From positions 1-59,660 of the forward strand of contig JAILNX010000037.1 of NCBI GenBank assembly GCA_024691085.1: a stretch of 59,660 nt of DNA, in the 5' to 3' direction. The notes under the pieces were generated by a model. The model did not search any database. It worked only from the letters and a program-made list of their open reading frames with translations, and was not told where the DNA came from. Positions 1 through 59,660 of the stretch are shown piece by piece. The position numbers and the translations under genes are program-made. Within the stretch, counting starts at the first letter, position 1. The number at the start of each line of letters is the position of its first letter. The stretch comes from Clostridiales bacterium. GTDB taxonomy: Bacteria; Bacillota; Clostridia; Christensenellales; CAG-138.

Positions 1-213
1 GGAGACAGCATCGGGACCGACTTCCGCATCACCGTCGATAAGCAACGGATGGTGATAATCGCCTATGATCGTCCCTATGAGTGCGAAGGATACTATAGAA
101 ATGACCTGAAGCCTCTTGCAATGCGCTATCGCAATCAGGGCCTGTCATGGCAGGACGCTGACAAAAAAGCGTATGATGAGCTCTATGCACGGCTTGAATC
201 AAATGGGTATTGA
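1..213 (+). CDS. C-terminal 70 residues of an unknown protein (5' end outside window)
   Basis: The first reading frame is open from base 1 to a TGA at 211-213. The fragment starts GDSIGTDFRITVD and ends LYARLESNGY; it is polar, with no membrane segment or recognised motif. A strong terminator follows 40 bases downstream, so this is the last gene of its transcript. I do not recognise the family, and the product cannot be named without the missing 5' part. Confidence 0.6.
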   Translation, partial: GDSIGTDFRITVDKQRMVIIAYDRPYECEGYYRNDLKPLAMRYRNQGLSWQDADKKAYDELYARLESNGY

Positions 214-254
214 AACGAACAGAGGCCAATAAGAATCTTATAATTAAGCATATC

Positions 255-294
255 AAAGAGGTTTCGCTCACGATTTATGCGAAACCTCTTTTCC
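255..294 (+). terminator. Rho-independent terminator of the left-edge gene
   Basis: A perfect 13-bp stem (AAAGAGGTTTCGC at 255-267 with its complement at 279-291), an 11-base loop and a short T tract lie downstream of the stop at 213. It closes the transcript entering from the left edge. Confidence 0.85.
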
Positions 295-375
295 GGCATA
301 GGCTTTTAATCGATTCTATTATACAATAAGCGCATTCAAATTAAAGGACACAAAGCGAGAATTCGAGACTTTTGA

Positions 376-409
376 CATAGAAAGCACCGCCGAAACGATG
401 CTTTCTATG
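376..409. repeat. 10-bp inverted repeat, possible weak terminator
   Basis: CATAGAAAGC at 376-385 and GCTTTCTATG at 400-409 form a perfect 10-bp stem with a 14-base loop. It lies downstream (minus strand) of the small gene ending at 463, so it may end that operon. It lacks a clear U tract on either strand, so its role is uncertain. Confidence 0.45.
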
Positions 410-462
410 GGTTGATCGCCAGTTTGGACCTCTAAGTTTGCGATTTCTGTGATCCAAGACCG

Positions 463-696
463 TCAGCTTTCCGGGACAAGGAGGTAATTCGTATTTGCCG
501 CATGAGCAATACCATACTCCGGATAATACGTAAGCTTAAGGGTATCCGAACCTTCTCCTGAAATGATAATGTCTACGCTGAGATCGGCGAGCTTATTCAG
601 GAGTTCTGCCTGTTTCTCTTCTGTAAGGTCTGAGAACAGGAGTTCATTGTATTCCTCTGTGCTGAGTGTTTTGACGCGACCGATAAACTTATCCAT
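463..696 (-). CDS. Small hypothetical protein, last gene of the ECF sigma operon
   Basis: A 77-residue acidic protein starting MDKFIGRVKTL. A longer start at 714 is open, but the ATG at 696 is preferred because it overlaps the stop of the upstream lipoprotein gene (ATGGATAA, 8 bases), a typical translational coupling. No signal peptide, membrane segment or known motif is visible. Residues 12-45 look helical and charged, the rest has beta character. The gene order sigma factor, anti-sigma-like protein, lipoprotein, this gene, all on one strand with short gaps, suggests one operon. I do not recognise the family. Confidence 0.6.
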   Translation of the reverse strand: MDKFIGRVKTLSTEEYNELLFSDLTEEKQAELLNKLADLSVDIIISGEGSDTLKLTYYPEYGIAHAANTNYLLVPES

Positions 697-1090
697 CTTG
701 CTTGAAACTCTCAAGAAGCGCAGTTAATACATCAGAATCCGCTTCGAACAGAATCCCATTCCGATCCTTTACATATACAGCACCGATTTTGACATTGCTT
801 CCATCGGGATAACGCAGCTCGAATGAAGTGTTGCCAAGCGGAGCCGGCGCATTGGTGCTGACCTTTTTATAGCTCTGTGCTGTCAGCTTGCTCACTATCA
901 TATCAATATCGTCCTTATTATTGATTTCAACCGTTTCATATGAAGGATCGTCAAAGCGAATAACGATACTTACCGGCTGTTCGTCCTTAAGGTCGATGAT
1001 ATCGTTTATCCGGTATGTTTTTTCAGAACAAGCCGACAACAGTGCGGCAAGCAGAATAACTGCAAATACAACAGATGCTGTTCTTTTCAA
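689..1090 (-). CDS. Putative lipoprotein, 133 aa
   Basis: The N-terminus (MKRTASVVFAVILL) is a signal peptide ending in the lipobox LLSAC with Cys21, so the product is expected to be diacylglyceryl-modified and anchored outside the membrane. The remaining 110 residues resemble a small alpha/beta domain (VSIVIRFDDPSYETVEI, then FELRYPDGSNVKIGAVYVK) of the kind seen in uncharacterised clostridial envelope lipoproteins. The gene lies 72 bases downstream of the anti-sigma-like gene on the same strand and overlaps the next small gene. An envelope-stress target of the ECF sigma factor would fit, but that is inference. Confidence 0.7.
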   Translation of the reverse strand: MKRTASVVFAVILLAALLSACSEKTYRINDIIDLKDEQPVSIVIRFDDPSYETVEINNKDDIDMIVSKLTAQSYKKVSTNAPAPLGNTSFELRYPDGSNVKIGAVYVKDRNGILFEADSDVLTALLESFKQDG

Positions 1091-1162
1091 ATTATCTCTC
1101 TCCTTTATGCATGCGCTCTCGGCAGTATTCCGATCAGCAAACCGCTGAACATCGGATTTGCT

Positions 1163-1780
1163 TTACCTATTCCTAATATAGTTAAATAACTCTATAGCAA
1201 TGCTGTTCAAATCATTTTCCCCGACCGGTACAGAAGCAAGAAACCATTTTTCCTCTTGAGCGCTCTTATACCGCACATAATTCGTATTATACCAGAAGCT
1301 CAGCATCTTATCACCGCTGCAGAGAATAATATCGCCATCCTCACTGATGCCTTCGTCATTCGGTTTTGATACGTTGATTGTCCAGTTGAATCCGGCGAGT
1401 ACATCTGATAATTCCAGCACAGTCTGCTTGCTGTCATATGTCTCGCGGTATTCGGTACCGTCCTCTAAGGAAACAATAGATTCAATACTCCCTTCGGAAG
1501 CATACCAATCCAACGGAATCTGAGGTGGCGTTAGAGCATTGCCCACTATCGGATCCGGATAGCCAGGGTTTTCGTGTGGTATTGGATTATTGCTTATACT
1601 GCCTGAATTCTTGAGAATAAGGATGATTCCCAGCGCAACACATAGGCAGGCCGCCGCAGGAGCGAGCCAAAGAGCAAGCTTCCTGCGCACATGAGGCTTA
1701 TTTCCTTCAATGTTGGCAAACTCCGCGACGTGAGCATCGCTTATCCCACCGATCCCTTCAAAAATCATAGAGCTGTTCAT
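1163..1780 (-). CDS. Single-pass membrane protein, likely anti-sigma partner of the adjacent ECF factor
   Basis: 205 residues. The short N-terminal cytoplasmic part has GGISDAHVAEFA, the pattern common in clostridial proteins paired with ECF sigma factors (an ISD-x-H/Y-hydrophobic segment before a basic stretch). One transmembrane helix follows at about residues 37-57 (LALWLAPAAACLCVALGIIL), then an extracytoplasmic domain of about 145 residues. The start ATG overlaps the stop of the sigma factor gene (ATGA), indicating translational coupling. No zinc-binding anti-sigma motif (HxxxCxxC) is visible, so the mechanism of sigma binding is unknown. The assignment rests on position and topology rather than on a firmly recognised domain. 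Confidence 0.65.
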   Translation of the reverse strand: MNSSMIFEGIGGISDAHVAEFANIEGNKPHVRRKLALWLAPAAACLCVALGIILILKNSGSISNNPIPHENPGYPDPIVGNALTPPQIPLDWYASEGSIESIVSLEDGTEYRETYDSKQTVLELSDVLAGFNWTINVSKPNDEGISEDGDIILCSGDKMLSFWYNTNYVRYKSAQEEKWFLASVPVGENDLNSIAIELFNYIRNR

Positions 1781-2370
1781 AGTTCCAAACCTTTCCTTTC
1801 CAAATACTTTTTAAGGTCGTTTCTGATTCGTGAAAGCCGTGTTCTTATCGCGCCTTCGCCGAGGCCAGAGTACCGCGAGAGCTCAGCGAAAGAGTCAAGA
1901 TACCAATACCGTCTTACGAACAGAAGCCGATTTGTGTAATTCAGAGTATCGATAAAAGAATCGATATAGACTGAGAGCTCCTTTGCAAAAACAGTATCTT
2001 CAACGCTGTGAAGCGACGGGACGCAGTCCCTTAGCTCATCAAGGCACAGGTAAACTCCGCCTGCCCGTTTCTTTGCTGTGTTCCGCTCAAGACGGTTAAT
2101 GGAAAGATTGCGAACGATCCTGAAAACATAGGCGGCAAGCGGGTTCGGCCTTTTCGGAGGAATATCCTGCCATATGCGCAGATAGGCGTCATTCACGCAT
2201 TCCTCGGCGTCTTGCGCGTTGTTGAGCACTTTTTGAGCTATTCTCATGCAGCCCGCTCCGTATTTTGTCGAAAGCGCAGGCACGGCATCTTCGGAACGTG
2301 CGAAAAACAATTCGATTATCCTGGTATCGTCGATGCTTTCGGACAGAGCGCTCTTTCCTTTGGTTTCCAC
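1777..2370 (-). CDS. RNA polymerase ECF-type sigma factor
   Basis: 197 residues with region 2 at about 25-100 (QDAEECVNDAYLRIWQ, then PNPLAAYVFRIVRNLSINRL) and region 4 at about 135-190 (FVRRYWYLDSFAELSRYSGL, then a helix-turn-helix ending RTRLSRIRNDLKKYL). It would direct RNA polymerase to a small regulon, typically envelope stress. Translation starts at a GTG (METKGKS) placed 8 bases after a GGAGG site; no nearby ATG fits. A TGTAAC motif at 2417-2422 (minus strand) resembles an ECF -35 element and may allow autoregulation, though no clear matching -10 is seen. The four minus-strand genes down to 463 appear to be its operon. Confidence 0.88.
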   Translation of the reverse strand: METKGKSALSESIDDTRIIELFFARSEDAVPALSTKYGAGCMRIAQKVLNNAQDAEECVNDAYLRIWQDIPPKRPNPLAAYVFRIVRNLSINRLERNTAKKRAGGVYLCLDELRDCVPSLHSVEDTVFAKELSVYIDSFIDTLNYTNRLLFVRRYWYLDSFAELSRYSGLGEGAIRTRLSRIRNDLKKYLERKGLEL

Positions 2371-2479
2371 AGGATCTCACCTCCTTCACCTATATTAACA
2401 GAAATTGAAGCGGATTGTTACATGCAAATTTCGATTTAACGTTTTTAATCAGCAGAACGTCATACAACAGTTATTTGAA

Positions 2480-2526
2480 AAGATAAAAAGAACCGCATCC
2501 CCTTGCCTGTGACAGCGCGGGGATGC
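2480..2526 (-). terminator. Terminator hairpin after the TnpV gene (possibly bidirectional)
   Basis: GCATCCCC (2495-2502) pairs with GGGGATGC (2519-2526). On the minus strand the hairpin is followed by GGTTCTTTTTATC, placing it as terminator of the TnpV gene; on the plus strand TCTTTCTT follows, so it may act both ways. Confidence 0.65.
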
Positions 2527-2545
2527 TCTTTCTTCAGGCCGCTAT

Positions 2546-2896
2546 TTATTCTAATACTATTTCTCGGATGACTTGCTCCTCAGCTCTTATCCTGCAGGAG
2601 TTCATTGCACGGATCCAGCCGAGCTGGTCGCGGGCCTTGAGGTCCTCGGTCACCCCTTCGGCTTTGGCGAGCTGGGAGGTAATGAGGTCGATTTGTTCTA
2701 TGGCTTGACGGTTGATATCGATGAGGTGCTGTGTCAGAGTGTTCTCCATCAGCATCAAAGCAAAAGTATCGGGCTGATGTTCCTTCAAAAACTTCTTACG
2801 CATCCGTCCAAAGCGGCCGATATCCTCGGTCGGCTGGAGAGGGAGTTCAAGGTCGGGATAGTAATAGTCGCCTTGTTTGGTGTAAGTGATGTCCAT
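2546..2896 (-). CDS. TnpV-family transposon-encoded protein
   Basis: 116 residues, recognised as the TnpV family by MDITYTKQGDYYYPDL at the start, then FGRMRKKFLKEHQP, NRQAIEQIDLI and KARDQLGWIRAMNSCRIRA. TnpV proteins are short accessory proteins found on clostridial mobile elements of the Tn4451 kind; their biochemical role is not established. The start at 2896 is chosen over 2914 because GGAGG lies 8 bases before it. It follows the small membrane protein gene by 14 bases. No transposase, integrase or relaxase accompanies it in this window, so it is a relic or a solitary copy. Confidence 0.8.
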   Translation of the reverse strand: MDITYTKQGDYYYPDLELPLQPTEDIGRFGRMRKKFLKEHQPDTFALMLMENTLTQHLIDINRQAIEQIDLITSQLAKAEGVTEDLKARDQLGWIRAMNSCRIRAEEQVIREIVLE

Positions 2897-2910
2897 GTGT
2901 GTATCCTCCT

Positions 2911-3201
2911 TCATGATTCAATGAATTCTTTAATTTGCTCCTGTGCTGCTGCCAGTAAGCCGGTCATTATCCCCACGAGGAGCGGGACGGCGATCAGAAG
3001 GCCGCCAATGGTCAATAGTTGGAGCATAAGCTCCTTTGAACCGAGACCGATGATCAGCAAAAACAGGTCGTAAACGAGCAGCAGGCCTCCGCTGATCGCG
3101 AGTACAAACGCCACTGCGCCTGACGCAAGCCTGAACGCGAGTTTCAGTACAGCGAGCAGAAGCCACACCGGGGCAAGCAGTATTTTGAAAACGGTCCGCA
3201 T
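2911..3201 (-). CDS. Small hydrophobic membrane protein associated with mobile elements
   Basis: 96 residues, starting MRTVFKILLAPVWLLLAVLK, with three hydrophobic stretches (about 5-20, 25-50 and 55-85) and a polar C-terminus AAQEQIKEFIES. It resembles the small multi-pass proteins (CD1845-like) carried beside TnpV or conjugation genes on clostridial integrative elements. Start at 3201 is preferred to 3207: GGAGG is 8 bases upstream of the former and only 2 from the latter. Coupled to the TnpV gene downstream. Function unknown. Confidence 0.65.
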   Translation of the reverse strand: MRTVFKILLAPVWLLLAVLKLAFRLASGAVAFVLAISGGLLLVYDLFLLIIGLGSKELMLQLLTIGGLLIAVPLLVGIMTGLLAAAQEQIKEFIES

Positions 3202-3396
3202 AGTCATATCCTCCTTTTTGTTCTGAGAACATGATAGCAGACCGTGATCGATTTGACGAATGTGCGGGAAAAGAAATTGCCACTCGAATGAGCGGCAATA
3301 TTAAGAAGCAAGTATCAAAGAAAGAGCTGCACATGCATGCTGGTTCGGTTTAGAGCCCAAATGAATAAAAGTAATTGCTAGCAATCCTCTGTAAAG

Positions 3397-4938
3397 TCAA
3401 TCGATGTTATATGGAATTGATAACTCTTTGCAAATAGCATGATGAACAACAAGCTCCCAATGGTTATCTGTCAATACTCCAGTATCATCTTTATGATTCC
3501 AACGCCATTTCCACTCGGGAGCATATGAATAACGATTAATATTCCCGAATATGCCTACCCTATAAAAATCTTCCACAACATCATCGCCTCGTTCATCCCA
3601 AAATTGACGAGCAGGGCTACCTTTTGCCGCCCTTTTTCTAATACTTTCCTTATCGACAATACGAGGTCCTCCCCTCAGCAATCTCAAAGCCAGCTCGATT
3701 TCTGTGGAAGAATACAAAGACTGCAATTCTTGTCGTATTTCCGCGAGGCTATTTCTGGAGTATTCTTTCATTAATGTCTCGATAGCTGCCTTTGAAAAGA
3801 ATACATCATTGCAGTGAAGAGAATCGTTTTGTGCGGCGGTGATGAATCTCACAATGTCTCTAGGTTTATTCCACCCATTATCTAGAATATAGCTTACCGT
3901 ATCTTTACCGTAAATCTCATCTGGGAACCAATCTTTGAATTCGCACATCTGCCCGGGGCAGGCCATAGCAATTCTCTTCATTAGTACCTGTATGATGGGA
4001 TGATTTAAGGAATTGGTATTACTATATGACCATTTAATTGGTACAGTGTAACCATCAACAATCTTATTGATTTCTCGAGTCGTAATGAATCTATCCATAG
4101 CATTAATGATTTCGCTTCTAATAGCAGCGATTATCCTAACTTGTTTTGTCATGTTCAACCTATGAATAGTAAATAAGAGATCTCGGATTAGTGTTAAGTC
4201 TCGAGTGAACAAGTCTTTGTCACCATAAAAAGCTTCAATTTCGTCTACGAAAATATAATAAGGAATGTTTGTTCGTCTCAGCAATCCGAATAACGCTTCA
4301 CATTCATCAACTGTATTGGTGAAGCGTTGAAAATTGGCAATGCTTTTTTTAATTTCAAAGTCTGCATTTGCGGATACTTTAGCCCCCTCTTTTGTAGATA
4401 AGCTAGTACTAATTGCCAATGAAGACAAGGAAATAACATGCTTATCTTTTGAATTGAAGCAAATACTGTTTACCTTTTTTACAAACAAGTTCCAGTTATC
4501 GTCTTCCTCAAATAGATTGTTAATGTTGTGTGTGCTATCATCAACAATTTGTTTAAAAAACACCCAGCGCCATATATGAAGATATTCGACTTTATTAGGT
4601 TGAATTTCTCCGCTAATATCAACGAGGGAGGTTAGCTTTTTGGCTATCATATCCATTTGACTTTTGCGAAGCTCTTCATAATCACTCTTAAAATATATAA
4701 ATGAGCAGCAAGTGTTTGAATTCTCCGCTTGGGCCCTATCTTGTAAATAGTATAGTACAGAGGTTTTGCCAACACCTTTGTATCCTGAAACAAGAAACTT
4801 TTCTCCTGTCATCAGTTTATTTACGGGTAATTCAGGCGGAACGATAAAGCTTTCAAAAAACTTCTCAGAATTATCAGAGAAGACTTCGTCTTTTGCGTCC
4901 GGCATGCCAGCATAAATATCTTTGATAAACGCCTTCAT
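3397..4938 (-). CDS. Stand-alone P-loop ATPase (Sll1717/FunZ-like), candidate defence or stress protein
   Basis: 513 residues. Walker A GYKGVGKTS at residues 52-60 and a Walker B hhhhDE at about 227-233 (YYIFVDEIEAF) mark an AAA/STAND-like NTPase. A long helical middle part follows, and the C-terminus (FYRVGIFGN, then WELVVHHAICKEL) matches the end of the family NCBI calls P-loop ATPase, Sll1717 family. Start 4938 (MKAFIKD) is supported by GGAAAGGA upstream and a consensus promoter; longer readings into 5172 cross that promoter. The gene is more AT-rich than the core genes, has no operon partners and sits directly downstream of ssrA, which suggests acquisition by transfer. Role in phage defence is inference from family company; no effector domain is visible in it. 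Confidence 0.75.
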   Translation of the reverse strand: MKAFIKDIYAGMPDAKDEVFSDNSEKFFESFIVPPELPVNKLMTGEKFLVSGYKGVGKTSVLYYLQDRAQAENSNTCCSFIYFKSDYEELRKSQMDMIAKKLTSLVDISGEIQPNKVEYLHIWRWVFFKQIVDDSTHNINNLFEEDDNWNLFVKKVNSICFNSKDKHVISLSSLAISTSLSTKEGAKVSANADFEIKKSIANFQRFTNTVDECEALFGLLRRTNIPYYIFVDEIEAFYGDKDLFTRDLTLIRDLLFTIHRLNMTKQVRIIAAIRSEIINAMDRFITTREINKIVDGYTVPIKWSYSNTNSLNHPIIQVLMKRIAMACPGQMCEFKDWFPDEIYGKDTVSYILDNGWNKPRDIVRFITAAQNDSLHCNDVFFSKAAIETLMKEYSRNSLAEIRQELQSLYSSTEIELALRLLRGGPRIVDKESIRKRAAKGSPARQFWDERGDDVVEDFYRVGIFGNINRYSYAPEWKWRWNHKDDTGVLTDNHWELVVHHAICKELSIPYNID

Positions 4939-4972
4939 ATCAATTATCCTTTCCAATATTGATAGTTGTTGT

Positions 4973-5013
4973 TTGTTCGACAACAGTATACGATAATTCG
5001 ACGATTTAGTCAA
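4973..5013 (-). promoter_or_regulatory. Sigma-A promoter of the P-loop ATPase gene with adjacent dyad
   Basis: Read on the minus strand: TTGACT (5008-5013), 17-base spacer, TATACT (4985-4990). Just downstream of the -10, TTGTTCGACAA (4973-4983) contains a TTGT/ACAA dyad and may be an operator, suggesting controlled expression. Confidence 0.75.
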
Positions 5014-5135
5014 ACAGAAGAATAATCTTAGCAACCATACTGGTGTGCAAACGAGAGTATTTGAGTTACATATTCTGTCATTACTAGAACTGCTGAAGTC
5101 TACCAAAAAAGATAAAGGCTGCTCAACGATTACCC

Positions 5136-5171
5136 AAAAACGAAGAATGCCACCCCCGTGTGGGGGTGGCA
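5136..5171 (-). terminator. GC-rich hairpin, probable ssrA terminator
   Basis: GCCACCCCC (5149-5157) and GGGGGTGGC (5162-5170) form a perfect stem, extended by one A-T pair, with a 4-base loop. On the minus strand it is followed by TTCTTCGTTTTT (5147-5136), compatible with intrinsic termination of the ssrA transcript about 80 bases after the tmRNA 3' end. It could also be a dispersed intergenic palindrome. Confidence 0.6.
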
Positions 5172-5247
5172 AAATTTTGCGTCCTCAGAGCCTGACCTTC
5201 ACTGCGAACCCGGTGGTCCAGAAGTAAAAGTTCGTCTGATTCTGCTT

Positions 5248-5602
5248 TGGTGGAGGCGAAGAGAGTCGAACTCTTGTCCGAAAACCTGTTTGCGTGAACT
5301 TCTACGAGTGTAGTCGGCGGTTTAGATCTTTCGTTGCCGCACGCCCACCGACGGGCTTACGGTTCCGGCAGTCCCTTTATCCCACCCGGGGCGAGGCAGA
5401 CCCGGGCTGGTTCCCCACATTGATGACGCCCGTATCTCACGCCGTGGGAAGCTTGAGGCGGACGGTAGGGCCGTTAGGCCGCTACGGGCATATAGCTGTT
5501 ATTGTCAGTTATATTTAAAAGATTTCCCGTTTTTTACGAAGCACGGGGCTTCGACTCGCTTATCAGGCATCCATGATCCCCGTCGAAACCATTTACGCCC
5601 CC
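5248..5602 (-). ncRNA. ssrA: tmRNA (transfer-messenger RNA)
   Basis: The 5' end GGGGGCG (from 5602) pairs with CGCCTCC before the terminal ACCA (CCA at 5250-5248), forming the alanine-tRNA-like acceptor stem. The T arm carries GTTCGACTC. The internal frame ends in the tag ...DNNSYMPVAA followed by TAA (around 5488-5530), which is the proteolysis tag added to stalled nascent chains. Pseudoknot-rich GC hairpins occupy the remainder. Length is 355 nt, in the normal bacterial range. CCA is encoded. SmpB, its obligate partner, is encoded immediately upstream on the same strand. The exact resume codon is not certain: ACT or GAC both fit. Confidence 0.95.
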
Positions 5603-5635
5603 ATATCTTTTCGGCTCTGCCGAAAGCTTGGCTTA

Positions 5636-5664
5636 ATTATACATCCGTGCCTTGCGTGATGCAA
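5636..5664 (-). promoter_or_regulatory. Promoter of ssrA
   Basis: Minus strand TTGCAT (5659-5664), 17-base spacer, TATAAT (5636-5641), about 34 bases before the mature tmRNA 5' end, leaving a short leader with a small TCGGC/GCCGA hairpin for processing. The -35 region lies inside an imperfect stem (CCGTGCCTGCG with CGCAAGGCACGG) between smpB and ssrA. Confidence 0.8.
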
Positions 5665-5682
5665 TACCTGCGCAGGCACGGT

Positions 5683-6156
5683 TCACTCCCTCATTCTTTC
5701 TTCTTTCCTTCTCTGCTCGATCTGGCGTTTCGCGTCGCGTTCGGCGATATCGTGCCGTTTATCATATAGCTTCTTGCCTTTCGCGACGGCGAGCTCCATC
5801 TTGACGAGCCCGTCCTTGATATAGATATTCAGCGGAATGAGGCTGTAGCCGTCCGCCTCTGAAAGGGACTTGAGCTTCATTATCTCCCTTTTGTGCAGGA
5901 GGAGCTTTCTTTCGCGGAACGGATCGCGGTTATAGATATTCCCCTTTTCGTAGGGGCTTATGTGCATGCCGACGACAAGCGCCTCGCCGTTTTTGATCTT
6001 TACGTAGGAGTCCTTGATATTGATCTTGCCCATCCTTATGGACTTGACCTCGGTGCCGACGAGCGCGAGACCGGCTTCATACGTATCTTCAATAAAGTAG
6101 TCGTGCCTCGCCTTGCGGTTTTCGCTGACTACGCGGATACCCTTCTTTATCGGCAT
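5683..6156 (-). CDS. smpB: SsrA-binding protein SmpB
   Basis: 157 residues, the usual length. SmpB binds the tRNA-like end of tmRNA and places it in the A site of stalled ribosomes. Family hallmarks are [28 protein letters not shown], the [11 protein letters not shown] loop that contacts tmRNA, and a basic C-terminal tail ([14 protein letters not shown]) that enters the mRNA channel. Start 6156 ([10 protein letters not shown]) is preferred to 6174 because AAGGAGG precedes it by 8 bases. ssrA follows directly. RNase R, often encoded between secG and smpB in Firmicutes, is not here. Confidence 0.97.
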
Positions 6157-6229
6157 ATCAAACCCTCCTTTCAAAAAATAAGCGCAGCACTCATGTTCTC
6201 ACGGCGCTGCGCTGTCTTTTCTAATGAGA

Positions 6230-6535
6230 TCAAAGAACCTTGTCGAGCACGTCGAGCATCGAGGTGGTCGACGCGGGGGTGATCCACTTCGTAATCGCGG
6301 GGATGAGAAGCATGATGATCGCAAGCACGGCAACGATGATGCCGAGGATGACCGTGATCTTCTGGAGCTGCTTTTCACGGCTCGCCTTCTTGCCGCGGGC
6401 GGTGAGAGCGGTGGTCTCGTTACCGAACGCGCTGCCGAGACCGGAGCTCGAGGAGCTCTGCGCGAGAACGACTATTACAAGCAGAACCGCTGCGAGGAGC
6501 AGAAGAAAATTGACGATTATTTTAACGATTTCCAT
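6230..6535 (-). CDS. secG: Protein translocase subunit SecG
   Basis: 101 residues with two transmembrane helices (about 3-26 and 56-80) separated by the conserved loop LAQSSSSSGLGSAFGN. SecG joins SecY and SecE in the membrane channel and assists SecA-driven export. The C-terminal tail beyond the second helix is short. It has its own promoter and lies 73 bases upstream of smpB, the order seen in many Firmicutes. Confidence 0.93.
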   Translation of the reverse strand: MEIVKIIVNFLLLLAAVLLVIVVLAQSSSSSGLGSAFGNETTALTARGKKASREKQLQKITVILGIIVAVLAIIMLLIPAITKWITPASTTSMLDVLDKVL

Positions 6536-6571
6536 AGTATCTTCCTTTCAGAAACATCAACTGCGACGGAC

Positions 6572-6600
6572 ATTATAACACTTTTGAACGTGCATTGCAA
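6572..6600 (-). promoter_or_regulatory. Promoter for secG-smpB
   Basis: Minus strand TTGCAA (6595-6600), 17-base spacer, TATAAT (6572-6577), about 37 bases before the secG start. It separates secG from the upstream zinc-ribbon gene. Confidence 0.75.
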
Positions 6601-6668
6601 GAGCCAATATCGTTCAAAAGGGTATATTTTCGGCTTTTCCCGCGGAAAAAACACGGGCCGCGACCGCG

Positions 6669-8078
6669 TCAGTCGATTATGAACCAGACGTAGACCTCCG
6701 GCACCCCGTCCGCGTTCCTGCCGAGCGGATGACCGTAGATGCCAGTGTGGACGCTTCCGAGCGCGAGCGAGCCGGCGTTGGGATAGTGGTGGTGATAGAT
6801 GAGTATCACGCTGTTTCCGTTACCTATATCGAGCACGACGACCATCGAGTCGCCGTCTTCGATCACCTCGGTGACCGTACCGCTCAGCTTATACCCTTGT
6901 TTCGAGGCAACGCGCAGCGCGTCGTAGCTCATTGCCCACGAGCCTTCCACGTACGATCTCCATTCGGGAGCGCGCTGGACGTGCAAAACGCGTTCGGCGA
7001 CCTCGCCCGTCGGGGAATAGCAGGTAATATGCAGCTCGTAGTCGCCCGCGCGCAGCATCTTTACAACGAATGAGAACGTGCCGTCTTCCGCGACGGTCGG
7101 CTCGGTGAGCTCCGCCATATCGGAAGCACAGGATACTGTGACCTTCGATCCCGCGGGCACGTGTCCCCTCACCTCGAGAGGATCGTCCGCGTCGTTTTTG
7201 ACGCGCGTGGTGAACGTGTCGTCGCCGTATTCCCACGGGAACTCAAGGAGCCCCGCGACGGGGACCTCCACCGAAACGGTGAAGCTTCGCCTTACGATCC
7301 GGTATCCGGGATGCCTTGCCTCAATATTGACGATATGCGAACCCGCCTCGGAGAACGAGAGCGTATAGGAGAAAGTGCCGTCACTGCCTACCGTTACGGT
7401 GACTCCCTGGACGGTTATCTCGGCGTCGACGGGATCGACAGAGCCTGATATCACGGCGGTGCCGTCCGCTGAAACGATGGGATCGTCGTTATCGAAAGCG
7501 ACGTTCAATTCGGGCACGCTGAGCTTTATCGGAGTAAAGCCCTCTACCCTCGACTCGGAGCCGTCCTCGTTGACAGTAAAGATGATGGGAACGACCTCGC
7601 AGGTATCGCTCTCGATCGGCTCGAACGGAATGAGGCCGCGGTCGGGCACGCTGAATTTGACGAGGCCTGACCTGGGGACCTCGACCTCGTTCCTCGTTCC
7701 GTCGGTGGTCTGGAAGATCACTTTGGTACCCGCCTTCGCGTAGACCGTTACGAGGTATCTGCCGGGATTTTCGGGATCGGGCACTATCTCGGGAGCCTTG
7801 ACCTCACCCGATGGGTCATCGGGGCCGTTCGGCGCGCACGAGATCTCGGGGATCCTTATGATCCCTTTGGAGTTCAGTATTATGACAGCAACGCACGAAA
7901 TGACGATCAGCGCGACGATAAGACCGGTGATCAGGATCCCGACGTTCGCTCCGCGGCGCTCACGCACGCGGTGGACGCGCTCCTCCTTCTCATCCTCTTC
8001 CCTGTCGACTATGCCTCCGCATTCGGGACAGAAATCCTCGTTGTCTGGGACTTCCGCTCCGCAGTATTTACATTTCAC
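6669..8078 (-). CDS. Zinc-ribbon membrane protein with extracytoplasmic Ig-like repeats
   Basis: 469 residues. Residues 1-25 form a zinc ribbon of the CxxC-CxxC type (CKYCGAEVP, FCPECGG), followed by a charged linker and a transmembrane helix at about 47-70. The outside part has at least three beta-rich repeats: an opening SCAPNGPDDPSGEVKAPEIV region, and two bacterial Ig-like units each with D-G-T-F-S-Y/F followed by an aromatic/hydrophobic strand (about residues 190-275 and 285-370). The C-terminal 95 residues (WRSYVEGSWAMSYDALRVAS) form another domain. It starts at GTG with GGAGG 8 bases upstream. It sits between gpmI and the secG promoter. Function is unknown; the layout suggests a cell-surface adhesion or sensing protein. 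Confidence 0.75.
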   Translation of the reverse strand: MKCKYCGAEVPDNEDFCPECGGIVDREEDEKEERVHRVRERRGANVGILITGLIVALIVISCVAVIILNSKGIIRIPEISCAPNGPDDPSGEVKAPEIVPDPENPGRYLVTVYAKAGTKVIFQTTDGTRNEVEVPRSGLVKFSVPDRGLIPFEPIESDTCEVVPIIFTVNEDGSESRVEGFTPIKLSVPELNVAFDNDDPIVSADGTAVISGSVDPVDAEITVQGVTVTVGSDGTFSYTLSFSEAGSHIVNIEARHPGYRIVRRSFTVSVEVPVAGLLEFPWEYGDDTFTTRVKNDADDPLEVRGHVPAGSKVTVSCASDMAELTEPTVAEDGTFSFVVKMLRAGDYELHITCYSPTGEVAERVLHVQRAPEWRSYVEGSWAMSYDALRVASKQGYKLSGTVTEVIEDGDSMVVVLDIGNGNSVILIYHHHYPNAGSLALGSVHTGIYGHPLGRNADGVPEVYVWFIID

Positions 8079-8098
8079 CTTTTAGCCTCCTAAATGGC

Positions 8099-9637
8099 TC
8101 AGCGTTCGATAAGGCTGTCGAGCGTCATCTCGGCGGGCTTTTCGAGCCCCATCATCTCGAGCAGCGTCGGAGCGACGTTGCCGAGACGTCCGCCTTCCTT
8201 AAGCGTGACCCTGTCCGCGTCGTCCGCGACATAGATGAGGGGCACGGGGTTGGTGGTGTGCGCCGTCATGGGCTTGCCGTTCTCGACCATGGTCTCGCAG
8301 TTGCCGTGGTCGGCGGTGACGATGCACGAGCCGCCCTCCTTCACGATCTCGGATACGAGCCTGCCGACGCATTCGTCGACGGCATGTACCGCGGCGATGA
8401 CGGAATCGCGCACTGCCGTGTGCCCGACCATATCGGGATTCGCGAAGTTCATAACCAGAAGATCGTACTCATGCGCCCTCACCTTTTCGATCGCGATGTC
8501 GGTAAGGTCGTACGCGCGCATGGCGGGAGCGAGATCGTAGGTCTCGACCTTCGGGGAGTCGAGTATGATATGATCCTCTCCCTCGGAGACCTCGTCGGTG
8601 CCGCCGTTGAAGAAGAACGTGACGTGACGCTTCTTCTCGCTCTCGGCAAGCCTTAACTGGTTAAGTCCGTGCTTAGAAACGTACTGCCCGAGAAGATTAT
8701 CGTACTTGAGGGGGCGGAACGCGATATCGGCCCTGCCGTCGAAGTCGTCGCGGTAGAGCGTCATGCAGACGTAATAAACGGGAATGAACCCGCGCTTCCT
8801 CTCGAAGAAGCTGTAATCCTCGAAGATGAACGCCTCCGTCATCTCGGTGGGGCGGTCGGTGCGGAAGTTGAAGAATATCACGCTGTCGTTGGGCTCGACC
8901 GTTGCGACGGGCTTGCCGTTCCTCGTTATGACTGCGGGCACGACGAACTCGTCGGTCTTGCCGTTTTCATACGAATGCTCCATGGCGGTCACGGGGTCGC
9001 GTTCATATACGCCCTCGCCGTTCACGATCGCGTCGAAGCCGAGCTTTACGCGCTCGTAGCGCTTGTCGCGGTCCATGCCCCAGAACCTGCCCTGCACGGT
9101 CGCGATCTCGCCGACGCCTATCTCCTCCGCCTTCGCCTTGACCTCTTTAATATAGTCAAGACCGCTCGTGGGAGGCGTGTCGCGCCCGTCCATGAAGCAG
9201 TGGATATAGACCTTTTTAAGCCCCTCCCTCTTCGCGAGCTCTAAAAGCGCGTAGAGGTGGTTGAGGCGGGAATGGATGCCGCCGTCGGAGCAGAGGCCGA
9301 GAAGATGCAGGGACGAATCATGCTCCCTGCAGTTTTCGATTGCCTTTACAAACGCGGGATTGGTGAAGAAATCGCCGTCCTTTATGGACTTATCGATCCT
9401 GGGATAGTCCTGGAACACGATGCGTCCCGCGCCGAGGTTCATGTGTCCGACCTCGGAATTGCCCATCTGGCCATCGGGCAGACCGACGTCGAGACCCGAC
9501 GCGCCGATAAGCGTGTGCGGATATTTTTCCCAGAGGGCACGTATGTTTTTGACGCCGTCTATCAGAACGGCGTTGTCGGTCGGATCCTCGCGGTATCCAA
9601 AACCGTCAAGTATTATAAGTGCGGTAAGTTTTTTCAT
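8099..9637 (-). CDS. gpmI: 2,3-bisphosphoglycerate-independent phosphoglycerate mutase
   Basis: 512 residues, typical for the Mn-dependent alkaline-phosphatase-fold enzyme that interconverts 3- and 2-phosphoglycerate in glycolysis. Visible motifs are the metal-binding LDGFGY (Asp11), the catalytic serine in GNSEVGHMN (Ser61), GRDTPPTS, a basic phosphate-binding segment around QGRFWGMDRDKR, and the late metal site VTADHGNCE plus AHTTNPVP. The gene follows the pgk-tpi fusion by 47 bases, separated by a strong hairpin, so it probably shares its transcript. Confidence 0.97.
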   Translation of the reverse strand: MKKLTALIILDGFGYREDPTDNAVLIDGVKNIRALWEKYPHTLIGASGLDVGLPDGQMGNSEVGHMNLGAGRIVFQDYPRIDKSIKDGDFFTNPAFVKAIENCREHDSSLHLLGLCSDGGIHSRLNHLYALLELAKREGLKKVYIHCFMDGRDTPPTSGLDYIKEVKAKAEEIGVGEIATVQGRFWGMDRDKRYERVKLGFDAIVNGEGVYERDPVTAMEHSYENGKTDEFVVPAVITRNGKPVATVEPNDSVIFFNFRTDRPTEMTEAFIFEDYSFFERKRGFIPVYYVCMTLYRDDFDGRADIAFRPLKYDNLLGQYVSKHGLNQLRLAESEKKRHVTFFFNGGTDEVSEGEDHIILDSPKVETYDLAPAMRAYDLTDIAIEKVRAHEYDLLVMNFANPDMVGHTAVRDSVIAAVHAVDECVGRLVSEIVKEGGSCIVTADHGNCETMVENGKPMTAHTTNPVPLIYVADDADRVTLKEGGRLGNVAPTLLEMMGLEKPAEMTLDSLIER

Positions 9638-9648
9638 AGATCATCTGT

Positions 9649-9672
9649 CGGGCGGGCTTTTGTGCCCGCCCG
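9649..9672. repeat. GC-rich intercistronic hairpin between pgk-tpi and gpmI
   Basis: CGGGCGGGC (9649-9657) and GCCCGCCCG (9664-9672) make a perfect 9-bp stem with a 6-base loop. There is no U tract in the direction of transcription, so it more likely protects or processes mRNA than terminates it. Confidence 0.6.
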
Positions 9673-9684
9673 CGTAAAACATTG

Positions 9685-11619
9685 TCAGTCAAGAACGACG
9701 TGCGAGAAATCAACGGGCTTTAAGCTCGCGCCGCCGATGAGACCGCCGTCGATGTTGGGCATGGACTTTAAGCCGTGCGCGTTCTTCGCGTTCATGGAGC
9801 CGCCGTAGAGGATGCGGACGCCGTTCGCCGCCTCCTCGCCGTAGAGCTCGCCGAACACCTTGCGGACTGCGGCGATGGTGCGGTCTGCTTCCTCGTCGGA
9901 AGCGGTCTTGCCCGTGCCGATAGCCCAGATGGGCTCATAGGCGATAACGACCTTAGCCGCGTCGGCGCGGTCGATGCCCTCGAATGCGCCCCTGACCTGG
10001 GTGGCGAGGAACTCGTCGGTAATACCGGCCTCGCGCTGCTCGAGCGTTTCGCCCACGCAGACGATCGGGGTGATTTCATTGGCAAGAGCAGCCTTGATGC
10101 GGGCGTTGACGGTCGCGTCGGTCTCGCCGAAGTACTGTCTGCGCTCGGAATGGCCGATGATGGCGTACTCGACACCGAGAGCCTTGAGCATATTCGCCGC
10201 GATCTCGCCGGTGAAGGCGCCCTTTTCCGCCCAGTGGATGTTCTGCGCGCCGAGCCTTACGTTGGTGCCCTTGATGATGTGAGCGACGAAGGGGATGTCG
10301 ATATACGGCGGGCAGACTACGACTTCGGCTTCCGCGTCCTTTACGAGGGGAACGAGCTCGGTGACGAGCTTTTCGGCCTCGCAGGGAGTCATGTTCATCT
10401 TCCAGTTGCCGGCGATGAACTTGCGGCGGGAGGTCTTATCGAGAAGCGCCGCCACGCCGGGCAGAGTCTTGCCCTCGAGGAACTCTAAGGACGCGCCGCC
10501 GCCGGTGGAGATGTGGGTGATCTTATCGCCGAGACCGAACCTGTTGACCGCGGAAGCGGAGTCGCCGCCGCCGATGATGGTCGTGCCGGCGCACTCGGTG
10601 CAGGCGATGGCGACGGCCTTGGTGCCGTTCGCGAAAGCGTCCATCTCGAACACGCCCATCGGGCCGTTCCAGACGACGGTCTTGGCTTCCCTGATGATGT
10701 CGCCGTAGAGCTTCGCGGTGGCTTCGCCGATGTCGAGGCCCTGGTAGCCGTCGGGCATCTTGTCATAGGGGACGGTCATGCGCTCGGCGTCCTCGGAGAA
10801 CTCCTTCGCGACGACGCAGTCGATGGGCAGGCACATCCTTACGCCCTTCGCCTTGGCTTCGTCCATAAGGGACTTCGCGAGCTCGATCGAGTTTTCGTCA
10901 AGGAGCGAATCGCCGATATTGAGGCCCATCGCCTTGAAGAAGGTATAGCTCATCGCGCCGCCGATAATGAGGGTGTCGCACTTTAAGAGGAGATTTCTGA
11001 TAACGCCGATCTTGTCAGCGACCTTCTTGCCGCCGAGGATGGCGACGAAGGGACGGTCGGGATTCTCGAGCGCCTTTCCCATAACGCCGAGCTCCTTCTC
11101 GATGAGGAAGCCGCAGGCGGCGGGCAGATAATGAGCCACGCCCTCGGTGGAGGCGTGCGCGCGGTGGACGGTGCCGAAGGCGTCTGAGACGTAAATGTCG
11201 GCATAGGAGGCAAGCTTCTTCGCGAATTCGGGATCGTTCTTCTCCTCCTCGGCATGATAGCGGAGGTTCTCGAGAAGCACTATCTCGCCGTCGTTCATGG
11301 CTGCGACCTTGTTGGCGGCGTCCTCGCCGATTATGTCGTTAGCGAAAACGACCTTAACGTCGGGCAGGAGCTCCTGAAGCCTCTTCGCGACGGGTTTTAA
11401 GCTCATCTCGGGAACGAATTTTCCCTTGGGGCGCCCCAGATGCGAGCAGAGGATGACCTTTGCGCCATGAGAAACGAGATACTTTATCGTGGGAAGAGCG
11501 CCTAAAATGCGGCTCTCGTCCGTGATCTCGCAGCCGGCGTTGAGGGGAACGTTGAAGTCGACGCGCACGAGAACGCGCTTAGACGTAACGTTCAGATCCT
11601 TGACTGTCATTTTGTTCAT
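9685..11619 (-). CDS. pgk-tpiA: Fused phosphoglycerate kinase-triosephosphate isomerase
   Basis: One 644-residue frame encodes two glycolytic enzymes. Residues 1-395 are phosphoglycerate kinase: [36 protein letters not shown] and the nucleotide-binding [10 protein letters not shown]. Residues 398-644 are triosephosphate isomerase: GNWKMN (Lys407), [13 protein letters not shown] (His490), [12 protein letters not shown] (Glu562) and DGGLIGGAS. The joint is only a few residues ([10 protein letters not shown]), with no stop or frameshift. Start 11619 (MNKMTVKD) has GGAGGT 7 bases upstream. A bifunctional PGK/TIM is established in Thermotoga maritima; here the fusion is directly in frame. Both active sites look intact, so both activities are expected. 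No gap or enolase gene is adjacent. Confidence 0.95.
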
Positions 11620-11673
11620 AAATAATACCTCCGTGAGAGTTTGTTTTTTTATAATCAAGCGAATCCTCGCCTT

Positions 11674-12930
11674 TTATAAGTCCGTCCTTAAAATATCGCC
11701 GGGCGAGAGCTTTTCCTCGCAGTCGATGAAGAGCCTTTCCTTGGGATGCGGAGCCGAATCGCGCTCCTCCCCCGCCTCGGTGAGTATCCGTCTTACGGTA
11801 AACCCGCGCGCAACGTCGTTCGGCGCGAGAATGTTCAGCGTATCGCCCGCCTTAAAGCTGTTCCGCTGCTCTATATGGGCGAGTTTTTTTTCCTCGTCAT
11901 AGTCAAGCACGACCGCGGCGATCCTCGCCTCCTGCGTGTAGCCGCCGGTCTTATACTCCATGAGCTCCTCCGGATTTTCGCCGTAGAGGATATTGAGGCT
12001 CCTGTCCTTTCCGTAGGTGCCCCCGCGGCATTTTTCGCTCTCGCGGAAGGCAAATCCCGTGGTGTACGGGCGGTGCGAAAGTCGCATGAGCTCACGCATG
12101 ACGGTCTCGATCGGCGCTCCGTCAAGCGCCATGCGGTAGGCGTTCGTAGCCGTCGCGACGTAGAGGATCGATTTCATCCTTCCCTCGATCTTTATGCAGG
12201 ATATGCCCGCTTCCTCTATCTCTTTAAGATACGGCGCGAGACACATATCGCGGGAGTTCAGTATGAAGCTGCCTCGTTCGTCCTGCTCGACCGGGAAATA
12301 CTCGCCGTTTTTGCCCTTTTCCCTGATCTCGTAGCTCCAGCGGCAGGGCTGCACGCATTCGCCCCTGTTCGAGTCGCGTCCGTCCAGATAGTTCGAAAGC
12401 AAGCAGCGGCCGGAATAGCTTACGCACATAGCTCCGTGAACGAACATTTCAAGCTCGAGCGCGTCGGGTATCCTCGACCGGAGCGTCCTTATCTCGTTAA
12501 GGGTGAGCTCCCTCGCGAGCACGATGCGGGAAACGCCCTGCTCGAACCAGAAGCGCGCCGCCTCGGAGTTCAGCGTATTCGCCTGCGTCGAAAGGTGGAG
12601 CGGCATATCGGGCGCGATCCTCTTCGAAAGGCTGATGACCGCGGGATCGTTCACGATCAAAGCGTCCGCGCCGGAGTCCTTTAAGAACGAAAGCGTATCC
12701 TTGAGCTCGTCAAGCTCAGAATCCCTTATGAACGAGTTTACCGTGACGTAGACCTTAACGTTCCTGTCATGGGCGAAGGAGATTATCCCGGGCAGAGTAT
12801 CGAACGAGAAATTGTCCGCAAGGTTACGGAGCGAGAACGCGGGGAGACCCATATAGACGGCGTCGGCTCCGAACCTTACCGCGGTATAGAATCTTTCCGG
12901 ATTTCCGGCAGGCGCAAGCAGTTCCATCAT
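11674..12930 (-). CDS. U32 family peptidase-like protein (TrhP-type tRNA hydroxylation factor)
   Basis: About 418 residues. The TIM-barrel-like start MELLAPAGNPERFYTAVRFGADAVY, HLSTQANTLN and the cysteine cluster (MCVSYSGRCLLSN, then GECVQPCRW, later ISCIKIEGR) are the U32 signature. Members YegQ/TrhP of this family are known to make 5-hydroxyuridine at tRNA position 34 together with prephenate-derived chemistry; others are annotated as collagenase-like peptidases. Which applies here cannot be told, but the single-domain form with four conserved cysteines fits TrhP. Starts at 12930 or 12927 are equally possible. It begins just 2 bases after the mltG stop. Confidence 0.85.
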   Translation of the reverse strand: MMELLAPAGNPERFYTAVRFGADAVYMGLPAFSLRNLADNFSFDTLPGIISFAHDRNVKVYVTVNSFIRDSELDELKDTLSFLKDSGADALIVNDPAVISLSKRIAPDMPLHLSTQANTLNSEAARFWFEQGVSRIVLARELTLNEIRTLRSRIPDALELEMFVHGAMCVSYSGRCLLSNYLDGRDSNRGECVQPCRWSYEIREKGKNGEYFPVEQDERGSFILNSRDMCLAPYLKEIEEAGISCIKIEGRMKSILYVATATNAYRMALDGAPIETVMRELMRLSHRPYTTGFAFRESEKCRGGTYGKDRSLNILYGENPEELMEYKTGGYTQEARIAAVVLDYDEEKKLAHIEQRNSFKAGDTLNILAPNDVARGFTVRRILTEAGEERDSAPHPKERLFIDCEEKLSPGDILRTDL

Positions 12931-12932
12931 AG

Positions 12933-14234
12933 TTACGACCAATAGGGCTTGTATCTCGCTACGTTCTCCTCGTGCTCCTCGAGCGTCTTGGCGAACACGA
13001 GCGCGCCCGTTGTGGAATCCATAAGGCAGAAGTAGAGATAGCCTTCATCCATATACTGTTCGAAGGGGTACAGCACCGCCTCTATCGCGGCGCGGCCGGG
13101 GTTCGAGATCGGCCCGGCGGGAAGCCCGTACACGCGGTAGGTGTTGTAGGGAGAATCCGTCGAAAGCTCCTCCTGCGTGAACTCGAGCTTGCCGGATTTA
13201 AGCACGTAATCGAGCGTCGCGTCGGAGTTGAGCATCATATTCCGCTGAAGCCTGCCGTGGAATACCGCGGAGACCTTGGTGAAGTCGAAGGTCTTGGCCT
13301 CCTTTTCGATAATGGACGCAAGCACGACGACGTCGTCGAGGGAAAGGTTCAGCTCCTCCGCCCTCTCGACGTATCTTCTCTCATAGACCTCGTTGAAGCG
13401 GTCGAGCATCTTGGTGATGATCTCTTCCTCCGTCGCGTCGGCGTAGACCTCATATGTGTCGGGGAAAAGGTAGCCCTCGAGCATATAGAGCCTGCCCGGT
13501 CTGCCCTTGTCCACGATGTCCTTTATGAACCAGTACTTGCCCGCAAAGGCCTCGCCAGTCCTCGCAAGCTCGAGGAAGCGCTCGGGGCTCCTTAAGATGT
13601 CGAGGTCGACGAGCTTCGAGGCGATCGCCTCGACCGTCATGCCCTCGCTTACCGTGAACTTCGCCGTTCTCCTGGGCGGATTGCCGGTGCAGATGATGTC
13701 GACGATGCGGCTTATGCTCATGTTGCGGGAGAGTATGTACGTGCCGGCCTTAAGGCTCGAGGACTTGCCCTTGAAGTCGACGTAGACCTTGAATATCGCC
13801 TTGTTCTGTATGAGGCCCTTCTCGCCCTCGCCGCCTGCCTCGTAGAGTATCTTGGCGATGGCGGACGCGCCGGAGCCCTTCGGGATCTCGACGACTATCG
13901 GCGTCGCGTCGTTCGCGTCAACGGGCTTTACGTACTTCTTGACGGCGAATCCGACCGCGAACCTCAGTGCGAAATAGACGATAACGATGGAAAGAATCGC
14001 GGCAATGAAGGGGCTGACCTTGCGCCAGATCGCCCTTACGACGTAGAAGGTGTGCCTCGATTTCTTTTTCCTGCCCTTCTTGTCCCTGCTCTCGTCGCCG
14101 ATCACGATGTCCTTCCGCTTCTTCGAGAAGGGATCGACCTCGGGCGGCTTCTGGACGGTCTCAAACCGGGCGGTATGCACCATTGCCGCCGGGAAAGTCA
14201 TTGTTTTTTTGGGATCCTTGTTCTGGTTTTCCAT
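12933..14234 (-). CDS. mltG: Endolytic murein transglycosylase MltG
   Basis: 433 residues. A basic cytoplasmic N-terminus of about 70 residues is followed by one transmembrane helix (about 75-95). Outside are a LysM-like domain (EIPKGSGASAIAKILYEAG) and the YceG catalytic fold with the conserved glutamate in ASIIEKEAK and the pattern ATLDYVL...DSPYNTYRVYGLPAGPI. The enzyme cleaves nascent glycan strands and sets their length near the peptidoglycan synthases. Its extended charged cytoplasmic tail is longer than in E. coli. It lies between the YlbF gene and the U32 gene, an arrangement seen in many Clostridia. Confidence 0.93.
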   Translation of the reverse strand: MENQNKDPKKTMTFPAAMVHTARFETVQKPPEVDPFSKKRKDIVIGDESRDKKGRKKKSRHTFYVVRAIWRKVSPFIAAILSIVIVYFALRFAVGFAVKKYVKPVDANDATPIVVEIPKGSGASAIAKILYEAGGEGEKGLIQNKAIFKVYVDFKGKSSSLKAGTYILSRNMSISRIVDIICTGNPPRRTAKFTVSEGMTVEAIASKLVDLDILRSPERFLELARTGEAFAGKYWFIKDIVDKGRPGRLYMLEGYLFPDTYEVYADATEEEIITKMLDRFNEVYERRYVERAEELNLSLDDVVVLASIIEKEAKTFDFTKVSAVFHGRLQRNMMLNSDATLDYVLKSGKLEFTQEELSTDSPYNTYRVYGLPAGPISNPGRAAIEAVLYPFEQYMDEGYLYFCLMDSTTGALVFAKTLEEHEENVARYKPYWS

Positions 14235-14248
14235 TAGCCGGACCTCTC

Positions 14249-14590
14249 TTAATTATCAAGCATGCTTATGTCGAGCTCCGCGGCGTCTGCGAGTATCCTG
14301 TAGATATCGCCGAGCATGCGGCTGAGCCGGAACTCGGCCATCAGGTATTCCGACGCCTCGGCGTTCATCTGCAGGAGCGCCGTCAGCCTCCTCAGCTTCT
14401 CCATGCTCTCGGCGTCCTCTTCGCCCGAGACCATCGCCGCCTGGCATTTGAGCTCCAGACGCTTATACTCCTTCAGAAGCCCGAGCGTATTGGGATCCTG
14501 CGAGACGGCTTCCTTCCGGGAAACGTAGTTTTTGTATTCCTCGCTTGCGCGGATATCCGCCGCAAGTGAATGCGCTTTATCGTAATTCAT
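14249..14590 (-). CDS. YlbF/YmcA family protein
   Basis: 113 residues, all helical, with the family pattern ADIRASEEYKNYVSRKEAVSQDP at the start, then LLKEYKRLELKCQ and a C-terminal helix MAEFRLSRMLGDIYRIL. In Bacillus YlbF and YmcA form a complex with YaaT that influences RNase Y processing, competence and sporulation. The gene starts immediately after the RNase J stop and precedes mltG, which matches an RNA-turnover context. Exact role here is inferred. Confidence 0.82.
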   Translation of the reverse strand: MNYDKAHSLAADIRASEEYKNYVSRKEAVSQDPNTLGLLKEYKRLELKCQAAMVSGEEDAESMEKLRRLTALLQMNAEASEYLMAEFRLSRMLGDIYRILADAAELDISMLDN

Positions 14591-14593
14591 TCG

Positions 14594-16264
14594 TCAATCG
14601 ACCTCTAAAAACACGTGGTGTATGAGCGGAGTCCTCTTCGTCTTTGCGTAAAGACAGCTCTTTACGGCGGACTTGATGAGGTTCTTCACGTTCCCCCATT
14701 CGGACTTGTCACAGGAGGAGAACATCATGGCGTGCTCCTTCGCGACCGCCTTGACCTCGTTCAGAAGTTCCTCGGAATCCTTCGCGAACACGAAGCCCTT
14801 CGAGATCATCTCGGGCTCTGCCGCGAGCTCGCCTGTCGAACGCTTTATCGCGATGACCATGACGAACATGCCGTCGTGCGAGAGGAGCCTGCGCTCCTTT
14901 AGCACCGCGTTGCCGACGTCGCCCACGCCCGCGCCGTCCACGAGGACGTTGCCCGACTGGACGGAGCCCGCGATCTTGCCGCTCCTTGCGGAGAGCTCGA
15001 GCACGCTGCCCGTTTCCATTACGAAGATATTGGAGCGGCTGATGCCGAGGGACTCGGCTAGAAGCGCGTGATGGTAAAGGTGCCTTGCCTCGCCGTGAAC
15101 GGGGATCATGAACTTCGGCTTTATAAGGCGCATCATGAGTTTGAGCTCCTCGCGCCTCGCGTGGCCGGAGACGTGCACGTCGGCGAACCTGTCGTAGACG
15201 ACGTTAGCGCCCCTCTGGAAGAGCTGGTTTATGACCTTGCCTACCGCCTTTTCGTTGCCGGGTATCGCGGAAGCGGATATAACCACGGTGTCGCCGTGAC
15301 CGATATTCAGCTTATGATTGGCGTTCGCCATGCGGAACAGCCCGCTCATCGACTCGCCCTGGGAGCCGGTCGTGAAAACGCAGACCTCGTTGTCGGAATA
15401 CTTCTTGAGTTTCTCGATGCCGACTATGCTCTCCTTCGGTATGCTGAGATACCCGAGCTCAGAGGCGATATCGGCGATCATCTCCATGGAGCGTCCCTGG
15501 AAGCAGATCACCCTGCCGTGCTCTATCGCGACGTCGGCGATCTGCTGTATGCGGTAGACGTTCGATGCGAAGCTCGCGACGATAATGCGCCCCTCGGCGG
15601 CGTCGAATACCTTTTCGAATGTCGCGCCGAGCTCCATTTCGGACGGCGTTGAGCCGAAAAACTCCGCGTTCGTCGAATCCATCATCAGCGCAAGAACGCC
15701 CTTGGTGCCGTAGTACGCGAAGCGCGCGATGTCGATCGGCTCGTTGTCGATCGGAGTGTAGTCGACCTTGAAGTCGCCGGTGTGGATGACTACGCCGACG
15801 GGAGTCGTGACGGCGACCGCGAGCGCTCCCGCGATCGAGTGCGAGACCTTGATGAACTCGACCTTGAAGCAGCCGAGCTCGATCACGTCGCCCGCGACGA
15901 CGGTCCTCAGATCCGCGCTCTTTATCTTATGTTCGTCGAGCTTGTGCTTTATGAGCGCAAGCGTGAACTTCGAGCCGTAGACCGGCGCTGAGAACTTCTG
16001 CATGGCATAGGGCACCGCGCCGATATGATCCTCGTGTCCGTGGGTTATCACGAAGCCGCGGATGCGGTCGAAGTTTTCCTCGAGATACGTCATGTCGGGG
16101 ATAACGAGGTCTACGCCCAGCATATCCTCGTCGGGGAAGGAAAGTCCGCAGTCGATAACGATGATATCGTTCTCGTACTCCATGACGGTCATGTTTTTGC
16201 CTATCTCGCCGAGACCTCCCAGCGGGATTATTTTAAGCTTTGATTTTTTCTTTGTTTTAGCCAA
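14594..16264 (-). CDS. rnj: Ribonuclease J
   Basis: 556 residues, the usual length. Metallo-beta-lactamase motif HGHEDHIGAV at residues 75-84 binds two zinc ions; HTGDFKVD and the C-terminal MIPVHGEARH of the beta-CASP region complete the catalytic site. The enzyme is a 5'-3' exonuclease and endonuclease central to mRNA decay and rRNA maturation in Firmicutes. A C-terminal domain of about 100 residues follows. Only one paralog is present in this window. Coding order rnj, ylbF-like, mltG, U32 is tight, with gaps of 3-15 bases, so one operon is likely. Confidence 0.95.
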   Translation of the reverse strand: MAKTKKKSKLKIIPLGGLGEIGKNMTVMEYENDIIVIDCGLSFPDEDMLGVDLVIPDMTYLEENFDRIRGFVITHGHEDHIGAVPYAMQKFSAPVYGSKFTLALIKHKLDEHKIKSADLRTVVAGDVIELGCFKVEFIKVSHSIAGALAVAVTTPVGVVIHTGDFKVDYTPIDNEPIDIARFAYYGTKGVLALMMDSTNAEFFGSTPSEMELGATFEKVFDAAEGRIIVASFASNVYRIQQIADVAIEHGRVICFQGRSMEMIADIASELGYLSIPKESIVGIEKLKKYSDNEVCVFTTGSQGESMSGLFRMANANHKLNIGHGDTVVISASAIPGNEKAVGKVINQLFQRGANVVYDRFADVHVSGHARREELKLMMRLIKPKFMIPVHGEARHLYHHALLAESLGISRSNIFVMETGSVLELSARSGKIAGSVQSGNVLVDGAGVGDVGNAVLKERRLLSHDGMFVMVIAIKRSTGELAAEPEMISKGFVFAKDSEELLNEVKAVAKEHAMMFSSCDKSEWGNVKNLIKSAVKSCLYAKTKRTPLIHHVFLEVD

Positions 16265-16269
16265 ACTGT

Positions 16270-18204
16270 TTATTCCTTTTCTGTTTTTTCGTTCTTAAGC
16301 TCCGCGAGCCTCGCCTCGGCCGCTTCCCATTCCGTGTAGAAGCGTTCGGCGTTTTTCTTCAGCTCGTCGGCCTTCTGTGAAAGCTCTCCTGCCTTCTTGT
16401 AATCGGAAGCGACGGCGGGGCTTGCGAGCTCCGCGTTGATCCTTTCAAGCTCGGCTTCCGTTTCCTGAACAGCCTTTTCGGCGCGGCTCGCCGCGTTCCT
16501 CGCCCTCGCAAGCTCGCTCTTAAGCGCCTTCATCTCCTTATAGTCGGCGGCGTTCTGCGAGAGCTTTTCCGGCTCCTTTGCCTCGGAGGAAAGGCGGGCG
16601 TTCTCCCTCGCAGCAAGATAGTCGTCGTATCCGCCAATGTATTCGGTCAGGCCGCTGCCGTCCATAACTATCACGCGGTCGGCAAGGCGGTTCACGAGGT
16701 AGCGATCGTGCGTTACGGCGATGACCGTGCCGTTATACTCGTCGAGCGCGTTCTCGAGCGCCTCGCGGGAGGGGATGTCCAGATGGTTCGTGGGCTCGTC
16801 CAGTAGGAGCAGATTCGCCTTCGTGAGCATCAGCTTCAAAAGCTGCACCCTCGCCTTCTCGCCGCCGGAGAGCATGGAGATCTTCTTTTCCACCTCGTCG
16901 CCGCGGAACAGGAATGCGCCGAGCGCGTTCCTTATATCCTTATGCGAGATGGTGTTGAAATACTTGTCCCACACCTCGTTAAGCACGGTATTTTCGGGAT
17001 TCAACCCCGTCATTGTCTGCTCGTAATAAGCGGCCTCGGTATGCGCGCCGAGATACGCCGTGCCCGACGTGGGGCGCATGCGTCCGGCGAGTATGTTCAG
17101 AAGCGTCGTCTTGCCGCAGCCGTTGTCGCCGAGGATAAAGACCTTTTCGCCCTTTTTCACAAGGAGATCGGCGTTTTTGAAGACCTCCTTCTGACCGAAG
17201 CTCTTCGAGAGCCCCTTTATTACGACGGCCTCGTTTCCGCCGCCCTCCTTCGCCATGAAGGAGAAATGGATGCTCGCGGGATCCCTTTCGGGCTCGACGA
17301 GCGTTTCCTTCAGCCTGTCCGCAGCCTTCTGCTTCGACGCGGCAGTGATGAAGTTGTGCGCCTGTCCCCAGCGTCTCTGCTGCTCGACCATGCCCTCGAT
17401 GCGGGCGATCTCCTTCCTGGTGCGCAGATACCTTCTCATCTCGAGCTCCCTCGCGGTGGAACGCAGCTCCATGTGCCGCGAGTAGTTGCCCTTGGAAACG
17501 TAGAGCCTCTGATCCTTCATCTCGAACGTGACGTTCGTTACCCTGTCGAGGAAGTACCTGTCGTGGGAGATGACCATGAACGCGCCGGGATAGCCGGTAA
17601 GGTAATCCTCCAGCCACTCTATCGCGCTGATATCAAGATGGTTCGTGGGCTCGTCCAGAAGGAGCAGATTCGAGCCGGAAAGAAGCACCCTCGCAAGCTG
17701 CGCTTTGTTTTTCTGTCCGCCGCTGAAAAGCGGGATGCGTTTGTTAAGCTCTTCCTCGGTAAATCCGAGTCCGAGAAGCGTCGACCTCGTCCTCGAGCGG
17801 TAGGTAAGTCCGCCCATCGCCTCGTACTGCTCGTAAAGAGCGTGCTGACGGCCGATGAGCTTTTCGTCGGTTTCGCCCGCCTCAAGACGGGAGTTGACCT
17901 TTTCGAGTTCGTCCTCCATTGCGATCAGCTTTCCGAAAACGGAGACGGTATAATCGTAAAGGGTTCCGTTCTCCTCCTCGATCGACTGATCCATGGTTCC
18001 TATAGTTGTGTCGCGGGGGATCGATACTATCCCCTCGTCGTAGGGCTCGGCGCCTTCGAGTATTCTGAACAGCGTGGTCTTGCCGCAGCCGTTCACGCCG
18101 ATGAGCCCTATATGATCGTTCTTCCCGACCTCGAAGGAGAGCCCCTCGAAAAGCACGCGGGTAACGAACGATTTTTTCAAATCATTTATTGAAAGAACAG
18201 GCAT
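16270..18204 (-). CDS. ABC-F family ATP-binding protein
   Basis: 644 residues, two ABC cassettes without membrane segments. First Walker A GVNGCGKT at 36-43 and signature LFSGGQKNKAQLA; second Walker A LGDNGCGKT and signature SGGEKARVQL, each followed by LLLDEPTNHLDI. A linker rich in charged helices (AREL...RKEIARIEGMVEQQRRW) joins them, and a C-terminal coiled coil occupies about 545-640. ABC-F proteins act on the ribosome E site as translation factors, some giving antibiotic resistance; the architecture here is closest to YdiF/Uup types. It lies 3 bases from the SLOG gene and 5 from rnj. Confidence 0.92.
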   Translation of the reverse strand: MPVLSINDLKKSFVTRVLFEGLSFEVGKNDHIGLIGVNGCGKTTLFRILEGAEPYDEGIVSIPRDTTIGTMDQSIEEENGTLYDYTVSVFGKLIAMEDELEKVNSRLEAGETDEKLIGRQHALYEQYEAMGGLTYRSRTRSTLLGLGFTEEELNKRIPLFSGGQKNKAQLARVLLSGSNLLLLDEPTNHLDISAIEWLEDYLTGYPGAFMVISHDRYFLDRVTNVTFEMKDQRLYVSKGNYSRHMELRSTARELEMRRYLRTRKEIARIEGMVEQQRRWGQAHNFITAASKQKAADRLKETLVEPERDPASIHFSFMAKEGGGNEAVVIKGLSKSFGQKEVFKNADLLVKKGEKVFILGDNGCGKTTLLNILAGRMRPTSGTAYLGAHTEAAYYEQTMTGLNPENTVLNEVWDKYFNTISHKDIRNALGAFLFRGDEVEKKISMLSGGEKARVQLLKLMLTKANLLLLDEPTNHLDIPSREALENALDEYNGTVIAVTHDRYLVNRLADRVIVMDGSGLTEYIGGYDDYLAARENARLSSEAKEPEKLSQNAADYKEMKALKSELARARNAASRAEKAVQETEAELERINAELASPAVASDYKKAGELSQKADELKKNAERFYTEWEAAEARLAELKNEKTEKE

Positions 18205-18206
18205 TG

Positions 18207-18731
18207 TTATTCCTCGTATTGCAAATCTATTATCACCAGGTCGAGCCCGGACTTCCGGGCCATGAGCATGGTCTGCCCCGTCCCGCTCGACATATCGCCT
18301 CCGAATCCGCAGATCATGCGGACGGAGTGATCCGTTAAGAATCTGTTCCTCTCCTGATAGCAGCCGGTGACGTAGCTTTTATGGAGAGAAACCACCTTTT
18401 CAGCCCTTTTCGCGGCGGCGCGCTTCCTTGCGGTATCGCCCGTACCGAAGGGAAACACGGCGACGAGCTCCATTCCGGGGCATACCGCCCTGAGCCTTAA
18501 TACCGTTTCCGCGGCGATAAGGTCGACGCCGTCCGCCATGCCGGAAAGGAAGTACCTCGCGCCCTGCTTATACGCCTTCAAGACCTCGCGCTCGAGCCGC
18601 TTTTTGAAGGCTTCGGCGCGTTCGTCCCTTTCGTTCGCTCCCCATGGGAGCTTATCGGCGCGGTGTCCCGTGAAGCTGACCGAGAGCTCCTTCGGAAGCG
18701 CGTATTCGTCCTTTCCCGTGACAGAGGTCAT
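18207..18731 (-). CDS. SLOG-domain (DUF1273-type) protein
   Basis: 174 residues. The Rossmann-like SLOG fold is shown by SVSFTGHRADKLPWG, ARYFLSGMADGVDLIAAE (the GxxxGxD nucleotide/ligand loop) and later RNRFLTDHSVRMICGFGG and GTGQTMLMARKSG. Relatives such as YpsA bind nucleotide-derived ligands and have been linked to cell division in Bacillus and Staphylococcus, though the biochemistry is unknown. Start ATG at 18731 overlaps the stop of the MinD-like gene. The long start TTG two codons upstream is less likely. Confidence 0.8.
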   Translation of the reverse strand: MTSVTGKDEYALPKELSVSFTGHRADKLPWGANERDERAEAFKKRLEREVLKAYKQGARYFLSGMADGVDLIAAETVLRLRAVCPGMELVAVFPFGTGDTARKRAAAKRAEKVVSLHKSYVTGCYQERNRFLTDHSVRMICGFGGDMSSGTGQTMLMARKSGLDLVIIDLQYEE

Positions 18732-19444
18732 CAAAGTCCCTTTTCGGTATAGTTTATCCAGTCCCTGTGCATATAACGCTCTATCTTTATCGGACGGCCG
18801 ATATAGGCCTCGTCAAGGCCCTCCGCCTTCGCTCTTATAATAAACGCGTCAAGTATGCTTTCGGTTCCCATAGTGCCGATAACGGGCAGCCCGGACCTTT
18901 CCGAGACCTCCTTCGTGACACCGTAGCCGTACACGAGGTCCTCCGCGCCCGATTCGTGGGCAAGGTTGGTATTGTTGATGAGCCCCGTGATATTGAGGCG
19001 CGACACGCCGTGGATCTTGTCGATCATCTCGAGGTTCTCGTCGGCGCCCGAGGAGAGAGGTCTCCTTACGTTTATAACGTACCAGACCTCGAAGTTCTCG
19101 AGCTCCTTGAAGTAGCCGTAGTACTGCCCCATGGCTATGGAGCCGACGGGATCGCCGCCGACGTCGAATATTACGAGATCGGAGTTGTCGGAGAACACCG
19201 AGAATATCTCGGGAGGTATCGAGGGCACCTCCACGCCGGACGACGTGAAGTTCGGGGATATGAGCCTTATGCCCGCGGCCTCGAGATCCGCCTTTCTCTC
19301 AGTCGAGCGGAAATAGGGGTTGATGACGTCGATGTCGACGAGCGTGACCTTTTCGCCCCTCTTAGCGCCGTCGAAAGCCATATTGAGAGCGAGTTCCGTC
19401 TTTCCGGAACCGAAATTGCCGATTATAACGTAATATCTTTTCAT
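18731..19444 (-). CDS. MinD/ParA-like P-loop ATPase
   Basis: 237 residues. Walker A GNFGSGKTELALN at residues 9-21 lacks the deviant KGGxGKT lysine of classic ParA, and Walker A' LVDIDVINPYFRS plus VIFDVGGDP place it in the SIMIBI class of cytosolic ATPases. The pattern is that of short CobQ/MinD-like proteins of unknown substrate in Clostridia. It is encoded between the FAD oxidoreductase and the SLOG gene, with stop-start overlap to the latter, suggesting linked expression. I cannot name the substrate. Confidence 0.75.
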   Translation of the reverse strand: MKRYYVIIGNFGSGKTELALNMAFDGAKRGEKVTLVDIDVINPYFRSTERKADLEAAGIRLISPNFTSSGVEVPSIPPEIFSVFSDNSDLVIFDVGGDPVGSIAMGQYYGYFKELENFEVWYVINVRRPLSSGADENLEMIDKIHGVSRLNITGLINNTNLAHESGAEDLVYGYGVTKEVSERSGLPVIGTMGTESILDAFIIRAKAEGLDEAYIGRPIKIERYMHRDWINYTEKGL

Positions 19445-19462
19445 GACAGATCCTGCCTTCTT

Positions 19463-21064
19463 TTACTGTGCTTTATAGATCGCGATGATCCTCTCCGCCG
19501 CCTTCATGCCGTCGACCGCGGCGGATACGATGCCGCCCGCGTAGCCCGCGCCTTCGCCGACGGGATAGAGCCCCTTGAGCCTCGTAGCCTCGCCGTTCTC
19601 ATCGCGGTTGATCCTGATGGGTGAGCTCGTCCTCGTCTCGACCGCGGTGAGCACCGCGTCGTCCATGTCGAAGCCGTGAATCTGGCGTCCGAACGCCTCG
19701 ATACCGTCCCTTATGCCGCGATAGACCGTGCCGGGCAGACATTTTTTCAGCTTTCTCGGAACCGCCTGCGGACGGTAGGTCGGCTTTACGCCGTCAAACG
19801 GCATGGGATCGGAATCGCGCATGAAGTCCGCGACGCGCTCCGCGGGAGCCGAGTAGTCGCCTCCGCCGAGTCTGAACGCCGCGCGCTCCAGCTTTTCCTG
19901 AAACTCCATTCCCGAAAACGGCTCGCCGCCGAGATCGGAGGGGCTTACCTGTACTATTATGCCCGAATTCGCGTTTTCCGCGTTCCTCGCGGCGTAGCTC
20001 ATGCCGTTCGTTACGACCTCGCCCTCATTGGAGCTCGAGGCCACGACGAAGCCGCCGGGGCACATGCAGAAGGTATAGACGCCGCGGTTTCCTGTCTTGG
20101 CCGTGAGTCTGTATTCGGCCGCGCCGAGCCTGGGGTGGCCGGCGAACTTGCCGAACTGCGCCCTGTTTATGAGGCTCTGCGGATGCTCTATGCGTACGCC
20201 GACCGCGAAGGGCTTCGCGGTGATCTCGACGCCCCTGTCAAAGAGCATGCGGCAGGTATCCCTCGCAGCCTGCCCGAGCGCGAGCACGACCGCGCAGCAG
20301 GGGATGTCGTCCTCTATCCTTCCGTTGACAACGACCGACGTCACGCGTCCGTCTTCCGAGATAATATCGGTGAGCTTGGAATGGAACCTGACCTCGCCGC
20401 CCGCTTCCTCGATCGCGCGGCGCATATTCGAGACGACCGTGCGGAGCACGTCGGTTCCGACGTGAGGCTTCGCGTCGACGGCTATCCTCTCGGGAGCGCC
20501 GTATTTTACAAGCGTTTCAACGACTATATCCGCCCTCGCGTCCTTAATTCTCGTAGTCAGCTTGCCGTCCGAGAACGCGCCCGCGCCGCCCTCGCCGAAC
20601 ATGATGTTGGACTCGGGATCGAGCTTCGCGCTCGTCCAGAACGTTTCGACGTCCGCCGCGCGCTCCTCGATGGGGCCGCCCCGCTCGATAAGAATGACCT
20701 TGTAGCCACGGACGGCGAGCGTGTGCGCCGCAAACAGCCCCGCGGGACCCGCGCCGACGACGACAACGGGAGCCGGCTGGGGGATATCCCCGGTCTTCTC
20801 CGCAATTACAGGACGCTCCGGCGCCCTGCCGACGTTCTTCGAGAAGCCTCCGCTCCTTTTGTTGTAGTCGGAGTCCTCCACCTCGAAAACGGCGGAATAG
20901 ATGAACTTTATATCGTTTTTATCCCTTGCGTCGAGGGATCTTCTGACTATCCTGACGTTCGTTATCCTGTCGGCGGGAAGCCTCGTTTCCGCGGCTATCG
21001 CAAGATTGAGCGCGGATTCGCTTGCGTTGAACGGCAGTTCCAGATTGACCGCTGTAAGCTTCAT
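19463..21064 (-). CDS. FAD-dependent oxidoreductase (COG2509 type)
   Basis: 533 residues. An N-terminal 90-residue extension precedes the dinucleotide-binding VVVGAGPAGLFAAHTLAVRG at about 101-120, then ERGGPIEERAADVETFW, FGEGGAGAFSDGKLTTR and a C-terminal GEGAGYAGGIVSAAVDGMKAA that closes the FAD site. This is the large uncharacterised FAD-dependent dehydrogenase family found widely in anaerobes. The substrate is unknown. The start ATG lies 60 bases after cdaR; the likely Shine-Dalgarno AAGGAG is partly inside a hairpin (21074-21095). Confidence 0.88.
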   Translation of the reverse strand: MKLTAVNLELPFNASESALNLAIAAETRLPADRITNVRIVRRSLDARDKNDIKFIYSAVFEVEDSDYNKRSGGFSKNVGRAPERPVIAEKTGDIPQPAPVVVVGAGPAGLFAAHTLAVRGYKVILIERGGPIEERAADVETFWTSAKLDPESNIMFGEGGAGAFSDGKLTTRIKDARADIVVETLVKYGAPERIAVDAKPHVGTDVLRTVVSNMRRAIEEAGGEVRFHSKLTDIISEDGRVTSVVVNGRIEDDIPCCAVVLALGQAARDTCRMLFDRGVEITAKPFAVGVRIEHPQSLINRAQFGKFAGHPRLGAAEYRLTAKTGNRGVYTFCMCPGGFVVASSSNEGEVVTNGMSYAARNAENANSGIIVQVSPSDLGGEPFSGMEFQEKLERAAFRLGGGDYSAPAERVADFMRDSDPMPFDGVKPTYRPQAVPRKLKKCLPGTVYRGIRDGIEAFGRQIHGFDMDDAVLTAVETRTSSPIRINRDENGEATRLKGLYPVGEGAGYAGGIVSAAVDGMKAAERIIAIYKAQ

Positions 21065-21073
21065 TTGTTTTAT

Positions 21074-21095
21074 GCGGCTCCTTTTTAAGAGCCGC
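21074..21095. repeat. Hairpin covering the oxidoreductase ribosome binding site
   Basis: GCGGCTC (21074-21080) and GAGCCGC (21089-21095) form a 7-bp stem with an 8-base loop between cdaR and the FAD oxidoreductase. On the minus strand the AAGGAG of the downstream gene lies at the loop-stem border, so folding could lower its translation. Confidence 0.5.
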
Positions 21096-21124
21096 CCTTT
21101 CTTATCTGTTTTAGTTCGTCCCCG

Positions 21125-22513
21125 TCATAAGGACTCGCGCGGCGTCACCGTCACGTGGACGGTCGGCCTTACGAACTTGATGTTCAGCTCCGCGTAGAGC
21201 TCGTAATCCTCGAGCGTGTATTCGAGCTCGATGTCGTACTCGCCGGCTGTCCTGCCCTTGACGTTGACGATTATCGTGAGCTCGGAGCTCGCGAAGTTCC
21301 TGACGAGCCTCGCGGGACCGGAGATTATGATGTCCACGTAATGGAGGTCGTAGATGTAATTATACCCGTCGTTCTCGCCTATGAAGGTGACCGGAATACC
21401 AACGAAGCGCTGCTCTATCTCCCTTTCGGCGATGACGACCGTGCACTGGATTGTGTTCGGCGTCACGCCGCGCAGAACGTAGCTGTTCTCGGGTATGTCG
21501 TTCATCTTGACGAGGAATGTGTAAGTACCCGGCTCGGTGATGCCCGTGAGCCTTATCGGCTCGCAGGTGATCTCGGTGAGCGCGTCGAGCGCGGTCTTCT
21601 CCGCGGCGATGTCCAGGTAATCGATCGGCAGCGTCGTCTCCACGATCTCGAATATGTCGGTCGCGAGCTCGTCGTCGATTATTTGGGGAACGACCACGGG
21701 TATCTGCCTGTGCGGCAGCACCGTCATCCTGACGGTTACCGTCGGGATGCTGTTCTTGAACACGGCGGCATCCATCTCGTTATTGTCGTAATCGAGTACG
21801 GAGAGATTATACGCCCCGTATATGCTGTCGGTGCAGTTCTCAAGGTCTATGTGGCAGACGGCGTTCCTGACCTTGCTGATGTCTCTCTTTGCGCCCTCGA
21901 CGATGGTCGTGGTCGACAGAAGGGTGGGCGTGTCGTGCCAGTAGCCCTCGGGGAACTTATCGGCATTTACGAAGTCGTAGGAGACCGGGATGGTGTTCGA
22001 AACGAGGTCGTCTACCTCGATCTCGATCGTGGAAGGCTCTACGCGCTTGACAGTGCCGACCGTGCTGACCGCCTTGATCTCGAGGGTGTACCTGCCCGCC
22101 TCGTGCACGTCGTTTAAGTTGACCGTGACGGTCAGATTGTTCGCGGTCATCTTCGATACTTCGGTCAGCGGCGCTGATACCGTGACGTCGACGTCCTTCA
22201 GTATCTCGTTAAGATCGCCGCAGATTGTGAGCTTTCTTAAAATAAGGTCTGCCTCGGTGCCGGATTCAAACGTCGGTTTTAAGTCGTAGAATGTCTTTTC
22301 CCTGTCGGGATTCTGCGTCATGAGCACGAAGCCCCACAGGAACACCGCGAGCAGCAGCGAAAGCACGAAGTAGATTATCCTCCTCGCGAGCGGGAGCTTG
22401 TACCACGGCTTCTTCTCGCCGAGCGTCGTGCGGTCCTGCGGGAAGATCGACCTTAACCTTGTGAAGAAATTATTATTTTGTCCGTTTCTTGCGTTTTGAG
22501 TACCGTTTTCCAT
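21125..22513 (-). CDS. cdaR: CdaR/YbbR-domain protein, regulator of diadenylate cyclase
   Basis: 462 residues. One N-terminal transmembrane helix (about 47-66, RIIYFVLSLLLAVFLWGFVL) anchors an extracytoplasmic part made of about four YbbR domains of 80-90 residues, each with the alternating strand pattern seen around VSAPLTEVSKMTANNLTVTVNL and ITEPGTYTFLVKMNDIPE. CdaR binds and modulates CdaA in Firmicutes. The gene overlaps the end of cdaA by 41 bases. The usual third gene, glmM, does not follow. Confidence 0.9.
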   Translation of the reverse strand: MENGTQNARNGQNNNFFTRLRSIFPQDRTTLGEKKPWYKLPLARRIIYFVLSLLLAVFLWGFVLMTQNPDREKTFYDLKPTFESGTEADLILRKLTICGDLNEILKDVDVTVSAPLTEVSKMTANNLTVTVNLNDVHEAGRYTLEIKAVSTVGTVKRVEPSTIEIEVDDLVSNTIPVSYDFVNADKFPEGYWHDTPTLLSTTTIVEGAKRDISKVRNAVCHIDLENCTDSIYGAYNLSVLDYDNNEMDAAVFKNSIPTVTVRMTVLPHRQIPVVVPQIIDDELATDIFEIVETTLPIDYLDIAAEKTALDALTEITCEPIRLTGITEPGTYTFLVKMNDIPENSYVLRGVTPNTIQCTVVIAEREIEQRFVGIPVTFIGENDGYNYIYDLHYVDIIISGPARLVRNFASSELTIIVNVKGRTAGEYDIELEYTLEDYELYAELNIKFVRPTVHVTVTPRESL

Positions 22514-23369
22514 TCCTCTTCACCTCCCCTTCCGCGCTGTCGTCCTTCTCGTCGCTCTTTCTGCCGAAGAGCGGGAAGCTTTTATCCTGCTGAGGATTGA
22601 AATGATTGTTCAGGAGCTCCTCAAGCATATCGTGATCCACGTTCCTCGTGAGTCTTCCGTCGTAGGCGTAGGATATGATGCCCGTTTCTTCGGAGACCAC
22701 GATCGTGAGCGAATCGCTTACCGTGCTTATTCCGAGCGAAGCTCTGTGCCTCGTGCCGAGCTCCCTCGCTATGTTGGGATCGTCAAAGAGCGGCAGCACG
22801 CACGCGGCGGCGTATATGCGCTCATCCCTGATTATCATCGCGCCGTCATGCAGCGGCGTCTTGGGCTCGAACACGTTCTCGATAAGAGCGTCGGATATCT
22901 CCGCGTCGATGATCGTGCCCGTCTGGACGTAATCGCCGAGCTTCGTGTTGCGTTCTAGCACGATGAGCGCGCCGATCCTTTTCCTTGACATATTCTCGAC
23001 CGCCATACACATCTGCTTGACTATCTCGAACGAGGGGGTTTCCTTCTGCGAGATGTTTATGCGGAAGCGGCCGATCCTTTCGAGCGCGCGGCGGAGCTCC
23101 GGCTGGAACAGCACCGCGGCGACGACGATTCCCGAGACGAGGAAGGAGTTTAAAAGATATCTGACCGTGATGAGGTTCAATACCGTCGCGACGATGAATA
23201 TCACGAGCAGTATCCCCACGCCCTTCAGAACCTGCGAGGAGCGCGTATTGGTGGTCAGACGGATAAGGCTGAATATGGCATACGAGATTATCAGTATGTC
23301 AAGCAGATCCTGTATCCTGAATTGTGAAAAGCCCGTCTGTATCGCGGCGAGCACGTCGGTAAGCGACAT
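22473..23369 (-). CDS. cdaA: Diadenylate cyclase CdaA
   Basis: 298 residues. Three transmembrane helices (about 20-40, 46-66 and 70-90) precede the DAC domain with the catalytic DGA in PLHDGAMII (175-177) and RHR in GTRHRASLGIS (207-209). It makes c-di-AMP from two ATP at the membrane, controlling potassium, osmolyte uptake and wall homeostasis. Start 23369 (MSLTDVLAA) fits the family N-terminus; a longer reading frame would add 35 unrelated residues. The C-terminal 40 residues are basic. It is transcribed with cdaR and divergently from the class A PBP. Confidence 0.95.
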   Translation of the reverse strand: MSLTDVLAAIQTGFSQFRIQDLLDILIISYAIFSLIRLTTNTRSSQVLKGVGILLVIFIVATVLNLITVRYLLNSFLVSGIVVAAVLFQPELRRALERIGRFRINISQKETPSFEIVKQMCMAVENMSRKRIGALIVLERNTKLGDYVQTGTIIDAEISDALIENVFEPKTPLHDGAMIIRDERIYAAACVLPLFDDPNIARELGTRHRASLGISTVSDSLTIVVSEETGIISYAYDGRLTRNVDHDMLEELLNNHFNPQQDKSFPLFGRKSDEKDDSAEGEVKRNGKRYSKRKKRTK

Positions 23370-23533
23370 ATCCTCACTTCCCTCTTTGAAGACTCGGAAA
23401 CCGCAGGCATTTGACGTGTGCCGAACTGTCCCCGCATAATAATACCATAAAAAAAGATAGAATTGAAGAGGCAATATTTAATAGGAGAAAATATACAAAA
23501 GCGGCGGCTCCTTCGTGCCGCGGGCTTTACGGC

Positions 23534-23561
23534 TTGCATTTCCCCGACTGTGTGGTATAAT
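23534..23561 (+). promoter_or_regulatory. Promoter of the class A PBP gene
   Basis: TTGCAT (23534-23539), 16-base spacer, TATAAT (23556-23561), 36 bases before the start codon. On the opposite strand a TATTAT (23439-23444) with TTCAAT 17 bases upstream may serve cdaA, so the 227-base gap carries divergent promoters. Confidence 0.75.
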
Positions 23562-23596
23562 TAGAATGGATTTTTATTTGAAAGGATAAATCTCTC

Positions 23597-26473
23597 ATGG
23601 CAAACGACATGATCACAACGGACCGGGGGAGCGAAAAGACCAGGGAAAACCTCCCCGCCGTCCGCGATACGAGAAGGTTCGTTAAGGAAAACGCGCCTTC
23701 CGATAAAAAGAACAAAAACAGGAGGAAGCCCGAAGCCGACCGCGAAGACGAGGGGCGCATCCTTAAAAGGAGGCGCGAGGCGCGGCCGTTCCTGCTCTCC
23801 GTGCTCTTCGACACCCTGCGCGTGCTCGCGGTGGTGATAGTGCTCGCGGGAGTAGGCGTATTCGGACTTGTAATGGGCGTTGCTAAGGCATACGTCGACA
23901 CCACCCCCTCCCTCGATATCTCTACGCTTACGAGGAGCGAGCGCACGAGCTATATCTACGACCGCAACGGAAAGCTGATAACGACCTTCGCGGGCATGGA
24001 ATACCGAGACTGGGCGGATATCGAGGATATTCCCGACATGCTGAAGAACGCGCTCATCTCCATTGAGGACGTGCGTTTCTACAAGCACGGCGGCGTCGAT
24101 TTCAAGAGGCTTTTCTCCGCCGTCGTCAACACCTTCCGCAACCGTAACACCCACGGCGGTTCGACGCTCACGCAGCAGCTTATCAAGAACAAGATACTTT
24201 CGAACGAGCAGAGCTACAAGCGCAAGATACAGGAGGCGTACCTCGCCTACGAGCTTGAGAACACGATCTCGAAGGACAAGATCCTCGAGGCGTATATGAA
24301 CGACGTGTTCCTCGGCGAGTCGAATTACGGCTTCGCCGCCGCCGCGAAGGATTATTTCGGAAAGAACCTGAACGAGCTTACGATAAGGGAATGCGCCATG
24401 CTCGCGGGTATGGTGCAGAAGCCCTATTACACCAATCCGAGGGCAAACACCTATTACCGCTTCTATGAGGACGGGCGCAACATGATGGACGTCACCGACA
24501 AGCGCACCGACATGGTGCTCGCCGCCATGTACGACGCGGGCGTCATCACGAACGAGCAGTATCATTCCGCGCTCGAGGAGCAGGTGACGATACTCGAAAA
24601 GAGCGAAAAGAAGCAGCTCTACGATATGCCCTATTTCGTCGAGTACGCGGTCTACGACATAATCACGCATATGCTCGCCGAGCGCGGGCTCGAGGACACG
24701 AAGTCCAACCGCAGCGCCGTCGAGACAGAGCTCCGCACGGGCGGATATCACATCTATCTCACCGTCGATCCCGATATCCAGAACCTCGTGCAGGATACCA
24801 TAATCAACTGGATTGATTATCCCGAGCTCAAGAACCCCTCCGCCGGCGTGCAGATAACGACCAACTCGGACGGCACGACGATGGAGATAATCCAGCCCCA
24901 GGCCTCGAGCGTCATAATCGACCAGCGCACGGGCGAGCTCATCGCCGTCATCGGCGGACGCCAGGCGCCTACGAGGAAGAAGCAGCTGAACCGCGCGTAC
25001 CAGAGCAGCATGCCCGTCGGCTCCGCGATAAAGCCGCTCTCCGTATACGGACCCGCGCTCGATCTCGGGCTGTCCTGCGGCTCGTGCATACTGAACGCCG
25101 AGATGCCGATCGACGGCTACGGCGGCGACCGAGGCTTCCCCGCGCTCGGTTCGTCAAGCTACCGCGGCATGCAGACGGTAAGGCGAGGCATTGAGAAATC
25201 GCTCAATATCGTCGCCGCGAGGACCCTGTTCGACGTAGTCACGCCGAGGGTCAGCGCGCAGTATCTCGAAAAGCTCGGGGTGAAGTCGTCGAGGATCAAC
25301 GTCGACGGCCCCGGCCTCGCTCTCGGTACAACGGGCATCACGCCCATCGAGATGGCGGCCGCTTACGCAACTATAGCGAACGGCGGCGTATATATAGAGC
25401 CGATCTCCTTTACCGTCGTACTCGACAAGAACATGAACGTCGTGCTCGACGCTAAGAAGATACAGAGGTCCTACCGCGTTTTCGAGGAGACCACGGCGTA
25501 CATGCTCATCGACATGCTTAAGGACGTCATCGCGAGCGGCACAGGCAAGAAGGCCGCCATTCCCGGCATGACCGTAGCGGGCAAGACCGGCACGAACGAC
25601 GACTACACCAGCGTCTACTTCGCAGGCTTCACCGGCTATTACACCTGTTCACTGTGGATCGGACACGATCTTTACTCCGAGAAGCTCGCCTCCGGCTCCA
25701 CCGGCGGAAACTCCGCCGCGCCGCTCTGGCAGGCATATATGTCCGCCATTCATCAGGGGCTTCCCGACAGGCCAATTATGGACGTTTCACCGAGCTCCAT
25801 CGGACTTACTCGCGTCACCCTGTGCAGGGTCTCCGGCAAGCTCGCGACCGAGGCCTGCATGCACGACGACAAGAACCCGCCGGTGACCGACTGGATAAGG
25901 ACCGACCGCATTCCCGGCGAGTACTGCTCGATGCACTGCGCCGTCGAGACCTGTTCGGAATCCGGCATGGTCGCGGGGCCGTTCTGCCCGCCGTCCTGCA
26001 GGAGCCAGCGTTACGTGCTTCTGGTACCGCCCGATTCGCTCTACGGCCGCTTCGCGTCGTTCGTTCCCGACGAGCACTTCGTCGGCCCCTACACGAACTA
26101 CTTCAGCTCGATATTCCCGAACGCCGTTATCACGACGGCCGACGCCGAGCATTACCAGGCCTTCTGCATCGAGAGCGGCACGACCTGCACCGTTCACAGC
26201 GCGAGCACCTCGCCGTACGAATATATGTCGCTCGAGGAGCTGAAGACCGCGGCGACCTCCCTTCTTAACCAGGTGACGGCGTATCTGTCGAGCGTGCAGA
26301 CGCTTCCCGATACCGACAGGGCGAACCTTGAGGAGAGGATACGCGTATTGAGATCGGCCCTCGGCACCGACAAGGCGGTCACGATAGGCCAGGCGTATGA
26401 GCAGCTCCGCGCGAACTTCGAATATCTGTCCTTACTCTATCCCGTGCCTGTCTCGTCCGATACCGGAGGATAG
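23597..26473 (+). CDS. Class A penicillin-binding protein (bifunctional transglycosylase/transpeptidase)
   Basis: 958 residues. A basic cytoplasmic tail of about 65 residues and one transmembrane helix (about 70-95) precede the GT51 glycosyltransferase domain (SIEDVRFYKHGGVDFKRL, GGSTLTQQLIKN, KIQEAYLAYELE). The transpeptidase domain has SxxK at about 476 (VGSAIKPL), a SxN (KSLNIVA) and KTGT at about 663. The C-terminal 250 residues include a cysteine-rich segment (CRVSGKLATEAC, CSMHCAVETC, CPPSC) that could form disulfides or bind metal. It polymerises and crosslinks peptidoglycan at the outer face of the membrane. Confidence 0.93.
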   Translation: MANDMITTDRGSEKTRENLPAVRDTRRFVKENAPSDKKNKNRRKPEADREDEGRILKRRREARPFLLSVLFDTLRVLAVVIVLAGVGVFGLVMGVAKAYVDTTPSLDISTLTRSERTSYIYDRNGKLITTFAGMEYRDWADIEDIPDMLKNALISIEDVRFYKHGGVDFKRLFSAVVNTFRNRNTHGGSTLTQQLIKNKILSNEQSYKRKIQEAYLAYELENTISKDKILEAYMNDVFLGESNYGFAAAAKDYFGKNLNELTIRECAMLAGMVQKPYYTNPRANTYYRFYEDGRNMMDVTDKRTDMVLAAMYDAGVITNEQYHSALEEQVTILEKSEKKQLYDMPYFVEYAVYDIITHMLAERGLEDTKSNRSAVETELRTGGYHIYLTVDPDIQNLVQDTIINWIDYPELKNPSAGVQITTNSDGTTMEIIQPQASSVIIDQRTGELIAVIGGRQAPTRKKQLNRAYQSSMPVGSAIKPLSVYGPALDLGLSCGSCILNAEMPIDGYGGDRGFPALGSSSYRGMQTVRRGIEKSLNIVAARTLFDVVTPRVSAQYLEKLGVKSSRINVDGPGLALGTTGITPIEMAAAYATIANGGVYIEPISFTVVLDKNMNVVLDAKKIQRSYRVFEETTAYMLIDMLKDVIASGTGKKAAIPGMTVAGKTGTNDDYTSVYFAGFTGYYTCSLWIGHDLYSEKLASGSTGGNSAAPLWQAYMSAIHQGLPDRPIMDVSPSSIGLTRVTLCRVSGKLATEACMHDDKNPPVTDWIRTDRIPGEYCSMHCAVETCSESGMVAGPFCPPSCRSQRYVLLVPPDSLYGRFASFVPDEHFVGPYTNYFSSIFPNAVITTADAEHYQAFCIESGTTCTVHSASTSPYEYMSLEELKTAATSLLNQVTAYLSSVQTLPDTDRANLEERIRVLRSALGTDKAVTIGQAYEQLRANFEYLSLLYPVPVSSDTGG

Positions 26474-26500
26474 CAACAGCGGTCCTGCACGCATAGAGTA

Positions 26501-26533
26501 TTGATAAGGGAGGGCGTACGCTCTCTCAATCAA
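26501..26533. repeat. Hairpin upstream of the cysteine desulfurase
   Basis: TTGAT...ATCAA closes an imperfect stem around GCGTACGC in the 76-base gap after the PBP gene. No T tract follows on the plus strand, so it is not an obvious terminator; it may fold in the leader of the desulfurase mRNA. Confidence 0.4.
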
Positions 26534-26549
26534 AAAACGGAGTGATTCT

Positions 26550-27686
26550 ATGATCTATTTTGACAACAGTGCGACCACTCCCTGCCTTCCCGAGGCGGGA
26601 GCGGAAGCTCTGAAATACATGACTTCCGGGTATTTCAATCCCGCCGCGGCATACGCGCCCGCCGTGCAGACGGAACGCGAGGTGAACGCCGCGAGAGCCG
26701 CGATACTTTCGGAGATCTCCCGCGAGCCGGGCGATCTGATATTCACGTCCTGCGGGACGGAGTCCAACAACACCGCGATTTTCGGTTCCCTCGCCGCCAT
26801 GCGCGGAAAGGGCCGTGTCATCGCATCGGGCGTCGAGCATCCATCGGTCTACGAGGCGGCGATCGCGCTCCGCGAGCAGGGGTACGACGTGGTGTTCGCG
26901 CCGGTCGACGAGACCGGAAAGGTGCGTCTTGACGGGCTCGCCGCGCTCATAAACGGCGAAACAAGGCTCGTGAGCATTATGCACGTCAACAACGAGTCCG
27001 GCGCGGTCAACGACATAAGCGCCATACGCGGGCTCATCAAAAAGGCCTCGCCCGACTGTCTTCTTCATGTCGACGGTGTACAGGCCTTCATGAAGATGCC
27101 GCCCGTACCGTGCGACCTCTACTCTGTCTCCGGTCACAAGCTGCACGCGCCCAAGGGCGTCGGCGCGCTTTACGTTAAAAAGGGCGTCAAGATCCGTCCC
27201 TACCTTGTGGGAGGCGGACAGGAAACGGGGCTTCGTTCGGGCACGACGAACGTTCCGGGAATAATGGCCTTCTCCTTCGCCGTGCACGATTTTGCCGCGC
27301 ACAGGGACGAGTACGTCTCGGGCATGGCCGAGGTCAAAAACCGCCTGTATTCGAACCTTTCGTCGATAAGGGACGTCAAACTGAACGGGCCCGAGCCCGG
27401 TTCAGGCGCGCCGCACATACTGAACGTGAGCTTTATGGGCGTGCGCGGAGAGGTGCTTTTAAATGCGCTCTCGGAACGCGGGCTCATGGTCTCGACAGGC
27501 TCGGCCTGCGCCGCGCACAAGCGCGGAAGGAACAGGATACTTAACGCGATGGGCATCCTCGGCGAACGCCAGGACGGCGCGATAAGGTTCAGCTTTTCGC
27601 ATTTCAATACTGTCGCCGAGGCGGACGCCGCTGCGGGGCTTATTGAGGAACAGGTCAATCTGCTGAGGCGTTTCAGACGCCGTTAA
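26550..27686 (+). CDS. Cysteine desulfurase (NifS/IscS-like), sulfur donor for ThiI
   Basis: 378 residues. PLP-enzyme features: YFDNSATTPC at the start, FTSCGTESNN, HVNNESGAV, the Schiff-base lysine in SGHKLHAPKG (about 202-211), and the active-site cysteine loop STGSACAAHKR (about 320). It takes sulfur from cysteine as persulfide. The next gene is thiI, 23 bases downstream, an arrangement known from Bacillus (NifZ-ThiI), so the likely acceptor is ThiI for tRNA 4-thiouridine, with possible use in Fe-S assembly. Confidence 0.94.
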   Translation: MIYFDNSATTPCLPEAGAEALKYMTSGYFNPAAAYAPAVQTEREVNAARAAILSEISREPGDLIFTSCGTESNNTAIFGSLAAMRGKGRVIASGVEHPSVYEAAIALREQGYDVVFAPVDETGKVRLDGLAALINGETRLVSIMHVNNESGAVNDISAIRGLIKKASPDCLLHVDGVQAFMKMPPVPCDLYSVSGHKLHAPKGVGALYVKKGVKIRPYLVGGGQETGLRSGTTNVPGIMAFSFAVHDFAAHRDEYVSGMAEVKNRLYSNLSSIRDVKLNGPEPGSGAPHILNVSFMGVRGEVLLNALSERGLMVSTGSACAAHKRGRNRILNAMGILGERQDGAIRFSFSHFNTVAEADAAAGLIEEQVNLLRRFRRR

Positions 27687-27709
27687 TATTCGATCACATC
27701 GGAGGAATT

Positions 27710-28879
27710 ATGGAAAAGGTACTGCTCGTCAGGTACACGGAAATACACTTGAAAGGGCTCAACCGCCCCTATTTCGAGCGCGCGCTCATCGACAATATGA
27801 AGCGCTCCTTAAGGGGCCTGTCGCCCGTCATCGAGCGCGAACAGGGACGCATTTACGTCAGGGGCATTTCGGAGGAGAACTTCTCCGAAGCCCTTGACCG
27901 TCTGACAAGGGTCTTCGGCATTCATTCGATAAGCCCCGCCGTCTCCGTCGATAAGGATTGGGAGACCGTGGTCGGGGCCGCTCTCGGGCTTATGGAGAAA
28001 AGGCTCGAAGCCGCGGACGCGGGCACGAGCTTCAAGGTGTTCGCCCGCCGTTCGGACAAGCATTATTTCATGAACAGCGATCAGATCAACAAGGAGCTCG
28101 GCGGACGCGTTCTTAATCGCTTCCCGTCCCTTCACGTCGACGTTCACAAGCCCGAGATAAAGCTGTCGGTCGAGATCCGTGAGAGCGCGTACGTCTACTG
28201 CGAGGAGATACCCGGCGCTAACGGCATGCCGACCGGCACCGCCGGAAAGGCGAGCCTTCTGATATCCGGCGGCATAGACAGCCCCGTCGCGGGATACATG
28301 ATGGCGAAACGCGGACTCACCCTTTCCGCCGTCCACTTCTATTCCTACCCCTACACCTCGGAGCGCGCGCGAGACAAGGTCGTGGAGCTTACGAAGCTCG
28401 TGTCAAGATACGCGGGCGAGATCAAGCTGTTCCTCGTCCCGTTCACCGACATACAGATGACGATCTACGAGAAGTGCCCCGAAAAGGAGACGACCGTCAT
28501 CATGCGCAGGCTCATGATGCGCATCGCCGAGCGCATAGCGAAGAGCGAGGGCGCTCTCGCGCTGATCACGGGCGAGAGCCTCGGCCAGGTCGCGAGCCAG
28601 ACGCTCGAGGCGCTTTGCGTCACGAACGACGCCGTGTCCATGCCGGTATTCCGTCCCCTCATCGGCTTCGACAAGGATGAGATAATGGATATCGCAAGGC
28701 GCATCGGCACCTACGAGACCAGCATACTCCCCTATGAGGACTGCTGCACCGTATTCGTGCCGAAGCACCCCGTAACGAAACCCAAGCTCGACGAGCTTCG
28801 CGCAAGCGAGGCGTCCGTCGATTTTTCCGGGATGATCGAAAAAGCCATCGAAAACACGGAGATAATGACAGTAAAATGA
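27710..28879 (+). CDS. thiI: tRNA 4-thiouridine synthase ThiI
   Basis: 389 residues, comprising an N-terminal ferredoxin-like domain, a THUMP domain (about 60-165) and the PP-loop adenylation domain with SGGIDSPVAGYMM at about 184-196. A C-terminal rhodanese domain is absent, as in Bacillus, so sulfur is passed directly from the paired desulfurase. The conserved late cysteine lies in EDCCTVFVPKHP. It modifies U8 of tRNA and can act in thiamine thiazole synthesis. GGAGG precedes the ATG by 6 bases. The lipoprotein gene overlaps its stop (ATGA). Confidence 0.96.
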   Translation: MEKVLLVRYTEIHLKGLNRPYFERALIDNMKRSLRGLSPVIEREQGRIYVRGISEENFSEALDRLTRVFGIHSISPAVSVDKDWETVVGAALGLMEKRLEAADAGTSFKVFARRSDKHYFMNSDQINKELGGRVLNRFPSLHVDVHKPEIKLSVEIRESAYVYCEEIPGANGMPTGTAGKASLLISGGIDSPVAGYMMAKRGLTLSAVHFYSYPYTSERARDKVVELTKLVSRYAGEIKLFLVPFTDIQMTIYEKCPEKETTVIMRRLMMRIAERIAKSEGALALITGESLGQVASQTLEALCVTNDAVSMPVFRPLIGFDKDEIMDIARRIGTYETSILPYEDCCTVFVPKHPVTKPKLDELRASEASVDFSGMIEKAIENTEIMTVK

Positions 28880-29598
28880 GGTCCTGCCTCAGAAAAGCCG
28901 AATACCTCCTGCTCGTCCTCGTGCTCGTCATGACGGTCTTTTCGGGCTGCCTGCTCGAGAACGATCAGCCGAAGACGCGTCCCGACAAGTCCCGCGGGCT
29001 CCTTATAAACGACGATCCGATCTCGCAGGGCACGGCGCGGCTCCCGCTGACAGTCGTTTCGAGGGAGTTTACAAGAAGCGGCTCGACCGTCAGCTGTCCC
29101 TACGTCGCGAGCGAGGATATGGATCTTCTCAACCTTTCCATACAGTCGGCCTTCTTCGATTTCGCCGACAGGCTTAACGTGGAGGGCGGCAGGGTCGGCT
29201 ATTCCGTAGAGTTCAACAGGTCGGGGCTTTTGTCCTTCATTATCACTCTGACCTCGCCGAGGGGCGGGCTTCTGTACGTCGACACGGTCAATTTCGACTG
29301 CGATACCGGCCACAGGGTCTTCCTCGACGAGTGCTTCGGGCGGCAGACCGCGGAGTACGCGCCGCGGCTTACCGAGATCGTCACACGCTACGCAGCCGAG
29401 AACGGGCTGACGGTTCTGGGCGAGGTCCCCGACGTTAAGAACAATTCCGCGTTCATATTCACGAGCTACGGCGTCTGCCTCATCTACCGCGAGTATGAGC
29501 TTTGCACCTATGACGGCGGCACTCCGCGCATCCCCGTGACTTTCATCGCGGTAAAGGACCTTATCACTTCGAAAGGTCTTCTGAACCGGCTTAACTGA
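28876..29598 (+). CDS. Putative lipoprotein with RsiV/DUF3298-like domain
   Basis: 240 residues. N-terminal signal peptide with lipobox VFSGC (Cys24). The body resembles the DUF3298/RsiV extracellular fold: a periplasmic-like beta domain with SLDECF-type segment VFLDECFG and the C-terminal pattern YREYELCTYDGGTPRIPVTF, which in other proteins ends in a conserved Y-x(n)-G-hydrophobic-P turn. The start overlaps the stop of thiI, so it is translated with it, although no functional link is evident. Anchored outside the membrane; role unknown. Confidence 0.72.
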   Translation: MRSCLRKAEYLLLVLVLVMTVFSGCLLENDQPKTRPDKSRGLLINDDPISQGTARLPLTVVSREFTRSGSTVSCPYVASEDMDLLNLSIQSAFFDFADRLNVEGGRVGYSVEFNRSGLLSFIITLTSPRGGLLYVDTVNFDCDTGHRVFLDECFGRQTAEYAPRLTEIVTRYAAENGLTVLGEVPDVKNNSAFIFTSYGVCLIYREYELCTYDGGTPRIPVTFIAVKDLITSKGLLNRLN

Positions 29599-29639
29599 TC
29601 CTTAGCCCTGAGAAACTATTTTTGCCGAAAAAGCATAAT

Positions 29640-29669
29640 TTGCTATTGAGCGCGGATCGGATATATGAT
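29640..29669 (+). promoter_or_regulatory. Probable promoter of the ireB operon
   Basis: TTGCTA (29640-29645), 18-base spacer, TATGAT (29664-29669), 80 bases before the ireB start. The 150-base gap otherwise holds nothing recognised apart from the GGAGG site at the end. Confidence 0.55.
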
Positions 29670-29748
29670 AAAATAAACTGAGGTTATATTGAAGCCTTAA
29701 TGACGACCAACGCACTGACCGCTTTATAAAGCGGAGGGAGGTATATAA

Positions 29749-30015
29749 ATGAGCGGCGGAATGAACACAATCAAATTCAAAATGCCGAAGGACAAGCAGA
29801 CTGCTCACGAGGTATTGATGCAGGCGTACTCCTCCATGAAGGAGAAGGGCTACGATCCCGTAAACCAGATAGTCGGTTATCTGTTATCGGGCGATCCCAC
29901 CTACATCACGAGCTACAACAACGCCCGCTATCTCATCTCTACCCTTGAGAGGGACGAGCTCATCGAGGAGCTTGTGAAGAGCTATATCGAGGTCAACGGC
30001 GGAGAAGAAGCGTGA
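29749..30015 (+). CDS. ireB: IreB family regulatory phosphoprotein (DUF965)
   Basis: 88 residues with the near-invariant family sequence (QTAHEVLMQAYSSMKEKGYDP, then NQIVGYLLSGDPTYITSYNNAR). In Enterococcus, IreB is phosphorylated by the PASTA kinase IreK and lowers cephalosporin resistance. The threonine-rich N-terminus reported as the target is not obvious here, but Thr residues occur near MNTIKFKM. GGAGG lies 11 bases upstream. The aldo/keto reductase GTG overlaps its stop. Confidence 0.95.
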   Translation: MSGGMNTIKFKMPKDKQTAHEVLMQAYSSMKEKGYDPVNQIVGYLLSGDPTYITSYNNARYLISTLERDELIEELVKSYIEVNGGEEA

Positions 30016-30956
30016 ATTACCGTGAGCTCGGCTCTACGGGCAAGCTCGTCTCGAGGCTTTGCTTCGGCACGCTTACCATGGGGCCTTTTCAGAGAAATCT
30101 GACTGTAAAGGAAGGCGCGGCTCTGTTTGAGCGCGCTTTTTCGCGCGGGATAAACTTCCTCGACACCGCCGAGATCTACGAGACCTATCCTCACGTAAGA
30201 GAGGCGATAAGGCTCAAGGAGGACGTCATCGTCTGCACCAAGAGCTATTCCTACGACGAGGAGACCGCCGAGGCATCCTTCCGCAAGGCCGTCGAGGGCA
30301 TAGGCCGCGAGTACATCGACGTATTCCTGCTTCACGAGCAGGAGAGCGGGCTGACAATCAGGGGGCACGCAAAAGCGATAGAGTACTTCCTTAAAAAGAA
30401 GGTGCAGGGCTATATCGGCGCTGTCGGGCTTTCGACGCACTATATCGGCTGCATGAGGGCCGCAGTCAAGCATCCCGAGCTGGACGTCCTCTTCCCCCTT
30501 ATCAACAAGAAGGGCATAGGCATCGCGGACGGCACCGCCGACGAGATGCTTGCCGTGATAGAGGAAGCGAAGACGGCCGGTAAGGGCATAATCGCCATGA
30601 AGCCGTTGGGCGGCGGGCATCTTATAAAGGAGCGCGAGGAAGCGCTTCAGTTTATCCTCGGGCTCGACTGCCTCGACACCGTCGCGATGGGCATGCAGTC
30701 CGTTGACGAGATCGACTATAACGCCGCCGTCTTTTCGGGCGAAACTCCCGACCCCGAGCTTGCGGAGCGCCTCGGAAAGGTCAGGCGCCGCATGCTGATA
30801 CAGGACTGGTGCCAGGGCTGCGGCACCTGCGTAGACGCCTGCCGCAACCATGCGATAAGCATGGTGGACGGGATCGCGCGCATCGACTACACAAAGTGCG
30901 CCACCTGCGGCTACTGCGCGAGAGCGTGCCCGCAGTTCAATATAAAAGTTATATAG
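30012..30956 (+). CDS. Aldo/keto reductase with C-terminal 4Fe-4S domain
   Basis: 314 residues. The N-terminal 250 residues are an AKR barrel (RELGSTGKLVSRLCFGT, FLDTAEIYETYP, FLLHEQES), with Asp and Tyr of the catalytic tetrad in the first motifs. A C-terminal ferredoxin-like part has CQGCGTCVDAC and CATCGYCARAC, eight cysteines for two 4Fe-4S clusters. This is the anaerobe AKR subfamily with fused iron-sulfur domain; substrates are unknown. GTG start overlaps ireB's stop by 4 bases, so translation is coupled. Its insertion between ireB and ruvX departs from the usual order. Confidence 0.9.
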   Translation: MNYRELGSTGKLVSRLCFGTLTMGPFQRNLTVKEGAALFERAFSRGINFLDTAEIYETYPHVREAIRLKEDVIVCTKSYSYDEETAEASFRKAVEGIGREYIDVFLLHEQESGLTIRGHAKAIEYFLKKKVQGYIGAVGLSTHYIGCMRAAVKHPELDVLFPLINKKGIGIADGTADEMLAVIEEAKTAGKGIIAMKPLGGGHLIKEREEALQFILGLDCLDTVAMGMQSVDEIDYNAAVFSGETPDPELAERLGKVRRRMLIQDWCQGCGTCVDACRNHAISMVDGIARIDYTKCATCGYCARACPQFNIKVI

Positions 30957-31017
30957 CCTGCCGGCTGTCAGAAAAGCCTGATCGGCTTTCGTGCTTATAA
31001 ATACTGAAAGGACTTAA

Positions 31018-31443
31018 ATGATGATAAGATATTTCGGCGTCGACGTCGGCGACAAGCGCATCGGTCTTGCGGTGACGGACGCGCTCGGCTTTACCGCCCA
31101 GGGACTTGAGACCTATAACCGCACGGGCGACGATGAAAAGGACGCCGCCTACATCCGCGAGGCGGCAGGAAAATGGGCGCCCTGCCGTATCGTTTTCGGG
31201 CTTCCCCGCAACATGGACGGCTCCTACGGTCCCGCCTGCGACAAGGTCCGGGCGTTCGCGGCTCTCGTTACCGAGGGCTGGGAGGGCGAACACGACTTTT
31301 ATGACGAGCGTCTCTCCACCATGGCGGCGGAGCGGTTCCTTTACGAGGCCGAGCTCAAGTGGCAAAAGCGGCGCAAGGTGGTCGACAAGATCGCCGCGCA
31401 GGTGATACTCGAGGGCTATATGACGCTCCACCCCATCAAATAA
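31018..31443 (+). CDS. ruvX: RuvX/YqgF RNase H-like nuclease
   Basis: 141 residues. Short RNase H fold: RYFGVDVGDKRIGLAVTDALG, FGLPRNMDGSYGP and YDERLSTMAAERF, carrying the acidic active-site residues. RuvX is a putative Holliday junction resolvase; members also take part in 16S rRNA 3' end maturation. Start 31018 (MMIRYFG) or the second Met one codon later. It is followed 22 bases later by the DUF1292 gene, the standard ireB-ruvX-DUF1292 cluster. Confidence 0.93.
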   Translation: MMIRYFGVDVGDKRIGLAVTDALGFTAQGLETYNRTGDDEKDAAYIREAAGKWAPCRIVFGLPRNMDGSYGPACDKVRAFAALVTEGWEGEHDFYDERLSTMAAERFLYEAELKWQKRRKVVDKIAAQVILEGYMTLHPIK

Positions 31444-31465
31444 AACCGAAAGAAAGGCTTATAAT

Positions 31466-31762
31466 ATGGAACAGAATTACGACGACGCAATGGAGATCAC
31501 CCTTATCGACGAGGGCGGAAACGAGGTCACCTTCATGCACGTGCTCACGTTCATGTACGAGGACGAGCGCTACATGGCGCTTACCCCGTCCGACACGGAC
31601 GAGGACGCCGAGGAAGCCGACATCGTTTTCATGCACATCGTCAAGGCGGACGGCGAGGACGGCCTTGAGCCCGTCGAGAACGAGGTCCTGCTCGACGAGC
31701 TGTTCGAGGTGTTCTGCGAGCTTCTCGACAGCGACGAAAGCGTCGATGACGCCGAGGAGTGA
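31466..31762 (+). CDS. DUF1292 family protein
   Basis: 98 residues, strongly acidic. ITLIDEGGNEVTFMHVLTF and YMALTPSD define the family (YrzB-like), present next to ruvX in most Firmicutes. No enzymatic motif is visible. The C-terminal acidic tail DSDESVDDAEE is typical. Function unknown. The membrane protein gene downstream starts with a GTG that overlaps its stop. Confidence 0.88.
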   Translation: MEQNYDDAMEITLIDEGGNEVTFMHVLTFMYEDERYMALTPSDTDEDAEEADIVFMHIVKADGEDGLEPVENEVLLDELFEVFCELLDSDESVDDAEE

Positions 31763-32334
31763 GCCGATCGCTCCCCTCTCCTTCTTTGAACAAGCGCGAT
31801 AAAAACAAAGCCCTTAAAGTTGCCTTCTGCGGCATAACCGCGGCGCTCGGCGCCGGAGTTATGCTGGCGGGAGGACTTTTTGGCGTGATGACATACGCGG
31901 CGCCGCTCATCGCGGCGCTGTTTCTGATACCCGTCGACCGGGAGTTCGGCGGCGGAGCGGCGATGCTCGCCTATCTTGCGACGGCGGTCGTGACGGCGCT
32001 CCTCTCCCCCGACAAGGAACTTGCGTTCTTTTACGCGTTCATCGGGTACTATCCCGTGCTGAAAAGGCTGATCGACCGGCTCCCGCTCCGGCTCGTCCGC
32101 TTTATAATAAAGCTCGTCTTCTTCGCTTCCTCGCTTGCCGTTATGTATCTTGCGCTGATATTCCTGTTCAAGCTACCCGCGGTGCTCGGCGAGATCGAGG
32201 AATCGGGGCTTGTGCTGTGGCTCGCGCTCGACTCGGCGCTTCTTCTGATACTCATGCTTTGGGACGTGATCGTCCGCCTTACCCGCATCTTCTATGAGCT
32301 CAAGCTCCGTCCGAAGCTTAAGTTCGTCAAATAG
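31759..32334 (+). CDS. Multi-pass membrane protein, unknown
   Basis: 191 residues with about five hydrophobic segments (about 20-42, 44-62, 66-83, 112-133 and 145-165). It starts at a GTG overlapping the DUF1292 stop (GTGA), so is translated with it. The N-terminus (KVAFCGITAALGAGVMLAGGLF) and spacing recall substrate-binding S components of ECF transporters, but the match is weak. No conserved charged motif names it. Confidence 0.6.
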   Translation: MSRSLPSPSLNKRDKNKALKVAFCGITAALGAGVMLAGGLFGVMTYAAPLIAALFLIPVDREFGGGAAMLAYLATAVVTALLSPDKELAFFYAFIGYYPVLKRLIDRLPLRLVRFIIKLVFFASSLAVMYLALIFLFKLPAVLGEIEESGLVLWLALDSALLLILMLWDVIVRLTRIFYELKLRPKLKFVK

Positions 32335-32337
32335 TTC

Positions 32338-32366
32338 TTTCAATTATTCTGCGTCTCTGTTATAAT
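32338..32366 (+). promoter_or_regulatory. Promoter of the MATE gene
   Basis: TATAAT (32361-32366) with a poor -35 TTTCAA at 32338-32343 (17-base spacer). It lies between the unknown membrane protein and the MATE transporter. Confidence 0.5.
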
Positions 32367-32393
32367 GGTCAAAAATCTTTTTCGGTGCAGGTT

Positions 32394-33779
32394 ATGAGAA
32401 AATTCTTCGGAGACAGGGCTTTTTACAGAAAACTCTTCTCGGTGATGATACCGATACTTATCCAGAACGTCATCACCAATTTCGTGAGCCTTATTGACAA
32501 CATAATGGTCGGCAGACTCGGGACGGAGCCCATGAGCGGCGTCGCGATAGTCAACCAGCTTATGTTCGTATTCATACTGTGCATATTCGGCGGCATTTCC
32601 GGCGCGGGCATCTTCACCACGCAGTTTTACGGCAAGGGCGACACGGAGGGCGTAAGGAACACCGTCCGCTTCAAGTTCTTCATCGCGCTCGGCGCGGTCG
32701 CCGTGTTCGCCGTACTGTTCTTAACGAGCGGCGACAGGCTGATAAGCCTGTTCCTGCATCAGGGCGAGGAGGACCTCGACCTCGCGGCGACTCTCGAGTA
32801 CGGGCGGAGCTATATGCTCGTGATGCTTCTGCAGCTTATCCCGTTCGCCGCTTCGCAGGTCTATTCCGGCACGCTTCGAGAGACGGGCGAGACCGTCGTG
32901 CCGATGGTCGCGGGAATCGCGGCGATATTCGTGAACCTGGGGCTCAACTGGGTGCTGATATTCGGCAAGCTCGGCGCTCCCGCCCTGGGCGTGGTCGGCG
33001 CGGCTATCGCGACGGTGACGAGCCGATTCGTGGAACTCGGCGTAGTCGTGATATGGACGCATACGCACAGGGCGCGCTGTCCCTTCGCGGAGGGGCTTTT
33101 CAGAACGCTCCGCGTGCCGGGGAACCTTGTGAAAAACATCGTTATCAAGGGACTTCCCCTTCTTCTCAACGAGGTGCTCTGGTCGAGCGGCATGACGATG
33201 CTGAACCAGTGCTACTCCCGCCGCGGGCTCGAGGTCGTGTCTGCGGTCAATATCTCCTCCACCGTCTCGAACCTCTTCTTCTGCTCGTTCTTCGCCATGG
33301 GCTCGACTGTATCGATAATCGTCGGTCAGCTCCTCGGCGCGGGCGAGACCGAGAAGGCGGTCGACGAGGACAGGAAGCTCATCACGTTCTCGGTGCTTCT
33401 CTGCACTCTTACGGGACTCGTCATGGCGGCGGTCGCTCCGCTCATACCGAACGTCTACAACACGACCGCGACGGTCAAGGCTCTCGCCTGCGATCTTCTG
33501 CTCGTCTCCGCGTGCATGATGCCGGTCGATTCGTTCACGAACGCGAGCTACTTTACGCTCAGGTCCGGCGGCAAGACATTCATCACGTTCCTGTTTGATT
33601 CGGGCTTCGTGTGGGTGATCTGCGTTCCGGTGGCGTTCGTGCTGTCGCGGTTCACTTTAATACCGATCCTCCCCATGTTCATCATCGTCCGCTGCCTCGA
33701 CCTTATCAAGTGCCTGGTCGGCTTTATACTTATTAAAAAGCGCGCGTGGGTGCACGACCTCACCGCGGACGTAAAGTAA
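32394..33779 (+). CDS. MATE family efflux transporter
   Basis: 461 residues with twelve hydrophobic segments in two homologous halves. Family features are the N-terminal PILIQNVITNFVSLIDNIMVG, INQLMFVFILCIFG region and the second-half LPLLLNEVLWSSG and GQLLGAGETEKA. MATE exporters expel organic cations or drugs using Na+ or H+. An alternative GTG start nine bases earlier is possible; no strong ribosome site is seen for either. It is followed by a terminator and stands alone. Confidence 0.9.
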   Translation: MRKFFGDRAFYRKLFSVMIPILIQNVITNFVSLIDNIMVGRLGTEPMSGVAIVNQLMFVFILCIFGGISGAGIFTTQFYGKGDTEGVRNTVRFKFFIALGAVAVFAVLFLTSGDRLISLFLHQGEEDLDLAATLEYGRSYMLVMLLQLIPFAASQVYSGTLRETGETVVPMVAGIAAIFVNLGLNWVLIFGKLGAPALGVVGAAIATVTSRFVELGVVVIWTHTHRARCPFAEGLFRTLRVPGNLVKNIVIKGLPLLLNEVLWSSGMTMLNQCYSRRGLEVVSAVNISSTVSNLFFCSFFAMGSTVSIIVGQLLGAGETEKAVDEDRKLITFSVLLCTLTGLVMAAVAPLIPNVYNTTATVKALACDLLLVSACMMPVDSFTNASYFTLRSGGKTFITFLFDSGFVWVICVPVAFVLSRFTLIPILPMFIIVRCLDLIKCLVGFILIKKRAWVHDLTADVK

Positions 33780-33794
33780 AAAACGCTCTGTTTC

Positions 33795-33828
33795 AGGCGC
33801 GATCCCTAAAAGGATCCGCGCCTTTTTT
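33795..33828 (+). terminator. Rho-independent terminator after the MATE gene
   Basis: AGGCGCGATCC (33795-33805) pairs with GGATCCGCGCCT (33812-33823, one bulged base), with a T6 tail. Confidence 0.85.
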
Positions 33829-33868
33829 GCATCTTGTCGCGGAAAAATGCATCTTGCGTTCCGGGGTA

Positions 33869-33897
33869 TTGCAAAGGAAAAAAGAAGCGGTTAGAAT
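33869..33897 (+). promoter_or_regulatory. Promoter of the alpha/beta hydrolase operon
   Basis: TTGCAA (33869-33874), 17-base spacer, TAGAAT (33892-33897), 33 bases before the hydrolase start. Confidence 0.7.
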
Positions 33898-33929
33898 ACA
33901 CCCGAATCAAAGAAAAGAAGGTGTTAAAA

Positions 33930-35297
33930 ATGAGTATGGGTCTTGTTCTTTTTATCCTGATGGCTGCGCTTGAGATCGCGCTCGCCGTCGTCACCTGCGT
34001 TAAGTCCGACGATAAAAAGGTCTGGCGCAGGAACAGGCTGTTCGTCCGAATCGCCCAGATCGTTATCGCGGCCGCGGCGATACTTATCCCGTTCGGGCAG
34101 AAGTGGAGGCTAACCGGCGTCATCGTCTCGCTCGCCGTTCTCGCGTTCATCGTCGCGCTCGTCATGCTGATAAAGCGCGGCAAGGAGGAGGGAAAGATGC
34201 GCAGGTCGAAGGCGATCGTCTCCGCGGTCATGAGCATCGTGTTCATCGGCTTCTCCCTCGTTCCGGCTTTCGTATTCTCCGGCTACAAGGGGCTTGAGGC
34301 TACCGGCAAGTACTCCGTGAAGGAGACCTCCGCCATACTTGTCGACGGTTCGAGAGTCGATCCCTTTGAGGACGACGGCTCCAGCCGCGAGGTGCCCGCG
34401 CACTTCTACTATCCCGAGACGGAAAAAGGCAGCGCGGAGAAGTTCCCGCTCGTAATATTCTCCCACGGCGCGTTCGGCTATTATCAGAGCAATTTCTCGA
34501 CCTATAAAGAGCTTGCCTCGAACGGCTACGTCGTCGCAGCGCTCGACCACCCGCATCACGCGTTCTTCACTAAGGACACCGACGGCAAGACCGTCATAGT
34601 CGATATGGACTTCATGAACACCGCGCTGAACTTAAGCAGCGAGATGGGCGCCGAGAAGCTCTACGAGCTCTACACCGACTGGATGGCTCTGCGCACTGCG
34701 GACATGAACTTCGCAGTCGACGAGATCAAGGCGGCTGTGACCGCCGGCGCAGTTGACGGAAGCTGGTTCGTTTCCGAGAAGGACGGCGGCGACATCCTGA
34801 CCGTGCTGGGAATGACCGACGTTACCAAGATCGGCCTCATGGGACACTCGATGGGCGGCGCGACCGCGGTCGCTCTCGGCCGTGAGCGCGTCGATATCTC
34901 CGCCGTGATCGATATCGACGGCACGATGCTCTCCGAGTACACCGGCGTCGAGAACGGCGAGCTTACCGTCCGCGAGGAAGCCTATCTCGTTCCGGTACTT
35001 GAATTCAACAACTGGACATCTTATAATGATAACAAGGAATATCTTGCCGGGGGCGGAATCCATCCGAACGTGGAGCTTATAAAGAACGCTTCTTACGGCT
35101 TCTCCGTCGCGATCCGCGGCACCGAGCACATGGATTTCACCGATCTGCCCCTGCTCTCCCCCTTCCTCGGGAAGATGCTGGGCAGCGGCGAGAGGGACAC
35201 CGCGGAGACCATGACGATCGTCAATTCGCTCGTGCTCGATTTCCTGAACTGCTATCTGAAAGGTGAGGGCGTCTTTACGGTACGGGATATCTATTGA
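33930..35297 (+). CDS. Membrane-anchored alpha/beta hydrolase (PAF-acetylhydrolase/chlorophyllase-like)
   Basis: 455 residues. Three or four N-terminal membrane segments (within 1-110) precede the hydrolase domain. Its oxyanion strand FPLVIFSHGAFGYYQ and nucleophile elbow GHSMGGATAV (serine in GHSMGG, about 310) match the platelet-activating-factor acetylhydrolase/dienelactone type, and GTEHMDF near the end supplies the catalytic histidine. An acidic residue in the IDIDGTML segment may be the third triad member. Start 33930 (MSMGLV) has AGAAGGTG upstream; longer reading lies across the promoter. Substrate unknown. It is followed 16 bases later by the LytTR regulator. Confidence 0.85.
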   Translation: MSMGLVLFILMAALEIALAVVTCVKSDDKKVWRRNRLFVRIAQIVIAAAAILIPFGQKWRLTGVIVSLAVLAFIVALVMLIKRGKEEGKMRRSKAIVSAVMSIVFIGFSLVPAFVFSGYKGLEATGKYSVKETSAILVDGSRVDPFEDDGSSREVPAHFYYPETEKGSAEKFPLVIFSHGAFGYYQSNFSTYKELASNGYVVAALDHPHHAFFTKDTDGKTVIVDMDFMNTALNLSSEMGAEKLYELYTDWMALRTADMNFAVDEIKAAVTAGAVDGSWFVSEKDGGDILTVLGMTDVTKIGLMGHSMGGATAVALGRERVDISAVIDIDGTMLSEYTGVENGELTVREEAYLVPVLEFNNWTSYNDNKEYLAGGGIHPNVELIKNASYGFSVAIRGTEHMDFTDLPLLSPFLGKMLGSGERDTAETMTIVNSLVLDFLNCYLKGEGVFTVRDIY

Positions 35298-35313
35298 CCG
35301 CCCGGCAAAATGC

Positions 35314-35754
35314 ATGAACGTTCATATCGAACAGATCGGAAAAGAGTCCGAGGAGCTCGTGCTGATCAAATGCCGTGAGATCACGGACGAGGTCAGGGAG
35401 ATCGAGTCCTTCGTCAAATCCAGGCAGGGCAGTCTCACCGGCGTTTCGGAAGCCGGACAGTGCGAGATCGCCGTAACGGACGTCTGTTATATCGAATCGG
35501 TTGAGGGAAAGACCTTCCTCTATACGAGCGACAGCGTCTACGAGACCGCCTACCGCATATACGAACTTGAGGAGATGCTTAAAAACAAGCATTTCCTCAG
35601 GATCTCGAAGCCCATGCTGGTCAATCTTATGAAGATCCGTTCGATACAGCCCGCCTTCAACGGAAGGTTCACCGCTCAACTCGGCTCCGGCGAGAAGATA
35701 ATCATCTCGAGGAACTACGTCAAGGCGCTCAAGGCGGCTCTCAAGGGAGAATAA
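35314..35754 (+). CDS. LytTR-domain transcriptional regulator
   Basis: 146 residues. A 45-residue N-terminal helical part is followed by the LytTR DNA-binding domain (about 47-145) with DVCYIESVEGKTFLYT, LEEMLKNKHFLRISKPMLVNL and a C-terminal SRNYVKALKAAL. There is no receiver domain. Regulators of this short type usually pair with a DUF3021 membrane protein and autoregulate. The DUF3021 gene follows 4 bases later. Start 35314 (MNVHIEQ) is chosen as the family N-terminus; the frame upstream overlaps the hydrolase. Confidence 0.9.
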   Translation: MNVHIEQIGKESEELVLIKCREITDEVREIESFVKSRQGSLTGVSEAGQCEIAVTDVCYIESVEGKTFLYTSDSVYETAYRIYELEEMLKNKHFLRISKPMLVNLMKIRSIQPAFNGRFTAQLGSGEKIIISRNYVKALKAALKGE

Positions 35755-35758
35755 AGAT

Positions 35759-36196
35759 ATGGATCTCAAGCGTTTTCTTATCAATAAGCTGATTCTGTTC
35801 TTCATGCTGTCGACGCTCATCACCGTCGCGGTCTGTCTTATCGGCTCGGCGTTCGACCCGGACGCGCAGTTCGGCTACAAAACGATGCTTGCGCCGATCG
35901 GATACGCCGCGCTGTGCATGCTGCCTACGTTCGTGACGTATTCGAAGAAGGAGCTTTCGCCGAAGGCACTCCTGATCCGCAAGGCGATAATGTTCGCGCT
36001 CCTCGAGGGGGTAATGATGTTCATCGCGTTCACGAGCAAGGTCATCGACACAAGCCGCATAGAGGTCGTCCTCGTGATCGCGGGAAGCATTCTCGCGATA
36101 TTCGTGCTCGTAAATCTCTTCGTCTGGCTCAAGGATTCCGCCGAAGCAAAAAAGCTGAACCGCGACCTTGAGAAGTTCCAGGAGCTTCACAGGTGA
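35759..36196 (+). CDS. DUF3021 membrane protein, partner of the LytTR regulator
   Basis: 145 residues with four membrane helices (about 10-32, 43-60, 75-95 and 100-125) and a charged cytoplasmic end (EAKKLNRDLEKFQELHR). DUF3021 proteins lie next to short LytTR regulators across Firmicutes and probably control them at the membrane. The gap to the regulator is 4 bases, so the two are co-translated. Confidence 0.85.
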   Translation: MDLKRFLINKLILFFMLSTLITVAVCLIGSAFDPDAQFGYKTMLAPIGYAALCMLPTFVTYSKKELSPKALLIRKAIMFALLEGVMMFIAFTSKVIDTSRIEVVLVIAGSILAIFVLVNLFVWLKDSAEAKKLNRDLEKFQELHR

Positions 36197-36303
36197 TCCG
36201 TTTTTGATCCCTTCACGTCCTTCCGTTACAGTTTAATCCGGTATTGCTATTTGTCGGCAAATGGTATAAAATGTAATAAAATCCAAAAAGGACGGTGAAG
36301 AAA

Positions 36304-37746
36304 ATGGAACAAAAGAAGAAAACCGGCAAAAAGCTCGGCATAGCTCTTGCCGTGACAATCCCCGTTCTGATCTTAGCGGCCTTTGTCGGAACATATTTCG
36401 TTACGTATTCTTCTGCGGGAAAAGCGCTTGACCGGCGCGATCACGAGGAAGCGAAAAAGCTTCTGTTCCTCAAGGATGCGACAAAACTTCACGATCCGAA
36501 CATAATCAAATACATCGAGGCGCTTGAGACCGAAGCCAATGGAGATCACGAAACGGCGATAGATCTGTTCCGCGCCCTCGGTGATTACAAGGAATCCGAT
36601 ACGATCCAAAAGGAGATCCGATATCGGCTTGCGGAGGAAAAGCGAGGCGCCGGAAGTTATGACGAGGCGTGCGGGATCTTCGCCGCACTTCGCGGCGAGG
36701 GTTACGGCGATTCCGCCGATCAGGTAATACTGACAAAGCTTAAAAAGGCCGAAGCTCTTGTTGAAAGCGGCAGCTTCGAGGAGGCCATCGAGGTGCTTAA
36801 CGAGCTTTCCGATAACGAGGGCCGCGATACCACCGAGGAAATAAACGAGGTCAATTACAAAAAGGCGACAGCTCTCCTTGAGGAAGGCAAGTTCGAGGAC
36901 GCACTGAAGCTCTTTACCGCGCTTTCCGAGCTCGAGTATAAGGATTCCGCCGACATGATCCTCGAAACCAGATATCGCCAGGGTGACAAGGCCGAGGAGG
37001 ACGGCAACCTCAACGCCGCCTTCATAGCATTCCGGAAGCTTTATTTTGAGTCTGATTACAAGGACTCCCACGAGCGCTATCTGAGGGTTCGTTACAAGAC
37101 CGCTCTCGGCGAGGTCGAGGAGGATCCTTTAGGCTCGCTCCGCAAGTTCAGACAGCTTGTGAGGGAGGGCTATGAGGACGCCGAGAAGGGCGTCGTGATC
37201 GCAAAGGAAGCCATAATGCGGCTGACCGAGGAAGGTTCGGACGATTTCTTCTATTTCTGGGAAGAGGAATACAAAAATCACGCCGGCGACTCCGATTACG
37301 ACTACTTCCTGCTCAGCATTCACAACTATGTCGTCAAGGATACGTCCGAATTTGAGATGTGTCCCTTTGCCGAGATGCCCTTCGACAGCAGTATTTCGGG
37401 TTATTTCGAAACCATCGGGGATTTCTATGATGCGCTCAGGCAGTCGGCCTTCGGCGACAGGTGCATGGACGTCTGTTATGACATGGTGAGGCTTGTGGGA
37501 CGCTGGTCCGGCTACTTATTCTATCTCGAGCTTACGTCCGAAGGCCGGCTCTCGTTCAATATCCCCATTCGCAGTTTCCCCTACGGCCAGTATTATTACC
37601 TCCTGTACGACGGAGTCCTGAGCATATATAAATACAAGGACGACTCGTACGCGGGCGATCTGTTCAAGATCAGCTTCATTTCCGAGGACGAGGTCTCGGT
37701 ATACTCCTTCGTTACGCGGGAGTGGTACGTGCTGACAAGAGAATGA
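36304..37746 (+). CDS. Membrane-anchored TPR-like repeat protein
   Basis: 480 residues. A short basic N-terminus and one transmembrane helix (about 11-32) anchor an outside region with at least five degenerate helical repeats (about 40-270), e.g. YDEACGIFAALRGEGYGDSA, FEEAIEVLNELSDN, FEDALKLFTALSELEYKDSA, which follow TPR-like spacing of 35-45 residues and often end in Y-x-D-S. The last 160 residues form a beta-rich domain (GRLSFNIPIRSFP). Start 36304 is favoured by AAGGACGG upstream, over a GTG at 36295. It likely binds partner proteins at the surface; function unknown. A terminator follows. Confidence 0.75.
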   Translation: MEQKKKTGKKLGIALAVTIPVLILAAFVGTYFVTYSSAGKALDRRDHEEAKKLLFLKDATKLHDPNIIKYIEALETEANGDHETAIDLFRALGDYKESDTIQKEIRYRLAEEKRGAGSYDEACGIFAALRGEGYGDSADQVILTKLKKAEALVESGSFEEAIEVLNELSDNEGRDTTEEINEVNYKKATALLEEGKFEDALKLFTALSELEYKDSADMILETRYRQGDKAEEDGNLNAAFIAFRKLYFESDYKDSHERYLRVRYKTALGEVEEDPLGSLRKFRQLVREGYEDAEKGVVIAKEAIMRLTEEGSDDFFYFWEEEYKNHAGDSDYDYFLLSIHNYVVKDTSEFEMCPFAEMPFDSSISGYFETIGDFYDALRQSAFGDRCMDVCYDMVRLVGRWSGYLFYLELTSEGRLSFNIPIRSFPYGQYYYLLYDGVLSIYKYKDDSYAGDLFKISFISEDEVSVYSFVTREWYVLTRE

Positions 37747-37760
37747 ATTAACATATAGGC

Positions 37761-37791
37761 AGCTCCCCCGGCTTATCGGGGGAGCTTTTTT
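37761..37791 (+). terminator. Rho-independent terminator
   Basis: AGCTCCCCCG (37761-37770) pairs with CGGGGGAGCT (37777-37786), then T6. It ends the TPR-like gene. Confidence 0.9.
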
Positions 37792-37796
37792 GCGGC

Positions 37797-37825
37797 TTGA
37801 CAAGCCGTTATGACTGTGTTAATAT
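37797..37825 (+). promoter_or_regulatory. Promoter of vanZ-like gene
   Basis: TTGACA (37797-37802), 17-base spacer, TAATAT (37820-37825), 31 bases before the GTG start. Near consensus. Confidence 0.8.
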
Positions 37826-37856
37826 TCGTAATACAGTAATCCGCCGGAGGCTTTTC

Positions 37857-38354
37857 GTGAAAAAGAAACCCGTTCTGATAATCGCGTTCGCGTTCTATAT
37901 GCTCCTTCTTGTATTCCTTGTGATATTCAAGCTGGATCTCAATATAACCGACGCATGCCGCTACCGCCAGCTCATACTCATACCCTTTTACCGTCCCGGG
38001 GCGATAAACATGCGCATTGTGATCGAGGAGCTCGTCTTTAACGTTCTTGCGTTCATACCGCTCGGGCTGTACCTTTCGGCGCTTGAGTTCCCCAAAAAGG
38101 CGTGGGCAAGGATATTAACGGGACTCGGGCTGAGCCTCGTGTTCGAGATCGCCCAGTACGTTTTCGCTATAGGCACCTCCGACGTGACCGACCTCATCAA
38201 CAACACCCTCGGCACGGCGATCGGCGTATTTATTTATATCCCGATAAAGAAGCTTCTTAAGGACAGAGCCGCGTCCGTCACTGCGTGGGCGCTCCTTATT
38301 CTCCAGCTCCTCCTGCTGCTCGCTTATTTCTTCCTGTATTTCGTGAATATCTGA
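37857..38354 (+). CDS. VanZ family membrane protein
   Basis: 165 residues starting at GTG (VKKKPVLI), 6 bases after a GGAGG; upstream readings cross the promoter. Four to five helices. Family motifs are the N-terminal hydrophobic segment, LIPFYRPG with the polar RYRQ before it, NVLAFIPLGLYLS, GLSLVFEIAQYVFAIGTSDVTDLINNTLGTAIG. VanZ proteins relate to teicoplanin resistance in enterococci, but most are of unknown role and this one is outside any van cluster. Confidence 0.88.
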   Translation: MKKKPVLIIAFAFYMLLLVFLVIFKLDLNITDACRYRQLILIPFYRPGAINMRIVIEELVFNVLAFIPLGLYLSALEFPKKAWARILTGLGLSLVFEIAQYVFAIGTSDVTDLINNTLGTAIGVFIYIPIKKLLKDRAASVTAWALLILQLLLLLAYFFLYFVNI

Positions 38355-38360
38355 AAAAGA

Positions 38361-38386
38361 AAGGGATCCCCTGCGGGGGATCCCTT
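38361..38386. terminator. Bidirectional terminator between vanZ-like and HerA-like genes
   Basis: AAGGGATCCCC (38361-38371) pairs with GGGGATCCCTT (38376-38386), flanked by T-rich sequence on both strands, in the 45-base gap between convergent genes. Confidence 0.8.
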
Positions 38387-38399
38387 CTTCAATTATTCA

Positions 38400-39920
38400 T
38401 TACTTTTTGAATATCCCGAGGATGCCCCTTATGAGGCTCCTGCCGACCTCGCGTCCGATGGTGTTCGCCGCGGAGGTCGCGGCCTTGCCGAGAACGCTCG
38501 ACTTGCGTTTCGACGAGGTCTTTTTCTTTGCCTTTTCCTTCTCTTTGGCGGCCTTTTCCTTCTCCTTTTCCTTGGCGAGGCGTTCCTTCTCCTCCTCGGC
38601 CTTCGCCTTTTCCTCGGCTATTTTCTTCTCCTCGGCGGCTCTGTCGGCGTTGATTATCTCGTAGGCAGACTCGACGTCGACCGCAGCGTCATACTTGCCG
38701 TAGATGTCAGAGGCAAGTATCTCCGCTTTCCTGCGCTCGTCGTCGATCGCGCCCATCATGGACTGCGGCGGCAGTATCGTCACTCGCTCGCAGACCGACG
38801 GACGGCCCTTTTCGTCAAGGAAGCTGACGACCGCTTCGCCCGTGCCGAGAGCCATTATCGCCTCCTCGGTATCGAACTCGGGATTCACGCGGAAGGTCTG
38901 CGCCGCCGCCCTTATCGCCTTCTGCTCCGCCGGAGTGAACGCGCGGAGGGCGTGCTGCACGCGGTTGCCGAGCTGCGCGAGTATCGGATCGGGTATGTCG
39001 GACGGCTGTTGGGAGATGAAATAGACGCCTACGCCCTTACTTCTTATGAGCTTGACGACCTGCTCGATGTTATCGCGGAGCGCCTTCGGCGCGTCGCTGA
39101 ACAGAAGATGCGCCTCGTCGAAGAAGAACACGAGCCTCGGCTTTTCGGGATCGCCGATCTCGGGAAGTTCTTCGAAGAGCTCGGCAAGGAGCCAAAGCAT
39201 GAATGTCGAGTATAGGAGCGGCGAACGGTAGAGCCGCGCGCAGTGGAACACGTTTATCATGCCGCGCCCGTTATCGTCGGTGACCATCCAGTCGCGGATG
39301 TCGATATCGGGCTCGCCGAAGAATATGTCTCCGCCCGCGTCCTCGAGCTGCAGGAGCGCCCTCTGTATCGCGCCCGCGGACTGCCTTGAGATATTGCCGT
39401 AGGTATTGACGACCTCGGCGGCGTGATCCGCGGCGTAGGCGACCATCGCGCGAAGATCCTTAAGATCGATGAGGAGCCAGCCCTTGTCGTCCGCCATGCG
39501 GAACACGATGGACAGAACGCCCGTCTGCACTTCGGTGAGACCCAAAAGTCTCGAGAGCAGCGTCGCGCCCATGTCGCTGACGGTCGCTCGGACGGGATGT
39601 CCGCCCTCGCCGAATACGTCCCAGAACCTGACCGGATAGCTCTTCATCGGGAACTCCTCGGGAGATATGCCGAGGTTCACTATGCGCTTTTCGATCTTCG
39701 AAAGGTCGCCCGGCTTAACGCAGCCCGCGAGATCGCCCTTGACGTCCGCGAGAAATACCGGAACGCCCATGTCGGAGAAGCTCTCCGCCATGACCTTGAG
39801 CGTGATGGTCTTGCCCGTGCCGGTCGCGCCGGAAATGAGCCCGTGCCTGTTCGCCATCTGAGGAAGTATCCACGTTTCGGCGTTTCCCTTGCCGACCAGT
39901 ATCTTACCGTCCTTAAACAT
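38400..39920 (-). CDS. HerA-like P-loop ATPase (DUF853)
   Basis: 506 residues. Walker A GATGTGKT at 31-38, Walker B region [11 protein letters not shown], and the motif [20 protein letters not shown] are those of the DUF853 group related to HerA/VirB4-type DNA motors. Residues 430-475 are a Lys/Glu/Ala-rich coiled coil, ending in a basic tail. DUF853 proteins may translocate or remodel DNA; some are called NTP-binding proteins of unknown role. It has its own consensus promoter and is divergent from the dcw cluster, without partners such as NurA. Confidence 0.85.
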
Positions 39921-39956
39921 AAATAAGCATCTCCGTTTAATAGATTTGACTAACTC

Positions 39957-39985
39957 AATATAGCATTATATACGGAAAATGTCAA
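39957..39985 (-). promoter_or_regulatory. Promoter of the HerA-like gene
   Basis: Minus strand TTGACA (39980-39985), 17-base spacer, TATATT (39957-39962), 37 bases before the start. Confidence 0.8.
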
Positions 39986-40093
39986 CGAGTCTTTGGCGCG
40001 CCGATTTACGCCGTCCGCAGGATCCCGCCCCCCTTTTGCCGCGTCTTGATGGGTATCGTCAAATACGCCCCGGGATGCGGCGGTCGGCCCACA

Positions 40094-40150
40094 CCCGAAA
40101 TAGGGTCGATTAGTCCTTTCTTGGGAAATTTTTTTATCAAAAAGTCCCAA
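40094..40150 (+). promoter_or_regulatory. Repeat-rich region upstream of mraZ
   Basis: Within the 333-base gap between the HerA-like gene and mraZ there are two near-copies of CCC(G)AAATAGGGTYGA (40094-40109 and 40146-40160) 52 bases apart. A dyad TTGGGA (40121-40126) and TCCCAA (40145-40150) flanks T5/A5 tracts and lies just before the -35 box. GGG-rich direct repeats here may be MraZ binding boxes, though their spacing does not exactly match the known TGGGN array. The remainder of the gap shows nothing else recognised. Confidence 0.5.
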
Positions 40151-40156
40151 ATAGGG

Positions 40157-40185
40157 TTGACAATGGGGGTCGGCAATGTTAGAAT
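40157..40185 (+). promoter_or_regulatory. Promoter of the dcw cluster (mraZ)
   Basis: TTGACA (40157-40162), 17-base spacer, TAGAAT (40180-40185), giving a leader of about 60 bases before mraZ. The -35 overlaps the second AAATAGGGT repeat, as expected for autoregulation. Confidence 0.85.
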
Positions 40186-40253
40186 GTGACTACCATCATA
40201 ATCGGTGGCAAATTTCGTTCACTTATTACGAACCGTGAAAGGAGGCGGACAGG

Positions 40254-40736
40254 TTGATCGTCGGCAGCTATAACGTAACCGTCGATTCGCAGAATCGTCT
40301 TATCGTCCCGACGCTCTGGCATCAGGACATCGGCGAATTCGTCATAATAACGCGCGACGTGTCCGACTCCGGAGAGCGTTTCTTAACGGCCATGCCCGCC
40401 GAGGCATACCAGGCCACGATAAACGATTTCGGTCACAACCCCGCCACTTCGAAGCGTTACAACGACGCGGCGAGGAACCTTCTGCAGTATGCCTGCGAAT
40501 GCCGCTTCGACCCGAAGCGCAGGATCACGGTGAACTCCGCGAACCTCGAATACGCCGGCATCAAGGGAACGGCGATGTTGACCGCCAACCTCCGTTCGAG
40601 CAATCCCGTATTCGAGATCTGGGATCCCGACGCCCTTGACAGAAACAACAAGGCGTACGACGAGATCAGGATGCGCGAGGAGCTTGAGAAGAACGCGGAC
40701 GAGGTGAGGAACCTTCCTCCCCGCAAGGATCAGTAA
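40254..40736 (+). CDS. mraZ: Transcriptional regulator MraZ
   Basis: 160 residues, slightly longer than the usual 143. Two MraZ/AbrB-like half domains are visible: GSYNVTVDSQNRLIVPTLWH at the start and FDPKRRITVNSANLEYAGI in the middle, each with the D-x-K/Q-x-R core. MraZ binds repeats in its own promoter and represses the division and wall cluster. Translation starts at TTG, 8-9 bases after GGAGG. A charged C-terminal tail of about 20 residues is unusual in length. Confidence 0.92.
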   Translation: MIVGSYNVTVDSQNRLIVPTLWHQDIGEFVIITRDVSDSGERFLTAMPAEAYQATINDFGHNPATSKRYNDAARNLLQYACECRFDPKRRITVNSANLEYAGIKGTAMLTANLRSSNPVFEIWDPDALDRNNKAYDEIRMREELEKNADEVRNLPPRKDQ

Positions 40737-40739
40737 AAG

Positions 40740-41696
40740 ATGACGGAGAGCACTTACCACACTCCGATAATGCTCGGCGAGGTGCTTGATCTTATAAAAC
40801 CCGAGCGCTGCCGCGTGACGGTCGACGGTACTCTCGGCGGAGGAGGCCACAGCGAGGGGATACTCGAGCGGCTTCCGAAAACCGGGATGCACTTCGGCAT
40901 AGACCGCGACGAGGACGCCATCCGCGAAGCGGGAAAAAGGCTGTCCGCCTATGATAATTTCCGTGCAGTACGCGGAAATTTCTTCGATATTAAGAGCATT
41001 CTTCCCCTTGAGGAATACGGCATAAAGGCCGTTGACGGGATACTCCTCGATCTCGGCGTGAGCTCTCACCAGCTCGACGACGGATCGCGCGGCTTCTCCT
41101 ACGGAGTCGAGGCGCCCCTCGATATGAGGATGGACAGATCCGCTCCCCTTTCCGCCTACGACGTGGTGAACGCCTACGACAGGGACAGGCTTTTTAAGAT
41201 CATCAGGGATTACGGTGAGGAGCGTTTCGCCGGAAGGATCGCCGGCGCGATAGTATCGAGCCGCGAAAGGCATCCGATCGAGACGACGACGGAGCTTGCC
41301 GCGATCGTAAAGAACGCCATTCCCGCCCCCGCGCGCAGAGAGGGACCGCACCCCGCAAGGCGCACCTTCCAGGCGATACGCATCGAAGTCAATTCGGAGC
41401 TCGACGGTCTTGACCGCGCGATACGCGACGCGGCGAGCCTGCTGGCTCCTGACGGAGTGCTTGCGGTCATCACCTTCCACTCCCTCGAGGACAGGATAGT
41501 CAAGAACGTGTTTAGGGAGCTTAAAAACCCCTGCACCTGTCCCCCCTCCGCTCCCGTCTGCATCTGCGGAAAGAAGCCGATCGCAGACATACTGACTCCG
41601 AAGCCGATAACGGCAGACGAGGACGAGGTCGAAAGAAATCCCCGCTCGCGCAGCGCAAAGCTGAGGGCGATCAAAAGAACGCATAACGATTTGTGA
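40740..41696 (+). CDS. rsmH: 16S rRNA m4C1402 methyltransferase RsmH
   Basis: 318 residues. SAM-binding motif TVDGTLGGGGHSEGIL, the catalytic-domain ILLDLGVSSHQLDDGSRGFSY, and the conserved RTFQAIRIEVNSEL and ITFHSLEDRIVK. It methylates C1402 of 16S rRNA. It starts 3 bases after mraZ, as in most bacteria, and ftsL follows. Confidence 0.96.
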   Translation: MTESTYHTPIMLGEVLDLIKPERCRVTVDGTLGGGGHSEGILERLPKTGMHFGIDRDEDAIREAGKRLSAYDNFRAVRGNFFDIKSILPLEEYGIKAVDGILLDLGVSSHQLDDGSRGFSYGVEAPLDMRMDRSAPLSAYDVVNAYDRDRLFKIIRDYGEERFAGRIAGAIVSSRERHPIETTTELAAIVKNAIPAPARREGPHPARRTFQAIRIEVNSELDGLDRAIRDAASLLAPDGVLAVITFHSLEDRIVKNVFRELKNPCTCPPSAPVCICGKKPIADILTPKPITADEDEVERNPRSRSAKLRAIKRTHNDL

Positions 41697-41707
41697 GGAC
41701 GAATATA

Positions 41708-42172
41708 ATGAGCACCGGAAACGAAAAGGCCAAATCGCTTGACGAACTCAGGGTCTATGCGCCCAGCCGCGGCAACCTTGCTTTAAAGAGCGAGGCGCTT
41801 CCCCGCACCAGAGTCGCGGAGCCCAAGCCTTACGAGCCTGTAAGAAGACCGAAGCTCACTCCCGTCGCTCCGAGACCGAAAAGAAAAACTCTTCTCGAGG
41901 TCTTAAGGGAGTATAAGTTCCTCCCCAAGACTCTCGCAGTCGTCGTAATACTCGCAATGGCCGCCGCGCTCATCGTCACGATCTCGGGCTTCAACAACAT
42001 CTCGGCAGCCCAGAAGGAGATCAACAATCTCTCGAAGAAGGTTTCCCAGATGGAGAGCGCGGTCGAAAAAACGAACGTTGATCTCCTGTTCTCCATCGAC
42101 ATCGACGCGGCTCACGCCGCAGCCGAGGAAGCAGGCATGAGTTATCCTACCGCCGAGAATTACGGAAGGTAG
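41708..42172 (+). CDS. ftsL: FtsL-like cell division protein
   Basis: 154 residues. A basic proline-rich cytoplasmic tail (about 1-78) is followed by one transmembrane helix (TLAVVVILAMAAALIVTI, about 75-95) and a short leucine-zipper-like coiled coil (AAQKEINNLSKKVSQMESA, about 105-130). Position between rsmH and the class B PBP plus topology identify FtsL, a divisome protein that binds FtsQ/DivIC and activates FtsWI. Start 41708 is preferred to 41693, which lies in the rsmH end; GAGGAC precedes it. Sequence conservation of FtsL is low, so identity is partly by context. Confidence 0.8.
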   Translation: MSTGNEKAKSLDELRVYAPSRGNLALKSEALPRTRVAEPKPYEPVRRPKLTPVAPRPKRKTLLEVLREYKFLPKTLAVVVILAMAAALIVTISGFNNISAAQKEINNLSKKVSQMESAVEKTNVDLLFSIDIDAAHAAAEEAGMSYPTAENYGR

Positions 42173-42191
42173 GCAGCCGGAGGTAGAATAA

Positions 42192-44363
42192 TTGGCTGTA
42201 AAGCGTAAGAAGCACAGATTGAAGCTGGCGGTTCCGACCACCAAGCCCGCGAGGCCGTTCAAAGCGCGCCTCCTTCATACGCTTATAGCTTACGGCATAG
42301 TTTTTATAATTCTGACGGTACTGTTGTTCGTTATTCAGGTCATTATGGGCCCGAATATCGCCCGCTCCGCGCTTTCGCAGTGGACCAGGACTACCGTCAT
42401 TTCGGCGTCCCGCGGGGAAATTACCGACTCGACCGGCAAGCTCCTTGCGACGAACGGCCTTGCATACAAGGTCGTAATATGGCCCAAGCGTATGGATTCG
42501 AGCGACCGCGAGCGCGCGGCGTCCGAACTTTCCGCGCTTTTGGGTCTCAATTACGAGACCGTGCTCAAGAGGTGCAAGTCCACCCAGTACCAGGAGATCG
42601 TGCTTAAAAGGCAGATCGACTCCGCGACAAGGGACGCAGTAGAAGCGCTCAAGCTCGGAAACGGCGTCGGCACCGCCGTCGATTCCAAGCGCTACTACCC
42701 CATGGGCAGCCTTCTGTCCCAGGTGCTCGGCTTTACCAACGTCGACAACGTCGGCCAGGCCGGCATTGAGCTTTACTATAACGAATATCTCTCCGGCACC
42801 GACGGCAGGCGCATAGCAGAGACCGACAACTCCGGCAACCCCCTCGCCTACGGTGTGGATGAATACGTCGCCCCGATCGACGGACTCAACATGACGCTGA
42901 CGGTCAACAGCGTCATGCAGCGCTATCTCGAGTCAAGACTTGCGGAGGCCGTCGCGGCAAACAACGCCAAGGGCGCGCAGGGCATCATCATGGACTGCAC
43001 GAACGGCGCGATACTCGCCGTCGCATCCATGCCCGACTACGATCTTAACAACCCCCCGAGGGACGATCTTGAGCTTCTGAATCAGCTTTCGAGGAACCGC
43101 ATCGTGACCGACGTTTACGAGCCGGGCTCCACCTTCAAGATAATCACCCTCGCGGCGGCGCTCGATTCGAAAGCGGTATCGGCCTCGTCCTCGTTCAGCT
43201 GCGGAGGCAGCTATTCCGTAAACGGCGAGGCGATCCACTGCTGGAAGCACTCAGGGCACGGCTCGCAGACGCTTACCGAGGCGGCGGAAAACAGCTGCAA
43301 CTGCGCGTTTATGCGCATGGCGCTCGCCATGGGCAAAAGCACGTTCTACGATTACATCTACGCCTTCGGCTTCGGTCAGTCGACCGAGAGCGGCATGCTC
43401 GGCGAAACGGGCGGCATAGTCACGCATCAGAAATACGTGACCGACAACGACCTCGCGAGGATAGGCTTCGGCCAGAGCATCGCCGTAACGCCGATACAGC
43501 TTGCGGCAGCGGTATCCGCGGCGGTAAACGGCGGATACCTTTACAAGCCCTACGTCATTCAGCGCATGACCGATAAGGACGGCAACGTCGTTTTCGAGGC
43601 GAACACCGCTCCTTTAAGGCAGGTAATAACCGGCGAGACCTCCGCGAAGGTACGAAAGATACTGCAGAGTGTCGTTGACAACGGCACCGGCAGGAACGCC
43701 CGCATCGAGGGCTACGCCGTAGGCGGCAAGACCGGCACCGCGCAGAAATACGACGAGTACGGCAGGGTCGATCCCGGCAGATACATCTGCTCCTTCATCG
43801 GCTTTGCTCCGGCAGACAATCCCAGGTACGTCTGCCTCATACTCGTTGACGAGCCGCACGTCGCGTCGATATTCGGTTCGACCGTCGCCGCTCCGTTCGT
43901 AAAGGCGGTCCTCGAGGACGTCCTTCACTACTCCGGCATAGCCCCGACGCTTCATCAGGAGACGGTCGAGGTTCCCGACGTAAAGGGCCTATCCGCAGAG
44001 GAAGCGACCGCGAAGCTTGCGGAAGTCGGGCTCTACGCCGTCTGCCAGAGCAGCGACGAGGTCATCGCGCAGATACCCGCCGCGGGCGAGACCGTCGTGA
44101 AGGGGTACCAGGTGCTCCTCTATACGGGCATCGACGCGCCGGAGGAGCCTTTCACGCAGGAAAAGACGTACGTTACTGTCCCGAACCTGAGGGGCTACAC
44201 CCCCTTAAAGGCATACGACCTGCTGAGATCCCTGGGGCTTATTATGGCGACCGACACGCAGGATCCGGCCGGATACGTCTACGCCCAGTCCGTTGCTCCG
44301 GGGACCAAGGTGGAGGTCGGCTCCACCATCGACCTGTGGTTCAGAATGAGCCTCGATGAATAG
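42192..44363 (+). CDS. Class B penicillin-binding protein with PASTA domains (FtsI/SpoVD type)
   Basis: 723 residues. Starts at TTG (MAVKRKKH) with GGAGGT 7 bases upstream. One transmembrane helix (about 30-52), a dimerisation domain (about 60-240), then the transpeptidase with STFK (about 313), SCN (ENSCNCAF) and KTGT (GGKTGTAQK). Two PASTA domains follow (VEVPDVKGLSAEEATAKL and YVTVPNLRGYTPLKAYDLL). It crosslinks septal peptidoglycan with FtsW. PASTA-bearing versions in this position serve division (FtsI) and spore cortex (SpoVD); sequence alone does not decide. Confidence 0.93.
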   Translation: MAVKRKKHRLKLAVPTTKPARPFKARLLHTLIAYGIVFIILTVLLFVIQVIMGPNIARSALSQWTRTTVISASRGEITDSTGKLLATNGLAYKVVIWPKRMDSSDRERAASELSALLGLNYETVLKRCKSTQYQEIVLKRQIDSATRDAVEALKLGNGVGTAVDSKRYYPMGSLLSQVLGFTNVDNVGQAGIELYYNEYLSGTDGRRIAETDNSGNPLAYGVDEYVAPIDGLNMTLTVNSVMQRYLESRLAEAVAANNAKGAQGIIMDCTNGAILAVASMPDYDLNNPPRDDLELLNQLSRNRIVTDVYEPGSTFKIITLAAALDSKAVSASSSFSCGGSYSVNGEAIHCWKHSGHGSQTLTEAAENSCNCAFMRMALAMGKSTFYDYIYAFGFGQSTESGMLGETGGIVTHQKYVTDNDLARIGFGQSIAVTPIQLAAAVSAAVNGGYLYKPYVIQRMTDKDGNVVFEANTAPLRQVITGETSAKVRKILQSVVDNGTGRNARIEGYAVGGKTGTAQKYDEYGRVDPGRYICSFIGFAPADNPRYVCLILVDEPHVASIFGSTVAAPFVKAVLEDVLHYSGIAPTLHQETVEVPDVKGLSAEEATAKLAEVGLYAVCQSSDEVIAQIPAAGETVVKGYQVLLYTGIDAPEEPFTQEKTYVTVPNLRGYTPLKAYDLLRSLGLIMATDTQDPAGYVYAQSVAPGTKVEVGSTIDLWFRMSLDE

Positions 44364-44377
44364 AAGGGAGAGTCCTT

Positions 44378-45829
44378 ATGCTTCTTTCAAAACTGATAGA
44401 GAACACGGGCTTAAAGCTCATCAATTCGAACGGCGATATCGAGGTCGGCCGTATTGAATACGATTCGCGCCGCGTCAAGGAGGGCGAGATCTTCTCCTGC
44501 GTCGTCGGCACGTTCAGAGACGGTCACGATTTTGCGGAAAGCGCCGTAAAGCACGGTGCGAGCGCCCTGATCGTCGAGCGTGAGCTTCCCCTTCCCGTTC
44601 CGCAGATCATCGCCGAAAACTCCCGCCGCGCCATGGCGGAGCTCGCGATGAAGCTTTACGATTATCCGGCGAAGAAGCTCCGAATAATCGGCGTGACCGG
44701 CACCAACGGCAAGACCACTACCACTTATATGGTCAAATCCATTGCGGAAAAATGCGGCCTTAAGGTCGGGCTTATCGGCACTATCCGCAACATCATAGGC
44801 GACAGGGTCATCTCCACCCAGCGCACGACTCCCGAATCCACCGAGCTTCAGGAGATCCTGCGCATGATGCTCGACGAAAAGGTCGACCTCGTCGTTATGG
44901 AGGTCAGCTCCCACTCTCTCGATCAGGAACGCGTCCGCGGTATCGAGTTCGAGATCGGCGGGTTCACGAATCTCACCCAGGATCACCTTGATTATCACAA
45001 GACATTCGACAACTATCTTGCGGCGAAGAAGAAGCTCTTCGAGCGTTCCGCATTCGCCGTGGTGAACGCCGACGATCCGTATTCCGGAAGGCTTCTTGAT
45101 GGGCTCACCCTCCCCCGTATGACCTACGGTGTGCGCGAGCCGGCGGACATATACGCCAACAATATCGAGATCTGCGTCCGCGACGTTGAGTTCGACATGA
45201 CCACTCCCGAGGGCGTCATACACGTTTCGGTGCCCATCCCCGGACTCTTCAACGTGTTCAACGCCATGCTCGCAGTCGGCATCTCCTTAAAGCTCGGCTT
45301 CCCCCTCGACAAGATCCGGGAGGGGCTTGCCTCCGTTGCCGGCGTATCCGGCCGTATGGAATCCCTTGACACGACCGGATTCCCCTTCTCCGTAATTCTC
45401 GACTTTGCCCATACGCCCGACGGTATGATTAACCTCCTGACATCCGTCCGTGGATTTGCAAAGGGCAGGGTCATCTCAGTGTTCGGCTGCGGCGGCGACC
45501 GCGACCACGCAAAGCGGCCTATCATGGGCGAGGCCGCGGGCCGCTACTCCGACTTCTGCGTCGTGACTTCGGATAATCCCCGTACAGAGGATCCGATGAC
45601 GATCATCGAGAGCGTCCTCGAGGGCGTGAACAAGACCGCCGTCGAGTACGTCGTTATCGAGAACCGCCGCGAAGCCATACGCTACGCCCTCACCCACGCA
45701 GGAAAAAACGACGTCGTCGTGCTTGCGGGCAAGGGGCATGAAACATACCAAGAGATAATGGGCGTCAAGTATCCCTTCGACGAAAAGGTCGTCGTCGCGG
45801 AGCTCCTTGACGAGATGCGGAACAAATAA
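44378..45829 (+). CDS. murE: UDP-MurNAc-L-Ala-D-Glu--meso-2,6-diaminopimelate ligase MurE
   Basis: 483 residues. ATP-binding VTGTNGKTTTTYM (about 107-120), the middle-domain EVSSHSLDQERV and FTNLTQDHLDYHK, and DNPRTEDP (about 397-404), the signature for meso-diaminopimelate. This implies an A1gamma-type peptide stem for the organism. It adds the third residue to the UDP-MurNAc peptide in the cytoplasm. murF, normally next, is missing and mraY follows 30 bases later. Confidence 0.96.
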   Translation: MLLSKLIENTGLKLINSNGDIEVGRIEYDSRRVKEGEIFSCVVGTFRDGHDFAESAVKHGASALIVERELPLPVPQIIAENSRRAMAELAMKLYDYPAKKLRIIGVTGTNGKTTTTYMVKSIAEKCGLKVGLIGTIRNIIGDRVISTQRTTPESTELQEILRMMLDEKVDLVVMEVSSHSLDQERVRGIEFEIGGFTNLTQDHLDYHKTFDNYLAAKKKLFERSAFAVVNADDPYSGRLLDGLTLPRMTYGVREPADIYANNIEICVRDVEFDMTTPEGVIHVSVPIPGLFNVFNAMLAVGISLKLGFPLDKIREGLASVAGVSGRMESLDTTGFPFSVILDFAHTPDGMINLLTSVRGFAKGRVISVFGCGGDRDHAKRPIMGEAAGRYSDFCVVTSDNPRTEDPMTIIESVLEGVNKTAVEYVVIENRREAIRYALTHAGKNDVVVLAGKGHETYQEIMGVKYPFDEKVVVAELLDEMRNK

Positions 45830-45859
45830 ACCGTCCCCCGACTAACAAGAGGAAACCTT

Positions 45860-46885
45860 ATGCACGACTACTTAAGACCGATCCTTGCCTTTATCGCATC
45901 CTGCGCGGCAGTGCTCCTGATCGCACCGTTCTTCATTCCTCTGCTCCGCCGTCTTAAATCCGGACAGGTAGAGCGCGAGGAAGGGCCTCACGCGCACACC
46001 GCGAAGGAAGGCACCCCCTCCATGGGCGGGATCATGTTCATCGCGGCGATAATCATAGGCACTCTCGCGTTCTCGAAGTATGACGCGGCGCTGTGGTACT
46101 CCGTGCCCGCGCTCATTATGATGTTCGGCTTCGGGCTCGTCGGATTCCTTGACGACTTCATCAAGGTTAAGCACAAGAGGAACCTCGGCTTAAAGGCATA
46201 TCAGAAGATAATCGCGCAGGTGCTCCTCTCCGCCGCCGTCGCGGTTTTCGCGTATAAGTACATCGGCTCCGAGCTTTGGCTTGCGTCCTTCAACGTAAAG
46301 ATCGATCTCGGTTTCTGGTACATACCTCTCGTCATGTTCGCCGTGATCGCGATAGTCAACGCGACGAACCTGACCGACGGTCTCGACGGACTTGCCTCCG
46401 GCGTGACCCTCGTCTATTCCGTCTCTATGGGCGTTATATTCCTCTATCTCGGCAAGGCGTTCGCGCAGGGCTTCGCTAACGAGCCCATATTCGTAGCCGA
46501 GGCAGAGGGCATGACCGACATGGCGGTATTCGCCTTCGCGGTCGCCGGAGGTCTTCTGGGCTTCCTTTCAAAGAACAGCTATCCCGCAAAGGTTTTCATG
46601 GGCGATACAGGCTCGATGGCGCTCGGCGGCGCTATATCCGCAATGGTGCTCTATTCAAGGCACCTGTTCCTGTTCCTCCTTATGGGTGTGTGCATAGTGG
46701 CGTCCGCCGTCAGCGTCGTTCTGCAGGTAGGTTCCTATAAACTCCGTCACGGGAAGAGGATATTCAAGATGGCGCCTCTGCACCATCACTTTGAACTGAA
46801 GGGGTATCCCGAGACGAAGATCGTCACGGGGTACATGATAGTAACGGCGCTTGCGTGCCTCATCGCGCTCACGCTGTTCATGTAA
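45860..46885 (+). CDS. mraY: Phospho-MurNAc-pentapeptide translocase MraY
   Basis: 341 residues with ten hydrophobic segments. Cytoplasmic loops carry HTAKEGTPSMGGIMF, GFLDDFIKVK, NATNLTDGLDGLASG and VFMGDTGSMALGG, together with HHHFE near the C-terminus. It forms lipid I from UDP-MurNAc-pentapeptide and undecaprenyl phosphate. GAGGAAA precedes the start. Confidence 0.96.
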   Translation: MHDYLRPILAFIASCAAVLLIAPFFIPLLRRLKSGQVEREEGPHAHTAKEGTPSMGGIMFIAAIIIGTLAFSKYDAALWYSVPALIMMFGFGLVGFLDDFIKVKHKRNLGLKAYQKIIAQVLLSAAVAVFAYKYIGSELWLASFNVKIDLGFWYIPLVMFAVIAIVNATNLTDGLDGLASGVTLVYSVSMGVIFLYLGKAFAQGFANEPIFVAEAEGMTDMAVFAFAVAGGLLGFLSKNSYPAKVFMGDTGSMALGGAISAMVLYSRHLFLFLLMGVCIVASAVSVVLQVGSYKLRHGKRIFKMAPLHHHFELKGYPETKIVTGYMIVTALACLIALTLFM

Positions 46886-46896
46886 AAAAGTTGATA

Positions 46897-47068
46897 CGCC
46901 ATTCGGCAATGCGCTCTTAAAACGTGTTTCTTGTTGGCACTTGGTACGTTTAAAGAGCGACGGACAAGAAGCTTGCAGGACTTTCGGAAGACCGTAAGGC
47001 TTTTAGCGGAAGCTTGCAAAAGCTGTTCTCCTTTTGCAAGCTCCCTGCCGCGCCGAATGGCTTTTTTT
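46897..47068 (+). ncRNA. Structured RNA-like element between mraY and murD (unassigned)
   Basis: The 232-base gap within the otherwise tight dcw cluster contains: an outer stem GCCATTCGGC (46898-46907) with GCCGAATGGC (47052-47061); a hairpin of 14 bp with one mismatch (46912-46925 with 46946-46959); a 12-bp perfect hairpin (47011-47022 with 47031-47042); and loop bases TTCTTGT (46928-46934) complementary to ACAAGAA (46964-46970), forming a potential pseudoknot. GAAGCTTGCA is repeated (46968-46977 and 47009-47018), offering an alternative partner for the 12-bp hairpin. The outer 3' arm is followed by T7 (47062-47068). No coding frame is convincing. It may be an attenuator or sRNA; I cannot match it to a known class. 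Confidence 0.6.
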
Positions 47069-47117
47069 AGAGAAAGACGCCCTTTTCCCGCGGGCGTTTA
47101 CATACAAGAGGTGTAAC

Positions 47118-48488
47118 ATGTGTAAGAAGAAAACGGCATTGATCGTCGGCATGGCGAAAAGCGGCATCTCCTCGGCGAAGCTCCTTTACGAAAAGGGCTA
47201 TCGCGTTATTATCAACGACCTTAAAAACGAAATTGACGGACTTACCGAAGCCTTAAGCGGCATAGAGTACGAAAACCGCCTCGGCGTACCTCCCGAGGCG
47301 CTGCTTGAGGGCGTCGACCTTATGGTGCTCTCCCCCGTCATTCCCATATTCAAGCCCTTTGTCAAGACCGCCATCTCCCTCGGCATCGAGGTCATAGGCG
47401 AGATCGAGCTGGGTTACCGTTACTCCGACCGCGGCGCGAAATTCGTGTGCATAGGCGGCACCAACGGCAAGACCACCACGACCGCTCTTACAGGCGAGAT
47501 ATTCAAAGAGGACTGCGAGCGCCGCGCCGACGGCACGAACACATTCGTTCTCGGCAATATCGGCATCCCCATAACCGAGCACGCGCTCGATACGAAGGCC
47601 GGCGACACCGTCGTCGCCGAGACCGCGTCCCTTCAGCTCGAGAGCATCAGGGATTTCCATCCGAACGCGGCGGGACTTCTTAACATCACCGAGGATCACA
47701 TCAACCGTTTCGGCTCGATGGAAGCATATATCGCGGCGAAGATGCGTATGTTTGAAAACCAGACCGCGGACGACATCGCCGTGCTGAATGCCGACGATCC
47801 CATCGTCATGACCGCGAAGACGAAGGCGAAGGTACTGACCTTCTCGCGTCTTCACGAGGTCGCGGACGGCGCGTTTGTAAGGGACGGCGTCATCATCTAC
47901 AGGCGCGGCTTCATCGAGGTGCCGGTAATACCCGCCTCGGAGCTCGGCATAATCGGCAATCACAATCTCGAGAACGCTCTCTGCGCAGTATGTCTGTCCC
48001 TCGGAATGGGCGTGCACGTCGAGGTCGTGAGGAAGGTCCTTCGCGAGTTCAAGGGCGTCGAACACCGCATAGAGTTTACACGCGTGCTTGACGGCGTGAC
48101 CTATTTCAACGATTCGAAGGGCACCAACCCCGAATCCACCATCAAGGCGATCGAGGCTATGAAGCAGCCTACCATACTGCTCCTCGGCGCGGGCAATTAC
48201 GACAAGCAGAGCGATTACCGTCCCGTTTTCCGCGCGGCGAAGGGCGTCGTGAGGGCGGCCGTCGTCAACGGCTCCAACACCGAAGCCATTATGAAGGCCG
48301 CGGTCGACGAGGGCTTCACCGAGATCGTCGCGGTCGGCGAGGATTTCAAAGAGATGATAATGACCGCGAGAAGCCTCGCCCGCGAGGGCGACGCGGTGCT
48401 CCTTTCCCCCGCCTGCGCAAGCTGGGGAATGTTTACCGACTATGAGGAGCGCGGCAGGATATTCAAGGAGATAGTGAACGGCATCTGA
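47118..48488 (+). CDS. murD: UDP-MurNAc-L-alanine--D-glutamate ligase MurD
   Basis: 456 residues. Rossmann-like start ALIVGMAKSGISSAKLLYEKG, ATP site CIGGTNGKTTTTALTGEI, VAETASLQLESI, TEDHINRFGSM and YFNDSKGTNPES. It adds D-glutamate to UDP-MurNAc-L-alanine. Start 47118 (MCKKKTAL) has AGAGGTG upstream; longer readings run into the structured intergenic element. The ftsW ATG overlaps its stop. Confidence 0.95.
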   Translation: MCKKKTALIVGMAKSGISSAKLLYEKGYRVIINDLKNEIDGLTEALSGIEYENRLGVPPEALLEGVDLMVLSPVIPIFKPFVKTAISLGIEVIGEIELGYRYSDRGAKFVCIGGTNGKTTTTALTGEIFKEDCERRADGTNTFVLGNIGIPITEHALDTKAGDTVVAETASLQLESIRDFHPNAAGLLNITEDHINRFGSMEAYIAAKMRMFENQTADDIAVLNADDPIVMTAKTKAKVLTFSRLHEVADGAFVRDGVIIYRRGFIEVPVIPASELGIIGNHNLENALCAVCLSLGMGVHVEVVRKVLREFKGVEHRIEFTRVLDGVTYFNDSKGTNPESTIKAIEAMKQPTILLLGAGNYDKQSDYRPVFRAAKGVVRAAVVNGSNTEAIMKAAVDEGFTEIVAVGEDFKEMIMTARSLAREGDAVLLSPACASWGMFTDYEERGRIFKEIVNGI

Positions 48489-49639
48489 TGGAAAACGCGG
48501 CAAAGAAAACAATAGCGAACAAGCATCACTTCGATTTTCCTCTTTTCGCGGTGATACTTATCATATGCGTTTTCGGCCTCGTGATGCTGTTTTCCGCGAG
48601 CTATTATTACGGTCAGGTCAAATACAACTCCGGCACCTATTTCCTCAGAAAGCAGCTGATATTCTTCGGCGCGGGACTCGCGCTGATGCTCGGGCTTTCC
48701 CACTTCAAGTTCACCATATGGAAGAAGGTCGCCCCGTTCGGTTACGCGGCGGTGCTTCTTATTCTTGCGGCGACTCTTATCTTCGGCGTAGAGCTGAACG
48801 GCGCGAAGCGATGGATCAACATCGCGGGCTTCCAGTTCCAGCCTTCGGAGTTCGCGAAGTTCGCGCTCGTCATCGTTTTGTCGAGCGTCATGTGCTCGAA
48901 GCGCGTCTATATGCAGAGCTTCATGCTGGGCATCGTTCCGTGCATAGGCGTGCTAGTCCCACTTGCGATACTGATAATCCTCCAACCGAACTTCTCGCTC
49001 GTCATAATCCTCTGCCTCATCACGTATATCATGATGTATCTTGGCGGCTCAAGGCTTTCTCACAGGTTCTTCCTGGTCGTCGTGGGCGTCATCGCGGGCC
49101 TGCTCGTCATTATCTTCGAGGGCTACCGTCTGCAGAGGCTGACCTCGTATCTTAATCCGAGCGCGGACCCGACGGGCGCGAACTACCAGACCCTGCAGTC
49201 CTGCATCGCGCTCGGCAACGGCGGATTCTTCGGCCAGGGACTCAATTATTCCAAGCAGAAACTTTTGTTCCTCCCCGAGAGGGAGAACGACTACATATTC
49301 GCGATAATCGGCGAGGAGCTCGGCTTTGTCGGATGTTTCCTGCTTCTTGCCGCGTACTTCTTCGCGATCTACCGCGGAATACTCATCGCCATGCGCTGTC
49401 ACGACAGGTTCGGCCGTCTTCTCGCGGGCGGCATAACCTCCGTTCTCGCGGTGCAGGTACTTATCAACATAGGCGTCGTCACGAGGGCTATCCCCTCCAC
49501 CGGACAGACGCTGCCGTTCGTAAGCTACGGAGGCACTTCGCTTATGGTGTTCATGGCGGCGATGGGCATACTTCTGAACATTTCCCGCTATACAGAGGTC
49601 GATACGGAAGATGGAGAACCTAAAAAAGCAGACGAATAA
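48488..49639 (+). CDS. ftsW: Lipid II polymerase FtsW
   Basis: 383 residues, ten helices, SEDS family. Key segments are FSASYYYGQVKYNSG, NGAKRWINIAGFQFQPSEFAKFAL (with the catalytic Asp/Glu region before ILQPN), FLPERENDYIFAIIGEELGF and PSTGQTLPFVSYGGTSLM. It polymerises septal glycan together with the class B PBP. Start overlaps murD's stop by one base; ftsQ starts inside its 3' end. Confidence 0.96.
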   Translation: MENAAKKTIANKHHFDFPLFAVILIICVFGLVMLFSASYYYGQVKYNSGTYFLRKQLIFFGAGLALMLGLSHFKFTIWKKVAPFGYAAVLLILAATLIFGVELNGAKRWINIAGFQFQPSEFAKFALVIVLSSVMCSKRVYMQSFMLGIVPCIGVLVPLAILIILQPNFSLVIILCLITYIMMYLGGSRLSHRFFLVVVGVIAGLLVIIFEGYRLQRLTSYLNPSADPTGANYQTLQSCIALGNGGFFGQGLNYSKQKLLFLPERENDYIFAIIGEELGFVGCFLLLAAYFFAIYRGILIAMRCHDRFGRLLAGGITSVLAVQVLINIGVVTRAIPSTGQTLPFVSYGGTSLMVFMAAMGILLNISRYTEVDTEDGEPKKADE

Positions 49640-50465
49640 CGTGACTCCGATAAATAAGACCGCGGACAAGCCGAAGCTGAGCGGGGCCGTTATTGCCGTA
49701 CTCGCAATCCTTATCGCCGCGCTGCTGCTTCTGGGCGGATACTTCCTGACCAAGGTGCGGAGGATAACCGTCACGGGAAACGAGAACTATTCGTCCGATA
49801 CGATAATCAACCTTTCCGGTCTTTATACGGGAAAGAACATATTCGCGTATGACCTTGCGGCGGCGAGGCGCGGCATCAATAAGGATCCCTATCTTTACTG
49901 CGAGGGCATTTCGAGGAAGTATCCCTTTACGCTGGTGATAAGGGTGAAGGAGCGAAAGGAGTTCGCCGCGATACTTCTGGGCGGCGGCACTTACTGCGTC
50001 ATCGACGAAACGGGCTGCGTGCTCGATATCGGCCGCACCGAGGAGAGCGTCTCCGGGCTCCTCCCCATCTACGGGCTCGGCACCATGAACTTCACCGTCG
50101 GCACGCGCATCGATGAAGACGGCGGAAAGCTCCGTCCGTACACCGTTATGCGCATAATCGAAAACGTGGGTGACCGCGTAAGCTCCCTCAAATACATCGA
50201 TATCTCCAATTCTTCAAGCGTCAAGATCGTGACTGCGAACGGCGTGACCGTGATGCTCGGCGACTCCGTGAACATTCCCTCTAAGATCGAAAGGATGTTT
50301 AAAGCGCTGCCGAAGGTCGATCCCCTGAAGGCGTCAAGAGCGATAATCTACGTCAATTCCTCGGGCTCCACCGACCTGTCCTATCCGACTCCGGCTCCCG
50401 TCATCACGCCCGAGCCCACCGAGCAGGCGAACGAGGGCTCGACCGACGAGCAGGCAGAGCCGTAA
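49611..50465 (+). CDS. ftsQ: FtsQ/DivIB division protein
   Basis: 284 residues. A short cytoplasmic N-terminus, one membrane helix (about 26-47), then a POTRA domain (RRITVTGNENYSSDTIINLSGLYTGKNIF, about 48-115) and the beta domain to about 245. A proline/threonine-rich tail ends TPEPTEQANEGSTDEQAEP. It links FtsL/DivIC and the synthase in the divisome. It begins 29 bases inside ftsW, an overlapped start. A promoter and ftsA follow. Confidence 0.92.
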   Translation: MENLKKQTNNVTPINKTADKPKLSGAVIAVLAILIAALLLLGGYFLTKVRRITVTGNENYSSDTIINLSGLYTGKNIFAYDLAAARRGINKDPYLYCEGISRKYPFTLVIRVKERKEFAAILLGGGTYCVIDETGCVLDIGRTEESVSGLLPIYGLGTMNFTVGTRIDEDGGKLRPYTVMRIIENVGDRVSSLKYIDISNSSSVKIVTANGVTVMLGDSVNIPSKIERMFKALPKVDPLKASRAIIYVNSSGSTDLSYPTPAPVITPEPTEQANEGSTDEQAEP

Positions 50466-50505
50466 AACGTTCTAAAATTGTTCAAAAATTTTTTGATATT
50501 TTGTC

Positions 50506-50535
50506 TTGCGTAGGGCAACGCCCCTGTGTTATAAT
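50506..50535 (+). promoter_or_regulatory. Promoter ahead of ftsA-ftsZ
   Basis: TTGCGT (50506-50511), 18-base spacer, TATAAT (50530-50535). It lies in the 99-base gap between ftsQ and ftsA and would let ftsAZ be expressed apart from the rest of the cluster. Confidence 0.65.
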
Positions 50536-50564
50536 TATTTGGTATTAATGTAACAAGGGAAGCT

Positions 50565-51770
50565 ATGCCCTTTTTTATCGGGCAAAGCGCGGAAATAGAT
50601 ATGCGTACCTGTTCAATTCTCGATATAGGCTCCTCCAAGGCAGTCTGTATGATAGTCAGTCCCGACCCCGACGGCGCGATGATAATCCGCGGAACGGGCG
50701 TTAAGGAATACAACGGTTTCAGGCTCGGCGAGCTGCCCCGCAAGAGGGAGCTCTACGACGCCGTTTCCGCCGCCGTTGAGGAAGCGGAGCAGTCTGCCGG
50801 CATCAAGATCAAAGAGCTTACCGTAGGCGTCCCCTCCCCCTTTATGGAGGTCGTAGGCACTCACGGCGCCGTTCGTATCGAAACCAAAAACGGCAGGATC
50901 GAGTCCGAGGACGTCGATTATCTTATCGAAAGCTCCCTTAAGGACCAGACTCCCGAGGGATGCTCGCTGATCCATTCGACGGCTGTTTCGTACTTCGCGG
51001 ACAAGACCCCCGTCACGGGTTCGCCCGTGGGGCTTCCCTGCGGCGTGCTCTCGGCGAATGTTTCGCACTGTTTTGTCGACGAAGACTACAAGCGTCTTGT
51101 CGGCTCGATACTCAACAATCTCGGCATCGGCATCGAGTCGTTCGTTTCGACCGCTCTTGCCGCCGCGTGCTTCACCGTTCCCGGCAATGTGCGCGCCGAT
51201 TCCGTTTTCCTTGTCGACTGCGGCGGGAGCTTTACCGACATAAGCCTCCTCACCGGCAACGCTATAATCGCCACCGACTCCGTCCCCGTTGGCGGAAAGC
51301 ACTTCACGAGCGATCTCTGCTTCGGTCTCCGTCTTCCGAGGGACGTCGCCGAGGATCTTAAGAGGAGATACGTCTTCTCCCTCGACTACGGCGACACCAG
51401 CGAGCGGGTCAAGATCCCGGGCGAGGGCATCTTCGATATCGAGCATTCGCTGATACAGCTCATTATCGAGTCCCGCGCGGAAGAGCTTTCCGATATGCTC
51501 GCGGACAAGCTCGACAGCCTCGCCGACAGGAACGTGCCCGTGTGGCTCGTCGGAAGCGGTCTCGCTTCCATGCGCGGCGCTGCGGAGTTCCTCGAGTCAA
51601 GGCTCGGCCGCAATGTTTCCGTGACTCTCCCGAAGGTCAGCCGCAACGGCTCGTTGGGCTATGTGTCCGCCTTCGGTCTCGCCGATTTCGCCCTGTTCAG
51701 ACTCGGCAGGCTCTCAGCGGTAAAGCGCACGGAGAGGTATTTAAGAAGCGTCTTCGATTGGCGCAGTTAA
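50565..51770 (+). CDS. ftsA: Cell division protein FtsA
   Basis: 401 residues from the ATG at 50565 (AAGGGA upstream); an internal ATG at 50601 (MRTCSILDIGSSK) gives the more usual N-terminus. Actin-like fold: phosphate 1 SILDIGSSKAVCM, the 1C domain with VGVPSPFMEVVGTHG, phosphate 2 FLVDCGGSFTDISLLTG, and adenosine motif WLVGSGLASMRG. The C-terminus (RYLRSVFDWRS) resembles the amphipathic membrane-targeting helix. FtsA anchors FtsZ to the membrane. ftsZ is downstream. Confidence 0.9.
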   Translation: MPFFIGQSAEIDMRTCSILDIGSSKAVCMIVSPDPDGAMIIRGTGVKEYNGFRLGELPRKRELYDAVSAAVEEAEQSAGIKIKELTVGVPSPFMEVVGTHGAVRIETKNGRIESEDVDYLIESSLKDQTPEGCSLIHSTAVSYFADKTPVTGSPVGLPCGVLSANVSHCFVDEDYKRLVGSILNNLGIGIESFVSTALAAACFTVPGNVRADSVFLVDCGGSFTDISLLTGNAIIATDSVPVGGKHFTSDLCFGLRLPRDVAEDLKRRYVFSLDYGDTSERVKIPGEGIFDIEHSLIQLIIESRAEELSDMLADKLDSLADRNVPVWLVGSGLASMRGAAEFLESRLGRNVSVTLPKVSRNGSLGYVSAFGLADFALFRLGRLSAVKRTERYLRSVFDWRS

Positions 51771-51853
51771 AAAAATGAAATGCAGGTTCGGCAAGGTCGT
51801 ATCCTCAGCCGAATTAAGGAATCAAACGAATATCACCCACGGAGGAATAAACA

Positions 51854-53281
51854 ATGGCATTGGATTTCGAATTGGATAACGAATCGGGCAACGTTGCCCA
51901 GCTTAAAGTCATCGGCGTTGGCGGCGCCGGCGGAAACGCCGTGAACCGCATGATCGAGGCCGGTCTTGAAAACGTAGAGTTCATCTCGATAAATACCGAT
52001 ATGCAGGCGCTGTCCAACTCCCGCGCGGACGTCAAGCTCCAGATCGGCGAGAAGGTCACCAAGGGCCTCGGCGCCGGCGCCAAGCCCGAAAAGGGCCAGG
52101 CTGCCGCTGAGGAGAACGTCGAGGAGATCTCCGCCCTTATGCGCGGCGCTGACCTCGTGTTCATCACCGCCGGTATGGGCGGCGGCACCGGCACGGGCGC
52201 AGCTCCCGTCGTTGCGAAAGCAGCGAAGGATATGGGCATCCTCACATTCGGCGTCGTAACGAAGCCCTTCTTCTTCGAGGGCCGTTCCCGTATGCGCAAG
52301 GCGATGGAAGGCATCGATAAGCTCCGCGGCGTCGTAGACGCTCTCATCGTTATCCCCAACGACCGCGTTCTTAAGGTCGCCGGCGATATGCCCGCCAACG
52401 ACGCTTTCAAGGTCGCCGACGATATCCTCCGTCAGGGCGTACAGGGCATTTCGGACGTCATCACCAAGCCCTCCATCATCAACTGCGACTTTGAGGACAT
52501 CCGCACCGTCATGTCGAACAGCGGCATGGCTCACATGGGCATCGGCGTCGCGAAGGGCGACAAGGGCTGCATCGAGGCCGTCAAGCAGGCGGTCGAGAGC
52601 CCCCTTCTCGAGACCACCATCGACGGCGCGAAGGGCGTGCTGATCCACATCGTGGGCGGCAACCGCTTCACCCTTAACGAGTTCAACGAGGGCTGCATGC
52701 CCGTTCAGGAGGTCGTCGATCCCGACGCCACCATCATCGTCGCCATGTCGAACGAAGAGGATATGGGCGATACCGTCCGCGCCACCGTCATCGCGACCGG
52801 TTTCGGCTGGGGCGAATACGACCTTTCCGGTCAGTCCCCCGCCATGAACCCCGAGGAGAAGAAGCCCTTCCCGCCCGTAAAGGAAGAGCCCGCCCCCGTT
52901 AAGGAGGAACCCGCTCCCGCTCCCGTAAAGGAGGAGCCCGCTCCCGTCGAGCCCAAGCCCGATTACAGAGCTCCCGCCGAGCCTCGCTATCAGCAGCCCG
53001 CCGAGCCCACCCCCGGCTATTCCCGCCCCAGGAACTTCGATCCCAACAAGGGCTATGAGCGTCCCGCCGTCGATGAGTACGGCTACCGTCAGAACGACAC
53101 CGGTTCCGTACGCGGCGCCAGGAACGACGAGCGCGAGCCCAACTATTACTCCGAGCAGGTCAAGGAGCAGGCGGTCCCCCGCCGCGGAATGACCGGCGAA
53201 GAGAACGAGGACGGCAGCTACAATCCCCGCGGCGGCCTCGAAGTCCCCTCCTTCTTAAGGAACAGGAACAAGAAGCACTGA
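51854..53281 (+). CDS. ftsZ: Cell division protein FtsZ
   Basis: 475 residues, longer than the usual 350-400 because of an extended C-terminal linker. The GTPase half has [16 protein letters not shown], the tubulin signature [18 protein letters not shown] and [12 protein letters not shown] (T7-loop region). From about residue 330 a low-complexity linker repeats PAPVKEEP three to four times and continues P/Y/R-rich to about 460. The conserved tail peptide EVPSFLRNR binds FtsA and other partners. A GGAGG site precedes the start and a palindromic terminator follows. Confidence 0.97.
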
Positions 53282-53296
53282 CATAATGATCACCGA

Positions 53297-53321
53297 CCGC
53301 ACGTTAACGTGCGGTTTTTTT
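53297..53321 (+). terminator. Terminator of the dcw cluster after ftsZ
   Basis: CCGCACGTTAACGTGCGG (53297-53314) is an 18-base palindrome followed by T7. Confidence 0.9.
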
Positions 53322-53351
53322 GTGCCCGCGGTAATATATTATTTTTATATG

Positions 53352-53423
53352 TTGACATATTCATATGAACGCAGTATCATATGAACAGAGATTCATATGA
53401 AAGGAGATTCATCTATGCCCCAC
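53352..53423 (+). promoter_or_regulatory. Promoter and four-unit operator array of the metal operon
   Basis: TTGACA (53352-53357), 17-base spacer, TATCAT (53375-53380). Overlaying it, TTCATATGAA-type units begin at 53360, 53376, 53392 and, degenerate, at 53408: an exact 16-bp period. The core TTCATATGAA is palindromic, consistent with binding of an ArsR-family dimer, and the units cover the spacer, the -10, the leader and the start codon. Confidence 0.8.
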
Positions 53424-53759
53424 AGGCACGATCATTCAGAGGCGATAAGGACGGTCGCGGAGCTGCTCCCGAAGGACGAGCTTTTATGCGATCTCGGCGA
53501 CCTTTTCAAGCTCTTCGGCGACACGACGAGGATCAAGATACTCTACTCGCTTTTCGAGTCGGAGCTTTGCGTCTGCGCCATCGCGGAGCTTTTGAAAATG
53601 GAGCAGTCGGCGATCTCCCATCAGCTTAAAATACTTAAGGACGCGAAGCTGGTCGGATGCAGGAGGGACGGACGCACGAACGTCTACTTCCTTGCGGACG
53701 ATCACGTAAGGACAATTATCGGACAGGGCTTTGAGCACCTTATGGAGGATGAAAAATGA
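53415..53759 (+). CDS. ArsR/SmtB-family metal-sensing repressor
   Basis: 114 residues. A histidine-rich N-terminus (MPHRHDHSEAIR), a winged helix with FGDTTRIKILYSLFESELCVCAI and QSAISHQLKILKDAKLV, and the ELCVC motif of the alpha-3 helix that ligates metal in CadC-like sensors. Cysteine pair plus His-rich tail suggests Cd/Zn/Pb sensing with the alpha-3N type. Start 53415 has GGAG 9 bases upstream; a longer frame from 53397 is covered by the operator. It would repress itself, the HMA protein and the ATPase until metal binds. ATGA overlap with the next gene. Confidence 0.9.
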   Translation: MPHRHDHSEAIRTVAELLPKDELLCDLGDLFKLFGDTTRIKILYSLFESELCVCAIAELLKMEQSAISHQLKILKDAKLVGCRRDGRTNVYFLADDHVRTIIGQGFEHLMEDEK

Positions 53760-53977
53760 AGAAGACTTTCGCTCTTGAGGATCTCGACTGCGCGAACTGC
53801 GCGGCGAAGATGGAAAACGGAATAAAGAAGCTCGACGGCGTTAAGGACGCCTCGGTTTCGTTCATTACTCAGAAGATGACGGTCGAGGCCGAGGACGGCG
53901 TCGATTTCGACGAGCTCATGAAGAAGATCGTGAAGACCGTCCGGAAGATCGAACCCGACTGCCGCATAATCATGTGA
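53756..53977 (+). CDS. Free heavy-metal-associated (HMA) domain protein
   Basis: 73 residues, one ferredoxin-like HMA domain with the metal site LDCANCAAKM near the N-terminus (CxxC). It corresponds to the N-terminal HMA domain normally fused to a P1B ATPase, here coded as an independent gene whose start overlaps the repressor stop and whose stop is one base before the ATPase start. It could deliver metal to the pump. Alternatives: a small copper-chaperone-like protein. Confidence 0.88.
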   Translation: MKKTFALEDLDCANCAAKMENGIKKLDGVKDASVSFITQKMTVEAEDGVDFDELMKKIVKTVRKIEPDCRIIM

Positions 53978-53978
53978 T

Positions 53979-55853
53979 ATGACGCGCAGACAGAAAAAAA
54001 CGCTTATACGCATCATCATATCCGCCGTACTATTCGCGGCGGCTCTTGCCGTCACGCATATAATAAAGCTTACGTGGTGGGCAGAGCTTATCATATTCCT
54101 CGTCCCCTATCTCGTGATAGGCTATGACGTGATAATGAAGGCCGCGCGCAATATCGTGCACGGGCAGGTGTTCGACGAATGCTTCCTCATGGCGCTCGCG
54201 ACCGTAGGCGCGTTTGCGGTAAAAGAATACCCCGAGGCGGCGGCCGTCATGCTGTTCTACCAGGTCGGCGAGCTGTTTCAGTCCATTGCCGTGGGCAAAA
54301 GCCGAAAGTCGATAGCGGCGCTTATGGACATACGTCCCGACCACGCGAACGTCATTAGGGATGGAGTCGAGGTCACCGTCTCCCCCGAGGAGGTCATGAC
54401 CGGCGAGGAGATCGTCGTAAGGGTCGGCGAGCGCGTACCGCTCGACGGCGTGATAACCGAGGGCGCGACATCCTTGAACACCGCTGCGCTCACGGGCGAA
54501 AGCCTGCCGCGCGACGTGGGAACGGGCGAAAACGTGCTGTCCGGCTCGATCAATTCGGGCTCCGTGTTCCGCATGCGCACGACGGGCACTTATAAGGAGA
54601 GCGCCGTAAGCAAGATAATGGAGCTCGTCGAGCGTTCTGCGGAGCGCAAGGCGAAGTCCGAGAACTTCATCACCAAATTCGCGCGCTACTACACCCCTGC
54701 GGTCGTTCTCGGCGCGCTGCTCCTCGCGCTGATACCTCCCCTCCTCTTTCACGGCGAATGGGCCGAGTGGATACACCGCGCGCTCATATTCCTCGTCGTG
54801 TCCTGCCCCTGCGCGCTCGTGATAAGCGTGCCGCTCTCGTTCTTCTCCGGCATGGGCGGCGCGTCGGCGCGAGGCATACTCGTCAAGGGCGCGAGCTTCA
54901 TTGAGGCGCTTTCGAAGGTCGGCACCGTCGTGTTCGACAAGACCGGCACCCTGACGAAGGGCAGCTTCGGCGTTTCCGCGATACACGCGAACGGCATAAC
55001 CGGGGCGGAGCTTCTCGACATAGCCGCGGTCGCGGAGAGCTTCTCGAATCATCCCATAGCCCAGTCCATCGTCCGCGCTCACGGAAAGCATATCGACTCC
55101 TCCCGCATAGGCTCGCTCTCGGAGCTTTCGGGGCTCGGCATCAAGGCGGTCATCGACGGCCGCGAGGTCTATGCGGGAAACCGCAGGCTCATGGAGAGCA
55201 TCGGCGTCTCTCCCGTCTGCAGCATGGGCTGCTCTCACGATATGCACGAGACCTGCGTGCATATCGCCATAGGCGGCGTTTACGCGGGACATATTCTCAT
55301 CTCAGATGAGGTCAAGGCGACCGCGAAGAGCGCCGTGGGAGCGCTCAAAGGCGCGGGGATACGCACCGTGATGCTGACGGGCGATTCTAATAAGGTCGGC
55401 GAGGAGGTCGGAGCCTTACTCGGACTCGACGAAGTTCACGCGGGGCTTCTTCCCGAGGATAAGGTCTCGATAACCGAGGGCATGCTCGACGGAAAAGGCA
55501 GACGGACGCTCGCGTTCGTGGGCGACGGCATTAACGACGCCCCCGTTCTCACGAGGGCGGACGTGGGTATTGCCATGGGCGCACTCGGCTCCGACGCGGC
55601 GATCGAAGCCGCGGACGTCGTACTGACCGACGACGATCCCATGAAGGTCTCCCTCGCTGTCCGCATCGCCAAAAAGACCATGCGGATAGTCCGCGAGAAC
55701 ATTGCATTTGCTCTTCTTGTAAAGCTCGCCGTGCTGATCCTCGGCGCACTCGGCGTTGCAAATATGTGGATCGCGGTATTTGCCGACGTCGGCGTGGCCG
55801 TGCTTGCGATACTGAACGCCGTACGGGCAATGCGTCCGCCTCGCGCAAGGTGA
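53979..55853 (+). CDS. P1B-type heavy-metal-transporting ATPase (Cd/Zn type)
   Basis: 624 residues. No N-terminal metal-binding domain: membrane helices begin at about residue 12. Transport motif SCPCALVISVPLS (CPC, as in Cd/Zn/Pb pumps), phosphorylation site FDKTGTLTKG, TGES, HP in SNHPIAQ, and GDGINDAPVL. It exports divalent soft metals across the cytoplasmic membrane with ATP hydrolysis. CxxC-like MGCSHDMHETC lies in the nucleotide domain. Operon partner of the ArsR and HMA genes. Confidence 0.93.
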   Translation: MTRRQKKTLIRIIISAVLFAAALAVTHIIKLTWWAELIIFLVPYLVIGYDVIMKAARNIVHGQVFDECFLMALATVGAFAVKEYPEAAAVMLFYQVGELFQSIAVGKSRKSIAALMDIRPDHANVIRDGVEVTVSPEEVMTGEEIVVRVGERVPLDGVITEGATSLNTAALTGESLPRDVGTGENVLSGSINSGSVFRMRTTGTYKESAVSKIMELVERSAERKAKSENFITKFARYYTPAVVLGALLLALIPPLLFHGEWAEWIHRALIFLVVSCPCALVISVPLSFFSGMGGASARGILVKGASFIEALSKVGTVVFDKTGTLTKGSFGVSAIHANGITGAELLDIAAVAESFSNHPIAQSIVRAHGKHIDSSRIGSLSELSGLGIKAVIDGREVYAGNRRLMESIGVSPVCSMGCSHDMHETCVHIAIGGVYAGHILISDEVKATAKSAVGALKGAGIRTVMLTGDSNKVGEEVGALLGLDEVHAGLLPEDKVSITEGMLDGKGRRTLAFVGDGINDAPVLTRADVGIAMGALGSDAAIEAADVVLTDDDPMKVSLAVRIAKKTMRIVRENIAFALLVKLAVLILGALGVANMWIAVFADVGVAVLAILNAVRAMRPPRAR

Positions 55854-55901
55854 CCGTATATAATACGTGAGATTAGATAACACAATCATTTTGACAAGGT
55901 A

Positions 55902-55930
55902 TTGACATTTCTCCGCATCTCGTTTATAAT
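55902..55930 (+). promoter_or_regulatory. Perfect consensus sigma-A promoter
   Basis: TTGACA (55902-55907), exactly 17 bases, TATAAT (55925-55930). The -10 sits between the arms of a dyad, CTCCGCATC (55911-55919) and GATGCGGAG (55935-55943). It drives the glycosyltransferase-acyltransferase pair, 114 bases upstream of the start. A second TTGACA lies at 55891-55896. Confidence 0.85.
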
Positions 55931-55964
55931 AACAGATGCGGAGTTTTTCTACATTTTTCCGCAT
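55905..55964 (+). promoter_or_regulatory. Repeated CCGCAT operator-like motifs
   Basis: ACATTTCTCCGCAT (55905-55918) and ACATTTTTCCGCAT (55951-55964) are 13/14 identical direct repeats, with the inverted GATGCGGAG between them. T5 (55944-55948) follows the dyad, so it could also form a hairpin that ends the upstream metal operon. Confidence 0.55.
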
Positions 55965-56044
55965 AATACGGGGCGGCTTCGGTATTTATTCCGGCATTTT
56001 TTTATTCTTTCCGACAGCGCCCGATCCATATGTGAGGAGGTACT

Positions 56045-57190
56045 ATGACACTCACAGTTATTTGTGACGTGCTTGGGAAAGAAAACAACGGAACAACTAT
56101 AGCTGCAATGAACCTAATAAGAAGCATGCGGGCGAAGGGTCACACGGTCCGCGTGGTCTGTCCGGACGAGTTTCGGCGGGGCGAGAAGGATTATTACATC
56201 GTTCCCACGCTGAATCTCGGGCCTTTGAACGGGTATCTTAAGAAGAACGGCGTGCTGCTTGCGAAGCGCGACAAGGCGACTCTATTAAAGGCGCTCGAAG
56301 GCGCGGACGCGGTGCACGTGATCACCCCGTTCCTGCTCACGGCGCAGGCCGTCAAGCTGATCCACAGTATGGGAATACCGCTCACTGCAGGGTTCCACTG
56401 TCAGGCCGAGAACTTCACCAATCATATATTCTTAATGAACGCGCGCGGCGCGAACAAGCTCCTGTACCGTATTTTTGACAGGCATGTTTACCGCTACGTC
56501 GACTGCATTCATTATCCGACGCAGTTTATTTGCAGCGTGTTCGAGTCGGAAGTCAGGCACCCAACCAATCACCGCGTGATATCGAACGGCGTGAACCGCG
56601 CGTTCGTCCCGCGGAAGGTCGAAAAGCCCGAGGAGCTCAAGGATCGCTTCGTGATACTCTTCACAGGCAGGTACAGCCGCGAAAAGTCCCACAGCGTGCT
56701 GATCGAGGCGGCGAACCTCTCCCGCTATCGCGACAGGATACAGCTTGTTTTCGCCGGCTGCGGCCCGCTTGAGGAAAAGCTCCGGAAGCAGTCCCGGAAG
56801 CTCGCGCACGAGCCGATATTCAAGTTCTTCACCCGCGAGGAAATGACGAACGTATTGAATTACGCCGATCTTTACGTCCACCCCGCCGAGATAGAGATCG
56901 AGGCGATAGCCTGCCTCGAGGCCATATCCTGCGGGCTCGTTCCCGTCATTAGCAATTCTTCCCGCTCCGCGACGAGGTATTTCGCGCAGAGCGACAGGAA
57001 CCTGTTTAAGTGCAACGACCCCGCGGATCTTGCCGAAAAGATCGACTGGTGGATCGAGCATCCGCGTGAGAAGGAAAGCTGTTCGATGAGCTATAAGGGC
57101 TATTCCGAGCAGTTCAATTTCGATCACTGCATGGACGAGATGGAAAAGATGATCGTCGGGAACTGGGAGGCGCACCGTGAAGCGAGGTGA
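56045..57190 (+). CDS. GT4-family glycosyltransferase
   Basis: 381 residues, GT-B fold. The N-terminal half has ENNGTTIAAMNLIRSMRAKGH; the C-terminal half has ILFTGRYSREKSHSVLIEAA and VHPAEIEIEAIACLEAISCGLVPV, the E-x7-E nucleotide-sugar motif of GT4. No signal or membrane segment; cytosolic or peripheral. It overlaps the acyltransferase gene by 14 bases, which points to lipid-linked sugars such as glycolipids. Donor and acceptor are not evident. Confidence 0.88.
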   Translation: MTLTVICDVLGKENNGTTIAAMNLIRSMRAKGHTVRVVCPDEFRRGEKDYYIVPTLNLGPLNGYLKKNGVLLAKRDKATLLKALEGADAVHVITPFLLTAQAVKLIHSMGIPLTAGFHCQAENFTNHIFLMNARGANKLLYRIFDRHVYRYVDCIHYPTQFICSVFESEVRHPTNHRVISNGVNRAFVPRKVEKPEELKDRFVILFTGRYSREKSHSVLIEAANLSRYRDRIQLVFAGCGPLEEKLRKQSRKLAHEPIFKFFTREEMTNVLNYADLYVHPAEIEIEAIACLEAISCGLVPVISNSSRSATRYFAQSDRNLFKCNDPADLAEKIDWWIEHPREKESCSMSYKGYSEQFNFDHCMDEMEKMIVGNWEAHREAR

Positions 57191-57974
57191 CGTCGTTTAC
57201 TACCGCGACGAGGTCAACGACGATTTTGCCGGCAACGACATCAAAACGTGTTCCGTCACGAAGGATTTCCCCTACGTCCGCAAGGGCGTTATTTGGAAGA
57301 TCACGGAGTTCATCGCCTACTATCTCATCGCCTGGCCGATCGTGTGGCTGATACTTTTTGTGTTCTCGGGGTACTCCGTTAAGAACCGCCGCGCCATGCG
57401 AAAGCTCGTGAAGGAGTCGAAAAAGGGCTTCTTCATCTATGCCAACCATACCGGCTGGACGGACGCCTTCCTCGCGCCGGTGCTTACCTGGCCTAAGAAG
57501 GCGCACGTCCTCGTGAGCGCCGACACGGTCTCGATAAAGGGGCTCCGCGCGATAGTCCAGATGCTCGGCGCGATACCCGTCCCCACGGAGCGCGACGCGG
57601 TCCCGCCTTTCGTCAGCGCGATCGACGCGCGCATAAACGAGGGCAAGCCCATAATGATATTCCCCGAGGCGCACATCTGGCCCTACTGCACGTTCGTACG
57701 CAATTTCAAAGCGGGCTCGTTCCGCTATCCCGTGAAGGACGGCGTTCCCGTCATCGCGGTTTGCACAACGTATACGCGTCACAAGGGGCTCTTAAAGTTC
57801 ATAAAATCGCCGAAACGCGTCGTCTATATAAGCGAGCCATTCTCGCCCGACTCCTCCCTCCCCGCCCCCGAGGCGAAGCAGAAGCTCCGCGACGAGGTCT
57901 ACGCGTGGCTAAAAAAGACCGCCGACGAGCACAGCGATTACGAGATCGTCCGCTATCTTAAAAAGGAAGACTGA
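57177..57974 (+). CDS. PlsC-like acyltransferase
   Basis: 265 residues. A hydrophobic segment (about 43-64), then the acyltransferase motifs: HX4D as NHTGWTDAF, the phosphate-binding FPEAHIWPYCTF and GSFRYPVKDGVPV. Enzymes of this family acylate lysophosphatidate in membrane lipid synthesis; closeness to a glycosyltransferase may mean acylation of a sugar lipid. GTG start lies within the glycosyltransferase end. A terminator follows. Confidence 0.85.
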   Translation: MKRGDVVYYRDEVNDDFAGNDIKTCSVTKDFPYVRKGVIWKITEFIAYYLIAWPIVWLILFVFSGYSVKNRRAMRKLVKESKKGFFIYANHTGWTDAFLAPVLTWPKKAHVLVSADTVSIKGLRAIVQMLGAIPVPTERDAVPPFVSAIDARINEGKPIMIFPEAHIWPYCTFVRNFKAGSFRYPVKDGVPVIAVCTTYTRHKGLLKFIKSPKRVVYISEPFSPDSSLPAPEAKQKLRDEVYAWLKKTADEHSDYEIVRYLKKED

Positions 57975-57987
57975 ATGAATACCGAAG

Positions 57988-58020
57988 CGGCCCCTGAGAG
58001 GCTTTCTCAAGGGCCGTTTT
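57988..58020 (+). terminator. Terminator after the acyltransferase gene
   Basis: CGGCCCCTGAGA (57988-57999) pairs with TCTCAAGGGCCG (58005-58016) with a mismatch, followed by T4. Confidence 0.75.
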
Positions 58021-58034
58021 CAGTTTATCGTTTT

Positions 58035-58682
58035 TCAGCCGAGGTTCGTAGAAAGCTCTTCTGATTCCCTCGTTCTATTGACAAGCCCGGTTTCAAAAAA
58101 AGATTTTATCTCGGGTTTCAGGCTCCCGTCATAGTCGGCGGCGAGCAAAAGGTCATTTGCCGCTGCGGATCGGACACGGTAATCACCGTCGTTAAGCCCG
58201 TCAAGGAGCCGGCCAAGATACTCCCGCCTGCCCAGCATGAGCATTGCAAAGTACAGGCCGATCCTCACCCATTCGATCTTCTCGGAGCCGAGCCTCTGCT
58301 CGATCGGAGCGATCACCTCGTCGGACACGGCGTTTTCCCTTCGCGCGATCTCGGCATAGGCGCAAGCCGCATACCCGCGAACGAGATACATGCGGCTGCC
58401 AAGCTCCCGGATAAGATCGGGAAGGCAGCTCATGTCCCCTTTCGCGCCGAGTGAATCACAAGCCTCAGACGCGGAAAGCTCATCCGCGTCGTGCGAAAGC
58501 TTCTTCAAAAGCGAAAGATTTCTGTCCGCAGGCTCGACGATTCCCAGCACCTCCGCAGCTGCGAGCCTAAGCTCACTGTCGCCGCTGTGCGCGGCTTGAT
58601 CGACAATCCCGAATTCTTTATCCGAAAGCCTCTCTGCGTCTGCCAGCGCCATGATCATATCAACGTTCATGCCGTCTTTCAT
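58035..58682 (-). CDS. HEAT-repeat domain protein
   Basis: 215 residues with several helical repeats (about 25-200) of 30-35 residues, e.g. SELRLAAAEVLGIVEPADRN, SASEACDSLGAKGDM, DYRVRSAAANDLLLAADYD, in the HEAT/PBS-lyase style. No catalytic motif; a protein-interaction scaffold. Start 58682 has AGGA upstream. The DUF2691-like gene lies 18 bases upstream, so they are likely cotranscribed. Such pairs resemble immunity or cytosolic regulatory proteins, but I do not know the role. Confidence 0.7.
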   Translation of the reverse strand: MKDGMNVDMIMALADAERLSDKEFGIVDQAAHSGDSELRLAAAEVLGIVEPADRNLSLLKKLSHDADELSASEACDSLGAKGDMSCLPDLIRELGSRMYLVRGYAACAYAEIARRENAVSDEVIAPIEQRLGSEKIEWVRIGLYFAMLMLGRREYLGRLLDGLNDGDYRVRSAAANDLLLAADYDGSLKPEIKSFFETGLVNRTRESEELSTNLG

Positions 58683-58700
58683 CTCGATTTCCTTATCTTT

Positions 58701-59153
58701 TTACCCCAGGATCCGATCATCCGGATCCGGTATCTCCTCAATGCTCCACGCGTCCTCCCGCTCAAGGCATGGCTTCAGCGCGTCAAGCACCCTCAAAAGA
58801 AGGCGCTCATCATCGGAAAATGCCCGCACGAAGCAGCAGTCGTTAATGTCAACGATCATGCGGCAGCCGCTTTTGAGAAAATCGTTATACGTTTTTATCG
58901 CCTGAGGCTCGCCAGCCGTCGCGGGCGGGTACGCAAAGACCGTCGCAAAAACCGTGTAGTATTTCTCAGGTAAAGCCGAAAGTGCCTCGTCCGCCGAAAG
59001 CATATCATAAAGTTCCAAGGCTTCATTGTCACGGTAGACTTCTAAAAAATCACCGAAGCTCCATATAAAGCCCTCACCGCGAAACTCACGAATCAGACTT
59101 GACAGCACTGCGCCATGCTCGTTTTTGATCTCTGCGTTCAAAAACCTGTTCAT
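58701..59153 (-). CDS. DUF2691-like protein
   Basis: 150 residues. IKTYNDFLKSGCRMIVDIND followed by a CCFVRAF segment, together with length and predicted alpha/beta layout, resembles the DUF2691 family of Bacillus and Clostridia, of unknown function. The N-terminus has a VLSSLIREFRGEGFIWSFGD segment matching the family's opening fold. GGAG lies 9 bases before the ATG. Followed by the HEAT-repeat gene. Confidence 0.65.
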   Translation of the reverse strand: MNRFLNAEIKNEHGAVLSSLIREFRGEGFIWSFGDFLEVYRDNEALELYDMLSADEALSALPEKYYTVFATVFAYPPATAGEPQAIKTYNDFLKSGCRMIVDINDCCFVRAFSDDERLLLRVLDALKPCLEREDAWSIEEIPDPDDRILG

Positions 59154-59257
59154 CTTTTACATCTCCTCATATAATTATATCACACCCCGGTCTCACCGAC
59201 AACTCGATTCGCAGAAAACAAACCGTCCTTTTTCAAACACTATATTTATTTTTTATA

Positions 59258-59286
59258 TTGACTTTTATAAAACCGTTTGGTATTAT
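59258..59286 (+). promoter_or_regulatory. Strong promoter of the tRNA-Arg array
   Basis: TTGACT (59258-59263), 17-base spacer, TATTAT (59281-59286). The predicted start lies about 20 bases before the first tRNA-like copy, as for a normal tRNA gene. No separate promoter is seen before the intact tRNA. Confidence 0.8.
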
Positions 59287-59313
59287 ATTAGACGGTCTAT
59301 GAAAAAGACCTTT

Positions 59314-59384
59314 CTCTCCGTAGCTCAGCAGGATAGAGCGTTCGCCTCCTAAGAACTCCTTCGGTAGTTCGAGAGGAGCGCATA
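59314..59384 (+). pseudogene. tRNA-Arg(CCT) 5'-half copy 1
   Basis: Acceptor-like CTCTCCG, then TAGCTCAGCAGGATAGAGC (D arm complete) and the anticodon-loop segment CGCCTCCTAAG. Beyond it the anticodon stem does not close normally and no canonical T arm or 3' acceptor matches, although AGTTCGAGA occurs. Likely a remnant left by site-specific integration. Confidence 0.75.
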
Positions 59385-59396
59385 AAAACTGCATAT

Positions 59397-59457
59397 GTCT
59401 CCGTACCTCAGTCGGATAGAGGGCCCGCCTCCTAAGGGGAATGTGCACGGCTCAAAT
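59397..59457 (+). pseudogene. tRNA-Arg(CCT) 5'-half copy 2
   Basis: TACCTCAGTCGGATAGAGG and CGCCTCCTAAG. The D stem has changed from GCTC/GAGC to CCTC/GAGG, keeping all four pairs. Only three of five anticodon-stem pairs remain, and no 3' half is recognisable. Confidence 0.72.
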
Positions 59458-59491
59458 AAGGTCAAAGTGCGACCGCATTAGAAAATGAAAT

Positions 59492-59535
59492 GCACTTGTA
59501 GCTCAGCAGGATAGAGCGTCCGCCTCCTAAGGTTA
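59492..59535 (+). pseudogene. tRNA-Arg(CCT) 5'-half copy 3
   Basis: TAGCTCAGCAGGATAGAGC and CGCCTCCTAAG, one base different from copy 1 over 33 positions from the D arm to the anticodon loop. The sequence after it holds a 9-bp inverted pair GGAACAATC/GATTGTTCC, not a tRNA T arm. Confidence 0.72.
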
Positions 59536-59606
59536 TGTTGGAACAATCGCCTTTGGAGGAAAAGCGGGCATTATAGAGTTCGAGATTGTTCCTGAAAAGT
59601 ACACAC

Positions 59607-59660
59607 GCCCACGTAGCTCAGTCGGATAGAGCGGCCGCCTCCTAAGCGGCAGGCCAGAGG
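59607..59660 (+). tRNA. tRNA-Arg(CCT), truncated by the window end
   Basis: Acceptor GCCCACG (59607-59613), D arm GCTC/GAGC, and a perfect anticodon stem GCCGC/GCGGC (59634-59638 with 59646-59650) around the loop CTCCTAA with anticodon CCT at 59641-59643. The variable region and T arm begin (AGGCCAGAGG) and run off the window. This copy has the only intact anticodon stem and is presumed functional. Confidence 0.9.

Follow-up and report, generated by a model that had tools for sequence, protein, structure and literature searches.

The closest described counterpart of the locus reported here is tRNA-dependent lysogeny in actinobacterial phages (Guerrero-Bustamante and Hatfull 2024, PMC10865867). 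In Fionnbharth, the main example in the part of that paper drawn on here, the tRNA of the phage and a protein gene overlap, and a promoter of its own has been demonstrated for this tRNA; in the same part a Lactobacillus prophage is put forward as possibly another case, and how such systems are related in evolution to classic ones is left open. Classic tRNA-targeting islands, phages and integrative conjugative elements (ICEs), as far as covered in the portion of the Islander paper considered (PMC4383910), also place a tyrosine integrase at a tRNA gene, and a displaced fragment marks their far end. A classic element, however, rebuilds its target from a fragment of its own, whereas the elements here leave the host 5' half unused and bring in a whole tRNA. 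In Sinorhizobium meliloti, phage-related sequences substitute for a tRNA, and a host gene is likewise replaced by a foreign gene of the same kind; the section of that report used here mentions no stacked arrays, whereas ours are stacked (PMC11476347). Tandem accretion of ICEs and genomic islands, to the extent of the sources covered, is similar in that several elements accumulate at one attachment site, but in the present case each element's new tRNA renews the target, the elements nest and their order can be read.

We analysed a window of 59,660 nucleotides (positions 1 to 59,660 of contig JAILNX010000037.1, assembly GCA_024691085.1, Clostridiales bacterium), together with relatives of its genome. 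The best explanation of the array at its right end is, with high probability, serial and nested integration of tRNA-replacing integrative elements at tRNA-Arg(CCT). The locus shares with tRNA-dependent lysogeny a short core inside the tRNA, CTCCTAAG, at a junction that here does not rebuild the tRNA. Unlike the actinophage cases in the part of the literature covered, ours are found in Clostridia, on an ICE and on viral contigs, and unlike the tRNA of Fionnbharth, as described in that part, the tRNA here adjoins the crossover, is mostly promoterless and is serially stacked.

Results

Four units in the window, all on the + strand, contain the D arm with the anticodon loop of tRNA-Arg(CCT), at start-to-start distances of 83, 95 and 115 bp. 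Ahead of the first unit lies a sigma-70-like, promoter-like site (TTGACT-17-TATTAT, 59258-59286, + strand, 10 of 12 consensus matches), which we assign to the original host tRNA-Arg(CCT) gene. An earlier note on this DNA, made from the letters alone, had described the four copies, their spacing and the one promoter, as well as an exact 11-base common core after which similarity stops; both descriptions are borne out, as CGCCTCCTAAG is common to all four units and similarity stops directly after it. The crossover core CTCCTAAG is the anticodon loop of tRNA-Arg(CCT). We read the first unit, 5' half A (59314-59353, core 59346-59353), as the 5' half of the original host tRNA. It is followed by spacer Y1 (59354-59396), the left end of element 1, which carries GTTCGA where the tRNA T arm would be, perhaps as the vestige of a decayed 3' half. 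The second unit, 5' half B (59397-59436, core 59429-59436), is read as a replacement tRNA from element 1 that was split later, and spacer Y2 (59437-59491), the left end of an element that we call alpha, contains the arm-site-like motif GACCGCATTAGAA and occurs in nearly identical form in three other genomes (G005, G008 and G470). The third unit, 5' half C (59492-59531, core 59524-59531), is accordingly taken as the replacement tRNA from alpha, again split later, and spacer Y3 (59532-59606) as the left end of element 3, the innermost element. Last comes tRNA-Arg(CCT) D (59607-59660, core 59639-59646, Rfam RF00005), the presumed working copy. The Rfam tRNA model matches this last copy only (59607-59660, 33.8 bits, 3' end cut by the contig end), and the upstream units are thus not full tRNAs by covariance model. 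ARAGORN finds zero tRNAs in the window array, presumably because the last one is cut. A 30-base pattern of the D arm and anticodon, allowing at most two mismatches, matches the window's own genome in these four places only, and its reversed control has 0 matches. The contig stops at position 59660, inside the last tRNA, and therefore the sequence to the right of tRNA D cannot be read on it. Elsewhere in the window lie a tmRNA gene (5248-5602, - strand, tag DNNSYMPVAA) and, named by eye, genes for an ArsR-like regulator and, after it, a P-type heavy-metal ATPase (53397-55853).

The missing 3' halves were sought as CTCCTAAG followed by a T arm in the window's own genome (G000) and in relatives, and were scored by the Watson-Crick pairs that they form with a 5' unit over seven acceptor-stem and five anticodon-stem positions (12 in total). 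Of the 38 displaced 3' halves found, three had no 5' unit on hand for their genome and were left unscored; 24 of the remaining 35 have a same-genome partner at 11/12 pairs or more, against a mean of 2.5 and a maximum of 9 of 35 when 5' sets are taken from other genomes, same-genus genomes included (2000 permutations). The partner is a half in 21 of these good matches and an intact tRNA in three. Fragmented genomes and missed tRNA variants may account for the 11 that lack a good partner, one of which (in G025) is not tRNA-like. In the window's own genome, displaced 3' half A (contig C19, 51321, - strand) pairs with 5' half A, and displaced 3' half C (C19, 51709, - strand) with 5' half C, each at 11/12 stem pairs, whereas a 3' half B gave no match there with the patterns used. 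The suggestion in the earlier note that the upstream units are attL-like half-sites left by repeated integration at an anticodon-loop core thus finds its counterpart in distal cores, both in this genome and in relatives.

The order on C19 is X3, CTCCTAAG and 3' half C, then 388 bp, then Xalpha, CTCCTAAG and 3' half A, which is the nested order. X3, joining 3' half C, is presumably the right end of element 3. Xalpha is named as the right end of alpha because in G005, where the alpha spacer stands directly after half A, the last 12 bases before 3' half A are the same as in the window's genome. By eye, the 388 bp contain a terminator-like hairpin and repeats of GACCGCATTAGAA, which is also present in Y2 and, as a variant, close to alpha's right end; these repeats look like integrase arm sites. 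Alpha is a mini-element of about 0.48 kb (95 + 388 bp). Its right end adjoins 3' half A although unit B stands between A and C in the array, and therefore the body of element 1 (Y1 and tRNA B) seems to be gone, removed either when its tRNA core recombined with its own right core or by later deletion between two right cores. Simple nesting without deletion does not fit this genome, as 3' half B is missing and alpha's right end adjoins 3' half A; a minimum of three insertions and one loss accounts for the window array, with element 3 as the youngest. The body of element 3 was not found in this assembly, nor the continuation of tRNA D in the genome, and of the three PF00589 integrases encoded there (C7, C9 and C22) none was linked to the array locus.

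The reduction of alpha to about 0.48 kb and the apparent loss of the element 1 body in this genome are what might be expected if classic elements, each supplying a 3' or 5' part that restores the tRNA, had integrated repeatedly and then decayed to short half-sites. We consider this reading unlikely, even though classic 3'-half restoration seems to be present at this very tRNA, for example in G013, where an intact tRNA without a preceding 5' half has displaced 3' halves downstream. It is contradicted by arrays that hold an integrase and a distal 3' half on one contig, such as chromosome CP102272 (titled complete), where 75.86 kb marks the 5' half and 107.57 kb the 3' half. Within the arrays, classic restoration is not seen: a spacer, not a complete 3' half, follows the 5' half. 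Serial tRNA replacement also needs no decay for the row of halves, as each element brings a replacement tRNA that is the next target; the later decay proposed in the earlier note applies here in part, to alpha and seemingly to element 1. A single contig of G003 carries 5' half A, complete tRNA B and, 3.4 kb further on, an element end, CTCCTAAG and 3' half A, and in G051, from another family, where the automatic score failed, the same layout is visible by eye, its cores about 10.5 kb apart. G025 (contigs C9, C32, C33, C38 and C42) gave seven matches to displaced 3' halves, of which six are tRNA-like, hinting at many successive insertions.

In eight same-genus stretches, no convincing common neighbour emerged among the proteins encoded downstream of the displaced 3' halves (BLAST of 40 such proteins returned one weak pair, 34% over 98 residues), and therefore G065 relatives were used for an array-free site. 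The array-free reference site, L313, has a single tRNA. Its alignment with array L230 (89.1% over 1527 bp) ends at the last base of CTCCTAAG, and the similarity of L160 and L141 to L313 ends at the same base. On the other side, similarity between L313 and the flank of a displaced 3' half in L301 sets in with the first core base; it amounts to 91.9% over 86 bp and, beyond an interruption of 1.2 kb, to 94.5% over 217 bp. L303 likewise becomes similar to the intact tRNA of L304 at the first core base (94.1% over 101 bp). Five of seven flank comparisons thus break exactly at the core; the exceptions are L247, whose similarity to L313 (95.6% across 1329 bp and then 91.6% across 143 bp) runs five bases past it, and L266, where similarity to L313 starts six bases before it. 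In two arrays (L049 and L052) the 5' half ends in CTCCTAAT, so the exchange probably takes place within CTCCTAA, the seven-base anticodon loop. The genome of L313 has a decayed 3' half 1.9 kb from the array-free site, which may formerly have been occupied.

Two or more units are present in 8 of 13 same-genus genomes (the window's own included; 61 genomes searched), and their counts and spacers differ, in line with the variation in copy number whose absence, according to the earlier note, would have counted against its reading. A near-identical 95 bp unit occurs in G000, G005 and G008 behind differing upstream halves. A scan with one genome per species found arrays at no fewer than 118 loci, a few of which belong to the same genomes as the relatives labelled G; where named, the record titles place them in Clostridia, and the array-bearing isolates include Hungatella, Enterocloster, Coprococcus, Faecalibacterium, Angelakisella, Caproicibacter and Anaerotignum. 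With a strict pattern, arrays are found in 16 of 103 genomes of the family and in 5 of 391 of a class-wide sample (the window's genome included in both), figures that are lower bounds. Among the 118 loci listed, two or more units were parsed in 108 and one unit only in 10. The 138 upstream units of the 108 listed multi-unit loci include 0 complete tRNAs by the main criterion; a looser stem count passes one (L162), which is without a tRNA T-loop and in whose locus ARAGORN finds the last unit only. The anticodon stem has four or five of its five pairs in 65 of the 138 upstream units (all five in 25), so a broken stem is no general mark of halves; this count, too, speaks for repeated classic integration. 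The last unit is complete in 90 of the 118 loci listed, cut by the sequence end in 18 and not complete by pattern in 10. Six of these ten (L137, L153, L187, L211, L212 and L239) visibly precede another complete tRNA-Arg(CCT) variant, three (L174, L181 and L219) end soon after, and L132 falls outside these groups. In all 14 loci chosen for it, ARAGORN reports a single tRNA-Arg(CCT); that the element brings a complete tRNA of its target's isotype is a further likeness to tRNA-dependent lysogeny, with the window's own last tRNA cut. Among ten near-miss loci, eight have one tRNA-Arg(cct) by ARAGORN, L181 (cut) has none and L166 has two, the extra one being 96 bases long and lying ahead of the array. 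L227 combines four halves with an intact tRNA, and L155 and L181 have four units, none of them complete. Stacks in named isolates include those of Oscillospiraceae bacterium MH27-2, with four halves, and Coprococcus catus VPIC661, with two. Parsed units are spaced from 73 bp upward, which corresponds to spacers from 33 bp upward. A long spacer of L196 was seen to hold a further diverged 5' half (with GGACAGAG in its D loop) missed by the patterns, and stack depths are therefore lower bounds.

Spacers proved to be linked to the tRNA that follows them. The following tRNA is the same in 22% of 1202 within-cluster spacer pairs (permuted mean 4%, maximum 8.5%), whereas the preceding half is the same in 4.83% (permuted 2.3%, maximum 4.77%), slightly above all 500 permutations. 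The largest spacer cluster, with 47 members, is loose and mixes several tRNAs; tighter clusters are uniform, with the same tRNA in 10/10 and 7/7 behind varied halves. This linkage indicates that a spacer and the next tRNA travel together as one element end. In many hosts like spacers are followed by like tRNAs, with an integrase downstream, which marks the short spacing as the original end of the element and not as the product of deletion, contrary to what repeated classic integration with decay would imply. The intact tRNA, moreover, often differs from the preceding 5' half though its own two halves match. Spacers as a whole are diverse, with 70 groups below 70% identity among 160 spacers and no common spacer sequence.

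This diversity bears on the other possibility raised in the earlier note, a transcribed array of tRNA-derived RNAs, here taken further as a conserved array of regulatory RNAs whose CCUCCU loop could pair with Shine-Dalgarno sequences. The single promoter ahead of the array, a loop complementary to AGGAGG and hairpins seen by eye after some units would suit such RNAs, but the spacers, judged by sequence, are element-specific and do not form one conserved family, the missing 3' halves are found elsewhere in the genomes and fit the 5' halves (24/35), and copy number differs between genomes. We therefore regard a regulatory array as highly improbable. An anti-Shine-Dalgarno role of the units was rejected in view of the displaced 3' halves.

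The promoter score of first units is 9.0 against 7.6 for shuffled sequence, with 63 of 116 scoring at least 9, and that of spacers, which are shorter than the 80 bp upstream stretch scored for first units, is 7.3 against 7.2. When the first units are trimmed to 54 bp their score is 8.2, and 37 of 116 reach 9 or more (a set scored without a shuffle control). These statistics suggest that the host promoter likely transcribes through the dead halves into the replacement tRNA. A promoter-like site occurs in 13 of 146 spacers, so promoter capture is not universal and a minority of spacers may carry a promoter of their own. Six of the 70 spacer groups have GTTCGA 9-14 bases past CTCCTAA (a complete tRNA 3' half has it at 14); the range tested was 10-20, which takes in five of these six, compared with 0.12 by shuffling and a maximum of 2 (1000 shuffles). 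In six spacer groups GTTCGA lies farther on, a count made without a shuffle control. The positions 9-14 bases past CTCCTAA suggest decayed 3' halves in some spacers, a point that would also suit classic integration followed by decay, and hence descent of the elements from classic tRNA-restoring ones.

Of 70 loci with 900 bp or more of downstream sequence, 51 encode a tyrosine integrase, a feature shared with tRNA-dependent lysogeny; it is convergent to the last tRNA and lies 203-862 bp from the start of the last unit (median 278.5 bp); the recombinase that the earlier note had expected is thus met beside such arrays in relatives. With the single query used, none was found in the other 19 loci, nor was one found near the window locus for its innermost element, element 3. 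Pfam confirmed PF00589 in 10 of 10 chosen from 86 integrase matches. One integrase type is 98.9-100% identical across six loci; the hosts that share it include Coprococcus catus, Cuneatibacter, Faecalibacterium and [Clostridium] asparagiforme. A further explanation would do without mobile elements, by tandem duplication of tRNA genes or recombination between them, or would see in the array an artefact of assembly; it has in its favour that the window's contig ends inside the last tRNA, as is typical of assembly at repeats. Yet the same architecture is seen in isolates and in records titled complete (AP018533 and CP102272), integrases adjoin the array in 51 of the 70 loci and the upstream units are not complete tRNAs by the main criterion, which leaves this explanation with next to no probability. 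The CP102272 element looks like an ICE because it carries a MobA/VirD2 relaxase and conjugation genes (coupling protein, TraG P-loop (VirB4-like) ATPase and TrbL/VirB6). The arrangement with a 5' half is also found on a viral contig of 58.6 kb (L291), and another of 8.0 kb (L274) has the core without a preceding tRNA half, followed by a complete tRNA-Arg(CCT), an attP-like layout.

Discussion

We propose a series of linked steps for the formation of these arrays. A tyrosine integrase would insert the element at CTCCTAAG, in the anticodon loop of tRNA-Arg(CCT), and split the gene. The left junction would keep the host promoter and the 5' half, and the 3' half would be moved to the right, far end of the element. 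The element's complete tRNA-Arg(CCT), some tens of bases inside its left end, would then be read by the host promoter, in a transcript that would pass the dead 5' half and the spacer and from which the replacement tRNA would be excised by normal tRNA processing. The core of the replacement tRNA would itself be the attB for the next element, and repeated insertion would yield a row of 5' halves ending in one intact tRNA, with the element bodies nested downstream. At the level of sequence, the split-gene layout, with the 5' half on the left and the 3' half on the right, and the presence of a replacement tRNA are established, and stacking by way of the renewed target is strongly supported. We infer that the neighbouring integrase performs the insertion, and the promoter statistics suggest that the replacement tRNA is expressed and processed. 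The complete replacement tRNA of each element, and the nesting of element bodies downstream of the last tRNA, had been missed in the earlier reading.

The principle of tRNA-dependent lysogeny was already known from actinophages in 2024; new here are the self-renewing target, the stacks, the mostly promoterless replacement tRNAs and an ICE as carrier. We found no mention of stacked 5' halves or of promoter capture in the part of PMC10865867 considered or in a literature search that most subscription journals lie outside. Serial replacement would mean that tRNA-dependent integration, described in actinobacterial phages, is also found in Clostridia and includes a conjugative element. It would account for puzzling tRNA fragments in these genomes, show one tRNA gene being repeatedly replaced by foreign copies, and provide an ordered record of element arrivals. 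The apparent decayed 3' halves in some spacers bear on the question left open in the 2024 paper, the relation to classic systems.

In tRNA-dependent lysogeny the tRNA of the element is needed for survival after integration; here the AGG codon could also be read by another tRNA through wobble. More broadly, we incline somewhat towards the view that the elements form a widespread class in gut Clostridia, carrying a promoterless tRNA-Arg(CCT) just inside the core that would be activated only behind a host promoter. The locus would then keep renewing itself as a docking site without ever saturating, and the array of 5' halves would be a stratigraphic record of successive phage and ICE invasions; the 3' vestiges in spacers would suggest an origin from classic tRNA-restoring elements.

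Several further records contain the core in other settings. In two human faecal phages (MT836186 and MT836781; L315 and L316) and in Monoglobus (NZ_OY725736; L320), CTCCTAAG and a tRNA-like 3' half lie downstream of an integrase with no 5' half, and these sites may be attR-like or classic attP sites. A record left out of the evidence, OY725843.1 (L322), deposited as a circular plasmid of 75.8 kb from Subdoligranulum variabile, also has a 5' half, a spacer, tRNA-Arg(CCT) and an integrase at about 37297-37480; no further CTCCTAAG was found in it, and it may represent an excised composite element or an assembly matter.
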